Assembly (NCBI GenBank): GCA_021845905.1
Contig: JAJZVA010000008.1
Coordinates: 62,001 to 126,000 of the forward strand
Origin: Pseudomonadota bacterium
GTDB taxonomy: Bacteria > Pseudomonadota > Alphaproteobacteria > Micavibrionales > UBA2020
Length of the DNA: 64,000 bases
Direction of reading: 5' to 3'
In this document: piece after piece, positions 1 to 64,000 of the stretch
Layout: each line of letters starts with the position of its first letter
Numbering within the stretch: the stretch's first letter is position 1
Translations under genes and position numbers: made by a program
The notes under the pieces: generated by a model
What the model was told of the DNA's origin: nothing
What the model saw: only the letters and a program-made list of their open reading frames with translations
The model's database searches: none

Positions 1-176
1 AGGCGGACATTCTCGCGCGGTTGCAAAAAGTCGAAACCTGCATTCAGGCCGCGAATGATCAGCAAGCGCTTATCGCCTGTCTGCCGCGCCGTCCTCAGCC
101 GCCGCAAAATCAGGAAGACATGATGCAGGGTGGCGCGTCTATGCACCAGCAAGGCGGCATGGGCGCCGGTCAGTAA
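1..176 (+). CDS. C-terminal fragment of an unknown protein
   Basis: Only the last 57 or so codons are inside the window; the reading frame is open from the first base and ends at TAA 174-176. The visible part starts with a likely helical stretch (ILARLQKVETCIQAA) containing two cysteines further on and finishes in a methionine-, glutamine- and glycine-rich low-complexity tail (MMQGGASMHQQGG). No family is recognised. The stop overlaps by seven bases the stop of the convergent gene that follows. Coding is inferred from the open frame and the sensible ending against the neighbour; function is unknown. Confidence 0.55.
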   Translation, partial: ADILARLQKVETCIQAANDQQALIACLPRRPQPPQNQEDMMQGGASMHQQGGMGAGQ

Positions 177-1831
177 GCCGGCGAAGCCTGTGCTTTGATT
201 TTTTTGATCTGAAGCCGCATCATCTTCGTGTTTCTTTGGGCGCGGTATATCTGCAACAGGTATATTCGCGCCCAGAGAAAGTCCGGCTTAAGCTTAAGCG
301 CTGCATTCAATTCCTGAACGGCATGTTCGACGCGTGATTTCGGCGCCTGGGCGATTGCGCTTTGAATTTCTGCAAGGCTGATGAGGCCGTTCTTTTTCAT
401 GCGCGTTTCAAGCCAGGCGTTGGCGGCGAGCATATGCATGCTGACGAGCCATCCCGTCGTGCGCCCGAAAGTGTGCGTCGTCAGCCATGCGAATTGCGGG
501 ATTGCTTTGTCGTAGTCGGCGTGTTGCATGTAGTAGTAGGCTGCCTCTTCGCTGATGCGGTAGCGGTTGCCGCCGTTGCTGACGATGTTGTGGTAAAGCG
601 TGGCGGTGTTGCGCCAGACTTTACACTGCTGAAACGTGGCGGCGCCGAGCGCAACCGCGGCAATCATGACCAGCATCGTCGTGATCCGTTTGTCTTTTAA
701 AAAAACTGATGTCGTTTCGAGTACGCCGAGCGCCAGCCCCATGAGAGGCAGGTACATCCAGTGCTCGGATACCAGCGCGTTGATGGGGAAAAGAACGCCC
801 GTCATCGGTGAAAAAGCTACGCCGAACCACAGCAGGCCGAAGCTCAAAGCCAGTCCGCGTTTGGCGCGGCCCCAATAAAGCTGCCAAAGCACAAGGGCGA
901 CAAGCGCGGCGCCGGCCGCGGGCATTGGATGCAAAAGCGATGTAAAGACGGGAAACAGACGTTCCATGTGCAACCCGTGCGGCCAGAGAATGAGGCAGAT
1001 GTATAGCGGCAGCGTGGCAAGGGCGGTGAGCGCGCGGTGAAGGATGCTGGTCGCGTAAGTCGGGAACAGCGGGCTTGTCACTCCCTGCATCGCGCCGTTC
1101 ATGTTATAGCCGGAAAGATGCATGTAAACGAGCCATGCGCCGACATACAGCGCGGCCATCAGCCATAGAGGCCACATTTTTTTGTAGGCACGGATATTAT
1201 GCCGTTCATTGTTGCTGAAAAAAAACGTCGCGGCGGCCAGCGCCGGAAGGGTGACCGACGTTTCTATCGTGCCAAGAGCGAGCAGATAAAAAAACGCGGC
1301 ATGCCTTATTTTGTGGGGTGTAAAATCCGGAAGCAACGCCGTCAGCCCCAGCAGGCAGAACGTGCCGCCCAGCAGTTCCGGCGTTGATGACATATAGGCA
1401 ACGGCTTCGGTGAAGAGCGGATGCACGGCCCATAGTAGCGCGGCTGAAAACGCAACGCCCTTTTTGAATCCGGCGCGCTGCCCGAACCGGTAAAGCAGGC
1501 ATGCGTTCAAGGCCTGCAAAGCGATATTGAGGGCATGAAAGGCCTGCGTCGAGAGGCCGAAGGCCTGATAGACGAAGAAATGCAGCAACATCGGGATGGG
1601 GCGGTAAAAGCCCTGTCCGTGCGCGCCGATGCCGGAGAAATTGAGACTTGTCAGGATTTTGGGCAGGTCGCTCCAGCGGCGGAGGAAGACATTGCCGACG
1701 ATCAGCGCGCGGTCATCGAAGACAAAATGGTTCGGCCATACGCTGGCATAGGCAAGGATAACCGAAAGGCAGATGGCAGCATAAGCGACAAATGGCGGCT
1801 GTTTTTTGATGCAGGCTTTCAAAGGGGCCAT
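170..1831 (-). CDS. TMTC-like polytopic membrane protein with C-terminal TPR-like region
   Basis: A 553-residue integral membrane protein. The N-terminus has a transmembrane segment followed by the motif FVFDDRALI, an acidic pair in the first periplasmic loop as in GT-C fold glycosyltransferases and eukaryotic TMTC proteins. About ten hydrophobic segments follow to roughly residue 410. The soluble C-terminal part (about 420-550) has TPR-like helices (YYYMQHADYDKAIPQF, LNAALKLKPDFLWARIYLL). This layout suggests transfer of sugar from a lipid carrier to an extracytoplasmic acceptor, but no substrate can be named. It starts five bases after the divL stop and is probably the last gene of that operon. 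Confidence 0.75.
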   Translation of the reverse strand: MAPLKACIKKQPPFVAYAAICLSVILAYASVWPNHFVFDDRALIVGNVFLRRWSDLPKILTSLNFSGIGAHGQGFYRPIPMLLHFFVYQAFGLSTQAFHALNIALQALNACLLYRFGQRAGFKKGVAFSAALLWAVHPLFTEAVAYMSSTPELLGGTFCLLGLTALLPDFTPHKIRHAAFFYLLALGTIETSVTLPALAAATFFFSNNERHNIRAYKKMWPLWLMAALYVGAWLVYMHLSGYNMNGAMQGVTSPLFPTYATSILHRALTALATLPLYICLILWPHGLHMERLFPVFTSLLHPMPAAGAALVALVLWQLYWGRAKRGLALSFGLLWFGVAFSPMTGVLFPINALVSEHWMYLPLMGLALGVLETTSVFLKDKRITTMLVMIAAVALGAATFQQCKVWRNTATLYHNIVSNGGNRYRISEEAAYYYMQHADYDKAIPQFAWLTTHTFGRTTGWLVSMHMLAANAWLETRMKKNGLISLAEIQSAIAQAPKSRVEHAVQELNAALKLKPDFLWARIYLLQIYRAQRNTKMMRLQIKKIKAQASPAY

Positions 1832-1836
1832 GCCTG

Positions 1837-4251
1837 TTATCCGGCGTTCTTCTTATCGGCGACCGTTATGCTCGCAGGGCCGCCGACCGGCAGGTGACAG
1901 GTGACAAGCGTGCCGATGCCTTCCTTGCTCTGGAGTTCCGCCCTGCCGCCATGAAGCTCCACGATGTTCTTCACCAGCGCGAGGCCGAGGCCTGCGCCGC
2001 TGCGGCGATGGGCTTTTTTACTGTTGATTCTTTCAAACGGCGTGAAGACGCTCGCCATGTCTTCTTCGGGTATGCCCATGCCTGTGTCGCGCACGCCAAT
2101 GGAGACGGTATCTCCCGATTTTGCGGCGATGAGTGTGATTTGTCCGCCATTGGGGCTGTAGTTGATGGCGTTGCTGATCAGGTTCAGCAGAACCTGCTTC
2201 ATGCGGCGTTCATCGGCCATGAGGGTCAGGCGGTCATCCGGGCAGTCGATGACTATTTTGAGATTCTGTTTTTTCGCCCATTCCTGCGTGAGGCGCGCCA
2301 CGCGCTCGAGGAGGTCTTTAAGGTTTATCTCAACGGGATAAAGGCCGAAATATCCGGCCTCGATGGTTGAAAGGTCGAGGATGTCGTTGACCAGCGAGAT
2401 CAGACGCTGGCCGGCCTCTATCATGCTGCCGGTGTATTCCATCTGCCGTTCGTTGAGCTGGCCGAAATATTGCTGTTGCAGCATTTCGGCGAAACCCATG
2501 ATGGCGTTGAGCGGCGTGCGGAGCTGATACGACATGTTGGCGAGAAAGTCCGTTTTCAGGCGTTCCGCGGCCTGCAGCGCGGCGTTTTTCTCCAGCAACG
2601 CCTGCTCCACTTTTACGGTATCCGTGATGTCGAAATAGGCGTTGAGGATGTTGCCGTCGGGCAAGGGCATGACGGAATATTCAAGTACCGTGCCGTTGTT
2701 GCGCTCGATGCGTCCGCGGCGCGGCTCGCGCTCCAGCCCGTTGCCGAGCAGCGTCTGGCGCATGGCGGTCCAGTCATTGGCATTGAAAAAGGTTTTTGTT
2801 CTTTCGACCAGTTTTGAAATATGCACCGCTCCGGCCAGATCTTCCGGCGGGATATCCCACATTTTCGCAAACGCCTGATTGGAGATGCGGACGCGCCCGT
2901 CTTCGCCGAAGACCACGACGCCTTCGGCGAGGTTGTCCATGGTTTCCTGCTGCACCGCCATGAGCGTGTTGTAAGAAGTCTCGAGTTTCAGGTGGCTGGT
3001 CACGTCCTCGAGCGTCAGCATCGCGCCGCTTGTCGCCCGCGGCACGACGATCATGCGGATGACGGATCCGTCGGGCAGATAGAGCATTTCCTCCGAAGGA
3101 TCAAGCAGTGTTGTAAACTTTTTCAGCCAGTTCTGTTTGAACAGCTTGTAATCCGCCTGCTCGGGCAATTTGCGCAGTTCCCTCATTTTGTCGATGATGT
3201 CGACGAGGCGCGGCTTGGTGTCCAGCCATGCGCCGGACATGCCGGTAAGCTGTTCGTATGCGGAATTGTAGAATTCCAGACGCGTGTCGGTGTCGAACAT
3301 GGCGATGGCGGTGCGGAGCTGCTCCATGGCCGCGTGATGCGATTCAGACAGCCGCTTGCAGGAGGATTCCCATTCTTCCTCGCGCGTCACGTCCAGCGCG
3401 ACGCCGACGACCTGTTTTCCGCCATCGACGGGTGTTTCCGCCATCTCGATGAGGCGCCGCTGCTTTTCGAAGATGACGTGTCCGCGCAGGTGTTGCGGCG
3501 CCTGCTTGGCCAGCGCGCGCTGGGCCAGAATGCGCTGGCTCATGTCCTGTTTTACGCCGCCTGTGAGCGGGAGTTCTTTTTGTTCGGCGATAACGGTGGC
3601 GGCCGTGTCGTCCACCATGCGGGCGTAGGATTTGTTGCACCAGACCAGATCAAGGTTTTGATCGCGCAGCCACAGGGGGAAGGGCAATCCGTTGATGGCC
3701 GCACGCAGTTCATTTTCCCGCTTTTCAGCGGCGACGACGGCCTCCGTGTCATGCAACGACTTCTGGGCGAAAGCGGTGATGTCGGCGATCCAGATCACGG
3801 AGAAGATCGGCGCCTGTGCGTCCACAGCGTCGGCGGCTGATAAAAATTCAGAGCGCTGAGCGCCCGCCGTGCCCTGTTTGCCGGAGACTCTCAGCATTTT
3901 TCCGCTGGCGGTCGTCTGCACATTGAGTTCGAACGGCTCTCCATGCAGTTCAAGACGGCTAAAAAGGCTTTCCAGCGCGGCGGCATCGCCTGCGTTGAGG
4001 ACAGACTGCATGTCTTCAAGGCTATTGACGTTGGCAACGCCAAGCATGGCGCAAAATCCCGGCGATATGGCTTGTACGCCTGCCTGATCCCAGCCGCAGT
4101 ATTCCACTGGCACCGCGCGCAGGAAAGATTCCAGACGCTGGTTTTCCCGCATCTGTTTACGATAAGCGCGGCGCAAGGGAATGAGCTTGTCCAGCAGGCG
4201 ACCGAAGGCCGACGGGCGGGAGTACTCGGGCGGAATCTCTGACTTAGTCAT
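1837..4251 (-). CDS. divL: DivL-like PAS sensor kinase with Tyr in the H-box
   Basis: An 804-residue protein with no clear transmembrane segment, several PAS-like domains (about 40-560), a HisKA-like dimerisation helix and a complete HATPase domain (N-box NLISNAINYSPNGG, DTGMGIPEEDM, GLGLALVKNIVELHGG). The H-box reads NMSYQLRTPLN, so Tyr575 occupies the position of the phospho-acceptor histidine; the codon is TAT on the minus strand at 2529-2527. This substitution is the hallmark of Caulobacter DivL, which controls the CckA-CtrA cell-cycle pathway through DivK. Location next to ahcY and the chvGI/PTS block matches other alphaproteobacteria. The assignment to DivL rests on this substitution plus context; involvement in cell-cycle control here is inferred from the family. 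Confidence 0.85.
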   Translation of the reverse strand: MTKSEIPPEYSRPSAFGRLLDKLIPLRRAYRKQMRENQRLESFLRAVPVEYCGWDQAGVQAISPGFCAMLGVANVNSLEDMQSVLNAGDAAALESLFSRLELHGEPFELNVQTTASGKMLRVSGKQGTAGAQRSEFLSAADAVDAQAPIFSVIWIADITAFAQKSLHDTEAVVAAEKRENELRAAINGLPFPLWLRDQNLDLVWCNKSYARMVDDTAATVIAEQKELPLTGGVKQDMSQRILAQRALAKQAPQHLRGHVIFEKQRRLIEMAETPVDGGKQVVGVALDVTREEEWESSCKRLSESHHAAMEQLRTAIAMFDTDTRLEFYNSAYEQLTGMSGAWLDTKPRLVDIIDKMRELRKLPEQADYKLFKQNWLKKFTTLLDPSEEMLYLPDGSVIRMIVVPRATSGAMLTLEDVTSHLKLETSYNTLMAVQQETMDNLAEGVVVFGEDGRVRISNQAFAKMWDIPPEDLAGAVHISKLVERTKTFFNANDWTAMRQTLLGNGLEREPRRGRIERNNGTVLEYSVMPLPDGNILNAYFDITDTVKVEQALLEKNAALQAAERLKTDFLANMSYQLRTPLNAIMGFAEMLQQQYFGQLNERQMEYTGSMIEAGQRLISLVNDILDLSTIEAGYFGLYPVEINLKDLLERVARLTQEWAKKQNLKIVIDCPDDRLTLMADERRMKQVLLNLISNAINYSPNGGQITLIAAKSGDTVSIGVRDTGMGIPEEDMASVFTPFERINSKKAHRRSGAGLGLALVKNIVELHGGRAELQSKEGIGTLVTCHLPVGGPASITVADKKNAG

Positions 4252-4321
4252 GCATTCATGTTAAAGGGCTTCGCGTAAGGGAACAAGCCCTGCGCGGCGC
4301 GTAACCTTGTGAAAAAGCCGA

Positions 4322-5635
4322 TTAATACCTGTAGTGATCCGGCTTGAAGGGGCCGGTGGTGTCTATGCCGAGGTATGCTGCTTGTTTTTCCGTAAGTTTT
4401 GTCAAATGAACGCCCAGTTTATCGAGATGCAGGCGCGCCACTTTTTCATCAAGATGCTTTGGCAGCACATAAACCCTGTTTTCGTAGTTTTTGCTGTTGT
4501 TCCAAAGTTCGATTTGGGCCAGCACCTGATTGGTGAACGATGCGCTCATGACGAAGCTCGGGTGGCCGGTGGCGCAACCGAGGTTGACGAGGCGGCCCTT
4601 GGCAAGGACGATCAGGTGTTTGCCGTCGGGAAAGATCACTTCGTCCACCTGCGGCTTGACTTCTTCCCAGGGCAGGTTGCGCAGGGCTTCGATCTGGATT
4701 TCGCTGTCGAAGTGGCCGATATTGCAGACGATGGCGCGGTCTTTCATCGCGCGCATATGCTCGATGGTGATGACGTCGACGTTGCCTGTCGCGGTGACGA
4801 AGATATCGCCCAGCGGTGCGGCTTCATCCATCGTCATGACCTGATAGCCTTCCATCGCCGCCTGAAGCGCGCAGATGGGGTCTATCTCGGTAATGACGAC
4901 GCGCGCGCCTTGACTGCGCATCGAGGCGGCAGAGCCTTTGCCGACGTCACCATAGCCGCAAACGACGGCGATTTTACCCGCGACCATCACGTCGGTCGCT
5001 CGCTTGATGCCGTCAACGAGGCTTTCGCGGCAGCCATAGAGATTGTCGAACTTGGATTTTGTCACGGAGTCATTCACGTTGATGGCGGGAACGCGGAGCG
5101 TGCCTTTCTTTTCCATTTCATAAAGACGGTGAACGCCGGTGGTGGTTTCTTCAGAAAGGCCTTTTACATCTTTGAGCATTTCCGGATATTTTTCATGCAT
5201 CAGCTTGGTGAGATCGCCGCCGTCATCGAGAATCATGTTTGGCGTCCAGCCGTTCGGGCCTTTGATGGTCTGTTCGATGCACCACCAGAACTCTTCCTCC
5301 GTCATGTTCTTCCAGGCGAAGACAGGGATGCCCTGCACGGCGATGGCCGCGGCGGCATGATCCTGCGTCGAGAAAATATTGCAGGAAGACCAACGGACTT
5401 CAGCGCCAAGGTCAACCAATGTCTCAATAAGGACGGCGGTCTGAATGGTCATGTGCAAGCAACCGGCGATGCGCGCGCCTTTGAGCGGTTGCTTGTCGTG
5501 GAGTTCTTTTTTGATTGCCATGAGGCCGGGCATTTCCGTTTCGGCGATGGAGATTTCCTTTTCGCCCCAGTCAGATAGATGAGCGTCTTTAACTTTAAAA
5601 TCACCTGTGCCGTGGGTTTCGAGTTGTGCCGTCAT
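4322..5635 (-). CDS. ahcY: Adenosylhomocysteinase
   Basis: Hydrolyses S-adenosylhomocysteine to adenosine and homocysteine in the cytoplasm, removing the product inhibitor of methyltransferases. The 437 residues match the family length. The NAD-binding motif [10 protein letters not shown], the substrate-domain segment [13 protein letters not shown] and the C-terminal [20 protein letters not shown]...PDHYRY are typical. The start ATG at 5635 has a GGGAGA sequence just upstream. It lies between ptsP and divL on the same strand; a 72-base gap to ptsP and a 70-base gap to divL leave room for separate promoters. I see no SAH riboswitch-like structure in the leader. Confidence 0.97.
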
Positions 5636-5707
5636 CGCTGTCTCCCTGCCTTATTATTTTTAACGCTGATTAAAGTAATGGAAAATAGTCGTTTGTCCAG
5701 CAAGTTA

Positions 5708-7480
5708 TTAGCTTCTGAAGGAATTAACGATCTGAATGATGCGGTCCGGATCATATTGATCCATAATATATTTAGCGTGATTTTCCGCCTGCGCAATGCT
5801 CAGGCTCCGGATCCGTTGCTTGATGCGCGGCAGGCTGGAAAATCCGAGAGACATTTCGCGGATGCCAAGACCGATCAGCAACGCGGTCAGCTTCGGATCC
5901 GCCGCCATCTCGCCGCAAATGCTGACGGGGATTCCGGCGCGCAGTCCTGCCTGGATACTGAACTCCATAAGCCTTAAAACGGCGGGGTTGAGCGGATTGA
6001 ACAGAGACGCCACCTGATCATTGCCGCGGTCGATGGCGACGGTGTACTGGATCAGGTCGTTTGTGCCGAGGGCGAAGAAATCCGACACGGCGGCGAGGCT
6101 GTCCGCCGAAAGCGCCGCCGCGGGTATTTCGATCATCGTGCCGAGCGGCGGCATGTCGGCGGCCATCGGTGTTTTTTCCTTTTTCAGCGCATCATGACAT
6201 TTATGGAGAATAATCCGCGCTTCTTCGACCTCCGCCGCCGTCGTTACCATCGGCAGCAGGATGCGCACAGGGCCGAAATATCCGGCCCGCAGGATGGCGC
6301 GGAACTGCGCTTCCAGCAGATGCGGTTCTTTCAGCGAGAGGCGGATCGCGCGCAGGCCCAGGGCGGGATTTGCCGAGGCGTTGAGGTGCGCTCCAAGGGC
6401 GCGGGCGAGCTTGTCGCCGCCGATATCGAGCGTGCGGAATGTCACCGGCGCGCCTTTCATGGCGCGGACGACTTCGACGATGGTTTCAAATTGTTCCTCT
6501 TCCGACGGAACCGTGTCGCGGTTCATGAACATGAATTCCGTGCGGAAAAGCCCGATGCCGTTCGCGCCTGAGGCGGGGAGATTGTCTGTTTCGCGTGGAA
6601 GTTCGAGATTGGCGCGCAAAACGATTTCCGTTCCGTCTGTCGTGACGGCGGGTTGCCGTGTCAGCTTGTCGAGCGTGGCCTTGTCGGCCTTGAGGTCCTG
6701 CATGCGGCGTTCATAATGACGTTGCGTCGCCTCCGTCGGATTGAGGATGAGCTTGCCGCCGATGCCGTCGACGATCGCCGGCGCGCCGTGATGCAGGCTT
6801 TCAAGCGCCTTGCGCTCCAGCCCGAGCACGGCGGGCAGGCCGAGGCTGCGCGCCATTACGGCGGTGTGTCCGGTGACGCCGCCGTGAACGGTTGCTATCC
6901 CCGAGAAGCGGCGCGGATCGAGCAGCGCGGTTTCGGCGGGGGATATCTCAAGCGCCAGTACGATTCCACCGGGCGGAACGTCATCGAGAGAGAGAAAAGG
7001 CACGTTCATCAGGATGCGGATGATTCTGTATCCGACGTTGCGCACGTCCTCGCCACGCGCCGCGATATAGGTGTCTTTGATGCGGTTGAATTGTCCGGCA
7101 ATGGAATCGATCTCGCGCCGGATGGCGCTTTCGGCGTTGATCTGGTCTTTGAGAATGCGCGCCCGTACCCCGCGCACCAGCCGCGAGCCGGAGAGCATCG
7201 CCATGTGGGCATCGAGCAGCAGGGCGATTTCCTCCGCTGCGTCGCCCGGTAGTCCTGTCGATTTGCGTTTCAGCGCGAAGAGTTCCTGCTGTGCCTGCCG
7301 CACGGCGGCGTCGAAACGCGCGGCCTCCGCTTCGGTCTGTCCGGGCTCGAGGGCGTATTCAGGCGGCTCCGGATGTTCGATCTGCACGAGATAGGCGGGA
7401 CCCGTCGCGATGCCGTGCGAGACGCCGAGGCCTTTCAATACGATTTCCGCTTCGGCTATTTCTTTACCGTTATTCCTCAT
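5708..7480 (-). CDS. ptsP: PTS enzyme I (phosphoenolpyruvate-protein phosphotransferase)
   Basis: Autophosphorylates from PEP and passes the phosphate to HPr. The active-site histidine lies in GGVTGHTAVMARSLG (about residue 205), and the C-terminal PEP-binding barrel shows LFRTEFMFMNR, FRTLDIGGDK, GTNDLIQYT and the SICGEMAADP motif with its cysteine. It has no N-terminal GAF domain, so it resembles plain enzyme I more than the GAF-containing nitrogen-PTS form. I chose the ATG at 7480 (MRNNGK...), giving 590 residues and an 11-base overlap with the HPr gene; an in-frame ATG at 7513 would add 11 residues but lies deeper inside the HPr gene. It acts with the HPr and EIIA genes directly upstream. 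Confidence 0.93.
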   Translation of the reverse strand: MRNNGKEIAEAEIVLKGLGVSHGIATGPAYLVQIEHPEPPEYALEPGQTEAEAARFDAAVRQAQQELFALKRKSTGLPGDAAEEIALLLDAHMAMLSGSRLVRGVRARILKDQINAESAIRREIDSIAGQFNRIKDTYIAARGEDVRNVGYRIIRILMNVPFLSLDDVPPGGIVLALEISPAETALLDPRRFSGIATVHGGVTGHTAVMARSLGLPAVLGLERKALESLHHGAPAIVDGIGGKLILNPTEATQRHYERRMQDLKADKATLDKLTRQPAVTTDGTEIVLRANLELPRETDNLPASGANGIGLFRTEFMFMNRDTVPSEEEQFETIVEVVRAMKGAPVTFRTLDIGGDKLARALGAHLNASANPALGLRAIRLSLKEPHLLEAQFRAILRAGYFGPVRILLPMVTTAAEVEEARIILHKCHDALKKEKTPMAADMPPLGTMIEIPAAALSADSLAAVSDFFALGTNDLIQYTVAIDRGNDQVASLFNPLNPAVLRLMEFSIQAGLRAGIPVSICGEMAADPKLTALLIGLGIREMSLGFSSLPRIKQRIRSLSIAQAENHAKYIMDQYDPDRIIQIVNSFRS

Positions 7481-7754
7481 CAAACCGCCGCTCGACAAGG
7501 TTGACGAGTTCATCGAGAACGGCTGCCGCGTCGTCGCCGCTAACGGCGATACGGATTTGCGTATCCTTGCTGGCGGAGAGCATCAGCAATCCCATGATCG
7601 AAGCGCCGCAGACGGACATATCGTCTTTGCAGACAGTCACATTCGCCTTGCGGCTTTCGACAAGCTTGACGAACTTGGCCGCCGCCCGGGCATGCAGGCC
7701 GCGCAGGTTTCCGATCCGTACTGTTTTTTCAAGGGTGGATGGCATGGAACGCAT
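7470..7754 (-). CDS. HPr/NPr-type phosphocarrier protein
   Basis: A 94-residue phosphocarrier. The phospho-accepting histidine is His21 in the motif LRGLHARAAAKF, and the regulatory serine targeted by HPr kinase corresponds to Ser52 in CGASIMGLLML, the form typical of alphaproteobacterial HPr/NPr proteins. It receives phosphate from enzyme I and delivers it to the EIIA-Man-like protein encoded immediately upstream. The ATG at 7754 shares one base with the TGA of the EIIA gene; a second ATG nine bases further in is also possible. Both phosphorylation sites and the nearby hprK point to a regulatory rather than transport role. Confidence 0.93.
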   Translation of the reverse strand: MRSMPSTLEKTVRIGNLRGLHARAAAKFVKLVESRKANVTVCKDDMSVCGASIMGLLMLSASKDTQIRIAVSGDDAAAVLDELVNLVERRFDEE

Positions 7755-8155
7755 CAAGTCGCGTTGAGGAGCGCGGAAGCGGCGTGAATGTATTTCCGTC
7801 CCGCTTCCTGACCGCTTGCCGCCAGTTCGTGGAGCGTTTCCGTCTGCCGTGCCGAGGCAAGCTTGATGAGCATGGGCAGGTTGATCCCCGCGAGCGTCTC
7901 GACCTTCTTGTCCTGCGTCACGGAAATGGCAAGGTTGGAGGGCGTGCCGCCGAACATGTCGGTGAGCAAGAGAACGCCGTCGCCTTTGTCGACTTCCTTG
8001 ATTTTCTGGATGATTTCCTTGCGCTTGGATTCGAGGTCGTCATCCGGCGCCATGCAGACGGTGGCGACTTGCTCCTGCGGGCCGACGACATGCTCCATGA
8101 CGGCGATGAATTCTTCCGACAGACGCCCGTGCGTCACGAGGACAAGACCGATCAT
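7754..8155 (-). CDS. PTS EIIA component, mannose family (regulatory)
   Basis: A 133-residue EIIA-Man (PF03610-type) protein. The start MIGLVLVTHG places the phosphorylatable histidine at residue 9, and TDMFGGTPSNLA is the conserved core motif of the family. No EIIB, EIIC or EIID gene is present, as expected for the incomplete alphaproteobacterial PTS, in which this protein is thought to be the terminal phosphate acceptor and a regulator. I chose ATG 8155 because AGGGAGAAAAGC lies directly upstream; a 15-codon upstream extension is possible but unlike the family. It sits between hprK and the HPr gene. Confidence 0.92.
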   Translation of the reverse strand: MIGLVLVTHGRLSEEFIAVMEHVVGPQEQVATVCMAPDDDLESKRKEIIQKIKEVDKGDGVLLLTDMFGGTPSNLAISVTQDKKVETLAGINLPMLIKLASARQTETLHELAASGQEAGRKYIHAASALLNAT

Positions 8156-8199
8156 GCTTTTCTCCCTGAGAATTTGAAGGTTGCGGTTATTTCCATGCA

Positions 8200-8664
8200 T
8201 TATACCAAAAGATCTGGCTTGTGCACCAGTTCTATTGCCTTGGCTATTTTTGCGGGGGTCGAGGCGTCGAAGGCGTGCAGTTTCAAGGCGGTGACGGGGA
8301 TGCCGAGGATATCTTCCGTCTCATGCGGCGGCATGCGCGGCACCTCTTCGCGGGGCACGAGATCTATCACCAGCCGCAGTTGCGTTGGGGGCGCGACCTC
8401 ATATTTGAGCAGGCCTATTCCGCGCACTTCAAGAAGGCCGTGTATGGCGGGAACGGACCCGGCTATGATTTTGTCTTCCTGACGGCGTTCGAGAGAGACC
8501 TGGTCGTCCGCGATCAGTTTTGCGCCGTTGTCGATAAGCCGGAAGGCTAAGTCCGATTTGCCGCGGCCTGAAAAGCCGCGCAGAAGAACCGCCGATGCCG
8601 GAAAGTCAGCGCCGGCTAGCATTACCGCAGTTCCATGGAGGATGGTTGTTTTTCGCAAGGTCAT
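8200..8664 (-). CDS. hprK: HPr kinase/phosphorylase, short form
   Basis: A bifunctional enzyme that phosphorylates or dephosphorylates the regulatory serine of HPr. The Walker A motif is GFSGRGKSD at about residues 30-38, followed by IADDQVSL and the HprK signature LLEVRGIGLLKYEV. At 154 residues it has only the C-terminal kinase domain; the N-terminal domain of Firmicutes HprK is absent, which is the normal alphaproteobacterial form. The start codon overlaps the chvG stop (ATGA), so its translation is probably coupled to that of the sensor kinase. Confidence 0.93.
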   Translation of the reverse strand: MTLRKTTILHGTAVMLAGADFPASAVLLRGFSGRGKSDLAFRLIDNGAKLIADDQVSLERRQEDKIIAGSVPAIHGLLEVRGIGLLKYEVAPPTQLRLVIDLVPREEVPRMPPHETEDILGIPVTALKLHAFDASTPAKIAKAIELVHKPDLLV

Positions 8665-10262
8665 TTTTTCATTTCCGCAGGCAGGATGATCGTGAAACGC
8701 ACGCCCGCGGGGCGGTCGTTTTCCGCTGTAAGGTTTCTGGCGAAAATCGCGCCTTTGTGGGCGCGGATGATTTGCCTTGAAATGCTGAGGCCAAGCCCGG
8801 AATGGGTGCCGAATCTTTCCGCGGGAGGGCGCTCGGAATAAAACCGCTCGAAGATGGTTTCCAACTTGCCTTCAGTGACCGGCGGGCCATTGTTGTCGAG
8901 ATGGATGATGATTTTTTCCTGCTGCGTCTGGCAGGAGACGGTTATCTTTCCGCCGTTCTGCGGAATAAAAGAGGCGGCGTTCTGAATGATATTGGCGATG
9001 ACCTGTCCAAGCTGTGTTTCGTTGCCGGATACGAAGAAATTGCAGTTTTTGGGAATGTCAAGAAACAGCTTGCCTTGCAATTTCAGGTTTTTTATTTCTC
9101 TTTCCACGATCTTCCGGATGAAAACGGCAAGATTTATGATTGTTTTTGGCGCACGGTTTATTTCGGAATCGAGGCGCGAAGCAGCAGAGATGTCGGTGAT
9201 CAGCCGGTCAAGCCGTTCTACATCGTCGGTGATGATCGCCATAAGCTTTTTTTGCTGCGCGGGGTCGCCGACCATCGAAAAGGTTTCGACGGCACTTTTC
9301 AGGGAGGCGAGAGGGTTTTTGATTTCGTGCGCGACGTCAGCCGCGAAGCTGCCGATGGAGTTGATGCGTTCATAGAGCGCCGTCGTCATGCGGCGCAGGC
9401 CAGCGGAGAGGACGCCGATCTCGTCCATGCGGTAGGAAAAGTCGGGGATGGAGTCCTTGAGCAACAGGCTTTTTTCCACTCTTTCGGCGGCGGCGGCGAG
9501 GCGCAGGATGGGAATGCCGATGGTTTCCGTGAGGTAAACGGAGAGTAGCAACGTTGTGAGCAATGCCCAGAGAAAAAGGTCAATTACGGTTTCCTGCACT
9601 TTATGCACGGCCTGCTCGATCTGCCTGCCGGAGCGTTGCACCATCACCGCGCCCAGAACGTTCTTGAGGTTCTGCACGGGCAATGACGCCGTGAGAAGAA
9701 TGTGCCCGTTCTGGTCGTACCATGCGCCGGTGGATTCGTTGCCACGCAGGGCTTCGTACATGCCGGGATAGTTTGTGATGTTGGAGAGTTTTCGCGGATA
9801 TTCCGGAAGCCTGATCCGCGTCGGTATCAGGTTCAGGGCCTTCTGCAGGATGTAGCTTATCTTTTCTTCAGGGGACAATGAATTGTATGGCGGATCAAGC
9901 GGAACCATCTCGATGGCGCCGCCGGGGCCGACGAGCTGGTTGCTGTCCAGCAGCAGTTTTCCGTTTTTGGCAAAAACGATGGTGCGCAGCGGATTGCGGT
10001 CGGAGAGCTTGCGGAGCATATAAAGCGAGAGATCTTTGACAAGAATAGGATCGCCTTTAATATTTGCCCGCGTGCCACCGCCGGCCAGCGCGGCGGAAAG
10101 CAACCGCCCTTCGGTGAGAAGAGAGGTTTGCGCCTGTTTGATGAGGCCGCGCTCGTACTGGCCTGTGTAAAGAAGCCCGAAAGCGAGGATCATCAGCGCG
10201 GCGAGGTTCACGGCGAGGATGCGCAGGGTGATGGGCGATATGTATCTTTTTGTTCTAATCAT
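8661..10262 (-). CDS. chvG: ChvG-type sensor histidine kinase
   Basis: Membrane sensor kinase of the alphaproteobacterial ChvG/ChvI (ExoS/ChvI) system, which responds to acid or envelope stress and tunes surface polysaccharide and outer-membrane genes. It has a first transmembrane segment near residue 15-35, a periplasmic sensor region of about 190 residues, a second transmembrane segment, a HAMP linker, the H-box DVAHEIKNPLASLKSA (His about 312) and an ATPase domain with NIIQNAASFIP and SGLGLSISRQI. I chose ATG 10262 (MIRTKRYIS...), which overlaps the chvI stop by eight bases; an ATG eight codons upstream is also open. It is followed by hprK with an ATGA overlap. Confidence 0.92.
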   Translation of the reverse strand: MIRTKRYISPITLRILAVNLAALMILAFGLLYTGQYERGLIKQAQTSLLTEGRLLSAALAGGGTRANIKGDPILVKDLSLYMLRKLSDRNPLRTIVFAKNGKLLLDSNQLVGPGGAIEMVPLDPPYNSLSPEEKISYILQKALNLIPTRIRLPEYPRKLSNITNYPGMYEALRGNESTGAWYDQNGHILLTASLPVQNLKNVLGAVMVQRSGRQIEQAVHKVQETVIDLFLWALLTTLLLSVYLTETIGIPILRLAAAAERVEKSLLLKDSIPDFSYRMDEIGVLSAGLRRMTTALYERINSIGSFAADVAHEIKNPLASLKSAVETFSMVGDPAQQKKLMAIITDDVERLDRLITDISAASRLDSEINRAPKTIINLAVFIRKIVEREIKNLKLQGKLFLDIPKNCNFFVSGNETQLGQVIANIIQNAASFIPQNGGKITVSCQTQQEKIIIHLDNNGPPVTEGKLETIFERFYSERPPAERFGTHSGLGLSISRQIIRAHKGAIFARNLTAENDRPAGVRFTIILPAEMKK

Positions 10263-10962
10263 GGGTGTAACGGTATCCGGCCCCATAGACTGTTTCTATC
10301 GCATCGAAGTCGGCGTCGATATCCTTGAACTTTTTACGAATGCGCTTGATGTGGCTGTCTATCGTCCTGTCGTCGGTGTCCAGCGCGTCGCCGTATGCGA
10401 AATTCATCAGTTGTTCGCGGGATTTTATATGGCCCGGGTGTTCGGCCAGCGCTTTGAGCAACCGTATTTCCGTTGCAGTCATGTCGATGGGAACGGTTTT
10501 CCAAAGGCATGTGCGGCGCGTTTCATCAAGCGTCAGGTCTCCAAGGATGAAAACCTGCGGGGGGGGATTTTCCGGCGCGGGTTGTTGCAATTCCTGCCGC
10601 CTGAGTACGGCGCGGATGCGCTCCAGCAGCAGTTTTTGAGAAAAAGGCTTTGTCACGTAATCATCCGCGCCGTGGCGCAGGCCGGTGAGCTGATCGGCTT
10701 CATCTGCTTTGGATGTCAGAAAAATGACCGGCATTGAGGAGCGTTCGCGGATTTTTCTGAGCAGTTCCAGGCCATCCATGCGGGGCATCTTGACGTCGAG
10801 CACTGCAAGATCGGCCGGCGTTTCGAGAAGCCCCTGCAAAGCGGTTGCGCCGTCGGAATAGGCCGAAACGGCGAAGCCCGCCGCCTCCAGCGCCATGGCG
10901 ACGGAGGTCAGGATGTTTTTATCGTCGTCCACGAGCGCAATCCGTTGCTTCATGCGCCTCAT
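10255..10962 (-). CDS. chvI: ChvI-type response regulator (OmpR family)
   Basis: A 235-residue response regulator. The receiver domain has the acidic pocket VDDD (residues 11-14), phospho-acceptor Asp56 in LAVLDVKMPRMDG, a conserved threonine in FLTSKAD and the lysine in VTKPF. The C-terminal half is an OmpR-type winged helix (TATEIRLLKALAEHPGHI, DDRTIDSHIKRIRKKF). It is the cognate regulator of the kinase encoded next. It begins seven bases after folC; an internal ATG three codons in has a better-placed GAGG and may be the real start. Confidence 0.94.
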   Translation of the reverse strand: MRRMKQRIALVDDDKNILTSVAMALEAAGFAVSAYSDGATALQGLLETPADLAVLDVKMPRMDGLELLRKIRERSSMPVIFLTSKADEADQLTGLRHGADDYVTKPFSQKLLLERIRAVLRRQELQQPAPENPPPQVFILGDLTLDETRRTCLWKTVPIDMTATEIRLLKALAEHPGHIKSREQLMNFAYGDALDTDDRTIDSHIKRIRKKFKDIDADFDAIETVYGAGYRYTHD

Positions 10963-10969
10963 TCCGGAG

Positions 10970-12328
10970 TTACAGTTGGTGTTTCAGGGCATGCCCCACC
11001 AGATACAAGGATCCTGTTACAAGTATACGTTGTGGGGCGGAAAATTGAAAGGCAATCGCCCGTATCGCGCTTTCCAGAGTGGAGGATGTTTTGACGTTAT
11101 CGTAATTCATGGACAGGATCCGGGCGCGCAGATCTTCCGCCGTCAGCATCGGGGCGTCGATCCAGCTGCTATCCACGGTCTGCACGCTTGCGGCATGCGG
11201 CAGAAGATGACCGTAAAAGCTTGAAACGTCCTTTGTGCGCTTCATGGCGGTGATCAGATGCAGGGGCTTTTCATCGTTCCAGAGGATTGCCTGTCTGGCG
11301 AGGGCTTCGGCGCCAGCATCGTTATGGGCGCCGTCCAGCCAGAGTTCCCATCCAGCCGACATCAGGGAAGCAAGCGCCCCTGATGTGATTTGTTGCAGCC
11401 GTCCCGGCCACGATACGCGTTGCAGGGCTTTTTCGAGAAGCGGTTGCCGAAGCATTTCCGCATATGGGCTCTTCTCGATCCCTGCTATGGCCAGCCCCGC
11501 ATTGTAAAGCTGATGTTGCCCTTGCAACGCGGGATTGGGCAGGAGAAAATCATGCTTCGCGCTTTTGTATTCGAAGCTGTCATCGGCGCGGGGCACGATC
11601 GTCCAGTCCCGTCCATAGAGAAAAGCGGGCGATTCAACCGTGGCGGCCTGCTTTAAAAAGACGCCGTTCACGACTTCTTCCTGCGGCGCGATGACGCAAG
11701 GTGAGAGCGGCTTGATGATGCCGGCTTTTTGCGTCGCGATTTCCGGCAGGGTTTCCCCGAGGACATGCATATGGTCGTGCGATATGCTGGTGAGCAGGGC
11801 GATCAGATTTTCACCTTCCACGACGTTCGTCGCGTCGAGACGCCCGCCGAGTCCCGTCTCCAGCAAAACAACGTCCGCGGGCAGGCGCGAGAAGGCCAGA
11901 AAGGCAAGCGCGGTGAAAAATTCGAAGAACGAAATTTCCTCGCCGGCCGCGGCGCGCGCGCATTCGTCGATCAGCGAAAGCAAAAGATCCGGTGCGATGT
12001 TCCGCCCGCTGAGGACGATGCGCTCGTCGAAGCTGACAAGATGCGGCGATGTGTATTTGTGCGCGCGCAGGCCTGCCGTTTCGAACGTTGCTTGCAGGAA
12101 AGCGAGCGTCGATCCCTTGCCGTTGGTGCCGGCGACGTGAAAAGTGAACGGCAGACGCAGATGAGGGTTCCCAAGCGTTTTTAAAAAATGCAGCAGGTTC
12201 TTGAGGTTTTCGGGATAAAGCGGGGGGTGCTCTGCGAAAACGCTACGGATCGCCTGCTCGACGGCTGGATGGGGCGAGAAAGTCCAGTCAGGCGACTCCA
12301 TGCTTTCGGCGGATTGAGTCCCTGTCAT
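10970..12328 (-). CDS. folC: Bifunctional folylpolyglutamate/dihydrofolate synthase
   Basis: Adds glutamate to dihydropteroate and to reduced folates in an ATP-dependent Mur-ligase-type reaction. The ATP-binding loop is VAGTNGKGST, and YTSPHLVSFDERI, LETGLGGRLDATN and ISHDHMHVLGETLPEIA are signature segments; WLDGAHNDAGA marks the C-terminal domain. At 452 residues it is of ordinary length. It follows accD by 18 bases on the same strand, an arrangement common in proteobacteria, and leads straight into chvI. Confidence 0.95.
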   Translation of the reverse strand: MTGTQSAESMESPDWTFSPHPAVEQAIRSVFAEHPPLYPENLKNLLHFLKTLGNPHLRLPFTFHVAGTNGKGSTLAFLQATFETAGLRAHKYTSPHLVSFDERIVLSGRNIAPDLLLSLIDECARAAAGEEISFFEFFTALAFLAFSRLPADVVLLETGLGGRLDATNVVEGENLIALLTSISHDHMHVLGETLPEIATQKAGIIKPLSPCVIAPQEEVVNGVFLKQAATVESPAFLYGRDWTIVPRADDSFEYKSAKHDFLLPNPALQGQHQLYNAGLAIAGIEKSPYAEMLRQPLLEKALQRVSWPGRLQQITSGALASLMSAGWELWLDGAHNDAGAEALARQAILWNDEKPLHLITAMKRTKDVSSFYGHLLPHAASVQTVDSSWIDAPMLTAEDLRARILSMNYDNVKTSSTLESAIRAIAFQFSAPQRILVTGSLYLVGHALKHQL

Positions 12329-12346
12329 GTCAGCGGCCTTTTGACG

Positions 12347-13288
12347 CTAGCTTTTTGATTTTTCTTTTTTGTCTTTTTTTCCGCGTCCGCTTTGCTTGTC
12401 GGCGACGGGCGGTGTGATTTCCGTCGGAGATTTTCCGAGCTTCTTTTGCATCAGGATATTGACCAGCGTCACGATTTGCGCGCGCAACTCCTTGCGCGGA
12501 ACGACAAGGTCGACCATGCCGTGATCGCGCAGATATTCCGCCGTCTGGAATCCTTCGGGCAGGTTTTCGCGGATGGTTTCCTTGATGACGCGCGCGCCGG
12601 CGAAGCCGATTTGCGCGCCCGGTTCCGCGATGTGAATGTCGCCCAGCATGGCAAAGGAAGCCGAAACGCCGCCGGTCGTCGGATCGGTGAGGATGACGAT
12701 ATAGGGCAGGCGGGCTTCCTTGACGAGTTCGACCGCCACGACGGAACGCGGCATTTGCATCAGCGAGAGCATGCCTTCCTGCATGCGCGCGCCGCCGGAA
12801 GACGGAATGGCGATGAAGGGCGCCTTGAGCAGAACGGCGAGCCGCGCCGCGGTGAGCAAGCCGTCGCCGACGGCCGCGCCCATCGAGCCGCCCATGAAGC
12901 TGAAATCGAACGCGGCGATGACCGCCGTTTCTCCGCCGATGGTGCCTTGCGCGACGACGATGGCGTCCTTGCGCTTCGTTTTGGATTGCGCGTCCTTGAG
13001 ACGGTCGATGTATTTTTTCTTGTCGCGGAACTTGAGCGGATCCGGCTCCGTTTTTGGCAGGTCGATCAGCTGGTAATGGCCGGGATCGAACAGCATCTCG
13101 AGGCGCGTCATCACGTCCATGCGCAGATGGTGGTCGCAGTGGTGGCAGACGTTCAGGTTTTTGACAAGTTCCTGATGATGAAGCATGGACTGGCAACCCG
13201 GGCATTTCTGCCAGGTGTTGTCGGGGATGTCCTTGGGCGTCATCAACGCTTTGATTTTCGGACGGACGAAATTGGCGATCCAGCTCAT
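12347..13288 (-). CDS. accD: Acetyl-CoA carboxylase carboxyltransferase subunit beta
   Basis: Beta subunit of the carboxyltransferase that makes malonyl-CoA for fatty-acid synthesis. The N-terminal zinc ribbon is visible as CPGC and CHHC (residues about 29-51), followed by the crotonase-fold core with FMGGSMGAAVGD, SSGGARMQEGML and LTDPTTGGVSASFAM. Length is 313 residues; the last 30 are a lysine-rich tail after LGKSPTEITP that is not conserved in the family. It is the first gene of the accD-folC-chvI chain as seen here. Confidence 0.96.
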   Translation of the reverse strand: MSWIANFVRPKIKALMTPKDIPDNTWQKCPGCQSMLHHQELVKNLNVCHHCDHHLRMDVMTRLEMLFDPGHYQLIDLPKTEPDPLKFRDKKKYIDRLKDAQSKTKRKDAIVVAQGTIGGETAVIAAFDFSFMGGSMGAAVGDGLLTAARLAVLLKAPFIAIPSSGGARMQEGMLSLMQMPRSVVAVELVKEARLPYIVILTDPTTGGVSASFAMLGDIHIAEPGAQIGFAGARVIKETIRENLPEGFQTAEYLRDHGMVDLVVPRKELRAQIVTLVNILMQKKLGKSPTEITPPVADKQSGRGKKDKKEKSKS

Positions 13289-13424
13289 ATTTCTGCTTTT
13301 ATTCCTCTTTATTTAGAACCATAGTTCATTATCAGAGACGGGCTTTTGCGTCACCCAGTTTTAATTTTTCATAATTTAAAAACTGAAATAGACAAGTAAA
13401 ATCATGGGGTAATAATATAAACAT
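13289..13424. other. Divergent intergenic region
   Basis: This AT-rich 136-base gap separates the divergent accD and alpha/beta hydrolase genes, so promoters for both must lie here. I see AT-rich tracts but no confident -35/-10 pair and no RNA gene. Confidence 0.4.
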
Positions 13425-13988
13425 ATGGGAAAAAACGCTCTTATTTTTCATGGCATGGGCTCCGGGCCGCAGGATTTCTGGCTGCCGTGGCTCTCACTGT
13501 CGTTGCGGCAAAACGGCTTTGATGTATGGACGCCAGAATTGCCGCAGAAAGACACGCCGGATTTGTCGGTCTGGACGCCGTGGGTTCTGGAGCGCGCGTG
13601 CTTCGATGAACATACGATCATGATCGGCCACTCCGCGGGCGCGCCGTTGATCCTTTCGCTCCTGCAAAAGATTCAGGTGACGATCAAAAAATCGGTCTTG
13701 ATCGCGGGATTCATCAACCCCATTCCGAATATGCCGCCAGACAATCCCATGCTCATGCCGAACGCGGACTGGGAGAAAATGCGCGCCAACTGTCACGATT
13801 TCGCTTTCATCAATTCCGACAATGACCCATGGGGTTGCAATGCGGCGCAGGGCGAAGCCATGCGGCAAAAACTCGGCGGCACTCTCGTCGTCATGACGGG
13901 GCAGGGCCATTTCGGCTCGAACATATTCAAGCAACCTTATCCGGATTTTCCGATGTTGCGCGACATCTGCCTTCAGGAGCCTGTCTAG
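13425..13988 (+). CDS. Small alpha/beta hydrolase (RBBP9/YdeN-like)
   Basis: A 187-residue serine-hydrolase-like protein. The N-terminus ALIFHGMGSGP carries the oxyanion-hole motif, the nucleophile elbow is IGHSAGAPL (Ser70), and the C-terminal GQGHFGS supplies the probable catalytic histidine. Size and motifs fit the RBBP9/YdeN family of small esterase-like proteins; the substrate is unknown. It is transcribed alone on the plus strand and its stop lies nine bases from the convergent stop of the next gene. There is no strong Shine-Dalgarno sequence immediately before the ATG. Confidence 0.8.
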   Translation: MGKNALIFHGMGSGPQDFWLPWLSLSLRQNGFDVWTPELPQKDTPDLSVWTPWVLERACFDEHTIMIGHSAGAPLILSLLQKIQVTIKKSVLIAGFINPIPNMPPDNPMLMPNADWEKMRANCHDFAFINSDNDPWGCNAAQGEAMRQKLGGTLVVMTGQGHFGSNIFKQPYPDFPMLRDICLQEPV

Positions 13989-13997
13989 CAATTTGGG

Positions 13998-14741
13998 CTA
14001 GACGTCCGGTTTTGGGGAGCGCGGCGGTTTTTGCGCGATTTGCGACTCGAGAGCCATGCGCGTTTTGCGCGCCTGGGGGAACGCGTCCTCGACGACTTTT
14101 TGCAGAAGCTTCAGATCATAGAGATCCTGCATGCCAACGCTTTGCGTGAAGGAGGGCTTGTATTTTCCGTTTTTCTCCGCAGGCGGACGTTTCGGATAGA
14201 GAAACTGCCGCGCGTAATCTTCGATGATTTTTGCCTGTTGCTCCTCGCCGAGTTTTCCGAAACGCGTCTGGGGCGTGAGCGTGTAGGCATAGTCGTTATT
14301 ATCGTTGGCGGACGCCTCATACGGGGCTTTGTTCCGGCTACGCTGCTGGTTCTGCCAGATATGGGTCATTTCATGAACAAAGGTGCCATAGGTGAAAATA
14401 TCGTCCGTTTGGCTGTAGTCATCCGAAGCGTATTGTGCGCCATAAAACTTTATGCAGTCAACGCCGAAGGTCTGCGCGGGAATGACGTATCCGGCGGCGC
14501 TGCCCGGTTTTTCTGTCTCGGAAAAATACTTGCGGATATTTTTTGTATCTATGCCGTCTCCGAAAATTCCCATGATGAGCGCCGTTTCTCCGTCGGTGAG
14601 GGGAATGCCGGGCGGGCCGGGATAAAGCGCGTCATCTTCGTCTTTGCCGTAGCCGTTCGAACCGCCGGCATGAGGCTGAACGGGATTGTCATGGAAATTC
14701 GGGGATGACGGCGCCGCCGCTTTTGAAAACTCTTTTTCCAT
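13998..14741 (-). CDS. Vgr-related zincin-like protein, copy 2
   Basis: A 247-residue protein with no signal peptide. A disordered N-terminus leads to PLTDGETALIMGIFGDGID (about 47-65), KFYGAQYASDDYS, and the zinc-binding-like motif FVHEMTHIWQNQ with HEMTH at 123-127. These segments match the small alphaproteobacterial proteins usually annotated Vgr-related; the name is historical and does not prove a type VI role. The gene lies 44 bases downstream of a clear paralogue on the same strand and is probably co-transcribed with it. A peptidase function is inferred from HExxH only; a third zinc ligand cannot be assigned with confidence. Confidence 0.75.
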   Translation of the reverse strand: MEKEFSKAAAPSSPNFHDNPVQPHAGGSNGYGKDEDDALYPGPPGIPLTDGETALIMGIFGDGIDTKNIRKYFSETEKPGSAAGYVIPAQTFGVDCIKFYGAQYASDDYSQTDDIFTYGTFVHEMTHIWQNQQRSRNKAPYEASANDNNDYAYTLTPQTRFGKLGEEQQAKIIEDYARQFLYPKRPPAEKNGKYKPSFTQSVGMQDLYDLKLLQKVVEDAFPQARKTRMALESQIAQKPPRSPKPDV

Positions 14742-14785
14742 GACCTTTTACACCTTTAATCAAGTGCCTGTTTTTTTGTTTTGGA

Positions 14786-15610
14786 TCATTTTGAAGGCCC
14801 GTCGGTTTTGGCGCCCTGCGCGGGAGGCTTCCGCGCCGGTTTGCGTTTCATCCGCGTCAGGCGCGCCTGTGGAAAGCGATCTTCGACGGTTTTATAAAGA
14901 AGGCCGAGGTTTTGGGGTTTTTCGTCGGTGGCGTCCATGGGCAGATAATGGGCATGGCTGAGATTTGCAGGGCGCGTTTTTCCCGAGAACAGACATTGGA
15001 ATGCGTAATCTGCTATGATGCAGGCCTGTTGTTCTACGCCGAAATCCTGAAAGCGCGACGTTTCGGAGAGTGTGTAATTGTTTTTTCGCGTCGGATTGTG
15101 CAAATCGCGCAGAATGTCCTCTTTGGGATGCTGCAACTGCCAGACGTGCGCCATTTCATGGACAAAGGTAAAATAGTTCGAAGCGTCTTGCGTCAGACTG
15201 TAATCGGGCACGCGCGTGTTCTTGCCATAGAATTTTATCTTTTCGCCGTTGCAGGCGCGGGCGAGGAGATAGGGGTGCTCCTTGTCGCTAAAGTACTTTT
15301 TCACTTTGTCGGTATCTATTTCATCTCCGAAAATGCTTTTCAGCAAGGCGGCTTCGGCCTTTGTGAGCGGCTCGCCCTTTGCCGTCGGGTACTGAATGTC
15401 GTCTTTATGGTCTTGATATTTGCCGATCGTCTTCTCGCCCAGATAGGCGGTCATGCCGGCCGCGCCGTTATATGCCGTTTTCAGCGCCGAGGCGGCTACT
15501 GGCAAAGCCTTTTCCTTTGCTTTTTCGGCCAGTTCGTCAGCCTTCTCATAGGCCTTACCGGCGGCGCTGGCCGCTTTGGCGAGTGCAGATTTCAATCCCC
15601 ATTTGCGCAT
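14786..15610 (-). CDS. Vgr-related zincin-like protein, copy 1
   Basis: A 274-residue paralogue of the downstream gene. An alanine- and lysine-rich helical N-terminus of about 60 residues (AEKAKEKALPVAASALK) is present only in this copy. The shared core is PLTKAEAALLKSIFGDEID, IKFYGKNTRVPDYSLT and FVHEMAHVWQLQH with HEMAH at 151-155, and both copies end with a conserved VEDRFPQARLTRM-type segment. Upstream is AGAGG about 14 bases before the ATG. The duplicated core with different termini suggests divergence after tandem duplication. Function is unknown beyond a probable metal-binding site. Confidence 0.75.
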   Translation of the reverse strand: MRKWGLKSALAKAASAAGKAYEKADELAEKAKEKALPVAASALKTAYNGAAGMTAYLGEKTIGKYQDHKDDIQYPTAKGEPLTKAEAALLKSIFGDEIDTDKVKKYFSDKEHPYLLARACNGEKIKFYGKNTRVPDYSLTQDASNYFTFVHEMAHVWQLQHPKEDILRDLHNPTRKNNYTLSETSRFQDFGVEQQACIIADYAFQCLFSGKTRPANLSHAHYLPMDATDEKPQNLGLLYKTVEDRFPQARLTRMKRKPARKPPAQGAKTDGPSK

Positions 15611-15726
15611 AGGTAAAGCCTCTTTTGTTATGGATACATGATAGCCAATGCTATCCTACTGTAGCAATAGTAAAATTCATATTCATTGGCTAGTCGGTAA
15701 TATTGTTCTATTTAAATAAAATAATA

Positions 15727-16197
15727 TTACCCATCAACTTCAAACGTCGCGTCCACTTCGACGGCGACGCCAAAAGGCAGTGCAGCAACGCCAACAGCGA
15801 AACGGGCGTGCTTTCCTGCATCTCCGAGGACAGCGACGATAAGATCCGAAGCGCCGTTCACAACCTTGGGCTGGTCAAAGAATTCAGGCGCGGAGGCGAC
15901 AAAACCGCCCAGTTTAACGCAACGTTTGATCTGCGCCAGATTGCCTCCCAATGCGGCGGCGGCCTGCGCAAGAATATTGATGGCGCATAATTTAGCGGCT
16001 TCCTGACCTTGCTCGATGTCAAGATTGCCGCCAAGGCAACCTTTTATCAGCTTGCCGTCTTTCGCGGGCAACTGTCCGGATATGTGCAATATCGAGCCTG
16101 ATAAAACAAAGGGCACATAATTTGCAGCAGGGGCGGCAGGGGTTGGCAGTGTGATGCCAAGATCTTTGAGACGTGCTTCTATGGCTTCTTGTGACAT
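15727..16197 (-). CDS. RidA family (YjgF/UK114) protein
   Basis: A member of the RidA superfamily, which includes enamine/imine deaminases that clear reactive 2-aminoacrylate. Motifs are LHISGQLPAKDGKLIKGCLG, a central AAKLCAINILAQA helix and the C-terminal FAVGVAALPFGVAVEVDATFEV. The usual terminal arginine/glutamate pair of true deaminases is not obvious (RFAVGV is followed by the sheet PFGVAVEVDA), so activity is uncertain. I chose ATG 16197 because AAAGGAG precedes it; a seven-codon extension is open upstream. It is separated by about 110 bases from the Vgr-related pair. Confidence 0.85.
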   Translation of the reverse strand: MSQEAIEARLKDLGITLPTPAAPAANYVPFVLSGSILHISGQLPAKDGKLIKGCLGGNLDIEQGQEAAKLCAINILAQAAAALGGNLAQIKRCVKLGGFVASAPEFFDQPKVVNGASDLIVAVLGDAGKHARFAVGVAALPFGVAVEVDATFEVDG

Positions 16198-16246
16198 GGA
16201 AAACTCCTTTGCTCTCAAAGCTAAAGAAGTTTCCTCTCAAAATAAA

Positions 16247-16423
16247 TCAGTTTTTATCCTGATGTTTTTTATAAAATGCTTCACCGCTATCGTTAGAGGC
16301 CGATACCTCGCGGAAATAGAGTTCGTAATCAGCTTCCGCGCGAGGCTCTTTGCGTCTGTCAACGGCGCCGTTAAAGGCCTGTCGGATAAGAGGCTGCATC
16401 GTTTTTGTAGTATGCGTATCCAT
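16247..16423 (-). CDS. Small unknown protein
   Basis: A possible 58-residue protein, highly charged, beginning MDTHTTKTMQPLIRQAFNG and ending AFYKKHQDKN. GGGGGA lies nine bases before the chosen ATG, which is good support for translation; an earlier in-frame ATG at 16438 overlaps that site and is less likely. It sits between the NrdJ-like gene and the RidA gene on the same strand. No family is recognised. Confidence 0.5.
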   Translation of the reverse strand: MDTHTTKTMQPLIRQAFNGAVDRRKEPRAEADYELYFREVSASNDSGEAFYKKHQDKN

Positions 16424-16539
16424 AATAATATCCCCCATATATTTTTCGGGTCATAGCTTCATTATCTCAGAAAGGTTTTAAATACCATATAATTTTTCAT
16501 AAATTTAAAGATAATTTAGAGGCAAATGCCCTGCGTGAG

Positions 16540-18948
16540 TCAGGCGCTTTTTCTGCCCGTACCGACTTCAACATGCTGACTTTCCGCAGTTTTGCGGCTT
16601 TGCTCCGCGGGGACGGCAAGGTCGTGCAGCAACGATCCGTTATCGCGATAAAGGCGCAATTTTTTTATGCCCTGTTCCCAGCCGGCGAGAATCAGTTTTT
16701 GAACGTCATCGACCGTTGCCGCGTAATCAAGCCTGATCGTATGCGCCGAGATGCCTGACAGAAAAGGTTCAGCGGCCGTCTGCATTTTGATTTGCGCTTG
16801 CGGCGAGATGTCGCAGTTGAATACGGACATATGTTCGGATTTCAGGTGCGGCGCGCCCGCAAGTCCGAGCGTGCCGCAACAATAGGCATTGGCCGCTTCA
16901 ATATGTTCTTCGCTGAAGCCGAGAGCGGAAAGCATGTCGAATGTCTTATCGTCCATTTCATCGCGTGAAAAGCCGAGCATGTGTTCGCAGAAATCGTCGC
17001 CGAGCGTCCAGCGGTTGAAGGCGTAGCGGATATGCAGGGCGGTGGCGAGCGCGGCTTCCACGGCGTCGAGCGGTGCCTGATAAAACCCTTTTTCGCGCAG
17101 GCTCTTGTGGTTGATGAAAGGTGCGTCCAGCAATGTGCCGTGCCCCGCGGCGTGAAAGTAAATATCGTTGCTTTGAGCGGCATTGTAGCCAAGGGCTTTG
17201 AGCGCGGCAGGCACCAGCGGCGTGAGGCTTTTGCCGTGAAGTTGCGTTGCGACGGGCATAAGCCCCTGCGATTCCGCGCCGAGCAGGGCTTGAACAGGCC
17301 AGTCGCTGTCAAGGCCTGTCAGCCGCGCGTGACGAAAACCTGTTTCACGCCCCAGATGATAGGCTTCCTCCCAGACTTGCCGCGTCGCGTCGTAGAGCTT
17401 TGTGTCGGAACAGAGAGCGGGCCGCAAGGGGCGCGCGCGGCGCATCATGCCTTTTTGCGGCACGGTGGTGCCGGAAAGAAAGGCCATCTTGTCTTTTATG
17501 CCTTGCAGCATATTTTGCGCGCCGTCATTCGCGCACGCGGGGCACGCGCCTTTTTCAGACGCGATTTCCGCCGAGGCATGGCTGGCGGCTCCGGAAAGGA
17601 AAGCGGTTATCAGCGCGGCTGTCATGCGCGCGGCGTCGCTGTCGTAGGCGAGGCCTTTGCTCATCAGCAATGCCGCCATGTTGGTCATGCCGAGCTGCAG
17701 AGGTCGAAATTCCGGCGCGGCGGCAGGCAGAATCTCAAGCGCTGTCACGAGCAGGCGGGTGACATGGCGCAGCGCCGCCGTATCGACTATATTGTCACGC
17801 GCGGCGGCGGCGCAGGAGAGGAGATTGACCGTCGCGACGGGGGCGGGCGCGTCCGTCGCGGCATCTGTTTCAATGCTGTCGCGGAAGGTGATTGCGGGTT
17901 CGCCGGCGGACCAGACGGCTTCCGCCAGCATGTCCCACAATTTTTGCGCCTGCTTATGATCGAAGCTGTGTCCGGTGAGCGCGGCCTCCACGAATTCATC
18001 CGACACGCAAAGCGTCGTTTCGACATGCTCCTCCGCCGTGTCCTTGACGGGAGGCAGGGCGAAGGAAATGTCTTCGTATCCCTGCCGGGCGGCGCTGACC
18101 GCCATTTGAATCGCAGCTTCCGGCAATCCCGCCGCGCGCGCGTCCTGCATGGCGGCGCCAAGCGCCGCGTTGCTTTGCGGATTGAAACCTTCGTCATCGT
18201 CGCGGTCGCAGGCGTCCATCACCCGGCGCGCAACGGCTTCCATGACCCGCTGGCCGAGCGCTTCCGCGGCCTGCCGCGCGTCCCGGTGCTTTTTCCAGTT
18301 GATGAAATCGGCGCTGTCGGCATTTTCCACCGGCAGGATAATGTTGAGCTTGTTCCGTTTGCAGCCTTCCAGGGCAAGCGTTTCGCCGAGGATGGTCATG
18401 CGGCGCAACGGCTGATCCGTGCCTTCCTTATAGGAAAGCGCGCGGCGTTGCGGCATGTAGGGCGTTGCGGGCGTAATGCCGTAGGCCCAGTCAAGGCCCA
18501 GCGCGCGCCATTGTTCCAGCTCGGGCGCGGCGATCTGGTGCATCAAAACATAACGCAACTCGTCGTAGAAAACCTTCGCGTCGTTTTCGGAAGAGAACAT
18601 GCCGTCTTTCCAGCCTTGATAGGTGAGGCTACCCGCCATGCGGTGCAATACTTCGCGGATGTCCTTTTCCATGTGATGCCGCCATTCGGCGGAAATGCCG
18701 TCGCCTGTCGCATTGTCGGGAACGCTGCGCTGCAGCCAGACAGGCACGCCCGGTTCATCGACAAGGCGCAAGGCCGCGGGCAGGACTTCAGGATAAAAAA
18801 CATCTTCCTGCAAAACGCCGAGAGCTGTCTGGTTCCAGTTTTGCGGCACGATGCAGGTTTGTGGATTTTCATGGTGCGCGACTTCGCAAAAAAGCGCGTC
18901 GGCGCAGAAATCCTGATCTTCCTTTGTATAAAAGCGCGTGAACCGCAT
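16540..18948 (-). CDS. NrdJ-like (class II ribonucleotide reductase) protein lacking catalytic motifs
   Basis: An 802-residue protein that follows B12-dependent ribonucleotide reductase in order: EVLHRMAGSLTYQGWKDGMF (100-118), LGLDWAYGI (150-158), DFINWKKHRDARQAAEALG (214-232), KLWDMLAEAVWSAGEPAITF (336-355), a helical core (385-490), GHGTLLDAPFINHKSL (602-617), YAFNRWTLGDDFCEHMLG (642-659) and GAPHLKSEHMSVFNCD (698-713). What is missing is decisive: the segment between YGI and INWK is about 57 rather than roughly 150 residues; the catalytic NPCSE finger loop is replaced by an alanine-rich stretch before TVNLLSC (about 358-379); the PTGTIG loop is absent near 545; and the C-terminal cysteine tail is gone. 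It is one intact frame, so it appears maintained as a non-reductase or regulatory homologue. This is inference from recalled family motifs. Confidence 0.75.
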   Translation of the reverse strand: MRFTRFYTKEDQDFCADALFCEVAHHENPQTCIVPQNWNQTALGVLQEDVFYPEVLPAALRLVDEPGVPVWLQRSVPDNATGDGISAEWRHHMEKDIREVLHRMAGSLTYQGWKDGMFSSENDAKVFYDELRYVLMHQIAAPELEQWRALGLDWAYGITPATPYMPQRRALSYKEGTDQPLRRMTILGETLALEGCKRNKLNIILPVENADSADFINWKKHRDARQAAEALGQRVMEAVARRVMDACDRDDDEGFNPQSNAALGAAMQDARAAGLPEAAIQMAVSAARQGYEDISFALPPVKDTAEEHVETTLCVSDEFVEAALTGHSFDHKQAQKLWDMLAEAVWSAGEPAITFRDSIETDAATDAPAPVATVNLLSCAAAARDNIVDTAALRHVTRLLVTALEILPAAAPEFRPLQLGMTNMAALLMSKGLAYDSDAARMTAALITAFLSGAASHASAEIASEKGACPACANDGAQNMLQGIKDKMAFLSGTTVPQKGMMRRARPLRPALCSDTKLYDATRQVWEEAYHLGRETGFRHARLTGLDSDWPVQALLGAESQGLMPVATQLHGKSLTPLVPAALKALGYNAAQSNDIYFHAAGHGTLLDAPFINHKSLREKGFYQAPLDAVEAALATALHIRYAFNRWTLGDDFCEHMLGFSRDEMDDKTFDMLSALGFSEEHIEAANAYCCGTLGLAGAPHLKSEHMSVFNCDISPQAQIKMQTAAEPFLSGISAHTIRLDYAATVDDVQKLILAGWEQGIKKLRLYRDNGSLLHDLAVPAEQSRKTAESQHVEVGTGRKSA

Positions 18949-19167
18949 AAATGAATTCCTGAATTTACATGGTTATACGTAAATAATGTCTGTCCTGCAA
19001 GAGTGAGACTGTGACACAACATGCACATGGCTTCAACTGGCTTGTCTTTGTTATGAAATAATCTTTTATATTTCATATTGCTTATATTGATGCGAATAAA
19101 ATCATTGCGATTTTCGGGCAGGTCAGCATTATTGTGATGTCGGATTCTCAAGATAAAAGGAACGCAC
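18949..19167. other. Divergent intergenic region
   Basis: This AT-rich 219-base region separates the NrdJ-like gene (minus) from the NDUFA12-like gene (plus) and must carry both promoters. I see no RNA gene, cobalamin-riboswitch-like element or NrdR-box pair that I could support by eye. Confidence 0.35.
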
Positions 19168-19557
19168 GTGGCAAAAGTGACGGTACTTGGCGTTTTATCG
19201 AATATTCAAATGTTGCTCAAAACGGCTCTTTGCGGCAAGCGCGTCGGGGCTGACCAATACGGCAACGTTTACTACAAGGGCAAACCGCGCGGCGGAACGG
19301 CGCATGACCGCCGCTGGGTTCTCTATAAAGGAAATGCGGAAGCGTCGCTGATTCCTCCGGAGTGGCACGGCTGGTTGCATTATCAGACCGATGCCGTTCC
19401 CGAGCAGAACAGCAGATACCGCAAGTCCTGGCAAAAGCCGCACCAGCCGAATCTCACGGCGACGGACAAAGCTTATTTTCCGCCGGGCGATTCCCGCGCG
19501 GGCGGTCAGCGCCGGCACGCCACAGGAGACTATGTCGCTTGGCAGCCGCCGCAGTGA
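19168..19557 (+). CDS. NDUFA12-family protein (complex I accessory subunit B17.2 homologue)
   Basis: A 129-residue alphaproteobacterial homologue of the mitochondrial complex I subunit NDUFA12. Characteristic segments are LCGKRVGADQYGNVYYKGK, RRWVLYKGNAEASLIPPEWHGWLH and the proline-rich tail ending YVAWQPPQ. It is expected at the membrane with NADH:ubiquinone oxidoreductase. The start is GTG at 19168, preceded by AAAAGG at a good distance. It lies ahead of mlaD, DUF2155 and aat, a gene order common in alphaproteobacteria. The other complex I genes are not in this window. Confidence 0.93.
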   Translation: MAKVTVLGVLSNIQMLLKTALCGKRVGADQYGNVYYKGKPRGGTAHDRRWVLYKGNAEASLIPPEWHGWLHYQTDAVPEQNSRYRKSWQKPHQPNLTATDKAYFPPGDSRAGGQRRHATGDYVAWQPPQ

Positions 19558-19600
19558 TGGCCGGTCGATAGATCAGCATAAACGAGAGGAACTTCAAGAT

Positions 19601-20050
19601 ATGCAAAAAAACCTTGTCGAGACCATTCTTGGCGCCGTCGTCCTGTTTGTGGCGGGCGGCTTTCTGATGTTTTTTTACAAGACGACGGACATCAACCCCA
19701 GCGGCGGATACGTCATCACGGCTTCTTTCAGTCAGGTCGATGGACTTGATGCCGGCACGCCGGTTGAGGTCAGCGGCGTCAAGGTCGGGCAGGTCCTCGA
19801 TTTCAAGCTCGATCCGCAAACCTATTCGGCGGTCGTGCGGCTGGATATAAACGATAAGATCAAGCTCCCCGAGGATACCGTCGCGAATATAGTCAGCGCC
19901 GGTTTGCTGGGCGGGCGTTATGTTTCCCTGCTGCCAGGCGGAGACAGCAAGATGCTGAAGCCCGGCGACCAGATCATGGGCCAGTACAGCCCCAGCCTTG
20001 AAGAGGTGATCGGCAAGGCGATCTATGGTCTGACGAACAAGAAAAAGTGA
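19601..20050 (+). CDS. mlaD: MlaD-like MCE-domain lipid transport protein
   Basis: A 149-residue inner-membrane-anchored protein with an N-terminal transmembrane helix (ILGAVVLFVAGGFLMFF) and one MCE domain (GGYVITASFSQVDGL, GTPVEVSGVKVGQVLDFKL, GLLGGRYVSLLPGG). MlaD forms the periplasmic hexamer that passes phospholipids between membranes in the Mla system. The start at 19601 is supported by GAGAGGA upstream; the frame is open further 5' but overlaps the NDUFA12-like gene. The permease and ATPase genes mlaE and mlaF are not adjacent here. Confidence 0.92.
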   Translation: MQKNLVETILGAVVLFVAGGFLMFFYKTTDINPSGGYVITASFSQVDGLDAGTPVEVSGVKVGQVLDFKLDPQTYSAVVRLDINDKIKLPEDTVANIVSAGLLGGRYVSLLPGGDSKMLKPGDQIMGQYSPSLEEVIGKAIYGLTNKKK

Positions 20051-20089
20051 CGTCACGGACGGCGAAGTGACGGCATGGGAGCGATCCGG

Positions 20090-20731
20090 ATGGTGTATCG
20101 GTTTTTTATTGCAGTTTTGATTCTGCTTTGCTTGACGCCTTCGTCCGCGCGCGCGCAACAAACGGCTTCGACGACGCAAACTGCCGTAACAACGCAACAG
20201 ACAACTGTTGTTCATGGCGCTCCAGCCGTCGCGACGGCTCCGGCGCCGTCAGCTTCGCCGACCCTGGCCCTGGCACCCGTTGCCGCGCCGGTGATGACGG
20301 ACATGAATATTGCCGTCTTGCGCACGATCGACAAGGTTTCGGCGCGGACGCGGACGTTCGAAGTGCCGGTCAACAAGACTGTCCGCTTTGGGCAGTCGCT
20401 TTTTATCCGTGTGCGCGCCTGCCGCAAGTCCACGCCGCTTGAGCGCCCGGAAAACGCCGCTTTTCTGCAGATCTGGGAGAAAAGCGCCTCGGATGGAACG
20501 TCGCACTGGGTGTTCAGCGGATGGATGTTCTCTTCCAATCCGTCTCTCTCGACGATGGAAAATCCGGTCTATGATATCTGGGTTCTGGATTGCAAAAACA
20601 ACGTGACGTCTTCAAAGCCGGAAGTTTTCTCTTCTGAAAAAGCGCCCGCCGAAACGTCGATCGACGGCAATCCGAAAGCGTCAGCCGTTCCTTCCGCCGC
20701 CGCGCCATCGCCGGAAAACAAACCCGAATGA
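20090..20731 (+). CDS. DUF2155 exported protein
   Basis: An exported protein of about 213 residues. A signal peptide (FFIAVLILLCLTPSSARA) leads to a 60-residue Ala/Thr/Pro-rich linker and then the DUF2155 core: NIAVLRTIDKVSARTRTFEV, LFIRVRACRKSTPLERPENA, SHWVFSGWMFSSNPSLSTME and VYDIWVLDCK. The function of DUF2155 is unknown; it sits beside complex I accessory and Mla genes in many alphaproteobacteria. I chose ATG 20090; an ATG five codons upstream is also possible. Its last 160 bases are antisense to the reading frame of the convergent aat gene (see finding). Confidence 0.85.
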   Translation: MVYRFFIAVLILLCLTPSSARAQQTASTTQTAVTTQQTTVVHGAPAVATAPAPSASPTLALAPVAAPVMTDMNIAVLRTIDKVSARTRTFEVPVNKTVRFGQSLFIRVRACRKSTPLERPENAAFLQIWEKSASDGTSHWVFSGWMFSSNPSLSTMENPVYDIWVLDCKNNVTSSKPEVFSSEKAPAETSIDGNPKASAVPSAAAPSPENKPE

Positions 20732-21315
20732 TTAAACGCCGATTTTTTTTTGAGCGCCTTTCTTAGAAGGCTGTGATAGGTCGCGCGCGGAACTTCATAG
20801 GCCCCGAATTGCGTCAGGTGATCGTTGACGAACTGCGTGTCGAAAAGTTCAAATCCCCGCCGCCACAGCCGTGCGATGAGATAAACCAGCGCGATCTTGC
20901 TGGCATTGGGTGCCGTTGAAAACATGCTTTCGCCGAAAAATGCGCCGCCGATGGATATGCCGTAAACGCCGCCGACGAGTTCTTTCCCGCGCCATGCCTC
21001 GGCGCTATGAGCACATCCCTGGTCGTGGAGCGCGGTATAGAGCGCGATGATTTCGTCGTTGATCCATGTTTCCGCGCGGACGTCGGCGCACTGGCGCATG
21101 ACGCTTTCAAACGCCATATCAAAAGTGACTTCGTAATGGCGCTCTTTTAAGATGGTGCGGCGCAGGCGTTTTGGCACGTGCAAGCCGGCTACGGAGAGCA
21201 AGCCCCGTTTGGGTGGATCATACCATTTGATTTCAGAATCATGCCGGTGCGCCGCCATCGGAAAAATTCCCGCGCGATAGGCTTGCAATATGATTTCCGG
21301 GGTCAGTTCGGTCAT
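20569..21315 (-). CDS. aat: Leucyl/phenylalanyl-tRNA-protein transferase, with unusual 3' extension
   Basis: Transfers leucine or phenylalanine to N-terminal Lys/Arg of proteins, marking them for ClpAP. Family segments are AYRAGIFPMA, IKWYDPPKRGLL, WINDEIIALYTALHDQGCAHSAE, VGGVYGISIGGAFFGESMFS, NASKIALVYLIARL and FDTQFVNDHLTQFGAYEVPR. The start is ATG 21315; the upstream open frame is unlike the family. After LRKALKKK the frame runs on for 54 unrelated residues antisense to the DUF2155 gene. A run of nine A (plus-strand T 20743-20751) sits exactly there; one more A would end the protein as KKKIGV with TAA at 20734-20732, right beside the DUF2155 stop. The extension is therefore suspect. Confidence 0.85.
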   Translation of the reverse strand: MTELTPEIILQAYRAGIFPMAAHRHDSEIKWYDPPKRGLLSVAGLHVPKRLRRTILKERHYEVTFDMAFESVMRQCADVRAETWINDEIIALYTALHDQGCAHSAEAWRGKELVGGVYGISIGGAFFGESMFSTAPNASKIALVYLIARLWRRGFELFDTQFVNDHLTQFGAYEVPRATYHSLLRKALKKKSAFNHSGLFSGDGAAAEGTADAFGLPSIDVSAGAFSEEKTSGFEDVTLFLQSRTQIS

Positions 21316-21328
21316 GTTCCGGATTATA

Positions 21329-21622
21329 TCACCGATAGATGCCGGAGGCGTAAACAGCTTCCTTGGTTTCCGAAGGCAGAGACGAGAGGGAAGGCTTGGA
21401 ATACATGCTTTCTTCTGCCCAAACATGGACAATGTTATATTCCGCACTGTAGCCTTCCGTTAAAACTCTGCCTTGCAGGTCGTGTTCAAGGTAGATGCAA
21501 CCGACATGCTCCACCAGCATGGGGCGACCTTGACGAAAGGCAAGTCTCCCGACGGCATATGCTAAGTTACCAGATAAGGTTTCACAGATACGTTTTTGAA
21601 TTAAAACGATATTTTCTGACAT
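21329..21622 (-). CDS. Unknown 97-residue protein upstream of aat
   Basis: A small soluble protein beginning MSENIVLIQKRICETL. GGGGGT lies nine bases before the ATG at 21622, and the stop is 13 bases before the aat start, so the two genes are probably co-transcribed. The sequence has a hydrophobic-acidic central part (MLVEHVGCIYLEHDLQGRV) and a serine-rich end. A family is not recognised; a possible upstream TTG start would add four residues. Confidence 0.6.
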   Translation of the reverse strand: MSENIVLIQKRICETLSGNLAYAVGRLAFRQGRPMLVEHVGCIYLEHDLQGRVLTEGYSAEYNIVHVWAEESMYSKPSLSSLPSETKEAVYASGIYR

Positions 21623-21770
21623 GGTTACCCCCAACGCCTAGTTTAATTAACAGAATCATTTGACTTAGTGTATTTATGTTATAAGGCGTAGAGAGTTAAA
21701 ATCTTATTAATTTTGAGCGTAATTATATTACATAATAAAAAACGTGATCGATATGCCAAAATCTTATCAT

Positions 21771-22298
21771 CTATAAATCTTTGATCATTTTAAGCGTGAG
21801 CAAATTCTCGAGTGAGGCTACGCTATGCCAGAGGGTTGTGCGCAGGTTTTCTGTTCTTACGGGAACATCGTCGTAACAAATGCCTGACCCGTCAGGAATA
21901 TAACCTTTTTTGACGTAAAGCCTTTGCGCGGGGCCAAAGCTCTGCGTCAGGCCAACGCTGATGCCCATTTCGTTTTTTCCGGCCTCACGCGCGGTCGCCT
22001 CGCAAATACCTATCATTTTGCTTCCCAGTCCCTGGCCGCGCATCTCGGGAATGACGTTGAGGTCTTGAATTTCCGGGATGCCAAGCCGTCTGAAAGTGGA
22101 ATAGGTCGGCGTCCAGACAAGCTGCGCGTAACCGACCAGCCGACCATTCTGTTCTGCAACATAGACAATGCGGTTTTTTTCATCCTGTTCCGCGATGCAA
22201 CGCTCGAAATAGCCTTTCTCGTTTATTGCATCCATGTCTTCGGCCACGCGGTAGAGGCCGGGAATGTCGTCGGATGTCGCCGTGCGGATATCGGTCAT
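21771..22298 (-). CDS. GNAT family N-acetyltransferase
   Basis: A 175-residue acetyltransferase. The acetyl-CoA-binding motif A is visible as QDLNVIPEMRGQGLGSKMI, followed by CEATAREAGKNEMGISVG and the motif-B-like LYVKKGYIPDGSG. The acceptor substrate is unknown. The start ATG at 22298 overlaps the stop of the upstream membrane-protein gene (ATGA), which supports this start over a longer open frame and suggests coupled translation. Confidence 0.88.
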   Translation of the reverse strand: MTDIRTATSDDIPGLYRVAEDMDAINEKGYFERCIAEQDEKNRIVYVAEQNGRLVGYAQLVWTPTYSTFRRLGIPEIQDLNVIPEMRGQGLGSKMIGICEATAREAGKNEMGISVGLTQSFGPAQRLYVKKGYIPDGSGICYDDVPVRTENLRTTLWHSVASLENLLTLKMIKDL

Positions 22299-22873
22299 GC
22301 AGGCACCTTTGATCGGCGGTAAATAAGCATGGGTATCAAGGTGAGGTTCAAAAAGAGAATAACGGCGGGGTAGAGAACGATGGTCAGCGTATACCTTTTC
22401 AACGCAACAATCGAAAGAAATACCTGCAACGAGTAGATCGAGAAAGCCGCCAGTCCTTCCTCGTGCGGGCGCAACCATGACTTTCTGAACGTCGGATAAA
22501 AAGCGACGGCGTCTATGCAGGAGACGATCACCACCGCCCAGAGCGGGTCGCGCGTCATGCGCCAGACGGGTATTGCGAGCAGAGCGGAGATAAAGGCGAT
22601 CCAGTCGCCGCGCGTGACGCTTTTTTCGCCATGGAACAGGCTGGAGGCGGCGATTGTGAAACACAACAAGACGGAAAGTCCCATCGACCACGCGCCCGGT
22701 CCCGCGCCCTCGACCCACTGCGCGGCGAAACTGATGACGGCGAGCGTGCCCCAGACAATCCAGCTGAAAGAATGCGGTTTCACGGCATGCGTATAAATTT
22801 GCCACAGGTAGACAACGCCGCTCGCGATGCCGAACAATACCGCCATTCCGCCGATGATTTCCTTGCCGGACAT
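22295..22873 (-). CDS. Polytopic membrane protein of unknown function
   Basis: A small integral membrane protein of about 192 residues with six or seven hydrophobic segments (for example IIGGMAVLFGIASGVVYLWQ, WIVWGTLAVISFAAQWV, LSVLLCFTIAASSLF, FLSIVALKRYTLTIVL). The N-terminal layout recalls SemiSWEET/PQ-loop-like proteins but I cannot place it firmly. GGAAAG precedes the ATG at 22873; a start 14 codons upstream is also open. It is followed, with a four-base overlap, by the GNAT gene, so the two probably act together. Confidence 0.7.
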   Translation of the reverse strand: MSGKEIIGGMAVLFGIASGVVYLWQIYTHAVKPHSFSWIVWGTLAVISFAAQWVEGAGPGAWSMGLSVLLCFTIAASSLFHGEKSVTRGDWIAFISALLAIPVWRMTRDPLWAVVIVSCIDAVAFYPTFRKSWLRPHEEGLAAFSIYSLQVFLSIVALKRYTLTIVLYPAVILFLNLTLIPMLIYRRSKVPA

Positions 22874-22957
22874 GAGACTTTCCGCGTTTTCTTTCAAGTA
22901 TAGCCTTTTGCGCATGATGGAAAAAGTCTATTATCGGAAAAAATAAAAGGATCGCGC

Positions 22958-24148
22958 ATGTCTTCGAAAACGACTTTGAAATCCATCCCTCGTAGCGTCA
23001 TCGCCCTCGGGATCGTCAGTCTTTGCATGGACGCTTCGTCGGAGATGATCCACAGCCTTTTGCCGGTATTCATGGTTTCGGTTCTGGGGGCGAGCGCTCT
23101 GGCCGTCGGCGTGATCGAGGGCATCGCCGAGGCGACGGCCTCCATCACCAAAATCTTTTCCGGCGTCATCAGCGACTGGATCGGCAAGCGCAAGCCGCTG
23201 GTGCTGGCGGGCTACAGTCTCGCCGCCTTCACCAAGCCGCTGTTTCCCCTTGCGCACAGTATTCACGCCGTGCTGGTGGCGCGGTTCGTCGACCGGATCG
23301 GCAAGGGGATCCGCGGCGCGCCGCGTGACGCGCTGATCACGGATCTGGTGACGAAAGAGCAACACGGGGCTGCCTTCGGCCTTCGGCAGTCGATGGATAC
23401 GATCGGCGCGTTTCTCGGCCCCATTATCGCGATGGCTCTGATGTTTTTAACCGTGAACAATTTCCGCGCCGTTTTCTGGGTGGCGGCCGTTCCCGCATTC
23501 TTTGCCGTGCTGTGCATCATTTTCTGGGTGAAGGAACCGGAAAAACACAAGGATACGGTGAAAAAACCGTTCCCTATCAGGAAAAGCGAGCTTGCCAAAC
23601 TTCCGGTGTCTTTTTGGGTGGCGATTGTTTTTGCGTCTGCCTTCACGCTGGCGCGATTCAGCGAGGCTTTTCTCATACTGCGTGCAGGCACGGCGGGGCT
23701 TCATCCCGCGCTCGTGCCGCTGGTCCTGATCGTCATGAATATCGTCTATTCCCTTTCCGCCTATCCCGTCGGAAAGCTCTCCGATAGCATTGGTAAGAAT
23801 GGTCTGCTGGCTGGCGGACTGGCCGTTCTGATCGTGGCCGATCTTTTTATGGCACGGGGCGGAGGATTGTTTTTGATTTTTTGCGGAACGGCCTTGTGGG
23901 GCCTGCACATGGGGATGACGGAAGGGCTTTTGTCCGCGCTTGTCGCCGACAAGGCGCCAGCCGATTTGCGCGGCACGGCGTTCGGCATGTTCAATCTGTT
24001 GAAGGGAATAACCGGATTGTTCGCCAGCGCTCTGGCGGGCGAACTTTGGGTGCGTTTCGGCCCGGCGGAGACGTTTATCGCGGGCGCGATATTCGCCGGG
24101 GTTGCGCTTGCCGGTCTATGGTCTGTCCGCAACGGGCATTTGAAATAG
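22958..24148 (+). CDS. MFS transporter
   Basis: A 396-residue transporter with about 12 transmembrane segments. The loop 2-3 signature is SGVISDWIGKRKPLVLAGY and its repeat in the second half is YPVGKLSDSIGKNGLLAGG. An additional motif DRIGKGIRGAPRDALITDL is typical of a subfamily of uncharacterised MFS permeases. No substrate can be deduced. AAGGA is well placed before the ATG. It is transcribed divergently from the membrane-protein/GNAT pair and convergently with xseA, with three bases between the stops. Confidence 0.88.
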   Translation: MSSKTTLKSIPRSVIALGIVSLCMDASSEMIHSLLPVFMVSVLGASALAVGVIEGIAEATASITKIFSGVISDWIGKRKPLVLAGYSLAAFTKPLFPLAHSIHAVLVARFVDRIGKGIRGAPRDALITDLVTKEQHGAAFGLRQSMDTIGAFLGPIIAMALMFLTVNNFRAVFWVAAVPAFFAVLCIIFWVKEPEKHKDTVKKPFPIRKSELAKLPVSFWVAIVFASAFTLARFSEAFLILRAGTAGLHPALVPLVLIVMNIVYSLSAYPVGKLSDSIGKNGLLAGGLAVLIVADLFMARGGGLFLIFCGTALWGLHMGMTEGLLSALVADKAPADLRGTAFGMFNLLKGITGLFASALAGELWVRFGPAETFIAGAIFAGVALAGLWSVRNGHLK

Positions 24149-24151
24149 AGG

Positions 24152-25537
24152 CTATTTCTTGACGGTCGCGGTTCTTTCGCCGTCTGTCATGCGGATGGAA
24201 ATATCTTCGCCCGCTTTCAGAGCCTTGGCGGAATTGACGATGTTGCCCTTGCTGTCATGGATGACGGCGTAACCGCGCTCTAGCACGCGCTTGAAAGACA
24301 GGCTTTCCAGCATTGCGGAAAGGTTTTTCAGGCTGACCGCGCGTTCATGCAGGATTTTCCGTTCCGTTTGGGCGAGACGCTCACCGGCGCCGTCGAGTAT
24401 GCGTCGCGTGTCCTTGATCCGGCGCAACAAGCTCTGAGGCGAAAGCTTCGCCGACATTTCATTTAAAGTTGCCGTACGCCGTTGCAGCCAGTTTTGCAGG
24501 CCGAGATCAAGTTTTGAGGACAGATGGTCGAGCTTCTGCATGTTTATTTCCAGCAGGCGTTTCGGATCGACGAGGCCGCGTCCCAGCCCTTGCGCGAGTG
24601 TGCGGTTTTGCTGCAAGAGCCGTTGCGTCGCCGTGATCATGCGGCGTTCGGCATCCAGCGTTTGCGCCATCAGTTCGGCGCGGACAGGAACGGCCTTTTC
24701 GGCGGCCGCGGTCGGCGTCGGGGCCCGGAGATCCGCGGCATAGTCGATCAGCGTCGTGTCGGTTTCGTGGCCGACGGCGGAGATAATCGGGATTTCGCTC
24801 GCCGCGACGGCGCGGACAAGGGCTTCGTCGTTGAACGGCATCAAATCTTCCAGCGACCCGCCGCCGCGCGCGACGATCAGCAGGTCGGGGCGCAACTCTC
24901 CCTGTAGCGCGTTGAATCCTTTGATGGCGGCGATGACTTGTTGCGCCGCCGTCTGTCCTTGCACCAGCGCTGGCCAGAGCAGCACGCGGCGCGGAAAGCG
25001 TTCGTCCAGCCGGTGCATGATGTCGCGGATGACGGCGCCGGTGGGCGACGTGATGACGCCGATCAGCTCCGGCAGAAACGGCAGCGGCTTTTTCCGGCTC
25101 TCGTCGAACAAGCCTTCGGTAGCGAGTTTTTTGCGCCGTTCTTCCAGCATCTTCAGGAGCGCGCCTTGCCCCGCGAGTTCCATCGTTTCGATGATCAGCT
25201 GATAGTTGGAGCGTCCGGGATAGGTGGTTAGCCGTCCGGTGCAGACGACTTCCATGCCTTCTTCCGCTTTGACGGCAAGACGCCCTACAGTGGCGCGCCA
25301 GCATACGGCATCCAGAACGGCGTCGGCATCCTTCAGCGACGTGTACATATGGCCGGATTTGGCGATCGTGACCCTGGATACCTCGCCGCGAACCCGCACG
25401 AAGGAGAATTCTTCTTCCACGGTTTTTTTCAGCTTATGGCTAAGCTCGCTGACGCTGTACTCGGGCGGCGCGTTCGAGCCTTTGACGGCGGGCAGGCCGA
25501 AAGGGCCTTTCTCGTCGAATAAATCTTTATTCTGCAT
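24152..25537 (-). CDS. xseA: Exodeoxyribonuclease VII large subunit
   Basis: Catalytic subunit of the single-strand-specific exonuclease VII. The N-terminal OB-fold (YSVSELSHKLKKTVEEEF, VRVRGEVSR) is followed by the catalytic core with GVITSPTGAVIRDIMHRL, IVARGGGSLEDLMPFNDE and ISAVGHETDTTLIDYAADLR, then a long coiled-coil and the C-terminal LERGYAVIHDSKGNIV. The 461 residues are normal for the family. The small subunit gene xseB is not in the window. Confidence 0.96.
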   Translation of the reverse strand: MQNKDLFDEKGPFGLPAVKGSNAPPEYSVSELSHKLKKTVEEEFSFVRVRGEVSRVTIAKSGHMYTSLKDADAVLDAVCWRATVGRLAVKAEEGMEVVCTGRLTTYPGRSNYQLIIETMELAGQGALLKMLEERRKKLATEGLFDESRKKPLPFLPELIGVITSPTGAVIRDIMHRLDERFPRRVLLWPALVQGQTAAQQVIAAIKGFNALQGELRPDLLIVARGGGSLEDLMPFNDEALVRAVAASEIPIISAVGHETDTTLIDYAADLRAPTPTAAAEKAVPVRAELMAQTLDAERRMITATQRLLQQNRTLAQGLGRGLVDPKRLLEINMQKLDHLSSKLDLGLQNWLQRRTATLNEMSAKLSPQSLLRRIKDTRRILDGAGERLAQTERKILHERAVSLKNLSAMLESLSFKRVLERGYAVIHDSKGNIVNSAKALKAGEDISIRMTDGERTATVKK

Positions 25538-25630
25538 ATCCCAGTCATAGTACAGGCAGGATTATTTTTCCAGTCCTCTTGACGGTTTCCTGAAATATCC
25601 TGCAAAATCATAAATCATGCAGGGGTTTCA

Positions 25631-26923
25631 ATGAAAAGCCAGACAAAAGCCATTCCGCTGACCAGCCTCCAGTTGCAGGAGTTGCGGTGCAGTTATCAAA
25701 AAGGAATGACACTTTTTCATGAAGGGGATGATAGAAACTGCGCTTACATCATCGAAAAAGGCGAGGTTGAAATCAGCGTCGTCAAGGACGGCAATAAAGT
25801 GCCGCTTGTGCGCCTTGGAGAAGGCGAGGTGTTCGGCGAGGCGGCGCTGATCGGATCCGGAAAACGGTCGGCGACGGCTATCGCGACGGAAGATTGCGAA
25901 GTGTTCCGCATCTTTCCGTGCATTCTGCGCGACAGCATTTTGCGGCTTGATCCGCTGGTCGGCCTGCTGATGAGCCTGCTGGTCAACCGCTACAGAAAGT
26001 GGCGTTACGTTTCGCCCGAATTCGCCGCCGAGGCCGGCGTTGTCGAACATGCGAAAGAAGATCTGGCGCAGGTCGATAAAGCCGATGGTTTTCTGAACGA
26101 CCTCAACATGCAGAAAAAAATCGCCCTGCAGGAATTGCGCATGGCGCAGGAAATCGTCGAAGCGGTGGAGAAAAACGAACTCGGGCCTTATTTGCAGCCC
26201 ATCATGACGCTGCCGGATCGCAAGCTGGTGGGTTTTGAAGCTTTGATCCGGTGGCGGCATCCGGTGAAAGGCATGGTGCCGCCCGCGGATTTCGTTCCGG
26301 TGGCGGAGCGCACGAATATCGTTTCCCGCATCGACATGATGATGCTGAAACGGGTTTGCGAGATCGTGCCCTCCATTCAGAAGACCGCCGGTTCCGCCGG
26401 ACGGAAGATTTACGTCAGCGTCAACCTTTCGGGCACGCATTTTGATTCAGACGATTTTGCCGACGAGGTGATAGACATCGTCCGCCAGAGCAAGGTGGAT
26501 CCGGCGCACATCGTGCTTGAAATCACCGAAAGCGCCTTGATGGGCAATCCGCAAACGGCGGAAGCCATGCTCCGCAGGTTCAAGGCGCATGGGTTGACGA
26601 TCTCTCTCGATGACTTCGGCACGGGATATTCCAGCCTGAGTTATCTGCACAAATTTTCTATCGACATTCTGAAGGTGGATCAGTCGTTCGTGAGCGATAT
26701 TCACAATAAAAACAGCAAGAGTTTCGACGTGGTGCGGGCGATCGTTTCGCTCGCGAAAACATTTAATTTGAGCACCGTAGCCGAAGGGATTGAATATGAA
26801 GAGGATATCGTCGCCCTCACGGCCTTGGGTTGCGACAGCGGGCAGGGGTACTTTTTCAGCAAGCCCATGCCGGTGGATAACGTTCTGGACTTTGTCAAAG
26901 AGAGCATCGAAAAGTACGGATAA
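25631..26923 (+). CDS. Cyclic-nucleotide-binding domain plus EAL phosphodiesterase
   Basis: A 430-residue soluble protein joining an N-terminal cNMP-binding domain (about 20-140; LGEGEVFGEAALIGSGKRSA is the phosphate-binding cassette) to a C-terminal EAL domain (about 175-425). The c-di-GMP phosphodiesterase residues look complete: FEALIRW, VSVNLSG, LEITES, SLDDFGTGYSSL, ILKVDQSF, AEGIE and GQGYFFSKP. This predicts c-di-GMP hydrolysis controlled by a cyclic nucleotide or related ligand. It is transcribed alone, divergent from xseA. CAGGGG precedes the ATG. Confidence 0.92.
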   Translation: MKSQTKAIPLTSLQLQELRCSYQKGMTLFHEGDDRNCAYIIEKGEVEISVVKDGNKVPLVRLGEGEVFGEAALIGSGKRSATAIATEDCEVFRIFPCILRDSILRLDPLVGLLMSLLVNRYRKWRYVSPEFAAEAGVVEHAKEDLAQVDKADGFLNDLNMQKKIALQELRMAQEIVEAVEKNELGPYLQPIMTLPDRKLVGFEALIRWRHPVKGMVPPADFVPVAERTNIVSRIDMMMLKRVCEIVPSIQKTAGSAGRKIYVSVNLSGTHFDSDDFADEVIDIVRQSKVDPAHIVLEITESALMGNPQTAEAMLRRFKAHGLTISLDDFGTGYSSLSYLHKFSIDILKVDQSFVSDIHNKNSKSFDVVRAIVSLAKTFNLSTVAEGIEYEEDIVALTALGCDSGQGYFFSKPMPVDNVLDFVKESIEKYG

Positions 26924-26989
26924 CCCCGTCTTTCATATGCATTTTTCAGTATTCTACGCTTAACCCCGCGCTTTATGTTTTTTTATATC

Positions 26990-27019
26990 TTGCCTTTTTT
27001 GCGAAAAAATCATTATATT
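26990..27019 (+). promoter_or_regulatory. Probable promoter of tRNA-Pro
   Basis: TTGCCT at 26990-26995 and TATATT at 27014-27019 are 18 bases apart and the mature tRNA begins nine bases after the -10 box. This is a by-eye match to the general proteobacterial housekeeping promoter. Confidence 0.4.
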
Positions 27020-27027
27020 TCAACAGT

Positions 27028-27104
27028 CGGAGCGTAGCGCAGTCCGGTAGCGCGCCTGTTTTGGGAGCAGGATGTCGGGGGTTCGAATCCCTCCGCTCCG
27101 ACCA
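27028..27104 (+). tRNA. tRNA-Pro (anticodon TGG)
   Basis: A 77-base cloverleaf with encoded CCA. The acceptor arms CGGAGCG and CGCTCCG pair over seven bases; the anticodon stem CCTGT/GCAGG encloses the loop TTTGGGA, giving anticodon TGG for proline; the T-arm carries GTTCGAATCC. The last 25 bases are repeated exactly 71 bases further on (see repeat). Confidence 0.96.
27080..27104 (+). repeat. Direct repeat, copy within tRNA-Pro 3' end
   Basis: The 3' 25 bases of the tRNA, from the T-loop through CCA (starting GGTTCGAATCCC), recur exactly at 27176-27200. Such tRNA-end duplications are the usual trace of site-specific integration or of a partial tRNA duplication. Confidence 0.85.
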
Positions 27105-27175
27105 TTGTGTTACACCGGATTAGGAGTAAAGGGATGCGAACCCCCGTTTTAAATATAAGCCAGCGAAGCTGGCGC

Positions 27176-27200
27176 GGTTCGAATCCCTCCGCTCCGACCA
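27176..27200 (+). repeat. Direct repeat, orphan copy of the tRNA-Pro 3' end
   Basis: This is an exact 25-base copy of the end of tRNA-Pro, with no cloverleaf upstream of it. The 71 bases between the copies hold a short perfect hairpin (GCCAGC-GAA-GCTGGC, 27158-27174 approximately) and no gene. It is therefore a tRNA remnant or an att-like site. Confidence 0.8.
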
Positions 27201-27261
27201 CTGGGAACTATATGATATGGTCTCCGATGACCAGTCAGTTTTTGCGAGGAGTTGAGCCGTC

Positions 27262-27570
27262 ATGAAAGCGAAGATTTATAAACCTGTAAAAAACGCCATG
27301 CAGTCCGGTCGTGCCAATACGGCGGAATGGGTGCTGGAGTATGAACTGGAAACGCCGCGCCGCCCGGAGCCTTTGATGGGCTGGGTTTCTGCTGGTGATA
27401 CCTTGAGCCAGATGCGCATCAGGTTCTTGACCCGGGAAGATGCGATCGCCTTCGCCGAAAAAGAAGGTCTGGAATATGATCTGGTGCAGACGCAGGCGCG
27501 CAAGGTCAAACCGCAAAGCTATATCGACAATTTCAAATGGATTCCCCCGGAAGAAAAAAGCGCCGGCTAA
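27262..27570 (+). CDS. NDUFS4-family protein (ETC complex I subunit)
   Basis: A 102-residue homologue of the mitochondrial complex I subunit NDUFS4. Diagnostic segments are AKIYKPVKNAMQSGRANT, WVLEYELE, LMGWVSAGDTLSQMRIRF, EDAIAFAEKEGLEYDL and the tail YIDNFKWI. It is expected to bind the peripheral arm of complex I. GAGGAG lies before the ATG. Proximity to tRNA-Pro is common in alphaproteobacteria. It converges on the glycosyltransferase gene with three bases between the stops. Confidence 0.94.
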   Translation: MKAKIYKPVKNAMQSGRANTAEWVLEYELETPRRPEPLMGWVSAGDTLSQMRIRFLTREDAIAFAEKEGLEYDLVQTQARKVKPQSYIDNFKWIPPEEKSAG

Positions 27571-27573
27571 AAT

Positions 27574-28383
27574 CTACGCCGTATTTTTTCCGGCCTCTTT
27601 TTTATCACGCGATGCTGTGCGCCAATACGCCATGCGCAAGCCGATGTTTTGCGAGAGCTTCAGCCAAGCGCGGGTAAATGGATAGACGGCTTTTTGCCAT
27701 CCGGAAAGCTGTCGCTTTTTTATGAATCTGGCATTGCCTATCGTTGAATCATTGTCCGGATCCGATGAAACCGGCGACGGGCGCAAAATAAACGTTTCCA
27801 GACCGGTTCTCCACACGTATCCCTGCAATGTATCTATGGGCAGGATGTTTTTTTTCGTGTGTTGCAGGAATGTTTTCGCCGCCTTCAACGTGAGCATGTA
27901 ACCGTAGGCGCCGCCGGAAAGCGTCGGGATGCGTGAAAGCCTGTAGGGCTTGGTCGGTAAAGCTAAGATATCGCGCCCCGCGGCTTTCTGCACTTTCTCG
28001 TAAGCAAGGAAGCGCACGACGTCCCATGCGACGGGCAGGGCGCAGAGGTCTTGGATCACGGCGGGAAAATCATTCGCAATGGTAACGTCATCTTCCAGCA
28101 CAACGGCGCATGGAATATGATGATCGACCATATGCTGAAAAACGGCGCGATGCGACAGGAGGCATCCGATTTCGCCCAATGACAAATCCCGTCCAAAAAA
28201 AAGCTTTCGTCGCAAGCTGTCGTAATCCGGCAAGCTGGAAGGATCGAGAGTTTTCCCGTCTACGGCTTTGAAAAACGTGTAATTCACGCCCAACTGTTCA
28301 AGCGATGCGGCCATTGCCGCGCGCCTGTCAGCGGAACGCTCCAGGTTGATGACGAATATCGGCGGACATGCGTTCGAAATCAT
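27574..28383 (-). CDS. Glycosyltransferase family 25 (LPS-type)
   Basis: A 269-residue cytoplasmic glycosyltransferase of the LgtB/LgtE-type family 25. The N-terminal INLERSADRRAAM, the LSLGEIGCLLSHRAVF segment and the acidic CAVVLEDDVTI motif are diagnostic; GGAYGYMLTLKAA is also typical. It probably adds a sugar to lipopolysaccharide or another surface glycan. No other LPS gene is adjacent. The start at 28383 is preceded by AAAGAGA. Confidence 0.9.
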   Translation of the reverse strand: MISNACPPIFVINLERSADRRAAMAASLEQLGVNYTFFKAVDGKTLDPSSLPDYDSLRRKLFFGRDLSLGEIGCLLSHRAVFQHMVDHHIPCAVVLEDDVTIANDFPAVIQDLCALPVAWDVVRFLAYEKVQKAAGRDILALPTKPYRLSRIPTLSGGAYGYMLTLKAAKTFLQHTKKNILPIDTLQGYVWRTGLETFILRPSPVSSDPDNDSTIGNARFIKKRQLSGWQKAVYPFTRAWLKLSQNIGLRMAYWRTASRDKKEAGKNTA

Positions 28384-28524
28384 GCGGTCTCTTTATCTGT
28401 AAGATCTAACATGAATATTGACGCAATGTCCCGTCAATGCAACACAGAATAGTTAACCGCCGTGCATGAGGCACCAAGGTATTCTTTATCTTATTGATAA
28501 TAAAGAAAATATATGGTCTGCAGG

Positions 28525-29178
28525 TTATGCCGCCATGGCCGGACGCATTTGCCGGACAGCTTGTTTGCGTTCAGATGTCAGCTTGAATTTTGCAGGCGAT
28601 ATAACGGTTTCCATCGTGCCGCTCGCGCCGATTTTTTCCTGTTCGGCCATGAAAGCCTTCATTTCGGCTTTGAATGCCGCCGCGATGTCGAAGTTTTTGC
28701 TTTTTTCTGGCTGTTCGACGATGGCCAGTAGTTCCGACCAGGGCTTGTTGCTCAAGGGATGACGACGGCGCTGCGTGAACGCATCTTCAAGGCTGGTGTT
28801 TTCAGCTTGTTTTGTTTTCGCCTGTTTTTGCATCAGGGCCATTTCAGCCTTGAAAACGGCGGCAAGCTCTTCCGCCGAGCTACGACGCGTGAGCGGCGTG
28901 ACGAGGGCGATATCAACCTTCTTTTTCAACCTGAGGATGGGGCGCGCTTTTTGCGTTGGTTTTGTTTTCGGCTTGGAGACGGAGCGGAAAGGCTGTTTTG
29001 CCTCCGGGATAAAAGACTTCGTCTCGAAGAATCTGGATTGGAGATTTCTTGATTTCAGAAATGTAGATGAATAAAGAATAACCCGCGCTTTTGGACGGGG
29101 CGGCACGGCTTGCCCTTTTTTCAAGTCAAATACATGCGTCAAATCGGCAAAAGAATTGTAGTCGAAAGTCCCCATCAT
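28525..29178 (-). CDS. Unknown protein with an internal repeat, downstream of the prepilin-like genes
   Basis: A 217-residue soluble, strongly basic protein of no recognised family. Two copies of a short helical unit are visible, AAVFKAEMALMQKQAK and AAAFKAEMKAFMAEQEK, about 80 residues apart, each followed by a proline/charge-rich stretch. A good Shine-Dalgarno sequence (GGGAGGGG) precedes the paired ATG codons at 29178 and 29175. It is separated from the upstream prepilin-like gene by 230 bases and is on the same strand; whether it belongs to that system is unknown. Confidence 0.65.
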   Translation of the reverse strand: MMGTFDYNSFADLTHVFDLKKGQAVPPRPKARVILYSSTFLKSRNLQSRFFETKSFIPEAKQPFRSVSKPKTKPTQKARPILRLKKKVDIALVTPLTRRSSAEELAAVFKAEMALMQKQAKTKQAENTSLEDAFTQRRRHPLSNKPWSELLAIVEQPEKSKNFDIAAAFKAEMKAFMAEQEKIGASGTMETVISPAKFKLTSERKQAVRQMRPAMAA

Positions 29179-29408
29179 TCCCCTCCCTTGGGAAACAGGG
29201 TGAGCTGTTGTTGTGCAGGCCGTCCATCAGTGTAATTGCGATTGAACTCACCCTGAAGAATCGCGTTTGATCGTCGTCCCCGAACGAGAAATATAAGCAT
29301 TTTCGTTTTCGAGTAAATAAAAATCACGTCCAACGCGCAAATTTATGCGAGTTTTCCACAGGCTTGATCTCATGCAACGCATCCGCGAATAAAATGCGGA
29401 TAACGATT
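29179..29408. other. Intergenic region between prepilin-like operon and unknown gene
   Basis: A 230-base region, AT-rich toward its right end. It contains the left arm of an inverted repeat that overlaps the stop codon of the upstream gene. No small gene or RNA could be supported. Confidence 0.4.
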
Positions 29409-29416
29409 TTATTCGC
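29385..29416 (-). repeat. Perfect 11-base inverted repeat at the end of the prepilin-like operon
   Basis: GCGAATAAAAT (29385-29395) and its exact complement (29406-29416) flank a 10-base loop and include the stop codon of the 757-residue gene. It may form a hairpin at the mRNA 3' end, but no T-run follows, so it is not a standard terminator. Confidence 0.6.
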
Positions 29417-31682
29417 AAACGCAGGTCGAATAGATGTAATAGCCGCCCGTGCCGTTCGGTTGGGAGCATGAGTTCGTCGCGCCTTGATTGAAGCAGGCGT
29501 TCCCAAGCTGAATGGCGAGGGGGCGGGAGCTCGTGCCGCTTGGCGCCTCTCCTCCGTTCAGGCCCCATGCATAGCTATAGGTTGAGCAAGTACTGAAAAC
29601 TGTATTCCATGGTCCCCAAGTGTTCGCTATGCAGTCATAGGTCTGCTTTTGTATTTGGAAGCCTTGCTGTCCGTTGGGGCACCCTATGTTTTGCCACTGG
29701 TCGATCGGAGAACAGGTGCAAGTATCGCTGGTGGTCGTCCATGCTCCCCACGAATTGGTGGAGCAGTTCATTTGCGCTGTTTGCGTCACCGAGCCGCTAT
29801 ACCCCGCGCCATAACCTGCCGCCTGACATGTGATTGTTTGTGTTTTCGTGGCGCTTGGGTTGCAGACGCAGTCAGTTTTTTGTGTTGATGTCCAGAAAGG
29901 CCCTTGCGCCGGCGCCGTGGGGTTTGAGGGATCGCAGGTAAAGCTCTCTGTTGTTGTGTAAGTACCTGTATATCCCGCAGGACAGGCCCTACTGGGATTT
30001 GTCCATGTACTTGGTTGGCAGGCGCAAGTACTGCTGAGTAAGGTTGATGAGTATTGGGGAACACCGCCTGAACATGTCTGCGTGGTTTGCACGGTGGCGT
30101 TTCCACTCCAGCAACTGCTGCAGGGATATCCGTAGTAATCATTGCAGGTCATTGTCGTTTGAGTCGGAGGAGAGGAAGTGCATGCGGTGCAACTGCCCGT
30201 TGATGAAATATAGACCCACTGCGACCCGCTTGATGTGTTTTTGCATTCGAATGTTTTGGTCAGCGTGACGTCTGGCGGGCTGGTGGTTATGGATTGACCG
30301 ACGCTGCCTTGCGGAAGCGTAAACGTATCATATTGTCCGGTGGTGTTATTCCAGCATAATTTCACCGAACGCGACGTGCATGGGACGCTTGACGTGCAGA
30401 CAAGATGCCCGCTTGAACTAATTCCGGTGACATAGCTGTTTGGCGGACATGTCACTTGTTGTGTGGGGGTGCATGCCATTATGCCATCTGAAAAACCAGA
30501 GCTATATCCCGAAGGGCATTTCATATCCATATTTGTTTTGTAGCAGGAGCCCGTCCCTGACGTGGAGCAAAGTTGATTGGCGTTGAGCGTGCCGGAGGTA
30601 TTCACGGCTACGGAGTCCGGATAGTTACTGCCGACCTGCAAGGCGGCTGTCGGTGCGGGTAACGTAGGAAGATATGCTTTATCAATAGTGACTTTGCCGG
30701 CCGTTGCCGCATCTCCGGCACCTATCGTGTCTACGATGTTCGTGTCAGTATCGTCTGTTACGGCCCACAAAGGCGTGGAAATAGAAGCGAAAAACCTCAG
30801 CGTGTCGTCAAAATGCGCCGGGCCGGGCGCTGTGCTGTAGTTAGCTATATAATATATGGCCTGGGGTTGTTGCTGGGCATATATCTGGCAGTTGAATGAA
30901 TCAAAAGTCGTACCGACCGGAGGGCAGGGGTAAACCGGGTGATAAAGGTCGCTCTCATCGGTATAGGCGCCTTTTCTATCCGGACCATTGCTGATGAGGA
31001 CATACTGGATGGTGCTCGGTGGATTGATGACGGATGGAGGGTTGGAGGGGTTGACGCTTCCGTCCCGAACGTCGATGCCGCCGAGGTTCGGGTTATAGTT
31101 TTGCGAAGTGCTTGCCAGACTTTCCGTCACGGCGTATTGGAATACGTCGCCATAACCATCTATCGTGTCGAATTCAGGAATGCCGATCGTCAAAAAAGGC
31201 ACCTCGCCGCGGCGCACGCGGTTTGTCCACGCGAGAGGGGTCGTGCTACTTGTCGGGGGCCAGTAGCTATACGTCCAGTTCGTTAGCGGAGGAGTTGCGG
31301 AAAAAACGCGATCCGATGCCTGAACGCAATAGTTGTTTTGAGTGTACTTATTGTTGTTATTGCAATCGCCGACGGCAACGCTGGTCGTGTCCGTACAATC
31401 TCCCGCCAAGCCGTACCTTGGATCGGAGCGCGGCACGAATGGGGCTGGGCAAGGGTAATGGCCGTGCGACTGCAGATAATTGTTTATGGCCTCGGCTATG
31501 ATGCTCTCGTTGTTAAGTGTCGTGTTCAGAGCGACTGTCTTTTGATATTTGACGACGACGGAACCGATTGAACCGATGATGATGCCAATGACCAGTATGG
31601 AAATGGCCAATTCCAATAATGTGTAGCCCGCGGAAAATTTTCTATGGCAATCTGTTTTTCTAATCATGGTGGGGGTGAGCAT
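29409..31682 (-). CDS. Giant prepilin-like protein with cysteine-rich repeats
   Basis: A 757-residue protein with a class III-type prepilin signal: a basic leader ending in FSAG, then YTLLELAISILVIG with glutamate at +5, cleaved after the glycine. A pilin-like region follows (YPCPAP, DTIDGYGDVFQYAV, YVLISNGPDRKGAY, HFDDTLRFFA), then the shared module CPPNSYVTGISSSGHLVC (about 412-429). Residues about 432-700 are a cysteine-, tryptophan- and threonine-rich array with repeated units such as NSWGAWTTTSDTCTC and NTWGPWNTVFSTC, resembling thrombospondin-type repeats in spacing. I chose ATG 31682 because GGAGG is well placed upstream; it overlaps the preceding gene by 19 bases. A secreted adhesin or pseudopilin tip is inferred. 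Confidence 0.8.
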   Translation of the reverse strand: MLTPTMIRKTDCHRKFSAGYTLLELAISILVIGIIIGSIGSVVVKYQKTVALNTTLNNESIIAEAINNYLQSHGHYPCPAPFVPRSDPRYGLAGDCTDTTSVAVGDCNNNNKYTQNNYCVQASDRVFSATPPLTNWTYSYWPPTSSTTPLAWTNRVRRGEVPFLTIGIPEFDTIDGYGDVFQYAVTESLASTSQNYNPNLGGIDVRDGSVNPSNPPSVINPPSTIQYVLISNGPDRKGAYTDESDLYHPVYPCPPVGTTFDSFNCQIYAQQQPQAIYYIANYSTAPGPAHFDDTLRFFASISTPLWAVTDDTDTNIVDTIGAGDAATAGKVTIDKAYLPTLPAPTAALQVGSNYPDSVAVNTSGTLNANQLCSTSGTGSCYKTNMDMKCPSGYSSGFSDGIMACTPTQQVTCPPNSYVTGISSSGHLVCTSSVPCTSRSVKLCWNNTTGQYDTFTLPQGSVGQSITTSPPDVTLTKTFECKNTSSGSQWVYISSTGSCTACTSSPPTQTTMTCNDYYGYPCSSCWSGNATVQTTQTCSGGVPQYSSTLLSSTCACQPSTWTNPSRACPAGYTGTYTTTESFTCDPSNPTAPAQGPFWTSTQKTDCVCNPSATKTQTITCQAAGYGAGYSGSVTQTAQMNCSTNSWGAWTTTSDTCTCSPIDQWQNIGCPNGQQGFQIQKQTYDCIANTWGPWNTVFSTCSTYSYAWGLNGGEAPSGTSSRPLAIQLGNACFNQGATNSCSQPNGTGGYYIYSTCVCE

Positions 31683-33025
31683 ATCAGACCTCCGGTGGAT
31701 GAAAATCCCGTCACAATATTTCCACCAGTACATGAACTTGGGGAAATGTTTTTTATATTTATCGTCTCTGCGCAGATGGGTTTTGATTGCGCGATACCCG
31801 TCATAATTTCATTGTTGCAGTTTTTACCGGGGCCCAAAAAAAGACTTTGATAAAAAACGTTCCCGGTATTTGCATCTTTATATGAATCGCTCTGGATATT
31901 ATCTGCCTGAACGTTGCCGTTGACGTCAAGCGGCGCGGTGGGCATATTCGTGCCGATGCCGACATAGCCGCCGCCTTTGTTTTCTATCTTGTTCATTTTC
32001 GAAGAGTAGGCGATCCATTCGTCGGATGCGATTTGCAGGCTTGTCATCACGAAAGCGTCGTCATAATAATAGGGTCCCGGCACCATTGAGTAGATGTCCG
32101 CGGCGCCGGCTTGCGTTCCTGTCGCGCTTTGCAGGAAGGTCGAGTCATTGTTGCAGTTTTCGTTGTCTCGGCCGGTCGATGGAGATGGATTTGCAACGCC
32201 GTTCGGCCCCGTGTAGATCGGCGTCATGTCGCAGGGAACCGTCTGGATGCCGTTATAGTTCCATGCACCGCGGCCGTTGGGACCTGCGGACAAGACGACG
32301 TACATGAAAGAATTAATCACCTGATAGGCAGGAGGCAGGTTTTTGTTGATCATCGGCACGATTTTATTCTGCGCGGTGTCGTACTGCTCGACATTGATGG
32401 CGCCGCCCGTATCGATGTCGAATGTGTTTGGATCCGTGTCGTAATAAGACACCGCGTAGGTCATGCGGTTCCCCCAGCCGTCGACCGTGTCGTTCATGCT
32501 GATCCCGAGATCGATGTAAGGAAGCGTGCCGATCAGCACGGGGTCGTTGATCTGCGGACTGGCGATACTGCAGTTGCATCCGCTTGAGCCATCAAAAGGC
32601 TGAAAGGTCGGATTGTTGGCGGTTGCGCGGGCGCCGTTGACGACGCAGAGGCCGTTCGGCGCCGGCATGCAGTAAGGCCATGTGACGTTTGGGGGATAGT
32701 CCGTGCCTGTTGGAGGCGTCGTTTGCGGGCTTGGCCCCGCAGGCCAGTTCAGGTTGATCGACGTGCAATCGGCCATGCCGGCGGTGGGTGAAAGAGGCGA
32801 CGTGTCTGGATCAGCCGGGCATGGCAGGGCGTGATGTGTGTACACATAGCTGGATAATGCATCGTTGATCGTTTGTTCCCGCGCTACGGTCACGCTCTCC
32901 CGCTCGCCGTGAAGCCATTGCCCGTATTCATTGAGCAGCATGCCCGCAATGATGCCAAAGAGCGCAACGGCGATCATGATTTCCACGATCGAAAAACCCC
33001 GGGATGTTTTAAAGCCATTGTTCAT
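31664..33025 (-). CDS. Large prepilin-like protein 2
   Basis: About 453 residues. The prepilin signal is KTSRG followed by FSIVEIMIAVALFGIIAG with Glu at +5. The exported part parallels its neighbours: LPCPADPDTS, NDTVDGWGNRMTYAVS, YVVLSAGPNGRGAW, DNENCNND, YYYDDAFVMTS. It then has YVGIGTNMPTAPLDVNGN, a phrase typical of the collar of phage tail fibres and adhesins, and ends with the shared module NIVTGFSSTGGLIC. ATG 33025 and ATG 33037 are both possible starts. It lies 15 bases or fewer after the third prepilin-like gene. No assembly genes are nearby, so it would need a type II or type IV machinery encoded elsewhere. Confidence 0.8.
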   Translation of the reverse strand: MNNGFKTSRGFSIVEIMIAVALFGIIAGMLLNEYGQWLHGERESVTVAREQTINDALSSYVYTHHALPCPADPDTSPLSPTAGMADCTSINLNWPAGPSPQTTPPTGTDYPPNVTWPYCMPAPNGLCVVNGARATANNPTFQPFDGSSGCNCSIASPQINDPVLIGTLPYIDLGISMNDTVDGWGNRMTYAVSYYDTDPNTFDIDTGGAINVEQYDTAQNKIVPMINKNLPPAYQVINSFMYVVLSAGPNGRGAWNYNGIQTVPCDMTPIYTGPNGVANPSPSTGRDNENCNNDSTFLQSATGTQAGAADIYSMVPGPYYYDDAFVMTSLQIASDEWIAYSSKMNKIENKGGGYVGIGTNMPTAPLDVNGNVQADNIQSDSYKDANTGNVFYQSLFLGPGKNCNNEIMTGIAQSKPICAETINIKNISPSSCTGGNIVTGFSSTGGLICSPPP

Positions 33026-33040
33026 GCGCCGTTCCATTCC

Positions 33041-34249
33041 CTAATTGCAAATAAGTCCCGTGCTGCTAAAGCCGACAAGAAACTGACCGGGAGGGCAAGA
33101 TTGGCCTGCCGAAGGAGCCAACACGGGAATCGTGCTTGTTGAGCATTTGATACTACCATCTTTCAATTCCGTCACATACCTCACCTGTCCGGCAGGGGCG
33201 GTGCAGACATTGCCGCTGGCATTGGTGCCGCTGGCGGGGCCGGCAAAATTGTTAGGAGCCCAGCAGTTTTTTCCTCCTTTATCGCATATATTCGATACGT
33301 AAATCTCTCCTTGCGAGTACAGCGTTCCATTGACCTGCAATTCTTGTCCCAACGGCGTGCCGGTCGGGTAGCCGACTCCGACATAATCGGCATTGCGGTT
33401 GTATATATTACTGCTGCCCGGGGCTGTAAAACTCCAGAGCTGGGTGAGGGTGTATTTGGAATAGTACAGGATATCGTCAAAATAATATTGATTGTGCACA
33501 AGGCTGCGCAATCCGGTTACGAATATATAATTGTTATTGCAGTTCTCGTAATCCGCCTCACCCGGCACGCAGGGTACGGTTATGATGCCGTCAGATGTAT
33601 AGGCTCCCATATGGTTGTCTCCTGCTGACCAGATGGCGTAATTGGCTGCCGGGTCAAGATTGATCATGTCAGGCGTCTTTATGTCGATGACGCCGTTAGC
33701 ACCCTCTCCATATGTTGCCGGACTGAGAGATGCAAATGAAACAGCGTAATTAATTTGGTAGCCCCAGGCATCGAGCGTGTTTTGCAGAGCTGCGTTGGCA
33801 AGCCCGGCGCCGACCGATTGATTGATCGTTTTATAGGGGATGCCGCCAATATATATTGGATCAGGGCCGGCATGGGGGTTGACCCCTGTATGGGTTGCGC
33901 CTGCTATTTTGCAAATTCCATTCGGCATGCATTTTCCTTCGGGCAGGGTGTACTCCAAGTATTGGCATGCAGCTGCCTCCCCGGATCCGCAGACGCCGCA
34001 TTCGCAACCTGCATTCGGATCGCCAAGCGGCAATGCCGGGGCAGAAGGATAGGGCATGCGAGAGTTCATGGCGCTATAGTTGCTAAGCGCGCTGTTAATG
34101 CTGTTTATTTTATTAAATGTTTGTTTGTAAAGGTATGTTGAATAATAGGCATAGTAGCTCGTCGCGATGCCGGACAGTAAAAGTCCCGAGATCACAATCA
34201 CGATCGAGAGCTCGATCAGGCTAAATCCTTGCTTTTTATCCTTGTGCAT
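33041..34249 (-). CDS. Large prepilin-like protein 3 (first gene of the operon)
   Basis: A 402-residue protein, first of three in a row. The signal is HKDKKQG followed by FSLIELSIVIVISGLLLSG with Glu at +5. The exported region contains NTLDAWGYQINYAVSFAS, YAIWSAGDNHMGAY, ADYENCNNNYIF and HNQYYFDDILYYSK, each with a counterpart in the other two proteins. The C-terminus is the shared module CPPGQFLVGFSSTGLIC, ending one residue later. A variant of the VGIGT...VNG phrase is present (YVGVGYPTG, LQVNGTLYSQG). The gene looks more AT-rich than most of its surroundings. Surface attachment or pseudopilus tip function is inference. Confidence 0.82.
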   Translation of the reverse strand: MHKDKKQGFSLIELSIVIVISGLLLSGIATSYYAYYSTYLYKQTFNKINSINSALSNYSAMNSRMPYPSAPALPLGDPNAGCECGVCGSGEAAACQYLEYTLPEGKCMPNGICKIAGATHTGVNPHAGPDPIYIGGIPYKTINQSVGAGLANAALQNTLDAWGYQINYAVSFASLSPATYGEGANGVIDIKTPDMINLDPAANYAIWSAGDNHMGAYTSDGIITVPCVPGEADYENCNNNYIFVTGLRSLVHNQYYFDDILYYSKYTLTQLWSFTAPGSSNIYNRNADYVGVGYPTGTPLGQELQVNGTLYSQGEIYVSNICDKGGKNCWAPNNFAGPASGTNASGNVCTAPAGQVRYVTELKDGSIKCSTSTIPVLAPSAGQSCPPGQFLVGFSSTGLICN

Positions 34250-34540
34250 ACGGCCCCATACCCCGTTAATCCGGCATTTTTCAGGTGTGCGCTTTACCAG
34301 CCGAAATGAGCCCCATGCATTTTAAGGGCTATTATCTTATATTTTACATGTAATCACATAAAATAATGCTTAACAATGATTGTAATGATATAATTTACTT
34401 TATAATATAATTACTTATGCGTATATGTTGGTTGCGTTTTTAGGATGAACCAAGCCAATTCGGCAAAAAATCTACTGTGATTCTGGCCTTAATACATAGA
34501 CACTATGTATTTTTCAGTTTTTGCAATTATTTGAAAAGAA
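34250..34540. other. AT-rich leader of the prepilin-like operon
   Basis: A 291-base, very AT-rich region between tRNA-Lys and the first prepilin-like gene, the likely place for that operon's promoter and control sites. It contains one perfect inverted repeat (34491-34511). No open reading frame of note. Confidence 0.45.
34491..34511. repeat. Perfect inverted repeat, possible operator
   Basis: AATACATAG, three-base spacer ACA, then CTATGTATT: nine-base arms, 21 bases in all. AT-rich and lacking a T-run in a terminator position, so an operator-like protein-binding site or weak hairpin downstream of tRNA-Lys is more plausible than a terminator. Confidence 0.55.
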
Positions 34541-34616
34541 TGGTGGACCCTGGGGGATTTGAACCCACGACCTACTGATTAAGAGTCAGCTGCTCTACCA
34601 ACTGAGCTAAGGATCC
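34541..34616 (-). tRNA. tRNA-Lys (anticodon CTT)
   Basis: A 76-base cloverleaf with encoded CCA on the minus strand. Acceptor arms GGATCCT and AGGGTCC pair over seven bases with one G-T pair; the anticodon stem GCTGA/TCAGT encloses CTCTTAA, anticodon CTT. The T-stem (GTGGG/CCCCC) has one T-C mismatch, which is mildly unusual. A promoter-like sequence lies just upstream. Confidence 0.95.
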
Positions 34617-34627
34617 ACTGCCGGATT

Positions 34628-34656
34628 TTTATAATACGGTATGTTATTTTTGTCGA
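34628..34656 (-). promoter_or_regulatory. Probable promoter of tRNA-Lys
   Basis: On the minus strand TCGACA (34656-34651) and TATAAA (34633-34628) are separated by 17 bases, with the tRNA beginning 11 bases after the -10 box. By-eye match only. Confidence 0.45.
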
Positions 34657-34700
34657 GTCTTTGTGCAGAAAAAATAGCTATTTCTTTTGCAACTGAGATG

Positions 34701-36518
34701 TTATCTCGCGTGAATCGCGTCAACTATCTGAAAATCAACAGTTTTTTTACCATTCCATGTATTGATGGAAACGTGACCGGCAAGGTGCAGCGGAGCTGAT
34801 CCGGCGGTCAGGAGCAACTCTCCGAGGCTTGAATCCATCGCGCGGAAGGCGATACCCTTGATCGTCGCTCCGCCGGAACTGTCCTGCAAAAAGCAGCTGA
34901 CATGGTTTTCACCGACCACGCGCGGGCGGACGGCCTTGACCCGCGCGAGAACAAACCACGGCTGGGCATGGCCCTGACCGTAAGGCGCGAGCCTGTCCAG
35001 TTTTTCGACCAGATCCAGCGTGAGAGCGTGAAGTGACAAGACGGCATCGAGCCTTAGCTCCGGCGTGAAGGGCTGTCCTTTGAGTTGCTCTTTTACATGC
35101 TCGTTGATATAGGCGGCGAGTTCGGGGAACAGGTCGCGCGCGACGGTGAAGCCAGCGGCCATTTTGTGCCCTCCGCCAGCGAGCAGCAGGCCTTTTTCCT
35201 TCGCCGCTAAAACCGCGCCGCCAAGGTCGATGCCGGAAACCGAGCGGCCCGAGGCCTTGCCGATTCCGTTTTCATCGAAGGCGACAACGCAGACTGGACG
35301 GTTGTATTTTTCCTTCAGGCGCGCGGCGACGATACCGATCACGCCCGGGTGCCAGCCTTCTCCTTCGACCACGAGAACGGGCGCGTCGCCCGTGTTTTCA
35401 CCGATCCGCGCGATGGCGTCGTCCAGTACGGATTTTTCGATGTCTTTGCGCTCGGCGTTGTATTGATGGAGCTGCAGGGCGATGGCTTTGGCTTCCAGCG
35501 GATCGTCGGTTGAGAGCAGGCGTGCGCCAAGCGAGGATTCGCCGACGCGACCGCCCGCGTTGACGCGCGGGCCGAACATGAAACCCGCATGAAATGTGCC
35601 GGGCATTTCGGACAATCCGGCGACATCGCCAAGCGCGACGATGCCGGGGTTTTGGCGCATGGCCATGACTTTCAAGCCTTGCGAAACGAAGGCGCGATTG
35701 ACGCCCGTGAGCGGCACGACGTCGCAGACGGTGCCGAGCGCGACGATATCGAGCCATTGCAAAATGCGGGGTTCGGCGCGTTCGGCGGTATAAAATCCGC
35801 GCGCGCGCAAGATGCGGTTGATGGCGACGATGGCAAGGAAGCTGACGCCCACGGCGGCGAGCTGGCCCTGGTTGCTGTCGTCGTCGAGCCGATTGGGGTT
35901 GACCACGGCGATGGCGTTGGGCAGCTGCGGTTCGGCGCGGTGATGGTCGAGCACGACGATGTCGAGGCCTGCTTTGGCGCCTGCGTCAATGGCCTCGAAC
36001 GCCGTGACGCCGCAATCGACCGTAATGACAAGGTCGATGCCTTGCTCTTTAAGTTTGAGCAATGCGGGCGCGTTGGGGCCGTAGCCTTCCGCGATGCGAT
36101 CCGGAATATAGATGGCCAAATCCGCGCCGAGCGCTTTGAAAAAGCGCTTCAGCAGCGCGGAAGATGTCGCGCCGTCGACGTCGTAATCGCCGAACACGGC
36201 GACCTTCTCGCCTTTGACGATGGCATCGGCGATGCGCTCCGCCGCCTTGTCCATGTCCTTGAGCGTGCTGGGGTCGGGCAGTTGCGTTTTGAGCGTTGGA
36301 TTGAGGAATGTTTCCACCTCGTCAAAGCCGATGCCGCGCGAAACCAGCAGGCGGCCGAGAATGTCCGGCAAGCCGAAAGCCTGGCTGATGCCCGCGGCAA
36401 GGCGTTCATCCGTCGGCGTGAAGGCCCATTTCTTGCCGAGAACTGATGATTGCACGTCAAGAACGGGAGTTGCTTCTTGTGCGGGTTGCGTTTCCCGTTG
36501 AAGGGGTTTTGTCGTCAT
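34701..36518 (-). CDS. recJ: Single-stranded-DNA-specific exonuclease RecJ
   Basis: A 605-residue 5'-3' exonuclease used in recombination and mismatch repair. DHH-family motifs are VFGDYDVDGATSSALL, ITVDCGVTAFEAI, VVLDHHRAEPQLP, and AVVNPNRLDD; the DHHA1 domain shows ASGRSVSGIDLGGAV and AGGGHKMAAGFTV. The start at 36518 is supported by AAGGAAA upstream and by an ATGA overlap with the EamA gene; a longer open frame upstream is rejected. It is the last gene of a four-gene operon with hom, glpX and an EamA transporter. Confidence 0.95.
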   Translation of the reverse strand: MTTKPLQRETQPAQEATPVLDVQSSVLGKKWAFTPTDERLAAGISQAFGLPDILGRLLVSRGIGFDEVETFLNPTLKTQLPDPSTLKDMDKAAERIADAIVKGEKVAVFGDYDVDGATSSALLKRFFKALGADLAIYIPDRIAEGYGPNAPALLKLKEQGIDLVITVDCGVTAFEAIDAGAKAGLDIVVLDHHRAEPQLPNAIAVVNPNRLDDDSNQGQLAAVGVSFLAIVAINRILRARGFYTAERAEPRILQWLDIVALGTVCDVVPLTGVNRAFVSQGLKVMAMRQNPGIVALGDVAGLSEMPGTFHAGFMFGPRVNAGGRVGESSLGARLLSTDDPLEAKAIALQLHQYNAERKDIEKSVLDDAIARIGENTGDAPVLVVEGEGWHPGVIGIVAARLKEKYNRPVCVVAFDENGIGKASGRSVSGIDLGGAVLAAKEKGLLLAGGGHKMAAGFTVARDLFPELAAYINEHVKEQLKGQPFTPELRLDAVLSLHALTLDLVEKLDRLAPYGQGHAQPWFVLARVKAVRPRVVGENHVSCFLQDSSGGATIKGIAFRAMDSSLGELLLTAGSAPLHLAGHVSINTWNGKKTVDFQIVDAIHAR

Positions 36519-37408
36519 GCGGGTTTCCTTCCCATCATCAGAGAAACGTTGGCGGAAATGGTTTTGAGGTTGATGACGATGCAACCGGAAACAACCAGCG
36601 TTGCGCCGAGCATCAGGTAAGGACTGTGCCGCGCGAAGCCGAATGTCGCGAGCAAAAGCGCCGAGACCAGCGGAATGAAATAAGAGAGCGAACCCAGAAG
36701 GCGTGGCGAACCGTGTTTCATGGCATAGTTCCAGAAGAGATAGGCGATCCTGCCCGAGGCGAAAACGACGAGCGCGCCCCAGCGCAGCGCCGTCGCCGGC
36801 CATTCCGTCGGTTCAAGCCACAGGTGCAGGCCGAGCGTGACGAGGCCGGTCATGAGAAAAAACACCGCGACCTGGTCGCTCTTGATGGGGACATGCTTGA
36901 GCACGCTGGAATAAGCGCCCCAGAGAAAGCCGGCGGTCAGCCCCAGCAACATGGTGACGTGCACGCCGCTGAAGGACAGCGGCCCGCGGCTGGCGAAGAC
37001 GAAGCCCGCGCCCGCGAAGCAGGCCGCAATGCCGAGGAGCGCCATACCCTCCGGCTTCGTTTTTTGCACGAGCATGCTGAAGACGATGAGAAAGGCGGGC
37101 CATGTGTAGTTGAGCAGGCTGATCTCGAACAGCGGGCCGGTCTTCATCGCGTAAATGAACAGTACGTTGTAAAGCGTGAAACCGAAAATGCCCGCGAGGT
37201 AGGCCTTGGGCATCATGTGGAATTTGCCGGAGAGGCTTTCGCCCTTGTAAAGCCACCAGAGGGCTATGGCGGCGAAGGCCGAAAGGTTGGCGCAGGCGCC
37301 GATCAGGAAAGGCGGCATGGGCCCGATGACGGCGAGCATCAGGGGAATGAAGGCCCAGATGCTCATCGCGCCGATGCCTGTGAGGTTGGCCTGATGCTCT
37401 CCGGTCAT
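36515..37408 (-). CDS. EamA/DMT family transporter
   Basis: A 297-residue membrane protein with ten predicted transmembrane segments in two EamA repeats (GIGAMSIWAFIPLMLAV at the start, LLGLTAGFLWGAYSSVL in the second). WGAYSSVLKH and the early position next to amino-acid genes recall aromatic or neutral amino-acid exporters such as YddG, but the substrate is not determined. ATG 37408 overlaps the glpX stop (ATGA) and its own stop overlaps the recJ start. Being placed after hom suggests a threonine/homoserine-related role; that is speculative. Confidence 0.88.
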   Translation of the reverse strand: MTGEHQANLTGIGAMSIWAFIPLMLAVIGPMPPFLIGACANLSAFAAIALWWLYKGESLSGKFHMMPKAYLAGIFGFTLYNVLFIYAMKTGPLFEISLLNYTWPAFLIVFSMLVQKTKPEGMALLGIAACFAGAGFVFASRGPLSFSGVHVTMLLGLTAGFLWGAYSSVLKHVPIKSDQVAVFFLMTGLVTLGLHLWLEPTEWPATALRWGALVVFASGRIAYLFWNYAMKHGSPRLLGSLSYFIPLVSALLLATFGFARHSPYLMLGATLVVSGCIVINLKTISANVSLMMGRKPA

Positions 37409-38421
37409 TTGTAGCCCGTCTTTCTGCCGAAGTTGTGAGTCGCCTCGATGCGGCGGATGGTGCCGGTTTTCGAGCGCATGATGACGGAATGGGTGAAGGC
37501 GCCACCGGAGAAACGCCGCACGCCCTTCAGCATCGCGCCATCCGTCACGCCGGTCGCCGCGAACATCACATCGCCGTGCGCGAGGTCGTCGAGCTGGTAT
37601 TTTTTGCCAAGGTCGGTGATGCCCCATTTTTTCGCGCGGGCTTTTTCGTCGTCGTTGCGGAAGATCAGCCTTCCTTGCATGAATCCGCCGGTGGAACGCA
37701 AGGCCGCTGCGGCGAGAACGCCTTCCGGTGCGCCGCCGGAGCCCATATAGATGTCTATGCCCGCGTCAGGTTGCGCCGTGGCGATGACGCCGGAGACATC
37801 GCCGTCGGGTATGAGCATGATGCGCGCGCCGGCTTCGCGCACGCGGGCGATGAGTTCTTCGTGGCGCGGCCGGTCGAGAATGCAGGCGACAAGCTCCGCG
37901 ACGTGTGTGTTCTTGGCTTTGGCGAGTGCCCTGAGATTTGCTTCGGGCGCGGCGTCGATATCGACAAGCCCTTCCGGGAAGCCGGAGCCGATGGCGATTT
38001 TCTCCATGTAAACGTCGGGTGCGTTGAGAAAGCCTCCTTTTTCCGCCATGGCGATGACGGCGAGGGCGTTGGGCCCGCCTTTTGCGGTGATGGTCGTGCC
38101 TTCGAGCGGGTCGAGCGCGATATCGAGCTGCGGTCCGTTTTTTGTGCCGACCTTTTCCCCGATATAAAGCATCGGCGCTTCGTCGCGTTCGCCTTCGCCG
38201 ATCACGACGGTGCCGTCTATGCTGAGGCTGTTGAGCGCGTTGCGCATCGCGTCCACTGCCGCCTGATCAGCCGCCTTTTCATCGCCGTGGCCCATGAGCA
38301 GGGAGGCTGAAAGAGCCGCCGCTTCCGTCACGCGGACAAGTTCCAGCGCAAGGTTGCGGTCCATGGTGAAGTCTGGTTGCTGATAGGTTCCTGTTGTTTT
38401 CATTTTGATTGCCGCCGTCAT
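37405..38421 (-). CDS. glpX: Fructose-1,6-bisphosphatase class II
   Basis: A 338-residue GlpX-type phosphatase acting in gluconeogenesis and the reductive pentose phosphate route. Motifs are MDRNLALELVRVTEAAALSA, DGTVVIGEGERDEAPMLYIG, IALDPLEGTT and GSGGAPEGVLAAAALRSTGG, which form the metal and substrate site. Start overlaps the stop of hom by four bases; stop overlaps the EamA start. The pairing of glpX with hom is common in alphaproteobacteria. Confidence 0.96.
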   Translation of the reverse strand: MTAAIKMKTTGTYQQPDFTMDRNLALELVRVTEAAALSASLLMGHGDEKAADQAAVDAMRNALNSLSIDGTVVIGEGERDEAPMLYIGEKVGTKNGPQLDIALDPLEGTTITAKGGPNALAVIAMAEKGGFLNAPDVYMEKIAIGSGFPEGLVDIDAAPEANLRALAKAKNTHVAELVACILDRPRHEELIARVREAGARIMLIPDGDVSGVIATAQPDAGIDIYMGSGGAPEGVLAAAALRSTGGFMQGRLIFRNDDEKARAKKWGITDLGKKYQLDDLAHGDVMFAATGVTDGAMLKGVRRFSGGAFTHSVIMRSKTGTIRRIEATHNFGRKTGYK

Positions 38422-39722
38422 TGTTGAGCCTCGTTTTCAAATGTTTCAATGCGCATCAGGTGCGGCGGCGCGACCGAAGTTTCAAGACCGCCGATCTTTT
38501 TCACGGCCTCGAGCATGTCGCCTTCGACGGTCTCGTGGCTGGTGAGAATGACGGGCACCGGATGCCCTGGCGCGCGTCCGCGCTGCAAAATGGATTCCAT
38601 CGATACGCCGCAATCGCGCAGAATGGCGGAGACGTCGGCGATGACGCCCGGCTTGTCGAGCACCGTCAGGCGGATGAAGTAGGAACCGATGCGCGCGTTT
38701 GTGTCCGCAGCTTGCATTTTTGCGGGCGCGGTGACGCCGAGGAACGGCAGACCCGCGCAGCCGCGCGCGATGTCCGCGATATCGGCGACGACCGCGGAGG
38801 CCGTTGCGTCGCCGCCCGCGCCCGCGCCGGTGATGAGAATTTTCCCGGCGTGCCCGCCGTCGATGCAGACGGCGTTTTCTGCGCCGTCGATATGCGCCAT
38901 CGGGATGGCTGTCGGAACGAGGCATGGCGCCACGGATTGCTCGATACCGCCTGGCGTCACGCGGGCGATGCCCAATAATTTTATGCGGTAGCCGAGTTCG
39001 TCCGCGAAGGCGATATCTTCGGCCGTGATGTCGCGGATGCCGCGCGTGCGCACCGCCGCCGGGTCCGGCACGCAACCGAAGGCGAGCCCTGACAAAATGG
39101 AAAGCTTGTGCGCGGCGTCTATGCCGTCGATATCGAACGAAGGGTCGGCTTCGGCGTAGCCTTTGTCCTGCGCTTCCTTGAGCACGTCTTCGAATTTTCC
39201 GCCCGTGCTTCGCATTTGAGAAAGGATGAAATTGCAGGTGCCGTTGAGAATGCCGTAAACGGCGTTGATGCGGTTGGCGGCCAGCCCCTCGCGCAGCGTT
39301 TTAATGGCCGGAATGCCGCCCGCGACGGCGGCCTCGTACGACAAGGTGCTTTTGCCGCTTTTCAGCAGTTGAAAAATTTCTCCTCCGCGCGCCGCCAGCA
39401 ACGCCTTGTTGGCGGTGACGACCGGTTTGCCGTTTTCAAGCGCGCGTTTGATGAGATCGAAGGCGGCGCCTTGCGCGCCGCCCATCAGTTCGACCACCAC
39501 GTCGACGCCGGGGTCGTCCGCCAGCGCGACCGGGTCGTCATGCCATTTCACGTGCTCGAGATTTAAACCGCGGTCTTTCTTGGAGCGCGCGGAAACAGCT
39601 GTAACCGTCACGGGCCGCTCCAGCCGCGCGGCCAGCAGCGCGGCATTTTCTTCCAGCAACTCGAAAACAGACGTGCCGACGGTTCCCAGTCCGGCGATCC
39701 CGATTTTCAAAGGCGCATTCAT
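38418..39722 (-). CDS. hom: Homoserine dehydrogenase
   Basis: Reduces aspartate semialdehyde to homoserine in the threonine/methionine pathway. The NAD(P)-binding N-terminus is IGIAGLGTVGTSVFELL; the catalytic region has GGIPAIKTLREGLAANRINAV broken as VAGGIPAIKTLREGL, GILNGTCNFILSQM, AEADPSFDIDGIDAAHKL; and a C-terminal ACT regulatory domain follows (RLTVLDKPGVIADVSAIL). The 434 residues match monofunctional proteobacterial enzymes. It is the first of the hom-glpX-EamA-recJ group. Confidence 0.96.
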   Translation of the reverse strand: MNAPLKIGIAGLGTVGTSVFELLEENAALLAARLERPVTVTAVSARSKKDRGLNLEHVKWHDDPVALADDPGVDVVVELMGGAQGAAFDLIKRALENGKPVVTANKALLAARGGEIFQLLKSGKSTLSYEAAVAGGIPAIKTLREGLAANRINAVYGILNGTCNFILSQMRSTGGKFEDVLKEAQDKGYAEADPSFDIDGIDAAHKLSILSGLAFGCVPDPAAVRTRGIRDITAEDIAFADELGYRIKLLGIARVTPGGIEQSVAPCLVPTAIPMAHIDGAENAVCIDGGHAGKILITGAGAGGDATASAVVADIADIARGCAGLPFLGVTAPAKMQAADTNARIGSYFIRLTVLDKPGVIADVSAILRDCGVSMESILQRGRAPGHPVPVILTSHETVEGDMLEAVKKIGGLETSVAPPHLMRIETFENEAQQ

Positions 39723-39830
39723 CTTCAGGTCTCTTTCGTGCCGGACGCATTCTCGTACCGGTCAGTTGTTCACGTTTGCGGGCATCGCGGTTGTGCACGA
39801 AGCGCACAGAGCGGTATCCCGCCAAAATAT

Positions 39831-40769
39831 TCAGTTTGCATTCAGAAAAACGTCCGCACGCTGGTCGGCGGCCTGTTGCGACAGACCGTGGAGATGATGC
39901 GCGGGCTCGGTCGCGCCGACGGATTTCGCTTCGACCCAGTGCGGCGCCGCGCCGGCGCGGATCAGGATGTGCGCGACGGCAAAGGCGCGTTTCTGCGCCA
40001 TTTTGAAATTGATGATTTTGCGGCGCAACGGATCCGTCACGCCATCGACGGCCTGGCTGGCATGTCCGACGACGGTCAGGCGGTAGTCCGTGTTCTGACG
40101 CGTGAGTGAGTGCGCCAGTTCGCTCAGATTCTTACGGTTGATTGCGGAGACGTGCGCCGAGCCGTAAGGAAAATAGACCTGTTCGACCTGCGCGTTATCG
40201 TAGCTGTCGTTCCCGGCATATTCATTGCTTATGGTGCTGAGCGTGGCGTAGGGCGCCATGTCGCCGCTCACGGGGAACACATCGACGCTTTGGTTGAACT
40301 GCACCATGGGCGGCTGATAAGCCGGTTTTGAGTTGTTTGCCGGCAGGGAGGGATCGGCTGCGTCATAGTTGCTGATCTGGTGCCAGACGAGGTTTGCGTC
40401 GCTCGCGGGCTGTTGCTGCGGGGACAACGGAACGTCAACCGGCTGCGCGGGCGCTGTCTTTGCAACGTTATCCTGCGGTGCTGTTTGGGGTGCTGCGGAC
40501 GGCGTTGCTGGCGCTGGCTGGCCGGCCGGGGGTGTCGTTTGCGCAACGGCTTGCGGCTCTGCCTTTTTCACGGCGGGTTTTTCGGCTGCGGGCAATGTGC
40601 GGTATCCGACTGGCGCCCATCCCATCGCGCTGTCGTTGACGGAGGAAGGTTTGTCTTGCATCCAGTCAATGGCGCTGTGCGTGTCTTCTTTTATGCCGTT
40701 AAGCGTGTTGCTGCAGGAGGCGAGCGTGCACACGCTGAGAAGCGCGACGGCGAACAGGGTCTTTTTCAT
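39831..40769 (-). CDS. OmpA-like lipoprotein
   Basis: A 312-residue probable outer-membrane lipoprotein. The signal peptide ends in the lipobox LASC (Cys19). Residues about 60-125 are a Pro/Ala/Gln-rich linker. The C-terminal 130 residues form an OmpA-type peptidoglycan-binding domain: VYFPYGSAHVSAINRKNLSE, YRLTVVGHASQAVDGV, and NFKMAQKRAFAVAHILIRAG. It probably tethers the outer membrane to the wall. It lies 108 bases upstream of hom on the same strand. The middle segment (130-190) is not recognised. Confidence 0.87.
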   Translation of the reverse strand: MKKTLFAVALLSVCTLASCSNTLNGIKEDTHSAIDWMQDKPSSVNDSAMGWAPVGYRTLPAAEKPAVKKAEPQAVAQTTPPAGQPAPATPSAAPQTAPQDNVAKTAPAQPVDVPLSPQQQPASDANLVWHQISNYDAADPSLPANNSKPAYQPPMVQFNQSVDVFPVSGDMAPYATLSTISNEYAGNDSYDNAQVEQVYFPYGSAHVSAINRKNLSELAHSLTRQNTDYRLTVVGHASQAVDGVTDPLRRKIINFKMAQKRAFAVAHILIRAGAAPHWVEAKSVGATEPAHHLHGLSQQAADQRADVFLNAN

Positions 40770-40988
40770 ACAATGAAACCTTTGTCTGATGAATCAGTTA
40801 AATAGATAATATTGTGCGTAGTGTGACCTAAATCGTCTCAATCTTCAACTTTTACAATGCGTTGATAGCGCGGCAATTAATTTTTTCATAATTTTAAAAT
40901 CTAGATTTATAATGTGATTCAAATTTATATAAAGAAACTCTAAATTTTAACTTTAAGATAAAAAATTTCCCTCAAAAGATAGCCATGT
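40770..40988. other. AT-rich intergenic region
   Basis: Between the OmpA-like gene and the rpsI terminator. It contains AT-rich tracts that should hold the OmpA-like promoter on the minus strand; no gene or clear RNA is visible. Confidence 0.4.
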
Positions 40989-41020
40989 AAAAAAACGCCC
41001 GGTGTGACCGGGCGTTTTTT
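40989..41020 (-). terminator. Rho-independent terminator of rplM-rpsI
   Basis: A 13-base perfect stem (AAAAACGCCCGGT with its complement, 41007-41019) closes a three-base loop GTG. On the minus strand it is followed by a T-run from the A-tract at 40989-40995, 22 bases after the rpsI stop. The T-tract on the other side means it could also work in the opposite direction. Confidence 0.95.
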
Positions 41021-41041
41021 GTGGTTGATGGGAAAAAGCTC

Positions 41042-41560
41042 TTAACGCTTGACCCACTGTGTGCTGCGACGAGCTTTGTGCTTGCCGTATTTTTTGCGCT
41101 CGACCACGCGGCTGTCGCGGGTGAGCAGGCCCGCCTTTTTCAGCGTCAGGTGCAGGCCCGGCTCGAAGTTGACGAGGGCGCGCGACAGGCCATGGCGCAC
41201 GGCGCCCGCCTGACCGGAAAGCCCGCCGCCGGAGACGACGCACATGACGTCGAACTGGCCGACGCGGTTGGTCAGTTCAAATGCCTGGTTGATGACAAGG
41301 CGTTGCGTGCCGCGCGCGAAGTATTGCACGACGTCGCGACCGTTGACGATGATCTTGCCCGAACCGCGGGAGACCCAGACGCGGGCGACGGCGTCCTTGC
41401 GGCGGCCCGTGCCGTAGGCGCGGCCTTTGGAATCGAGTTTTTGCACGCGTTCGACGGGCGCGGTTTGCGAAACGGTCGCCACGCCTGCGATTGCTGTCGT
41501 TTCCGCCGCTTTTTCCGCGACGGCCGATTTGAGATCGGAAAGGGATGTCTTGGTGGTCAT
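41042..41560 (-). CDS. rpsI: 30S ribosomal protein S9
   Basis: The core has [21 protein letters not shown] split as [34 protein letters not shown] and the basic C-terminal [19 protein letters not shown], whose last residues contact P-site tRNA. The 172 residues include an N-terminal extension of about 40 residues ([15 protein letters not shown]), longer than E. coli S9 (130) but usual for alphaproteobacteria. It follows rplM by five bases and ends at a strong terminator. Confidence 0.98.
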
Positions 41561-41565
41561 TGTGT

Positions 41566-42030
41566 TTAAGCCCTCTTGTTCTTGGGGTTCATCGCGGCGA
41601 CGTCGAGCACTTCAGGGTTTTGCGCTTCGTGGTCGTGTTGAGGTCCTGCGAAAAGGCGCAGGTTCGTCATTTGCTTGCGGGCGAGCGGGCTCTCCTTGGG
41701 CATCATGCGGCGCACGGCGTTTTCGATCACGCGCTCGGGATAGTCGCCATCGAGGAGCTGTCCCTTGGTGCGGCCCTTGATACCGCCGGCGTAGCCGGTG
41801 TGCCAGTAGAACACGTCGTTCTGCTTCTTGCGGCCGGTGATGCGGACTTTCTCCGCGTTGATGACGATGACGTTGTCGCCGCAGTCAATGTGCGGAGTGA
41901 ACATCGGCTTGTGCTTGCCGCGCAGGCGCATGGCGATGATGCTGGCGAGACGGCCGAGCGTGACGCCGTCGGCATCGATCAGAAGCCATTTTTTCTCGAC
42001 ATCCGTCGGTTTGGCTGAATAGGTTTTCAT
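41566..42030 (-). CDS. rplM: 50S ribosomal protein L13
   Basis: A 154-residue L13 with [58 protein letters not shown] and [19 protein letters not shown], the standard landmarks. AGGAAA precedes the ATG. It is the first gene of the rplM-rpsI operon. The upstream 120 bases are AT-rich and include a perfect 14-base palindrome. Confidence 0.98.
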
Positions 42031-42148
42031 TGTTATTTTCCTGTTTTTAGGGTCGTTTGGTGGCAGAGTTATGCAAGATTATGCTCCCGCCGTCAACTGA
42101 AATGTGAAAAACTTATATAAATATTTGATATTCAATAGGTTAATATGT

Positions 42149-42162
42149 GGTATTATAATACC
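42149..42162. repeat. Perfect 14-base palindrome upstream of rplM
   Basis: GGTATTATAATACC reads the same on both strands. It lies about 120 bases upstream of rplM and 18 bases beyond the stop of the exported unknown gene. It could be a dimeric regulator site or overlap a promoter; there is no further support. Confidence 0.4.
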
Positions 42163-42179
42163 AATATTCTAAATAATTG

Positions 42180-42656
42180 TTATTCCAGAGAACAGCGCGG
42201 CTCGGAGGTCGTTGTGCCGGGCCAGACCTGCTCCGCCCAGCGGCGGACGGTGCCGGGACTCATTTCCGCACCGCGGCTGACGTGCGAGGCGTATTTCTGG
42301 CAGAAGGTCAGCGTGCTCATGTCGATCGCCATGCGCGAGATGTTGTTGGCCATGTCGGTGCGGAGTTTATCGAGTTTTTTTTGCGGATTTCTCACGCCTT
42401 CATTCCGATAGTGGTGCAGGAGGATTTCGCTGTAATCTTCCATGAGGCTTGCATTGTTGACGTCGAATTCCTGATATTCGTCGTAAATCTCCCGTCCGCC
42501 GGGCATTTTCATGCAGGTGAGTCCGATGACCATCAGTTCGCTGTGTATGCGCAGGCCTTGCTCCGCCTCGAACTGGAGTGCGTTGTAGCAGGCAGACGCC
42601 GGTGCAACCGACGCGAACAACAAGGCAAGGGCTGCCGACAAAATGGCTTTTTTCAT
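42180..42656 (-). CDS. Exported protein of unknown function
   Basis: A 158-residue secreted protein. The signal peptide MKKAILSAALALLFASVAPA is followed by a mature part beginning SACYNALQFEAEQG. Four or five cysteines (ACYN, LTCMKM, TFCQKY, PRCSLE) could form periplasmic disulfides. Two helical segments (YSEILLHHYRNEG, KLDKLRTDMANNISRM) suggest an alpha-helical fold. Family is not recognised. The start at 42656 was chosen for its signal peptide and AGAGAG upstream; the open frame further 5' crosses the divergent miaB start. Confidence 0.75.
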   Translation of the reverse strand: MKKAILSAALALLFASVAPASACYNALQFEAEQGLRIHSELMVIGLTCMKMPGGREIYDEYQEFDVNNASLMEDYSEILLHHYRNEGVRNPQKKLDKLRTDMANNISRMAIDMSTLTFCQKYASHVSRGAEMSPGTVRRWAEQVWPGTTTSEPRCSLE

Positions 42657-42765
42657 GATGCTCTCTGATTTACGGGCGCTGAAGATGGCAGAGGTACGGG
42701 GATTAATCAAGCCTGTTACATAAAAAATATAGACAATCGGGCAGGGAATATGATTAATAACCCTG

Positions 42766-44121
42766 ATGGACAAGAAGAAGCTATATATCAAGACGTGGGG
42801 CTGTCAGATGAACGTCTATGACAGCCAGAAGATGGCGGACGTGCTGTTCCCGCTTGGCTACGCGCCGGTGGATGCGCCGGACGACGCCGACCTGATGATC
42901 CTCAACACCTGCCACATCCGCGAGAAGGCGACGGACAAAGTCTTCTCCGACCTCGGGCGTCTGCGCGAAATAAAAGACGCGCGTGCCGGAAGCAAGCCGC
43001 TGATCGCCGTCGCGGGCTGCGTCGCGCAGGCGGAGGGCGACGTGATCATGAAACGCGCGAAGTTCGTGGACATGGTCTTCGGCCCGCAAACCTATCATTT
43101 GCTGCCGGAGATGGTGTTGCAAGCCAACGGCGGCGCACGCGTGATCAATACCGACTTTCCTGTTGAATCCAAGTTCGACCATCTGCCTGAACAGGCCGCC
43201 CCCGGTCCATCGGCGTTTCTGTCGGTGCAGGAAGGATGCGACAAGTTTTGCACCTTCTGCGTCGTGCCTTATACCCGCGGCGCGGAATTCTCCCGCCCGC
43301 CGGAGCAGGTGATCGGGGAAGCCAAACGTCTCGCGGGGCAGGGCGCGAAGGAAATCACGCTGCTCGGGCAGAACGTGAATGCCTATCACGGCGGAGATTA
43401 TGACCTCGCGGATTTGATCGCGGCCGTTGCCGAGATCGATGGCATTGAACGCATCCGTTACATGACCTCGCACCCGCGCGACATGAACGATCATCTGATC
43501 GAAGCGCACCGTGATATTCCCGCGCTTATGCCGTTTTTGCATCTGCCGGTGCAGAGCGGCTCCGACCGCATACTCGAGCGCATGAACCGCAAGCATACGG
43601 CGGAAGAATATCTTGCCATCATCGAAAAAATCCGCACCGCGCGTCCTGACATAGCGCTCAGTTCGGATTTCATCGTCGGTTTTCCCGGCGAGACGGACGA
43701 AGACCATGCGGCAACGATGGCGCTTGCGGAAAAAGCCGGTTACGCCTCGTGCTATTCGTTCAAATACAGTCCCCGTCCCGGCACGCCCGGCGCGGTGATG
43801 GATGGCATGGTGCCGGAAGCCGTCAAAGACAAGCGTCTGCAGGAATTGCAGGCGCTGCTTTTCGCGCAGCAGACGCACTTCAACGAAAGCGCGGCGGGTA
43901 AAACATTCCCCGTGCTGTTCGACCGCAAGGGACAAAAGCCGGGGCAGCTGCTCGGCAAGACGCCTTACATGCAATCTGTTTACGTCAATGCCCCAAATGA
44001 ACAAGCATATGCAAGACTGTTCGGCGAGATCGTCGATGTCAAAATTTCCAGCGCCTTCCAGAACGGCCTGGCGGGCGAAATTGTTACGAGTGAAGCCGTT
44101 CTCTCCAAAAAATCCGCATAA
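42766..44121 (+). CDS. miaB: tRNA-2-methylthio-N6-dimethylallyladenosine synthase
   Basis: Radical-SAM methylthiotransferase that modifies A37 of tRNAs reading U-starting codons. The UPF0004 domain cysteines are in [20 protein letters not shown] and VAGCVAQ; the radical-SAM cluster is [15 protein letters not shown]; then [21 protein letters not shown] and a C-terminal TRAM domain. The 451 residues are typical. It is followed by phoH, ybeY and corC, a widely conserved order. Confidence 0.97.
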
Positions 44122-44223
44122 ATGGCGCCAATATGTCAATGGAATCGCCAGCTTGTAAACAAATGTTTAAGATTTGGTGATAAACTCTAAAGAGGATATC
44201 GAGAAACAGATCGGAGCTCGCAT

Positions 44224-45204
44224 TTGAACAAACAGGCCGTCCGGCGCATCGGGATGCAATTCGACGACAACACGCTGGTGCCGCAACTCTTCGGCGAGCA
44301 TGACAGGAACCTTGCCCAGATCGAGGAGGAGCTCGACGTCGAGATTTCCGCGCGCGGCAACGAGGTCGTCATCTCCGGCGAAAAGCTCAAGCTCAAAATG
44401 GCGCAAACCGTTTTCGACGTTTTGTGGGACAGGCTGACCAGCGGCCTCTCCGTCGGCAAGGAAGACGTCTCTGCCGCGCTGCAAGTGGCCTTAAGCCCTA
44501 TGGACGCCACCATGCGCACCGCCGCCAAGGCCGCGCTCAAAGAGCCGCACATCAAGGCGAAGAACAGGACGATCACCGCGCGCACGCCGCGGCAGGCGGA
44601 ATATCTAGACGCGATCCGCAACAATGCTCTCGTCTTCGGTCTCGGTCCCGCGGGCACGGGCAAAACCTTTCTCGCCGTCGCGCAGGCCGTGACGATGATG
44701 ATGGCGGGCGATATCGACCGTCTCATTCTTTGCCGTCCGGCGGTGGAAGCGGGCGAGCATCTCGGCTTTTTGCCCGGCACAATGCAGGAAAAGATCGACC
44801 CGTATCTCCGCCCCGTCTACGACGCGCTGCATGACATGATGCCGCCCGACCAGATCGCGCGCCGGTTCGCCGACGGCACGATCGAGATCGCTCCGCTGGC
44901 CTTCATGCGCGGGCGCACGCTGTCCGACGCCGTCATCGTTCTCGACGAGGCGCAGAACACCACCGTCGCGCAAATGAAGATGATCCTCACCCGCATTGGC
45001 GAGGGCAGCCGCATGATCATCACCGGCGACCTGTCGCAAACCGATTTGCCGAACGGCGCGAAGTCCGGACTTCAGGACGCGGTGGAAGTCCTGCGCGGCG
45101 TCAAGGACACGGCCTTTATCGCATTCGACGAGACGGACGTGGTGCGCAGCCGTATCGTCAAGAATATCGTCGAAGCCTATGACCGGAGGGACGGGAAAAA
45201 ATGA
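44224..45204 (+). CDS. PhoH family ATPase (PhoL-like)
   Basis: A 326-residue PhoH-type P-loop protein. The N-terminal half carries a small KH-like region (QIEEELDVEISARGNEVV); the ATPase has GLGPAGTGKTFLA (Walker A), AVIVLDEAQNT (Walker B) and ITGDLSQTDLPNG. The family is linked to RNA metabolism and works beside YbeY. The start is TTG at 44224, supported by CGGAG nine bases upstream; the first in-frame ATG is ten codons later. The stop overlaps ybeY (ATGA). Confidence 0.93.
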   Translation: MNKQAVRRIGMQFDDNTLVPQLFGEHDRNLAQIEEELDVEISARGNEVVISGEKLKLKMAQTVFDVLWDRLTSGLSVGKEDVSAALQVALSPMDATMRTAAKAALKEPHIKAKNRTITARTPRQAEYLDAIRNNALVFGLGPAGTGKTFLAVAQAVTMMMAGDIDRLILCRPAVEAGEHLGFLPGTMQEKIDPYLRPVYDALHDMMPPDQIARRFADGTIEIAPLAFMRGRTLSDAVIVLDEAQNTTVAQMKMILTRIGEGSRMIITGDLSQTDLPNGAKSGLQDAVEVLRGVKDTAFIAFDETDVVRSRIVKNIVEAYDRRDGKK

Positions 45205-45746
45205 CCCGCGTTGTCGTCAGCCTCGACCGGGCATCCGATAAATGGAACCGCGCGTTCCCGCTCATGCCTTCGAAGATCGAGGCCGCCGTGGCGAAGGCTT
45301 TTCTCTGCGCCAAAAAGCCCGCCGCCTTCAGCCGCCGCGCCTTTGAGATCAATGTCGTGCTCACCGACGATTCAAACGTCAGGGCGCTCAACAAAAACTA
45401 TCGCGGCAAGAACAAGCCGACCAACGTGCTGTCGTTTCCGCAGTTCAACCTGCAAAAGTTCCGACGCGCCGCGCTGGACATCTTCCCGTCCGGGAGCGGC
45501 ATTCCGCTCGGCGACATCGTTCTGGCTTTTCAGACCATCCGCGCCGAGTGCAACGAGCAGGACAAGAGTCTGGAAAACCATGTTATCCACCTGATCGTGC
45601 ATGGAACTTTGCACCTGCTTGGTTACGATCATACGCGGACGCGCGAGGCTGAAGCTATGGAAAAACTAGAGTGTGACATTCTCGCGTCTTTGGGGTATCC
45701 TGATCCCTATCATGAAAAGAGCCGCCTTAAGAAGATCAAGCACTGA
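45201..45746 (+). CDS. ybeY: Endoribonuclease YbeY
   Basis: A zinc-dependent RNase involved in 16S rRNA 3'-end processing and ribosome quality control. The catalytic motif is HLIVHGTLHLLGYDHTRTRE, with the three metal-binding histidines, and the middle has YRGKNKPTNVLSFPQF and PLGDIVLAFQTI. It has 181 residues, a little longer than E. coli (155), with a C-terminal basic tail. It is translationally coupled to the phoH gene. Confidence 0.96.
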   Translation: MTRVVVSLDRASDKWNRAFPLMPSKIEAAVAKAFLCAKKPAAFSRRAFEINVVLTDDSNVRALNKNYRGKNKPTNVLSFPQFNLQKFRRAALDIFPSGSGIPLGDIVLAFQTIRAECNEQDKSLENHVIHLIVHGTLHLLGYDHTRTREAEAMEKLECDILASLGYPDPYHEKSRLKKIKH

Positions 45747-46656
45747 CGCCATGGAAGACGACGGCCCGCAACATTCGCGCATATCCGACGAGGAAGACAA
45801 AAGCCTGATGGACTGGGTGCGGCGGCTCTTGCCGGCGCGCACCAGCAACGACGACTCTTTGCGCGAGGCGATCGAGGAATTGATCGAGGAAGAGGAAGAC
45901 GCGCCTCAATCGGCCGTGGCGCGGCACGAACGCAAGCTGATTTCCAACATTCTGCAACTGCGCGACCTGCCTGTCGTCAAGGTCATGGTGCCGCGCGTCG
46001 ACATCATGGCTCTCGAACTGAACGCCTCGCGCGAAGAGCTGGTCAAGCTTCTCGCCGAGCGCCCGCACAGCCGCATTCCGGTTTACAAGGGCGACCTCGA
46101 CAACATCATCGGCTACGTGCACATCAAGGACATCGTGGCGCATATCGCCGACGGACAGCCGTTCGAGCTCAAGGATATCATGCGCGACGTGCTGGTCGTT
46201 TCCCCGGCGATGCGCGTGCTCGATCTTCTTTTGCAGCTCCGCCAGTCGAAGGTGCATATCGCCTTCGTGGTGGACGAGTTCGGCGGTATCGACGGGCTGA
46301 TCACGATTTCCGACCTGATCGAGGCCATCGTCGGCGAGATCGACGACGAATACGCTTTCGACATCGACCCGCAGCTGATCGAGCGTCCCGACCGCTCCGC
46401 CATCGCCGACGCGCGCTATGCCATCCGCGATTTCGAAGCTAAATACGGCAATGTTTTCACCGAGGACGAAGAAGACGAAGATGTCGATACGCTCGGCGGG
46501 CTTGTCGCGGCGATCGCGGGGCACGTGCCGACGCGCGGCGAGATCATATTGCACGAGGCTTCCGGCATCGAGTTTGAAATTCTCGACGCCGACCCGCGCC
46601 GCGTCACGCGCGTGCGCATCCGCAACCTGCCGGACAGGAAGACGAAAGAGCCATGA
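45712..46656 (+). CDS. CorC/HlyC-type CBS-pair protein
   Basis: A soluble protein of about 314 residues: an acidic N-terminus, a tandem CBS pair (VVKVMVPRVDIMALEL, HSRIPVYKGDLDNIIGYVHI, KVHIAFVVDEFGGIDGLITI) and a C-terminal CorC_HlyC domain (DTLGGLVAAIAGHVPTRGE). The DUF21 membrane domain of CNNM/HlyC proteins is absent, as in E. coli CorC (YbeX), which is linked to Mg/Co efflux and ribosome function. Possible starts are ATG 45712 (overlapping ybeY) and ATG 45751 (four bases after it); neither has a strong Shine-Dalgarno sequence. Confidence 0.92.
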   Translation: MKRAALRRSSTDAMEDDGPQHSRISDEEDKSLMDWVRRLLPARTSNDDSLREAIEELIEEEEDAPQSAVARHERKLISNILQLRDLPVVKVMVPRVDIMALELNASREELVKLLAERPHSRIPVYKGDLDNIIGYVHIKDIVAHIADGQPFELKDIMRDVLVVSPAMRVLDLLLQLRQSKVHIAFVVDEFGGIDGLITISDLIEAIVGEIDDEYAFDIDPQLIERPDRSAIADARYAIRDFEAKYGNVFTEDEEDEDVDTLGGLVAAIAGHVPTRGEIILHEASGIEFEILDADPRRVTRVRIRNLPDRKTKEP

Positions 46657-47444
46657 CCGAACGATTCATCCAGTATAAAACGGAAAACGGCGTCGCCACT
46701 GTCGCCATGAACAGGCCGGACGTGCACAACGCCTTCAACGAAGAAGTCATCCGCCAGATGACGGAAGCGTTCGAAAGCGCGTGCGCGGACGCCGGCGTGC
46801 GCGCCGTCGTGCTACGGGGCAACGGCAAAAGCTTCTCCGCGGGCGGCGACCTTAACTGGATGAAGCGATCCGCAGCCTATTCGTTCGAGGAAAACGTCGC
46901 CGACGCCATGGGACTCGGAACGCTTTTGAAAACCATCAACACATGCCCGAAACCGACCATCGCGCTCGTGCAGGGCAACGCTTTCGGCGGCGGCGTCGGG
47001 CTCACCGCCTGTTGCGACATCGCCATCGCCGAGGAGGGCACGCGCTTTTGTCTTTCGGAAGTGCGCATCGGCCTTATCCCCAGCATCATCGCGCCCTATG
47101 TGATCGCCGCCATCGGCGAGCGGCAGGCGCGGCGTTATTTCCTGACGGCGGAGCGGTTCGACGCCTCTGTCGCGCAAAGCCTCGGTCTCGTGCATGAGAC
47201 CTGCCCGCAGGGCGGGCTCGACGCGGCGAAAGACAAAATTCTCGCAGCGCTTGCCGACGGCGCGCCGTCCGCGCAGGCGCGCGGCAAAAAGGTCATCCTT
47301 GAAATCTCGAAAAAGCAGATCGACGACGCGGTGATCAAATTCACGGCGGAGCAGATCGCTGAGGCCCGCGCTTCCGACGAGGGCCGGGAAGGTCTTTCCG
47401 CGTTTCTCGGCAAGTCCGAGCCAAACTGGAGGAAAAAGGCGTGA
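46653..47444 (+). CDS. liuC: Enoyl-CoA hydratase family, probable methylglutaconyl-CoA hydratase
   Basis: A 263-residue crotonase-fold enzyme. Oxyanion-hole segments are SFSAGGDLNWMKR and ALVQGNAFGGGVGLTACCDIAI; SEVRIGLIPSIIAPYVIAAIG is characteristic of the LiuC/AUH branch that hydrates 3-methylglutaconyl-CoA in leucine breakdown. The MCC alpha and HMG-CoA lyase genes of the same pathway lie 1.5-4 kb downstream, which supports the assignment. The start overlaps the corC stop by four bases. Confidence 0.88.
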   Translation: MTERFIQYKTENGVATVAMNRPDVHNAFNEEVIRQMTEAFESACADAGVRAVVLRGNGKSFSAGGDLNWMKRSAAYSFEENVADAMGLGTLLKTINTCPKPTIALVQGNAFGGGVGLTACCDIAIAEEGTRFCLSEVRIGLIPSIIAPYVIAAIGERQARRYFLTAERFDASVAQSLGLVHETCPQGGLDAAKDKILAALADGAPSAQARGKKVILEISKKQIDDAVIKFTAEQIAEARASDEGREGLSAFLGKSEPNWRKKA

Positions 47445-47767
47445 AAACCTTCGCCGAATACCAGATGGAAGCGCGCAAGACGGCGACCGTTCACGACCCC
47501 GCCCTCAAAGTCACCTATGCGACGATGGGGCTGGTCGGCGAGGCGGGCGAGCTTGCCAACAAGGTCAAGAAACTGATGCGCGGCGATGACAATCGCGATG
47601 AATTGCTGGCGGGCGTGAAATCCGAAATGGGCGACGTGCTGTGGTATCTTTCCGCGCTGGCCGACGATCTCGGCATTCCGCTCTCCGACATCGCGGCGGA
47701 GAACATCGTCAAGCTCCGCGACCGCCAGACACGCGGCAAGATCAAGGGCGGCGGGGACTTTCGCTGA
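47441..47767 (+). CDS. MazG-like nucleotide pyrophosphohydrolase
   Basis: A 108-residue all-alpha NTP pyrophosphohydrolase. The metal-binding signature is GLVGEAGELANKVKKL and KSEMGDVLWYLSALADDLG, that is EXXE followed by EXXD. It probably hydrolyses non-canonical or excess nucleotides. The start is GTG at 47441, overlapping the liuC stop (GTGA). The protein is a distant relative of the frameshifted MazG-like gene 3.5 kb downstream. Confidence 0.88.
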   Translation: MKTFAEYQMEARKTATVHDPALKVTYATMGLVGEAGELANKVKKLMRGDDNRDELLAGVKSEMGDVLWYLSALADDLGIPLSDIAAENIVKLRDRQTRGKIKGGGDFR

Positions 47768-47770
47768 AGC

Positions 47771-48790
47771 TTATCCCGCGCGGCGCGGTTGCCGCGGCTT
47801 CTTTTTCATCAGCGGAATATTGAAGAGAATGTTTTCGCGCGCGTACCTGTTTTCGGCTTCCTTCACGCGTGTCCGGATATCGTCCCAATAGGCGCCTTTG
47901 GTGCTGAAGGACCGTCCGTCCATGTCCGTCCGTCCGTCGAGGTAGCCGTCGAGAATCTTTTTGCAGATCATGAAGGTATAGGCGTCGTTTTGCGGATCGA
48001 GCGTGATGCGCGCCAGGGTCTTGAGCCATTTGTTGCTGTCCGGCTCTTCGTCGTAGATTTTTTGCACCGGCTTGAGCTTTTCGAAGATACGGTTCACGAG
48101 CGACGCGGGCGGCGTGTATTCCACGGCGAAGCGGCGGGCGAGCTCCGCCGTCTGTTGCGGGTCGAGGTGAGAGAAATCGATGACGTCCTTGCGTCTGATG
48201 ATCTCTTCCAGCATGAGGGTGGAGAAATGGACGGTGTCGCTGTTGAGCGTCAGCGCTCCGGCGCGGGCCCACGGATCGATGATGACGCTTTTGTGCGTGC
48301 TGCGCGTGCCGTATCTCTGGTAATGGCGGATGAGGGCGTAGGCGTCCGCGACCGCTTCGCGCACCGAATCCTTGTATTGCTCGTTTTCACCCGCCATGGG
48401 CGGGTCCTTGATGACGAGGTGGGCGAGTTCGTGATCGAGAATGAAGAAAACGTCTTTTTCGACCTTCTTCGGAAGCGCCTTGATGTGGTTTTCGTTCACC
48501 GGCTCGTCATAGAGGATAAAGCTGAGCTTCAGGCGATCGTCCGTATCGGCGTAGGTCTGACGGTCTTTGTCCTTGGTGCGCTCTTCGAGAAAAGCGTCTA
48601 TGGAGGCTTGCGTGCGCCGGGATTTTTTATCCAGCTTCTCGCGCCCGTAGGTGGCGTCCTCGTTCGTGTCGTGGATCAGAAGCTTGCCGTTGATTTCAGG
48701 GAAAAGCACGACGGACTCGCCCGCAAACTGATTGAAAATATCGCTAAGCGATCTTTGTTTTCGTTCGTTCGGTCGTGCGGCAGCGGCCAT
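47771..48790 (-). CDS. Unknown protein with gluzincin-like HExxH motif
   Basis: A 339-residue soluble protein of no recognised family. It has DHELAHLVIKD with HELAH at 120-124 and, 20 residues further, REAVADAYALIRHY, whose Glu145 is in the right place for the third zinc ligand of a gluzincin peptidase. No signal peptide or membrane segment is visible, and the N-terminus is charged. It is transcribed alone, convergent with the MazG-like gene (three bases between stops). A peptidase function is inferred from motif spacing only. Confidence 0.75.
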   Translation of the reverse strand: MAAAARPNERKQRSLSDIFNQFAGESVVLFPEINGKLLIHDTNEDATYGREKLDKKSRRTQASIDAFLEERTKDKDRQTYADTDDRLKLSFILYDEPVNENHIKALPKKVEKDVFFILDHELAHLVIKDPPMAGENEQYKDSVREAVADAYALIRHYQRYGTRSTHKSVIIDPWARAGALTLNSDTVHFSTLMLEEIIRRKDVIDFSHLDPQQTAELARRFAVEYTPPASLVNRIFEKLKPVQKIYDEEPDSNKWLKTLARITLDPQNDAYTFMICKKILDGYLDGRTDMDGRSFSTKGAYWDDIRTRVKEAENRYARENILFNIPLMKKKPRQPRRAG

Positions 48791-48929
48791 TCAGAAGGAT
48801 TCCCTTGTACGCGCAATGGATTAACTCTCGACTATTTTAAAAATCCGGTCAAGTTTATAGATGTTTATTAATTTTCTGGAAATATTTCGTTTCCTTGTGT
48901 TGTGACGGCCGGATACTTATAATTTCCTC

Positions 48930-50915
48930 ATGACAAAGATAAAAAAAATCCTCATCGCCAACAGGGGCGAAATTGCCTGCCGCGTCATGAAGACCTGCCA
49001 GAGGCTCGGCATTGCGACGGTTGCCGTCTATTCCGAAGCGGATGCAGGCGCGCTGCATGTTGAAATGGCGGATGAGGCGGTACTGATCGGCCCTGCGCCC
49101 GCGCGCGAGAGTTATCTCGATATCAAAAAAATCCTCGCCGCGGCGAAAGAGACGGGCGCGGACGCCATTCACCCGGGCTACGGCTTTTTGTCCGAAAACG
49201 CGGAGTTTGCCGAGGCCGTTTCCAAGGCCGGATTGATTTTCATCGGCCCGCCGCCAGGCGCCATCCGCGCCATGGGCGGCAAGTCGGAATCCAAGGCGCT
49301 GATGGAAAAAGCCAAAGTGCCGCTGGTGCCGGGCTATCACGGCGACAAGCAGGATGAGAAGTTTTTGAAATCCGAGGCGGAGAAGATCGGCTATCCCGTT
49401 TTGATCAAGGCTTCGGCGGGCGGCGGCGGCAAGGGCATGCGCGAGGTATGGGACGCGAAAGAGTTTTCCGAAGCGCTCGCGGGCGCACAACGCGAGGCGA
49501 AATCGTCCTTCGGCAACGAGAAGGTACTGATCGAAAAATACCTCGTCAAGCCGCGCCACGTCGAAATTCAGGTTTTCGCCGATCAAAAAGGCAACGCGGT
49601 TTATCTGTTCGAACGCGATTGCTCGGTGCAACGGCGGCATCAAAAGGTGCTGGAAGAAGCGCCCGCGCCTGGGCTTTCCGCCGCCACACGCGAAAAGATG
49701 GGCAATGCCGCCGTCGCGGCGGCGCAAGCGATCGGTTACGTCGGCGCGGGCACGGTCGAATTTTTGCTCGAGGCGAAAGAGAATTTCTACTTCATGGAAA
49801 TGAACACCCGCCTGCAGGTCGAGCATCCGGTGACGGAGATGATCACCGGTCTTGATCTGGTCGAATGGCAGATCCGCGTCGCCGAAGGCGAAAAGCTCCC
49901 GCTGGCGCAGGAAGATTTGCAGATCAACGGCCATGCTTTCGAGGCGCGGCTTTATGCCGAGGATCCGTCGAAGGATTTTCTCCCCGGCGCGGGGCAGATT
50001 CAGTTTTTGCGCTATCCGATGGAAAGCGACTGCGTGCGGGTCGATACCGGCGTGCGCGAGGCTCCGTTCGGCGACGGCGACGTGATTTCTATTTATTACG
50101 ACCCGATGATCGCCAAAATCATCGCCTGGGGTAAAGACCGCGATGCGGCGTTGCGCCATATGCAGGATGCGCTCGACAACACCTACATCGCGGGGCCGAA
50201 GACCAATATCAATTTCCTGCGCGCGCTGACGAAGAACAGGGATTTCGCGGCGGGCATGGTCTCGACGCATTTTATTGCCGAACATCATGACGCTTTGCTA
50301 CCCAAGCCGTCGGCGCCTGCCGATGAAACGCTGGCGCTTGCTGCGCTTGGTGTGCTGGCGGAGCGCGGCGAGAGGATGTCCGATGATCCGTGGGGCGATC
50401 TTTCCTCGTGGCGCATCGGTGGCGGGGAGACGGATGCATTCATATTCAAATCGGGCGAGAAGGAATATCCCGTCAAGGTTTCCTGTCCGGATTTGAAGAT
50501 CGCGCTGCCGGATGGAAAAACGGTGCAGGCAGGCTACGCCGGTTCGCCGTTCGATCTGGGATTCGCGGCGCAACTCGGCGGAAAAAGATACGAAGCCGCC
50601 GTTTACCGCGACGGGCCGCACATGCATGTCATGTATGAGGGCCATAACGAAGAGCTGACGTATCTCGATCCGTTGCACGCGGGCGAGGGCGATGAAGAAT
50701 CGGCGGGCAGGCTCACCGCACCGATGCCCGGAAAAGTCGTTGCCGTGCGCGTGGAAATGGGCGCGAAAGTCACCAAAGGCCAGCCGCTGATCATTGTCGA
50801 GGCGATGAAGATGGAACATACCATCACCGCACCTGCGGACGGTGTTATTGAAGCCATTCATGCCGCCGTCGGAGATCAGGTGAGCGAGAAACACGAACTC
50901 ATCGCGCTGAAATGA
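48930..50915 (+). CDS. liuD: Biotin-dependent acyl-CoA carboxylase alpha subunit, probable methylcrotonyl-CoA carboxylase
   Basis: A 661-residue fusion of biotin carboxylase and biotin carrier. Landmarks are KILIANRGEIACRVM, HPGYGFLSENAEFAEA, ASAGGGGKGMREV, RDCSVQRRHQKVLEEAPAP, EMNTRLQVEHPVTEMITG and the biotinylation site VEAMKMEHTI near the C-terminus. Length and neighbours (HMG-CoA lyase 0.3 kb downstream, a LiuC-like hydratase upstream) favour methylcrotonyl-CoA over propionyl-CoA carboxylase, but sequence alone does not settle this. The beta subunit gene is not in the window. The stop overlaps the start of the MazG-like gene. Confidence 0.88.
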   Translation: MTKIKKILIANRGEIACRVMKTCQRLGIATVAVYSEADAGALHVEMADEAVLIGPAPARESYLDIKKILAAAKETGADAIHPGYGFLSENAEFAEAVSKAGLIFIGPPPGAIRAMGGKSESKALMEKAKVPLVPGYHGDKQDEKFLKSEAEKIGYPVLIKASAGGGGKGMREVWDAKEFSEALAGAQREAKSSFGNEKVLIEKYLVKPRHVEIQVFADQKGNAVYLFERDCSVQRRHQKVLEEAPAPGLSAATREKMGNAAVAAAQAIGYVGAGTVEFLLEAKENFYFMEMNTRLQVEHPVTEMITGLDLVEWQIRVAEGEKLPLAQEDLQINGHAFEARLYAEDPSKDFLPGAGQIQFLRYPMESDCVRVDTGVREAPFGDGDVISIYYDPMIAKIIAWGKDRDAALRHMQDALDNTYIAGPKTNINFLRALTKNRDFAAGMVSTHFIAEHHDALLPKPSAPADETLALAALGVLAERGERMSDDPWGDLSSWRIGGGETDAFIFKSGEKEYPVKVSCPDLKIALPDGKTVQAGYAGSPFDLGFAAQLGGKRYEAAVYRDGPHMHVMYEGHNEELTYLDPLHAGEGDEESAGRLTAPMPGKVVAVRVEMGAKVTKGQPLIIVEAMKMEHTITAPADGVIEAIHAAVGDQVSEKHELIALK

Positions 50916-51210
50916 GCATGAAAGATTTACCCGCTCGCGCATTGGCGATCCGTGAACAGTTCAGGAGGCGCGAAATAAAGGAATGGGACAGAAAAGATCT
51001 GATGCTTGGCATGGCGGCGATGTCGGCGATCTGGCAAAGCTCGTCATGGCGCAGGAAGGCATGAGGGACATTCCGGACAAGGAGCGGAAGATCAGGCATG
51101 AATTGGGCGACTGCCTTTGGTCTTTACTGGTTTTCTCTCATGAATATCAGATTGATCTGGATAAAGCGTTTATGGACACGATGGATGAAATAGAGAAGAA
51201 ATTGAAATGA
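50912..51210 (+). pseudogene. MazG-like gene interrupted by a frameshift
   Basis: The first part reads MSMKDLPARALAIREQF...EWDRKDLMLG from ATG 50912 (overlapping the carboxylase stop, ATGA). The family continuation GDVGDLAKLVMAQ and HELGDCLWSLLVFSHEY is in another frame that ends at TGA 51208-51210. The two parts join at about 51008-51013 if one base is added. Frame one by itself stops about 16 codons later. Both ends keep ATGA overlaps with the neighbours, so the gene has been kept as an operon member; the break is either very recent, a sequencing error, or a recoding site. No obvious slippery run is present at the break. Confidence 0.75.
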
Positions 51211-52115
51211 CCGCCTATCCCGCATTCGTCCGCATCGTCGAGGTCGGCCCGCGCGACGGGTTGCAGAACGAAAAATCCGCCGTTTCCGTCGAAACGCGTG
51301 TGACCTTCATCGACATGCTCTCCGGAAGCGGCCTCAAAACCATCGAGGCGGGGGCGTTCGTCTCGCCGAAATGGGTGCCGCAAATGGCGGATACCGACAA
51401 AGTCTTCGCCGCGATCAACAAAAAATCCGGCGTGTCCTATCCCGTTCTGGTGCCAAACGAAAAAGGAATGGAAGCCGCCGTGGCTGCAGGCGTAAAGGAA
51501 ATCGCCGTCTTCGCCGCCGCGTCGGAAAGTTTCAGCAAAAAGAACATCAACTGCACGATAGAGGAAAGCCTCGAACGTTTCGCGCCCGTCATGGAAACGG
51601 CAAGGCGGAACGGCATCAAGGTGCGCGGATACGTCTCCTGCGTGCTCGGCTGTCCTTATGAAGGCGATATCAAACCCGAGGCCGTCGCCAAAACCGCCAG
51701 GGCGCTCTACGACATGGGCTGTTACGAGATATCCCTCGGCGACACCATCGGCACCGGCACGCCAGTCAAAACCCGCGCCATGTTGCAAACGGTGATGAAA
51801 GACATTCCCGCCGCCGCGCTCGCCGTGCATTTTCACGATACGTACGGGCAGGCACTGGCGAATATTCTCGTCGCGCTTGAGGAAGGCGTAGCCGTTGTGG
51901 ACAGCGCGGCCGGCGGCCTTGGCGGTTGCCCCTATGCCAAGGGCGCTTCCGGCAATGTCGCGACGGAGGACGTGATTTATATGCTGGACGGCATGGGCAT
52001 CAAAACCGGCGTGGATATCGCAAAGCTCGTTGCCTCAGGGCGTTTTATCGCCGAAACGCTGGGCCGCGCGACGGCCTCGAAAGCGGCAGTGGCGCTTGCC
52101 GCTAAAACTGAATAA
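51207..52115 (+). CDS. liuE: Hydroxymethylglutaryl-CoA lyase
   Basis: Splits HMG-CoA into acetoacetate and acetyl-CoA, the last step of leucine degradation. The TIM-barrel landmarks are [71 protein letters not shown] and the catalytic-cysteine loop [19 protein letters not shown]. The 302 residues are normal. The ATG overlaps the end of the MazG-like frame, so translation through that gene should matter for its expression. Confidence 0.95.
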
Positions 52116-52133
52116 GGCGCTTGGCGCTAAAGG

Positions 52134-52162
52134 TTGACAGAACGCGGCGCACGCTATATTTT
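52134..52162 (+). promoter_or_regulatory. Probable prfB promoter
   Basis: A consensus TTGACA at 52134-52139 is followed 17 bases later by TATTTT (52157-52162); an alternative -10, TATATT at 52155-52160, gives a spacing of 15. It sits 28 bases ahead of the prfB ATG. Confidence 0.5.
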
Positions 52163-52189
52163 GTCCCTCTCTGAAAAAGGAATTTTAAG

Positions 52190-53330
52190 ATGAAAAACGA
52201 AATCCAGACAGCCGTGAGCGACATCAGGTCCTCGCTGGAGCTGTTGAGGAGGCATCTTTGACTGGGATCGCGCGCTCCACAGGCTTGCCGAGCTGAACGC
52301 TCTCGCCGAAGACCCCACCCTTTGGAACGATCAGGATCGCGCCCAGAAAATCATGAAGGAGCGCACCCGTCTCGACGCGCAGATTTCCGCCGTCAAATCG
52401 CTACAGTCGGAAATGGACGACAACCTCGGACTGATCGAACTTGGCGAGGCGGAAGGCGATGAAACGGTCGTCGCCGACGCGGAAAAGAATTTGCTCGCCT
52501 TGAAGGATGAAGTCGCCAAACGCGGCATCGCCAGCCTTCTCTCCGGCGAGATGGACGGCAACGACGCTTATTTGCAAGTCAACGCCGGTGCGGGCGGCAC
52601 GGAAAGTTGCGACTGGGCGAGCATGTTGTTTCGCATGTACATGCGCTGGGCCGAGCAGCGCGGATTCAAGATATCGCTGATGGACAAGCAGGACGGCGAA
52701 GTCGCCGGACTCAAAAGCGCCATTCTCGAAGTGCAGGGCGACAACGCCTACGGCTGGCTGAAGTCGGAATCGGGCGTGCACCGGCTGGTGCGCATCTCGC
52801 CGTTTGATTCGAACGCGCGGCGGCACACCAGCTTCGTCTCCGTCTCCGTGACGCCGGTGGTGGACGAGAACATCGACATCAAGATCGAAGACAAAGACCT
52901 GCGCGTCGACACCTACCGCTCGCAGGGCGCAGGCGGCCAGCACGTCAACAAGACGGATTCCGCCGTGCGCCTGACGCACCTGCCGACGGGCATCGTCGTC
53001 GCGTGCCAGAACCAGCGCTCGCAGCACCAGAACCGCGCCGCGGCCATGAACATGCTGAAGGCGAAACTATATGACCGTGAAATGCAGATGAAACAGGCGG
53101 AAAAAGACGCTGTTGAAAGCGCCAAGACCGATATCGCCTGGGGGCACCAGATCCGCTCATATGTTTTGCAGCCGTATCAGATGGTGAAGGACCTGCGCAC
53201 CGGACACCAGACTTCCGACACGCAGGGCGTGCTGGACGGCGATCTCGACCCGTTTCTCGAAGCCTCGCTCGCGCACAAGCTGACAGACAAGGGCGGCGGC
53301 AAGAAAGTCGCTTATGAGGATATCGATTAG
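52190..53330 (+). CDS. prfB: Peptide chain release factor 2 (programmed +1 frameshift)
   Basis: Recognises UGA and UAA and releases the finished chain. The gene is read as 52190-52258 joined to 52260-53330, giving about 379 residues. The first frame ([19 protein letters not shown]...) ends at TGA 52259-52261; skipping one base continues as [14 protein letters not shown]. Later landmarks are [18 protein letters not shown], with the SPF codon-recognition motif, and [18 protein letters not shown] with the catalytic GGQ. AAAAAGG precedes the ATG. The stop overlaps by four bases the convergent isochorismatase-like gene. Confidence 0.96.
52247..52261 (+). promoter_or_regulatory. prfB +1 recoding site
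   Basis: The sequence AGGAGG CAT CTT TGA carries an internal Shine-Dalgarno hexamer three bases before the CTT shift codon and an in-frame UGA followed by C, the classic RF2 autoregulatory frameshift arrangement. Confidence 0.95.
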
Positions 53331-53959
53331 GCGCGCAAAGCTTTTGCGTGGAGATGCTTCAGGACTTCTGCGGATGTCGTCATGACGGCGCCTTTGCGAA
53401 GCATTTCCTTTCTTGACGAGCTTGCCCATCTCTTGTCAATCAGACAGCCCTTGTCGTTTCCGGTCAGGTCTTCCATCAGGCAAATGTCGTAGCCAAGTTG
53501 CCGCGCCGACAAAACAGTGTCGAGTACGCAGGCAATCTGATTGAAGCCGCAGGCGAGAAGCAATTTGGGCTTGTCTGCGGCAAGGATGTCTTTGAGTTTT
53601 CCGCTATGGAAGGCGGAGTCGGTGTTTTTGGCGACCAGCTTGTCTTCGGGCGCGGGTTGAAACTTGTAGAAATCGATTTCTTGCGGATTTTTTTCTCCGT
53701 TCCGTGAAAAGTAAACCGCATAAACGGGAACGCCGGCTTTCCTGAAGGCGGGGACGATGGACTGGATGCGTCCTGAAATTTCTTCAGTTTCACCGTTGCC
53801 GCGCCTGCCAGCGGGATCGCAGAATTCTTTTTGCACGTCGATCACCAGCAAGGCCACGTGTTGGTCATACTTGAGGATCAGGTTCTCAAGATTTTCCTGA
53901 GAAAAAAACGCATGGGTTTTCTTGAAACGTTGCGCGAGACTTTTAAGCGAATCAAACAT
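53327..53959 (-). CDS. Isochorismatase-like cysteine hydrolase
   Basis: A 210-residue member of the isochorismatase/nicotinamidase superfamily. The catalytic triad can be placed: Asp in [13 protein letters not shown], Lys in [12 protein letters not shown] and Cys in [17 protein letters not shown], with the cis-peptide neighbourhood in the last. A 30-residue N-terminal helix ([20 protein letters not shown]) is extra. The substrate is unknown. It is transcribed alone and convergent with prfB. Confidence 0.85.
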
Positions 53960-54055
53960 CTCTTTTAGCCTTTTGTTTTATATAATTTTCATATATATAC
54001 GGATTCCAAAACTCAAACAATATGAAAATGAAATATTTTAAATTTATGTTTTATA

Positions 54056-54823
54056 TCAAAGCTTTACGCCGCTGTGAATCGCCGCGATGCCGCCGGTGAG
54101 ATTGGTGACCCTGACCAGTTCAAATCCGGCTTTTTTCATGCGGGCGGCAAGCTCTTCCTGCGGCGGGAACTGACGGATGCTTTCGACAAGGTATTGATAA
54201 CTTTCGCGGTCGTTCGCCACGGCCTCGCCGATCTTCGGAATGACGCGGAAGGAATATTCGTCGTAAAGCTTGCGTAGCGCGGGATTGAGAACGCGGCTGA
54301 ATTCGAGGCAGAAGAAGCGTCCGCCGGGCTTGAGCACGCGAAAGGCTTCTTCCAGGGCGTCGTCGATCTTCGGCACGTTGCGCAGACCAAAGGAGATGGT
54401 GTAAAGGTCAAAGCTGTTGTCGTCGAAGGGCAGGGATTCCGCGTTGCCGACCACCCACTTGAAGCCTTTGAGATAACCGCGGTCGAGCGCGCGGTTTTTG
54501 CCGACCTCCAGCATGTCCTTGTTGACATCGCAGACGGTGATTTTGGCTTTTTCTCCTACGCGCTGACGGTAGCGGAAGGCGATATCTCCCGTGCCGCCCG
54601 CGACATCGAGCAGGGCTTTGTTCGGCGAAGGGCGCAACATTGAGACAAATTTATTTTTCCATAGCCTGTGAATGCCGCCTGACATCAGGTCGTTCATCAG
54701 GTCATAGCGCGACGCCACGGATGAAAAGACATCCTCCACCAGACGCGCTTTTTCCTCCGGTTTGACGGATTTATAGCCAAACCATTGGGATTCTTTATTT
54801 TTGCCTTTTGCGCGTGCTATCAT
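54056..54823 (-). CDS. ubiE: Ubiquinone/menaquinone C-methyltransferase UbiE
   Basis: A 255-residue SAM-dependent methyltransferase of quinone synthesis. Motifs are [34 protein letters not shown] (SAM site), [40 protein letters not shown] and [15 protein letters not shown], and the C-terminus ends [15 protein letters not shown]. It is divergent from murJ with 74 bases between their starts. Confidence 0.96.
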
Positions 54824-54897
54824 GGCTTTATCTATTTGCTCTTTTCACAAGCGAAAAGAGTAGGGGGAGTATAGGCTTTTTATGTCGTTTTACAAAT

Positions 54898-56481
54898 ATG
54901 TCTTTTTATAAGGCGATTACGACCGTCGGGGGATATACGCTCGGGAGCCGGATTCTCGGTTTTATCCGCGATATCCTCACCGCCAGCTTTCTCGGCGCGG
55001 GGCCGGTGGCGGACGCGTTTTTCATCGCCCTGAAACTGCCCAACTTCTTCCGCCGCATCACCGCCGAGGGCGCGTTCAGCGTCGCCTTCGTGCCGATGTT
55101 CTCTAAAATCGTGGTGGACGAGGGCGAGGGCGAAGCGCGCGCCTTCGCCGAGGAAGCCCAATCCGTCCTGCTCGCGGCGCTTCTGCCCTTCAGCGTTCTA
55201 TGCATGGTCGCCATGCCGTGGCTACTGTATGTGATCGCGCCGGGCGTGCATTGCGCCGCTGCCGATCCGCACTGCAACCCTTTGCGCTTTCATCTCGCCG
55301 TTCTTTTTTCGCGCATCACGTTCCTTTACATCGTGATGATGTCTTTGACGGCCTTGCTGGGCGGCGTGTTGAACTCGCTGGGGCGCTTTGCCGCCTTCGC
55401 CGCCGCGCCGATATTTTTCAACATGACGCTGATCGCGGCGTTGCTGTTTTTCGCGCATAAATTCCCGACGGCGGGGCACGCGCTCGCCTGGGGCGTCGCT
55501 GCGGCGGGCGTGATTCAATTCATATGGATGCTGATAAACTGCTGGAAACATGGCATCGCGCCGCGCCTGCGCCGTCCCGTCCTGACGCCGCGCATCCGCA
55601 AGCTCTTTCGCCTGATGCTGCCGGGCGCTGTCGGCGCTGGCGCGACGCAGATCAACGTTTTCGTCGATATGATTCTGGCGTCGCTGTTGCCGGTTGGTTC
55701 GATTTCATATCTCTATTATGCAGATCGCCTGTATCAGTTTCCGCTCGGCGTGATCGGCGTCGCCATCGGCACGGCCCTGTTGCCGATGCTCTCGCAGGCT
55801 TTGAAAACCGGCAAGGACGGCGAGGCGGGCCATTTGCTCACCCGCGCCTTCGAAACCGGCCTGATGCTGACGCTGCCCGCGGCGCTGGGGCTCATCGTTC
55901 TCGCAGAGGAGATCATGTCCGTGCTGTTCCAGCGCGGCGCGTTCACGGCGGCGGACAGCGTGCAGTCCGCGCACGCGCTGATCGCTTACGCCGCGGGTTT
56001 GCCCGCCTATGTGCTGGTGAAGGTTTTCGGCACGGCCTATTTCGCGCGGGAGGATACCTCGACGCCGGTCAAATTCGCCATCGTCTGCGCCGTCATCAAT
56101 ACGCTGCTTGCCATCGCGCTCATCGCGCCTCTGCGGCACGTCGGCATCGCGCTCGCCACCGCCGTCGCCGCATGGATCAACCTTGGGCTTCTGTTGCGCG
56201 GCCTGCGCAAGCGCGGACATCTTGACCTGGCGCGCGGTTCTGTTAAAAAAACGGCGCTGATTCTGGTCGCGGGGATCGTCATGGCGGCGGTTGTTTGGGG
56301 GCTCAATGCCGGTGTTTTTCATGTCATGGCGGGCGGACTTGGGCATAAAACAGCGGATCTTCTCGCCTTGATCGGCGCGGGCGGCGGCGTTTATTTCTCC
56401 TGTCTTTATGTTTTCGGCATTTTCACCCCGCAATCGGTAAAAGCCCTATTCCCAAAACGGCAAAAACAAGACACAATCTAG
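54898..56481 (+). CDS. murJ: Lipid II flippase MurJ
   Basis: Moves lipid II across the inner membrane for peptidoglycan synthesis. A 527-residue protein with about 14 transmembrane segments. Family landmarks are SRILGFIRDILTASFLGAGP, VADAFFIALKLPNFFRRITA, EGAFSVAFVPMF and YADRLYQFPLGVIGVAIGTA. The start is uncertain in an interesting way: ATG 54898 is in frame, but an out-of-frame ATG 16 bases upstream also encodes MSFYK and is closer to AGGGGGAG (see finding). No neighbour is overlapped. Confidence 0.94.
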   Translation: MSFYKAITTVGGYTLGSRILGFIRDILTASFLGAGPVADAFFIALKLPNFFRRITAEGAFSVAFVPMFSKIVVDEGEGEARAFAEEAQSVLLAALLPFSVLCMVAMPWLLYVIAPGVHCAAADPHCNPLRFHLAVLFSRITFLYIVMMSLTALLGGVLNSLGRFAAFAAAPIFFNMTLIAALLFFAHKFPTAGHALAWGVAAAGVIQFIWMLINCWKHGIAPRLRRPVLTPRIRKLFRLMLPGAVGAGATQINVFVDMILASLLPVGSISYLYYADRLYQFPLGVIGVAIGTALLPMLSQALKTGKDGEAGHLLTRAFETGLMLTLPAALGLIVLAEEIMSVLFQRGAFTAADSVQSAHALIAYAAGLPAYVLVKVFGTAYFAREDTSTPVKFAIVCAVINTLLAIALIAPLRHVGIALATAVAAWINLGLLLRGLRKRGHLDLARGSVKKTALILVAGIVMAAVVWGLNAGVFHVMAGGLGHKTADLLALIGAGGGVYFSCLYVFGIFTPQSVKALFPKRQKQDTI

Positions 56482-56504
56482 TTAGTAACGGAGGACTGTA
56501 CACT

Positions 56505-57209
56505 ATGCGGAAGACCAGATTCAGCCTTGCGATCATGACAGGCATTGCCGCCGCCACGCTGCTCGGCGCGGTTGCGGCGCGCGCCACGTCGGATGCTTTC
56601 GTATGGAAGGACAGCAAATACGGCTATACGTTCTCTTTTCCCGACAGCTGGGGCATCCAGACCAAGGATACGCCCTACACGCGCATCCGCATCGCAGGGC
56701 CGGTCAATTCCGATTGGGCGACGTGCAGCATTCAGGTTCACAAGGACGGACGGTTGCAAATCTATCCCAAGCGTCTCATGACGCAGGCCGTCGACGATAC
56801 GCTCAACCGCAGCTTCTGGGAGCGTCAGGTGGCGCAGCATGATGACGCCGTCATCAGGGATTTCATCGCGCCGGCAAGCCTCGGCGGGCGCGGCGATGCG
56901 ACCGCCATCAGGGAAACGTTCGTCCTCAATATCGGCCACGGCAAGCGGATTAACATGTACGGCGAGCAGATTGCCAGCATCTACGGCAAAATGCGCTATG
57001 TCTTCGCATGCTCGTCGAAGCTCGACCAGTTCGACAAATACGCGCCGCTTTTCGGCTCGATCATGGAGTCCATCCAGTTGTCGCCGCGCTACGCGCCGTT
57101 CGCGACCGGCTATTACCGCGACTTCCTGTCCGATCCGCAACTGGCCCTGCCGCGCACCAAGCCGGGCACGATCCATATCAAGAACTCTTATCAGGTCGAG
57201 CAGCAGTAA
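56505..57209 (+). CDS. Exported protein of unknown function, PsbP-like pattern
   Basis: A 234-residue secreted protein. The signal peptide ends near AVAARA; the mature part begins TSDAFVWKDSKYGYTFSFPD, a pattern (YGYTFSFPDSW) seen in PsbP/Mog1-fold domains, and continues as an alpha/beta domain to about residue 195, followed by a short tail. GGAGGA precedes the ATG. It follows murJ by 23 bases and may be co-transcribed. The fold assignment is weak; function is unknown. Confidence 0.75.
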   Translation: MRKTRFSLAIMTGIAAATLLGAVAARATSDAFVWKDSKYGYTFSFPDSWGIQTKDTPYTRIRIAGPVNSDWATCSIQVHKDGRLQIYPKRLMTQAVDDTLNRSFWERQVAQHDDAVIRDFIAPASLGGRGDATAIRETFVLNIGHGKRINMYGEQIASIYGKMRYVFACSSKLDQFDKYAPLFGSIMESIQLSPRYAPFATGYYRDFLSDPQLALPRTKPGTIHIKNSYQVEQQ

Positions 57210-57245
57210 CACGACAGCCTGCGGAGGATCCGCCGTTGCGGTCTT

Positions 57246-58067
57246 TCAAGGGCGCGGGCCGCCTTTTTTTCTGCTGAAAGGCTTGGGATTCTCCGGCACG
57301 TCGAGAATGACCTGCTTGTCATCGCGGTTTTTCGGCGGCTGATCGAGAGACGCGGTCTCGGCGCAGATGTCCGACATGGTCAGATGAAAATCTTCCGCCG
57401 TCACGTCGCCGAACAACATGCGGAAAACCGCGCCCGTATCGATGTAATAGCAGTTGCCGAGACGGCGCGGGCCGCGCTCCTGCGGCGTGTGACCGGAAAA
57501 GAGACGGTCGATGCCTTCCACGCCTGAACGGTCATCATGTTCGATGCGCTTGCGGCTCCACAGCGCGGACTGGACGGTTTTGCGGTCGTTGTTTTCAATG
57601 TTGTCCTTGAACGTGCTCCAGTCCTGCCCTTGCGGAACTTCGGCATGGATGAAGCCGACCGTGCCGCGATCGGTCGGGATTTCGATCGCCAGCGGCAAGG
57701 CGCTGAAAGCGGCATGGATGGCGGCCAGCGTTCCGGCGGTTTCGCCGAAGATCCAGTCCATGCCGTTGCGTCTGTTGTTTTCAGCCTTTTCCGCGTCGAA
57801 CGAGCCGTCGGCGCGGCAGATGTCGAGAAAAAGGTCTTCATGATTGCCGCGCACGGCGAAAAACCACGACTGTTTCAGGAACGCGAGGCAGAGCGGCGAT
57901 TGCGGGCCGCGGTCGACCAGATCGCCGACGGAAATCAGCCGGTCTTTTTCAGGATCGAAGCGCGCCTGTTTCAAGGCCTTTTCGAGCAATGGATAAGCGC
58001 CGTGAATGTCGCCGACCACGAAGTCGCGGCCTTTGGTGTTTTGAGGCAAGGTCAGAACGTTTGGCAT
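57246..58067 (-). CDS. Metallophosphoesterase, PPP-type (serine/threonine phosphatase-like)
   Basis: A 273-residue two-metal phosphoesterase. The motifs are in order: FVVGDIHGAYPLLEKAL (GDxHG), ISVGDLVDRGPQS (GDxxDRG), FAVRGNHEDLF (GNHE) and the later histidine in FIHAEVPQG and LFSGHTPQ. The layout matches lambda phosphatase/PrpA-like and ApaH-related enzymes; the substrate could be phosphoproteins or dinucleoside polyphosphates. AGGAGC precedes the ATG. It is 16 bases downstream of the ABC-F gene on the same strand. Confidence 0.9.
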   Translation of the reverse strand: MPNVLTLPQNTKGRDFVVGDIHGAYPLLEKALKQARFDPEKDRLISVGDLVDRGPQSPLCLAFLKQSWFFAVRGNHEDLFLDICRADGSFDAEKAENNRRNGMDWIFGETAGTLAAIHAAFSALPLAIEIPTDRGTVGFIHAEVPQGQDWSTFKDNIENNDRKTVQSALWSRKRIEHDDRSGVEGIDRLFSGHTPQERGPRRLGNCYYIDTGAVFRMLFGDVTAEDFHLTMSDICAETASLDQPPKNRDDKQVILDVPENPKPFSRKKGGPRP

Positions 58068-58083
58068 CCGATGCTCCTGATCT

Positions 58084-59955
58084 TTATTGCCCGGTGAGGG
58101 CGGATTCCTGCATGTCCGTCAGTTCCAGCCAGCGATTCTCGGCTTCCTCCAGCTCTTCGCGGGCGTAGCCGAGACGGTGCGAGGCGTGATGGAAGGCGTT
58201 TTTGTCTTTGGCGTAGAGGTCGCTGTCTTCGAGAATGCCTTCCAGCTCCGCGATCTCCTTTTCCAGCTTGGCGATGCGTTTGGGGAGATTGTCCAGCTCG
58301 TATTGCAGCTTGTAGGTCAATTTCGTTTTTACCTTAGGTGCGGCGGTGACGGCGGTTTTTTCTTCTTTTTTCGGCTCCGGTTTTTGCTGTGTCTTTTCCG
58401 CTTTGGGCGCGCTCTTTTCTTTGCGCGCCGCGATATAATCCGAATAGCCGCCGATGTAGCCCTCAACTCCCGCATTGCCTTCGAAAGCGAGGATCTTGGT
58501 GACGGTCTGATCGAGAAAGTCGCGGTCGTGCGACACGACAAGCAGCGTGCCGGTGTATTGCGACAAAATCTCCTCCAGCATGTCGAGCGTGTCCATGTCG
58601 AGGTCGTTGGTCGGCTCGTCGAGGATGAGCAGGGATTTCGGGTCGGCCAGCACCTTCGCCAGCATCAGGCGGTTTTTCTGCCCGCCGGAAAGCGTGCCGA
58701 TTTTCTGGTCGACAAGCGCGGGGTCGAACAAAAAGTCCTTGAGATAGCCGCAGACATGGCGCGTCTTGCCCATGACTTTGAGATAATCGCCGCCCTGCGG
58801 GCAGAGCGCATGCTTGACGGTGTCGTCAGGTTTCAGGTCGCGGCGCTTCTGGTCGAAGTAGGAGAACTGCAAATCCTTCGCCAGCTTGACCTTGCCCATG
58901 TCGGGCGCGAGTTCGCCGATCAGGAGGCGCAGGAACGAGGTTTTCCCTGAACCGTTCTTGCCGAGAATGCCGATGCGGTCGCCGCGTAAAATGCGCATGG
59001 AAAATTTGTCGAGGATCAGCCTCTCGCGGCCGGCTTCGTCGGTGAATTTTTTGTCCACCTTGATGAATTCCGCGACGTTTTTCGACGCGCCCGTCACGGC
59101 GTCCTCGTCCATCTCGCCGACCTGTATGCGCGACATCATGCGGCGGAAGGCGCTCTTGTCGGCTTTGAGCTTCGCGCGCGCCTCTTTCACGAGTTCGAGG
59201 CGGCGGACGTTGCGCTTGCGCCGCGCGCCGGGGCTGCGCTGCATCCATTCCACTTCCATGCCGACGATCTTCTCGCGGTTTTTGAGCTCGCGCGCTTCCT
59301 GTTCGAGCAGTTGCCCCGACCATTCGTCGAAGTGGGCGAAGCCCTGTGCGCAGACTTTCAGGCTGCCGCGGTCGAGCCAGAAGATCTTGTCGGAGATATT
59401 GGCGAGAAACATTTTGTCGTGGCTGACGCACACCACCGCGCCGCGGTATTGCTTCAAATAGCGTTCCAGCCACTGGATGACGTCGAGATCGAGGTGGTTG
59501 GTCGGTTCGTCGAGCAAGAGGATGTCCGGCTCCTCGACCAGCGCGCGGGCGAGGCAGGCGCGGCGGAGCTGTCCGCCGGAGAGCCTGTCCATGCGGTCTG
59601 CGGGGTCGAGCTCGAGCGGCTGGATGACCATCTCGACCTTGTATTTGTGCAAGGCTTCCTCGCCTTCGGCCTTGATCTGCTCGAAGACGAAATCATAGAC
59701 GGTTTGTTCCGGCTTGGGCGTGATCTCCTGCCGCAAATATCCGACCTTGACGCCTTGCAGCTGCCAGCGTTCGCCCGCATCGAGTTCCTTGTCGCCGGTA
59801 ATGACGTTCATCAGCGTCGATTTGCCGCTGCCGTTGCGCCCGACGAGGCAGATTTTGTCATTCTCGTGGATGTGGAAGGTCAGGTTTTCGAAAATGGTTT
59901 TTTCGCCGAAAGCGATGGCGCCTTCCAGAACGCTGAGGATAAGTGAGGAGGCCAT
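58084..59955 (-). CDS. ABC-F family ATPase, Uup-like
   Basis: A 623-residue soluble protein with two ABC domains and no membrane region. Domain 1 has CLVGRNGSGKSTLMN and RLSGGQLRRACLARALVEEPD; domain 2 has GILGKNGSGKTSFLRLL and TLSGGQKNRLMLAKVLADP. A Lys/Glu-rich linker (EKSAPKAEKTQQKPEPKKE) and a C-terminal coiled coil follow, which is the Uup layout. ABC-F proteins act on ribosomes; Uup is linked to DNA repair and ribosome stress. The ATG at 59955 shares one base with the cutA stop (TAATG). Confidence 0.93.
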   Translation of the reverse strand: MASSLILSVLEGAIAFGEKTIFENLTFHIHENDKICLVGRNGSGKSTLMNVITGDKELDAGERWQLQGVKVGYLRQEITPKPEQTVYDFVFEQIKAEGEEALHKYKVEMVIQPLELDPADRMDRLSGGQLRRACLARALVEEPDILLLDEPTNHLDLDVIQWLERYLKQYRGAVVCVSHDKMFLANISDKIFWLDRGSLKVCAQGFAHFDEWSGQLLEQEARELKNREKIVGMEVEWMQRSPGARRKRNVRRLELVKEARAKLKADKSAFRRMMSRIQVGEMDEDAVTGASKNVAEFIKVDKKFTDEAGRERLILDKFSMRILRGDRIGILGKNGSGKTSFLRLLIGELAPDMGKVKLAKDLQFSYFDQKRRDLKPDDTVKHALCPQGGDYLKVMGKTRHVCGYLKDFLFDPALVDQKIGTLSGGQKNRLMLAKVLADPKSLLILDEPTNDLDMDTLDMLEEILSQYTGTLLVVSHDRDFLDQTVTKILAFEGNAGVEGYIGGYSDYIAARKEKSAPKAEKTQQKPEPKKEEKTAVTAAPKVKTKLTYKLQYELDNLPKRIAKLEKEIAELEGILEDSDLYAKDKNAFHHASHRLGYAREELEEAENRWLELTDMQESALTGQ

Positions 59956-60269
59956 TAGCTCGTTTCCGCCTCGACCCACTTGAGGTAAGCGGCGTTGCCG
60001 GCATCGACGGGCAGGGAGACAATGCACGGCGTCTGATCCGGATGCAGCGCCTTGACCGCGATCTCAATGGCTGAAAAAAGCTGCGGCTGCGTTTTGAGGA
60101 TCAGGACGGTTTCGTCGCGCCGCTCGACCTTGCCCTGCCAGCGGTACAGCGACTTCATGCCCGGAATGATGTTCGCGCAGGCGGCAAGGCGTTGCTCCAC
60201 CAGCGTGGCGGCGATTTTTTCGGCGACGGTTTGCGAGGGGACAGTGATGTATATAAAAGTGGCTGACAT
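59955..60269 (-). CDS. cutA: Divalent-cation tolerance protein CutA
   Basis: A 104-residue trimeric CutA1 protein. It begins MSATFIYITVPSQTVAEKIA and has ERLAACANIIPGMKSLYRWQ as VEQRLAACANIIPGMKSLYR, ERRDETVLILKT and HPDQTPCIVSLPVDAGNAAY. The family is named for copper tolerance but its molecular role is unsettled. It sits directly upstream of the ABC-F gene with a one-base overlap. Confidence 0.95.
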   Translation of the reverse strand: MSATFIYITVPSQTVAEKIAATLVEQRLAACANIIPGMKSLYRWQGKVERRDETVLILKTQPQLFSAIEIAVKALHPDQTPCIVSLPVDAGNAAYLKWVEAETS

Positions 60270-60300
60270 GGCGGAACACTAGCCTTGTCTTGCCTATATG

Positions 60301-60792
60301 TCAATCGTCCGGCGGTGCGAACCAGGGCGTTCCGTTATAAGCATACCCACGGAAAACGAGCCTTTTTGTCAGTGTGGACATGGGTAGCGTCCGCGCTTCC
60401 TCTTCGCTGAAATAGCGCAAGGCAGTAGTTTCGTCGCCATCCGGCCGGAGATCGCCGCCGGTCAGGCAGGCTTTGAAAGCGATTATGACGTAGGACACGA
60501 TATCGCCGTTGGGATAGGCGACGCGAAAGTCCGCCCCGCCGAAAACGCCGACAAGGCCGGTCAGGCCGACGCGCAAACCTGTTTCCTCATGGCATTCGCG
60601 CACTGCCGCGTTTGCCGGTGTTTCATCCGGCTCCACCCCGCCGCCGACCGTCATCCATTGCGGAGATCCTTTCGCTTGTGCGAGGAGTAGCCGGTTTTTG
60701 TCGTCAAAAAGCAGAACCGCTACGGATTGCAGACATAGCAGGCCATGGCCTATCTTTTCACGAATGGCGCGAACGTAGGGAGAAACAGGCAT
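60301..60792 (-). CDS. Nudix hydrolase
   Basis: A 163-residue Nudix pyrophosphatase. The Nudix box reads GGGVEPDETPANAAVRECHE followed by ETGLRVGL, matching GX5EX7REUXEEXGU. The flanks (SVAVLLFDDKNRLLLAQ, GADFRVAYPNGDIVSYVII) are typical of MutT-like housecleaning enzymes; the substrate is unknown. It lies 14 bases after clpX on the same strand. Confidence 0.9.
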   Translation of the reverse strand: MPVSPYVRAIREKIGHGLLCLQSVAVLLFDDKNRLLLAQAKGSPQWMTVGGGVEPDETPANAAVRECHEETGLRVGLTGLVGVFGGADFRVAYPNGDIVSYVIIAFKACLTGGDLRPDGDETTALRYFSEEEARTLPMSTLTKRLVFRGYAYNGTPWFAPPDD

Positions 60793-60806
60793 CTTCTATA
60801 AAAGAC

Positions 60807-62153
60807 TCAGGACGCCGCGGCTTCCGCGTCGTCTTTTTTCTTTTTGCCGTCCTTGGCCTCTTTGGCTTCTTTTTCGCGGGCTTCCTTGGCTTCTTTGTCT
60901 TTTGCCTTTTTCTTGTCCGAGAAGATGATCATGGGCTGCGTGGCGTTGATCACGTTTTCGCCTTTGACGACGACTTCTTCCGCGCCTTCAAGGCCGGGCA
61001 GGTCGAACATCGTGTCCATGAGGATGCTTTCAAGGATCGAACGCAGGCCGCGCGCGCCGGTGTTGCGCTCGATGGCGAGCTTGGCGATCTCGGTCAGCGC
61101 GTCGGCCTGGAAGGTCAGCTTCACGCCTTCGATGTCGAACAGGCGTTGGTATTGCTTGATCAGCGCGTTCTTCGGCTCGGTCAGGATCTGCACCAGCATT
61201 TCCTCGTCGAGGTCGTCGAGCGTGGCGATGACCGGCAGGCGGCCGACGAATTCGGGGATCAGGCCGAATTTCAGCAGGTCTTCCGGCTGGACTTCTTTGA
61301 GGAGTTCGCCGGCGCGGCGCTCGTCCGGCCCCTTGGCCTCGGCGCCGAAGCCGATGCCGGTGTTGCGCGAGCGGCGGGAGATGACTTTTTCAAGCCCCGC
61401 GAAAGCGCCGCCGCAGATGAAGAGGATGTTGGTCGTGTCCACCTGCAGGAATTCCTGCTGCGGGTGCTTGCGGCCGCCTTGCGGCGGAACGGAGGCCATC
61501 GTGCCTTCCATCAGTTTCAGCAAGGCCTGCTGCACGCCTTCGCCCGACACGTCGCGGGTGATGGACGGGTTGTCGGACTTGCGGCTGATTTTGTCGACTT
61601 CGTCGATATAGACGATGCCGCGCTGCGCGCGCTCGATGTTGTAATCGCAGGCTTGCAGCAGTTTCAAAACGATGTTTTCGACGTCTTCGCCGACATAGCC
61701 CGCTTCGGTCAGCGTCGTCGCGTCCGTCATGGTGAAGGGCACGTCGAGAATCCGCGCCAGCGTTTGGGCGAGGAGCGTCTTGCCCGAACCGGTCGGGCCG
61801 AGCAACAGGATGTTCGATTTAGACAGTTCGACGTCCGAGCCTTTCATCAGGCCTTCGTCGATGCGCTTGTAGTGGTTGTGCACGGCGACGGAAAGCACGC
61901 GTTTGGCGCGCACCTGGCCGATGACGTAATCGTCGAGAACCTTTTTGATGTCCTTCGGCGTGGGGATGCCTTTGCCGGACTTGACGAGCTGGGTCTTGTC
62001 CTCTTCCTGGATGATGTCCATGCAAAGCTCGACGCATTCGTTGCAGATGAACACGTTCGGGCCCGCGATCAGTTTCCTGACCTCGTGCTGGCTCTTTCCG
62101 CAGAAGGAGCAGTAAAGTGTGTTTTTAGTATCCCCTGAAGTCGTTTTGCTCAT
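60807..62153 (-). CDS. clpX: ATP-dependent protease ATPase subunit ClpX
   Basis: A 448-residue AAA+ unfoldase that feeds ClpP. The N-terminal zinc domain has [11 protein letters not shown] and [10 protein letters not shown]; then [19 protein letters not shown] (Walker A), [17 protein letters not shown] (Walker B) and [15 protein letters not shown]. The C-terminus carries an extra tail of about 35 residues made almost only of Lys, Glu, Ala and Asp, absent from the E. coli protein (424 residues). No clpP or lon is adjacent, unlike the common clpP-clpX-lon order. Confidence 0.97.
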
Positions 62154-62317
62154 CCCGTTCTTTCCTTTTTGGTCGGCATCCCTAGTCCCATGCTTTTAGA
62201 ATAGAACAGCCGGAAAAGATTGCCAACATTTCTTGAGCGGAATATTTTCCAGCCATGCAATGCATGTGTGGATTTCCGCTGCAACTAGCTTTATTTTAAC
62301 ACAGGATATCCTTAAAA

Positions 62318-62740
62318 ATGTGTGAATGCGAGAATATGAATATAGAAGAGATTGTCGATAACTTTAATTTATTCGACGACTGGGAAGACAAATACACCTA
62401 CCTGATCGACCTCGGGCGGGAGATTCCCCCCATGAACCCGGCTCTGAAAACCGAAGAAAACAGGGTCAAGGGCTGCATCAGCCAGATCTGGATGGTGCTG
62501 GAATGGGGCGCGGACGGCAGGATTTCCCTGACCGCGGACAGCGACGCGCAGATTGCCAAGGGGTTGGTCGCCATCCTCTATTTTGCCTTTTCGGGGAAAA
62601 CGGCGGCAGAAGCCGCGCGGGTCGATATCAGCGCCCTGTTCGCGCGGATGGGGCTCGACCGCTACCTGACGCCCAACCGGCGCAACGGCTTTTACGCGAT
62701 GGTCGAGCGCATCGCGGCTTTTACGGCGGGCTGTACGTGA
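62318..62740 (+). CDS. sufE: SufE family cysteine-desulfuration acceptor
   Basis: A 140-residue SufE protein that accepts sulfur from SufS for Fe-S cluster assembly. The active-site cysteine is in RVKGCISQIWMVLE (about residue 51), and IVDNFNLFDDWEDKYTYLID and LTPNRRNGFYAMVERI are family landmarks. The start could be ATG 62318 or, closer to the family start, ATG 62336. It is divergent from clpX; its last 20 bases overlap the convergent exported-protein gene. Other suf genes are not present. Confidence 0.93.
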   Translation: MCECENMNIEEIVDNFNLFDDWEDKYTYLIDLGREIPPMNPALKTEENRVKGCISQIWMVLEWGADGRISLTADSDAQIAKGLVAILYFAFSGKTAAEAARVDISALFARMGLDRYLTPNRRNGFYAMVERIAAFTAGCT

Positions 62741-63371
62741 TGCTCCCGACCAGCTTGTTGTAATAGTCGTTGTAAAGCTGATTGGTGGCGCTGAACTGCA
62801 CCTTGACGACGAAGATCGACTGTGTGCCCGTCAGGTAATGGGTCGCGACGAAAGTCGGCTGGTTGTGCGCGTCCATCAAAAATCCGCTCAAAGTGGCCCA
62901 TTTCAGCGCGTTGGGGCCGGAGCCGACGGAATAGCGAAACTTCTGGTTGATCAGCGTGGAGCCCGCATAAGATTGTTCCAGTATGCCCTTGATCTTGTCT
63001 TCGGTCAGGCTCTGCAAAAAGCTTTGCGGCGCTTTCAAAAAGATGACCTGCGCCTCGAAGGTTTGCTCCGTGTCGATATCGGTGCGCGAGAAAGTGCCGA
63101 TTTCCCCGAGGAACGAGGTATTGTCGGGCAGATTGCCCAAAAGGTAGGTTTTTGTTTCCGGCGATTTCTCCCATATGGTCTGGACGGTGGGCGCTTCGGG
63201 CAGCATCACGCTGTATTCGGACTCGTCGTTGGCGTAGTTGTAATATTTGATTTTCGGAGCGGGCGCGGCGACGGCGTCCTGTTGCGAAGCCGCCGGTTGC
63301 ACCTGTGCGTGCGCGGTGGCGCAACAGGCGATGATGGTTGTGCAAAGCAAAAATGCGGGGATGCGTCTCAT
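62721..63371 (-). CDS. Exported protein of unknown function
   Basis: A 216-residue secreted protein. The signal peptide (AFLLCTTIIACCATAHA) is followed by a 20-residue Gln/Ala/Pro-rich spacer and a domain starting YYNYANDESEYSVMLPEAPT, a beta-rich opening like that of the exported protein encoded after murJ, then an alpha/beta region ending VGSITYSPP. Two cysteines lie inside the signal peptide only. It is separated from hisS by 13 bases on the same strand and may be co-transcribed. Family is not recognised. Confidence 0.75.
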   Translation of the reverse strand: MRRIPAFLLCTTIIACCATAHAQVQPAASQQDAVAAPAPKIKYYNYANDESEYSVMLPEAPTVQTIWEKSPETKTYLLGNLPDNTSFLGEIGTFSRTDIDTEQTFEAQVIFLKAPQSFLQSLTEDKIKGILEQSYAGSTLINQKFRYSVGSGPNALKWATLSGFLMDAHNQPTFVATHYLTGTQSIFVVKVQFSATNQLYNDYYNKLVGSITYSPP

Positions 63372-63384
63372 GGCGAATGCCTCC

Positions 63385-64000
63385 TCAAATTTTCCACGCG
63401 GACGGATCGGCTTGCGTTTGTTCGCCCGTGTTCATGTTTTTGACCTCATGCGGACGGTCCTCCTCGAACGGCGGAAACCAGACATAAGGGATGCCTTTTT
63501 TCTCGGCGTAAGAGAGTTGTTTTTTGACTTTCGTCGCGTTGTGATAAAGCTCGACGTTGAAGCCGCGGCGGCGCAGCGCATGCGCGGTTGCGGCGGCCTC
63601 GGCGCGGCGGCCTTCGTCGGGCAAAACGACCAGCACGTCGGTCGGGCATTTTGCGGCGGGCTTGATATGGCCTTCGTCGAGCAGCATGGCGAAAAGGCGC
63701 GTCAGGCCGATGGAAACGCCGATGCCCGGCAGTTTCTGGTTGATGAACGATCCGGCGAGGTTGTCGTAGCGCCCGCCGCCGCCGATGGAGATCGACTTGC
63801 CCTGAAAGCGCACTTCGAGCACCGTGCCGGTGTAATAGTCCAGCCCGCGGATGATGCCGAGGTCGGCGATCGCCGCGCCCTGAGGCAGATGCTTCAGGTT
63901 GTCCATGACGAAGGAGAGTTCGCCCAGGCCTTCTTCGAGCAGGTCGTTTTGCACGCCGAGGGCGCGGACCTGCGCGGCAAAATCACGGTCTTTGATTTGC
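63385..64000 (-). CDS. hisS: Histidyl-tRNA synthetase, C-terminal part (continues beyond window)
   Basis: About 204 C-terminal residues of a class II synthetase; the gene's 5' part lies beyond base 64000. The visible part has the HisA-type motif LGIIRGLDYYTGTVLEVR, ISIGGGGRYDNLAG, PGIGVSIGLTRLF (motif 3) and the anticodon-binding domain (VLVVLPDEGRRAEAAATAHA, YAEKKGIPYVWF). The frame runs without a stop to the window edge, beginning QIKDRDFAAQ. Confidence 0.96.
   Translation of the reverse strand, partial: QIKDRDFAAQVRALGVQNDLLEEGLGELSFVMDNLKHLPQGAAIADLGIIRGLDYYTGTVLEVRFQGKSISIGGGGRYDNLAGSFINQKLPGIGVSIGLTRLFAMLLDEGHIKPAAKCPTDVLVVLPDEGRRAEAAATAHALRRRGFNVELYHNATKVKKQLSYAEKKGIPYVWFPPFEEDRPHEVKNMNTGEQTQADPSAWKI

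Follow-up and report, generated by a model that had tools for sequence, protein, structure and literature searches.

Three large prepilins conserved in Micavibrionales are probable modular tip pilins of an MSHA-like retractile pilus

Three adjacent genes in the window, that is, the whole stretch of 64,000 nucleotides analysed here, code for large prepilin-like proteins (A, B, and C) which are probably modular minor pilins of a single MSHA-like retractile pilus and would form its adhesive tip. Type IV pilus tip complexes are mostly known from a few models in which binding is due to PilY1 or to single modular pilins. Here, three genes that are conserved across an order and go with a single kind of pilus join pilin anchors to an element of the fibres with which Bdellovibrio and phages recognise bacterial surfaces. 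If this reading is right, the group would have in the trio a candidate for its attachment organ, whose part in the recognition of prey or surfaces could be tested by gene removal.

A sequence-only reading of this DNA had described three consecutive prepilin genes of 402, about 453, and 757 residues. All three open reading frames were confirmed on the minus strand:

Positions 33041..34249, minus strand: gene A, prepilin of 402 aa, signal ...QG/FSLIE (N_methyl E 2.9e-6).
Positions 31664..33037, minus strand: gene B, prepilin with signal RG/FSIVE, of 457 aa from the first ATG or 453 aa from the next ATG.
Positions 29409..31682, minus strand: gene C, prepilin with signal AG/YTLLE, of 757 aa from an ATG preceded by GGAGG.

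The start of C overlaps the end of B, and C would reach 774 aa if read from its first ATG. The class III prepilin signal with Glu5 that had been claimed for each protein was evident from the sequence (GFSLIE in A, GFSIVE in B, and GYTLLE in C) and from the N_methyl profile; in individual scans A and B scored above the Pfam cut-off whereas C fell slightly below it (18.2 vs. 21.2 bits), and in the genome search all three were above the cut-off. Homology among A, B, and C extends along their length and is not limited to this signal, as the earlier reading had held. BLASTP gave E values of 1e-30 for A and B, 1e-11 for A and C, and 5e-11 for B and C, and local scores calculated without the signal helix were 303, 168, and 202, in contrast with maxima of 70-87 in 300 shuffles. 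The motifs that had been named were also present, although the final module G-F/I-S-S-T/S-G-L-I/V-C closes only A and B and lies in the middle of C. Pfam, NCBIfam, and PHROG scans of the three proteins returned no convincing family beyond the signal, the Shufflon PilV N-terminal Pfam domain had no match in any of them at E <= 1, and promoter and terminator scans stayed near chance level.

The middle part shared by the three proteins corresponds, as modelled, to a pilin core of the GspG/PulG type, delimited in A as follows:

Positions 33455..34228, minus strand: signal helix and GspG/PulG-type pilin core of A, residues 8-265 (AlphaFold2, PulG match).

The AlphaFold2 model of A, based on 24 sequences, reached a mean pLDDT of 75.5, with residues 8-265 mostly at 85-97. 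It displayed a long helix (residues 11-62) plus strands, and its best matches were pilins and pseudopilins, as expected of a pilin fold; the first of them by VIA-align was PulG (1t92), with a middling Z of 6.4 and an rmsd of 3.0 over 99/108 residues. For C, the structure prediction that the sequence-only reading had suggested gave a poor model (mean pLDDT 60). A, B, and C have in common the pattern D-x-WG-xxxx-YAV ... S-x-G-xx-x-GAY ... F-DD, and the GspG taken for comparison from L085 presented DPWGNPYQY ... SLGRDGRPGG ... DADI in the same arrangement. The assignment to the GspG type is based on fold and motif because the profile comparison with a real GspG aligned 67 residues, N-terminal only, and Foldseek with the A model gave weak pilin matches, with none to PulG below E 0.001. 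A profile search with the core, also suggested earlier, found it beyond the order: other Alphaproteobacteria have the core alone, as ordinary prepilins of 240-300 aa (51 of 385 genomes, E <= 1e-10), whereas among the matches listed those reaching the end of the profile came only from the window's own order. This distribution fits an origin of the trio by grafting of extra modules onto an older pilin. A itself is built in the manner of a modular pilin, the core being followed by a neck and then by a cysteine module.

The neck resembles a segment of the mosaic adhesive trimer (MAT) fibres of Bdellovibrio, clearly in A and B and in a diverged form in C:

Positions 33290..33418, minus strand: MAT-like neck of A, IYNRNADYVGVGYPTGTPLGQELQVNG, about residues 278-320 (neck profile against PDB).
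Positions 31868..31999, minus strand: MAT-like neck of B, IENKGGGYVGIGTNMPTAPLDVNGNVQA (strict motif; profile comparison of the A and B necks).
Positions 30567..30749, minus strand: diverged neck of C, GKVTIDKAYLP..AALQVG (profile comparisons with the A and B necks).

In A and B, F-DD is followed some 35 residues later by the motif N-x-x-G-x-VG(I/V)GT-x-x-P-x-x-x-L-x-V-x-G, which in its strict form appeared in 0.6% of shuffled sequences. When a profile of 16 necks was compared with all PDB sequences, the best match was Bdellovibrio Bd2133 (8ond, 6.9e-16), followed by 8oml (1e-7), 8ojn (3.5e-7), 8ol4 (8e-5), and 8on4 (8e-4), all of them Bdellovibrio fibre tips; the next match was the myelin regulatory factor (0.048). 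Judging from their entry names, we take 8oml, 8ojn, 8ol4, and 8on4 to be the published MAT tips. In the Bdellovibrio paper, a motif of this kind forms the capping loop where three beta-helices intertwine into a trimer, and the myelin regulatory factor is noted there too (PMC10769870). Comparisons of neck profiles, with the adjoining end of the core included, gave 1.8e-22 for A and B, 2.1e-18 for A and C, and 1.5e-14 for B and C, and the neck of C occupies the same place as in A and B, each protein having one short copy of the motif, which is weak in C. Neither S74 nor any other MAT tip domain was found in A, B, or C by Pfam scan, nor was a long repeated beta-helix. In the single-chain AlphaFold2 model the neck of A had low pLDDT, a result that fits an obligate trimer modelled as a monomer but also disorder.

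Beyond the neck, the proteins end in modules bracketed by cysteines, and C carries in addition a long arm:

Positions 33041..33286, minus strand: Cys-bracketed terminal beta module of A, ending GFSSTGLIC (sequence; AlphaFold strands).
Positions 29412..30395, minus strand: Cys-rich distal arm of C, repeats of about 50 residues closing with CxC and ending CVCE (Cys count and spacing).

The terminal strands of A (residues 355-401) were modelled with pLDDT of about 65-78, and the module follows the pattern C..G.FLVGFSSTGLIC; B also ends in a Cys-bracketed module. In C this module lies mid-protein and is followed by about 320 more residues with Cys-x-Cys repeats; mature C contains 38 Cys, with CxC spacings of 52, 50, and 99. 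Orthologues of C in relatives range from 580 to 1018 aa and vary in repeat number. The arm gave no family match, and Foldseek and VIA-align returned only short or implausible matches with the C model (best Z 4.0 over 40 residues).

The genome to which the window belongs (2.42 Mb, 98.8% complete) appears from its gene content to encode one retractile, MSHA-like type IV pilus that looks complete. The earlier remark that no assembly ATPase or secretin gene is near holds for the contig of the window, but both are present on other contigs of the genome. Contig C9 carries a secretin closest to MshL (TIGR02519, 6.5e-67; 225.6, below the equivalog cut-off of 250.2), two PilT-family ATPases (PilT/PilU) above cut-off, a prepilin peptidase (PF06750, 1.1e-28), a GspF/PilC protein, a TPR protein, an ABC ATPase, and an AraC-type regulator, and contig C3 codes for a PilB/GspE-like extension ATPase with an MshE-related c-di-GMP-binding domain. 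The secretin and the extension ATPase are the points of likeness to the MSHA pilus, from which the locus departs in the secretin score and in having the two PilT-family ATPases, the ABC ATPase, and a permease-like protein. Within the limit of our search, four class III prepilins were found in the genome: A, B, C, and one of ordinary size (249 aa) on contig C9, the latter being probably the main pilin. With a single such pilus and only four such prepilins, A, B, and C are the sole class III candidates for its minor pilins.

A retractile pilus may also serve in DNA uptake, and the trio might then be minor pilins of a competence pilus whose large modules bind DNA that retraction brings to ComEC. 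This is possible because ComEC is encoded (5.7e-58) together with the retraction ATPases, and large DNA-binding modular pilins do exist, such as the Thermus minor pilin ComZ (PMC8179133). We nevertheless consider it unlikely: Pfam and NCBIfam scans recognised no DNA-binding module in A, B, or C, the neck resembles fibre adhesins instead, and ComEC is not specific, as it was present in 10 of 14 control genomes. Still less probable is that the proteins are GspG-like pseudopilins of type II secretion with extended domains pushing substrates. The GspG/PulG-like core and the match of its N-terminal part to GspG by profile would agree with such a role, but the GspG equivalog score was 22.5 bits, far from the cut-off of 88.85, and PF08334 (T2SSG) had no match in the genome although the control was positive in the same search. 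The lack of a GspG-family match, the MshL-like secretin, and the presence of PilT and PilU, which are absent from type II systems, argue together against type II secretion. Of the proposal that the trio would be pilus-tip or pseudopilin adhesins, the first half is well supported, by the pilus in the genome and the linkage in relatives described below, whereas the type II half is not.

In the genome of the window the trio and the pilus machinery are on separate contigs, and in relatives the two are found together. The same-genus genomes G004 (the same as L060) and G005 (the same as L059) carry the trio inside the pilus locus, and in these two and in the family members L052, L062, L068, and L070 it adjoins the orthologue of the main pilin and/or the AraC, permease, and secretin genes. 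The adjacency of the members, which the sequence-only reading had proposed to check, was general: each of the 20 loci examined in relatives had at least three of them side by side. In the tree, the long C-type proteins formed nearly one group and the orthologues of A and B appeared as starred clades across two families, but the short members from family f3 were too diverged to be sorted. Members of the trio family were found in 45 of 55 relatives (E <= 1e-20), with exactly three matches in 22 of them, and some larger counts per genome correspond to split matches. The description of an expanded family is not borne out by these data, since there was no lineage-specific expansion and three adjacent members, mostly exactly three, are conserved across the order.

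The trio family and a strong MshL-like secretin occurred together in the 55 relatives (44 with both, 10 with neither, 1 with the family only, and 0 with the secretin only), the line for a strong secretin (E <= 1e-40) having been drawn after the scores were seen. The Fisher test gave p 3.8e-10, a value inflated because kinship was ignored. The sole mismatch, with the family and without a strong secretin, was G014, a genome 79% complete. Within family f7 both elements were found in G028 only, and G018, which lacks the trio, had a single PilT above its cut-off. The search for assembly genes elsewhere, also proposed by the earlier reading, showed the MshL-like secretin tracking the family in the relatives; the genome of the window gave no sign of a type II system, and the trio none of type IVb. 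That the trio are independent surface adhesins outside any pilus, whose signal helix would stay uncleaved and hold them in the inner membrane, would suit their distance from the pilus genes in this genome, but the intact peptidase signals with Glu5, the co-occurrence with the pilus, and the co-location in relatives make it the least probable of the alternatives. In type IVa pili, PilY1 and the minor pilins FimU/PilVWXE act in tip adhesion and priming. PilY1 was not found in any of the 55 relatives, with the same search positive in 2 of 4 other genomes, and its PF05567 beta-propeller had no match in A, B, or C; unlike in PilY1 systems, the adhesive part would here be fused to the pilins themselves.

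If the trio are tip pilins of the MSHA-like pilus, the helix and the GspG-type core would allow cleavage by the prepilin peptidase and packing into the filament, where the bulk of the proteins makes the tip their most likely place. Behind the core would come the neck, similar to segments that form capping loops in trimeric beta-helix fibres of Bdellovibrio (MAT) and of phages (S74), and then the Cys-bracketed module, to which C would add its long disulfide-rich repeat arm. The adhesive head thus held at the tip would bind cells, surfaces, or another ligand, and retraction by PilT/PilU would pull on it, in a genome that gave no PilY1 match.

Large or trimer-forming minor pilins are described at the filament tip for type IVb pili (CofB/TcpB) and for type II secretion (GspI-GspJ-GspK) (PMC8179133), and the trio would resemble them in these respects. 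CofB, however, forms a homotrimer in its type IVb pilus, and GspIJK has no fibre modules. Modular pilins have been catalogued in 264 architectures, some with the S74 module, a phage-fibre chaperone (Raynaud et al. 2021, PMC8179133). Like PilB and PilC of Streptococcus sanguinis (PMC8179133), the trio presents an N-terminal pilin module followed by bulky, probably tip-displayed adhesive modules; unlike them, it is a conserved set of three paralogues with a MAT-like neck, has no S74, vWA, or lectin domain recognised by Pfam, and includes in C a Cys-rich repeat arm without family match. With the MAT fibres (PMC10769870) it shares the capping-loop motif of trimeric beta-helix tips, and it differs in having a pilin part, which the MAT paper does not mention, a single motif copy, and no MAT tip domain.

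A mixed trimer of A, B, and C joined through their necks may be speculated, since the three genes are found as a set and the spacing between core and neck is similar in their products. We hold only tentatively the stronger version, in which the tip would be an obligate A-B-C heterotrimer, built through the MAT/phage-fibre neck and with the disulfide-rich arm of C, that captures bacterial cells. If true, such a heterotrimer would connect the tips of pili with phage tail fibres and with the prey-recognition fibres of Bdellovibrio.

Around the trio, a tRNA-Lys gene was located upstream (positions 34541-34616), and the local GC content is about 5-10 points below that of the right flank. An origin from a mobile element or island, considered on account of these two features, was set aside because conservation of the trio family extends over the whole order and gene B had no match in phage records. 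The available part of the genome paper on Micavibrio aeruginosavorus (PMC3189940) reports dispersed pil genes, three operons with eight proteins bearing prepilin signals, and high expression of some pilus genes; the trio architecture is not described in that part. The order of the window appears to be that of Micavibrio and to include Micavibrio-like bacteria, among which there are predators, epibiotic ones included, judging from the sources of the loci with the trio family: MAGs that carry the label Alphaproteobacteria and, for one locus (L034), 'Micavibrio sp.'.

The family formed by the homologues of the three adjacent prepilin genes A, B and C (the trio) varied in number and size among the relatives. 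In G007, a genome of the same genus as that of the window, 17 family matches were found at E <= 1e-20, many of them clustered prepilins of about 300 aa on several contigs; this is a real expansion of the trio family, in one genome. Members exceeding those of the window in size occurred in G003 (contigs C67 and C28), where the open frames containing them measured 1009, 1015, and 1259 aa. Features at or beside the trios of other relatives were as follows:

L068 (G016) 11321-12274, B-type member with an apparent frameshift, ending in an unrelated frame
L069 (G052) 4916-7060 and 10838-12991, two secreted proteins rich in Cys (714 and 717 aa), flanking the trio
L054 (G054) 14056-16446, protein with an inverse autotransporter beta domain and a lectin-like Laminin_G_3 domain, directly adjoining the trio

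A second piece of the G016 member was reported immediately downstream of the first. The trio of G052, a genome consisting of a single contig of 2,458,610 bases, comprised short members and lacked the long C arm. Neither of its flanking Cys-rich proteins had a match in Pfam; a DLSGS (MIDAS-like) motif was present in one of them, and internal repeats were present in the second. These two proteins may be separate tip adhesins in place of the C arm.

Neighbors of the trio in the window, and further loci of the same genome, were:

25631-26923, strand opposite to the trio, near it, cyclic-nucleotide-binding and EAL (c-di-GMP phosphodiesterase type) protein
28525-29178, same strand as C and directly downstream of it, 217-aa ORF
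L075 (contig C9) 4829-5650 and 11833-12615, ABC ATPase and permease-like protein, inside the pilus locus
L073 (contig C17) 2665-4575 and 8077-15809, second locus with secretin, GspE-like ATPase, and GspF-like protein

No match was obtained for the 217-aa ORF in Pfam or NCBIfam. A regulatory link between the EAL protein and the pilus is conceivable, given the c-di-GMP-binding domain of the extension ATPase. Myxococcus pili have a PilGHI transporter, of which the ABC ATPase and permease-like protein of the pilus locus are reminiscent. The locus on C17 is a second type IV filament-like system in which class III signals were absent, and it included three proteins of 222-238 aa with a GN(A/V)LFLILIAVALF-type helix.
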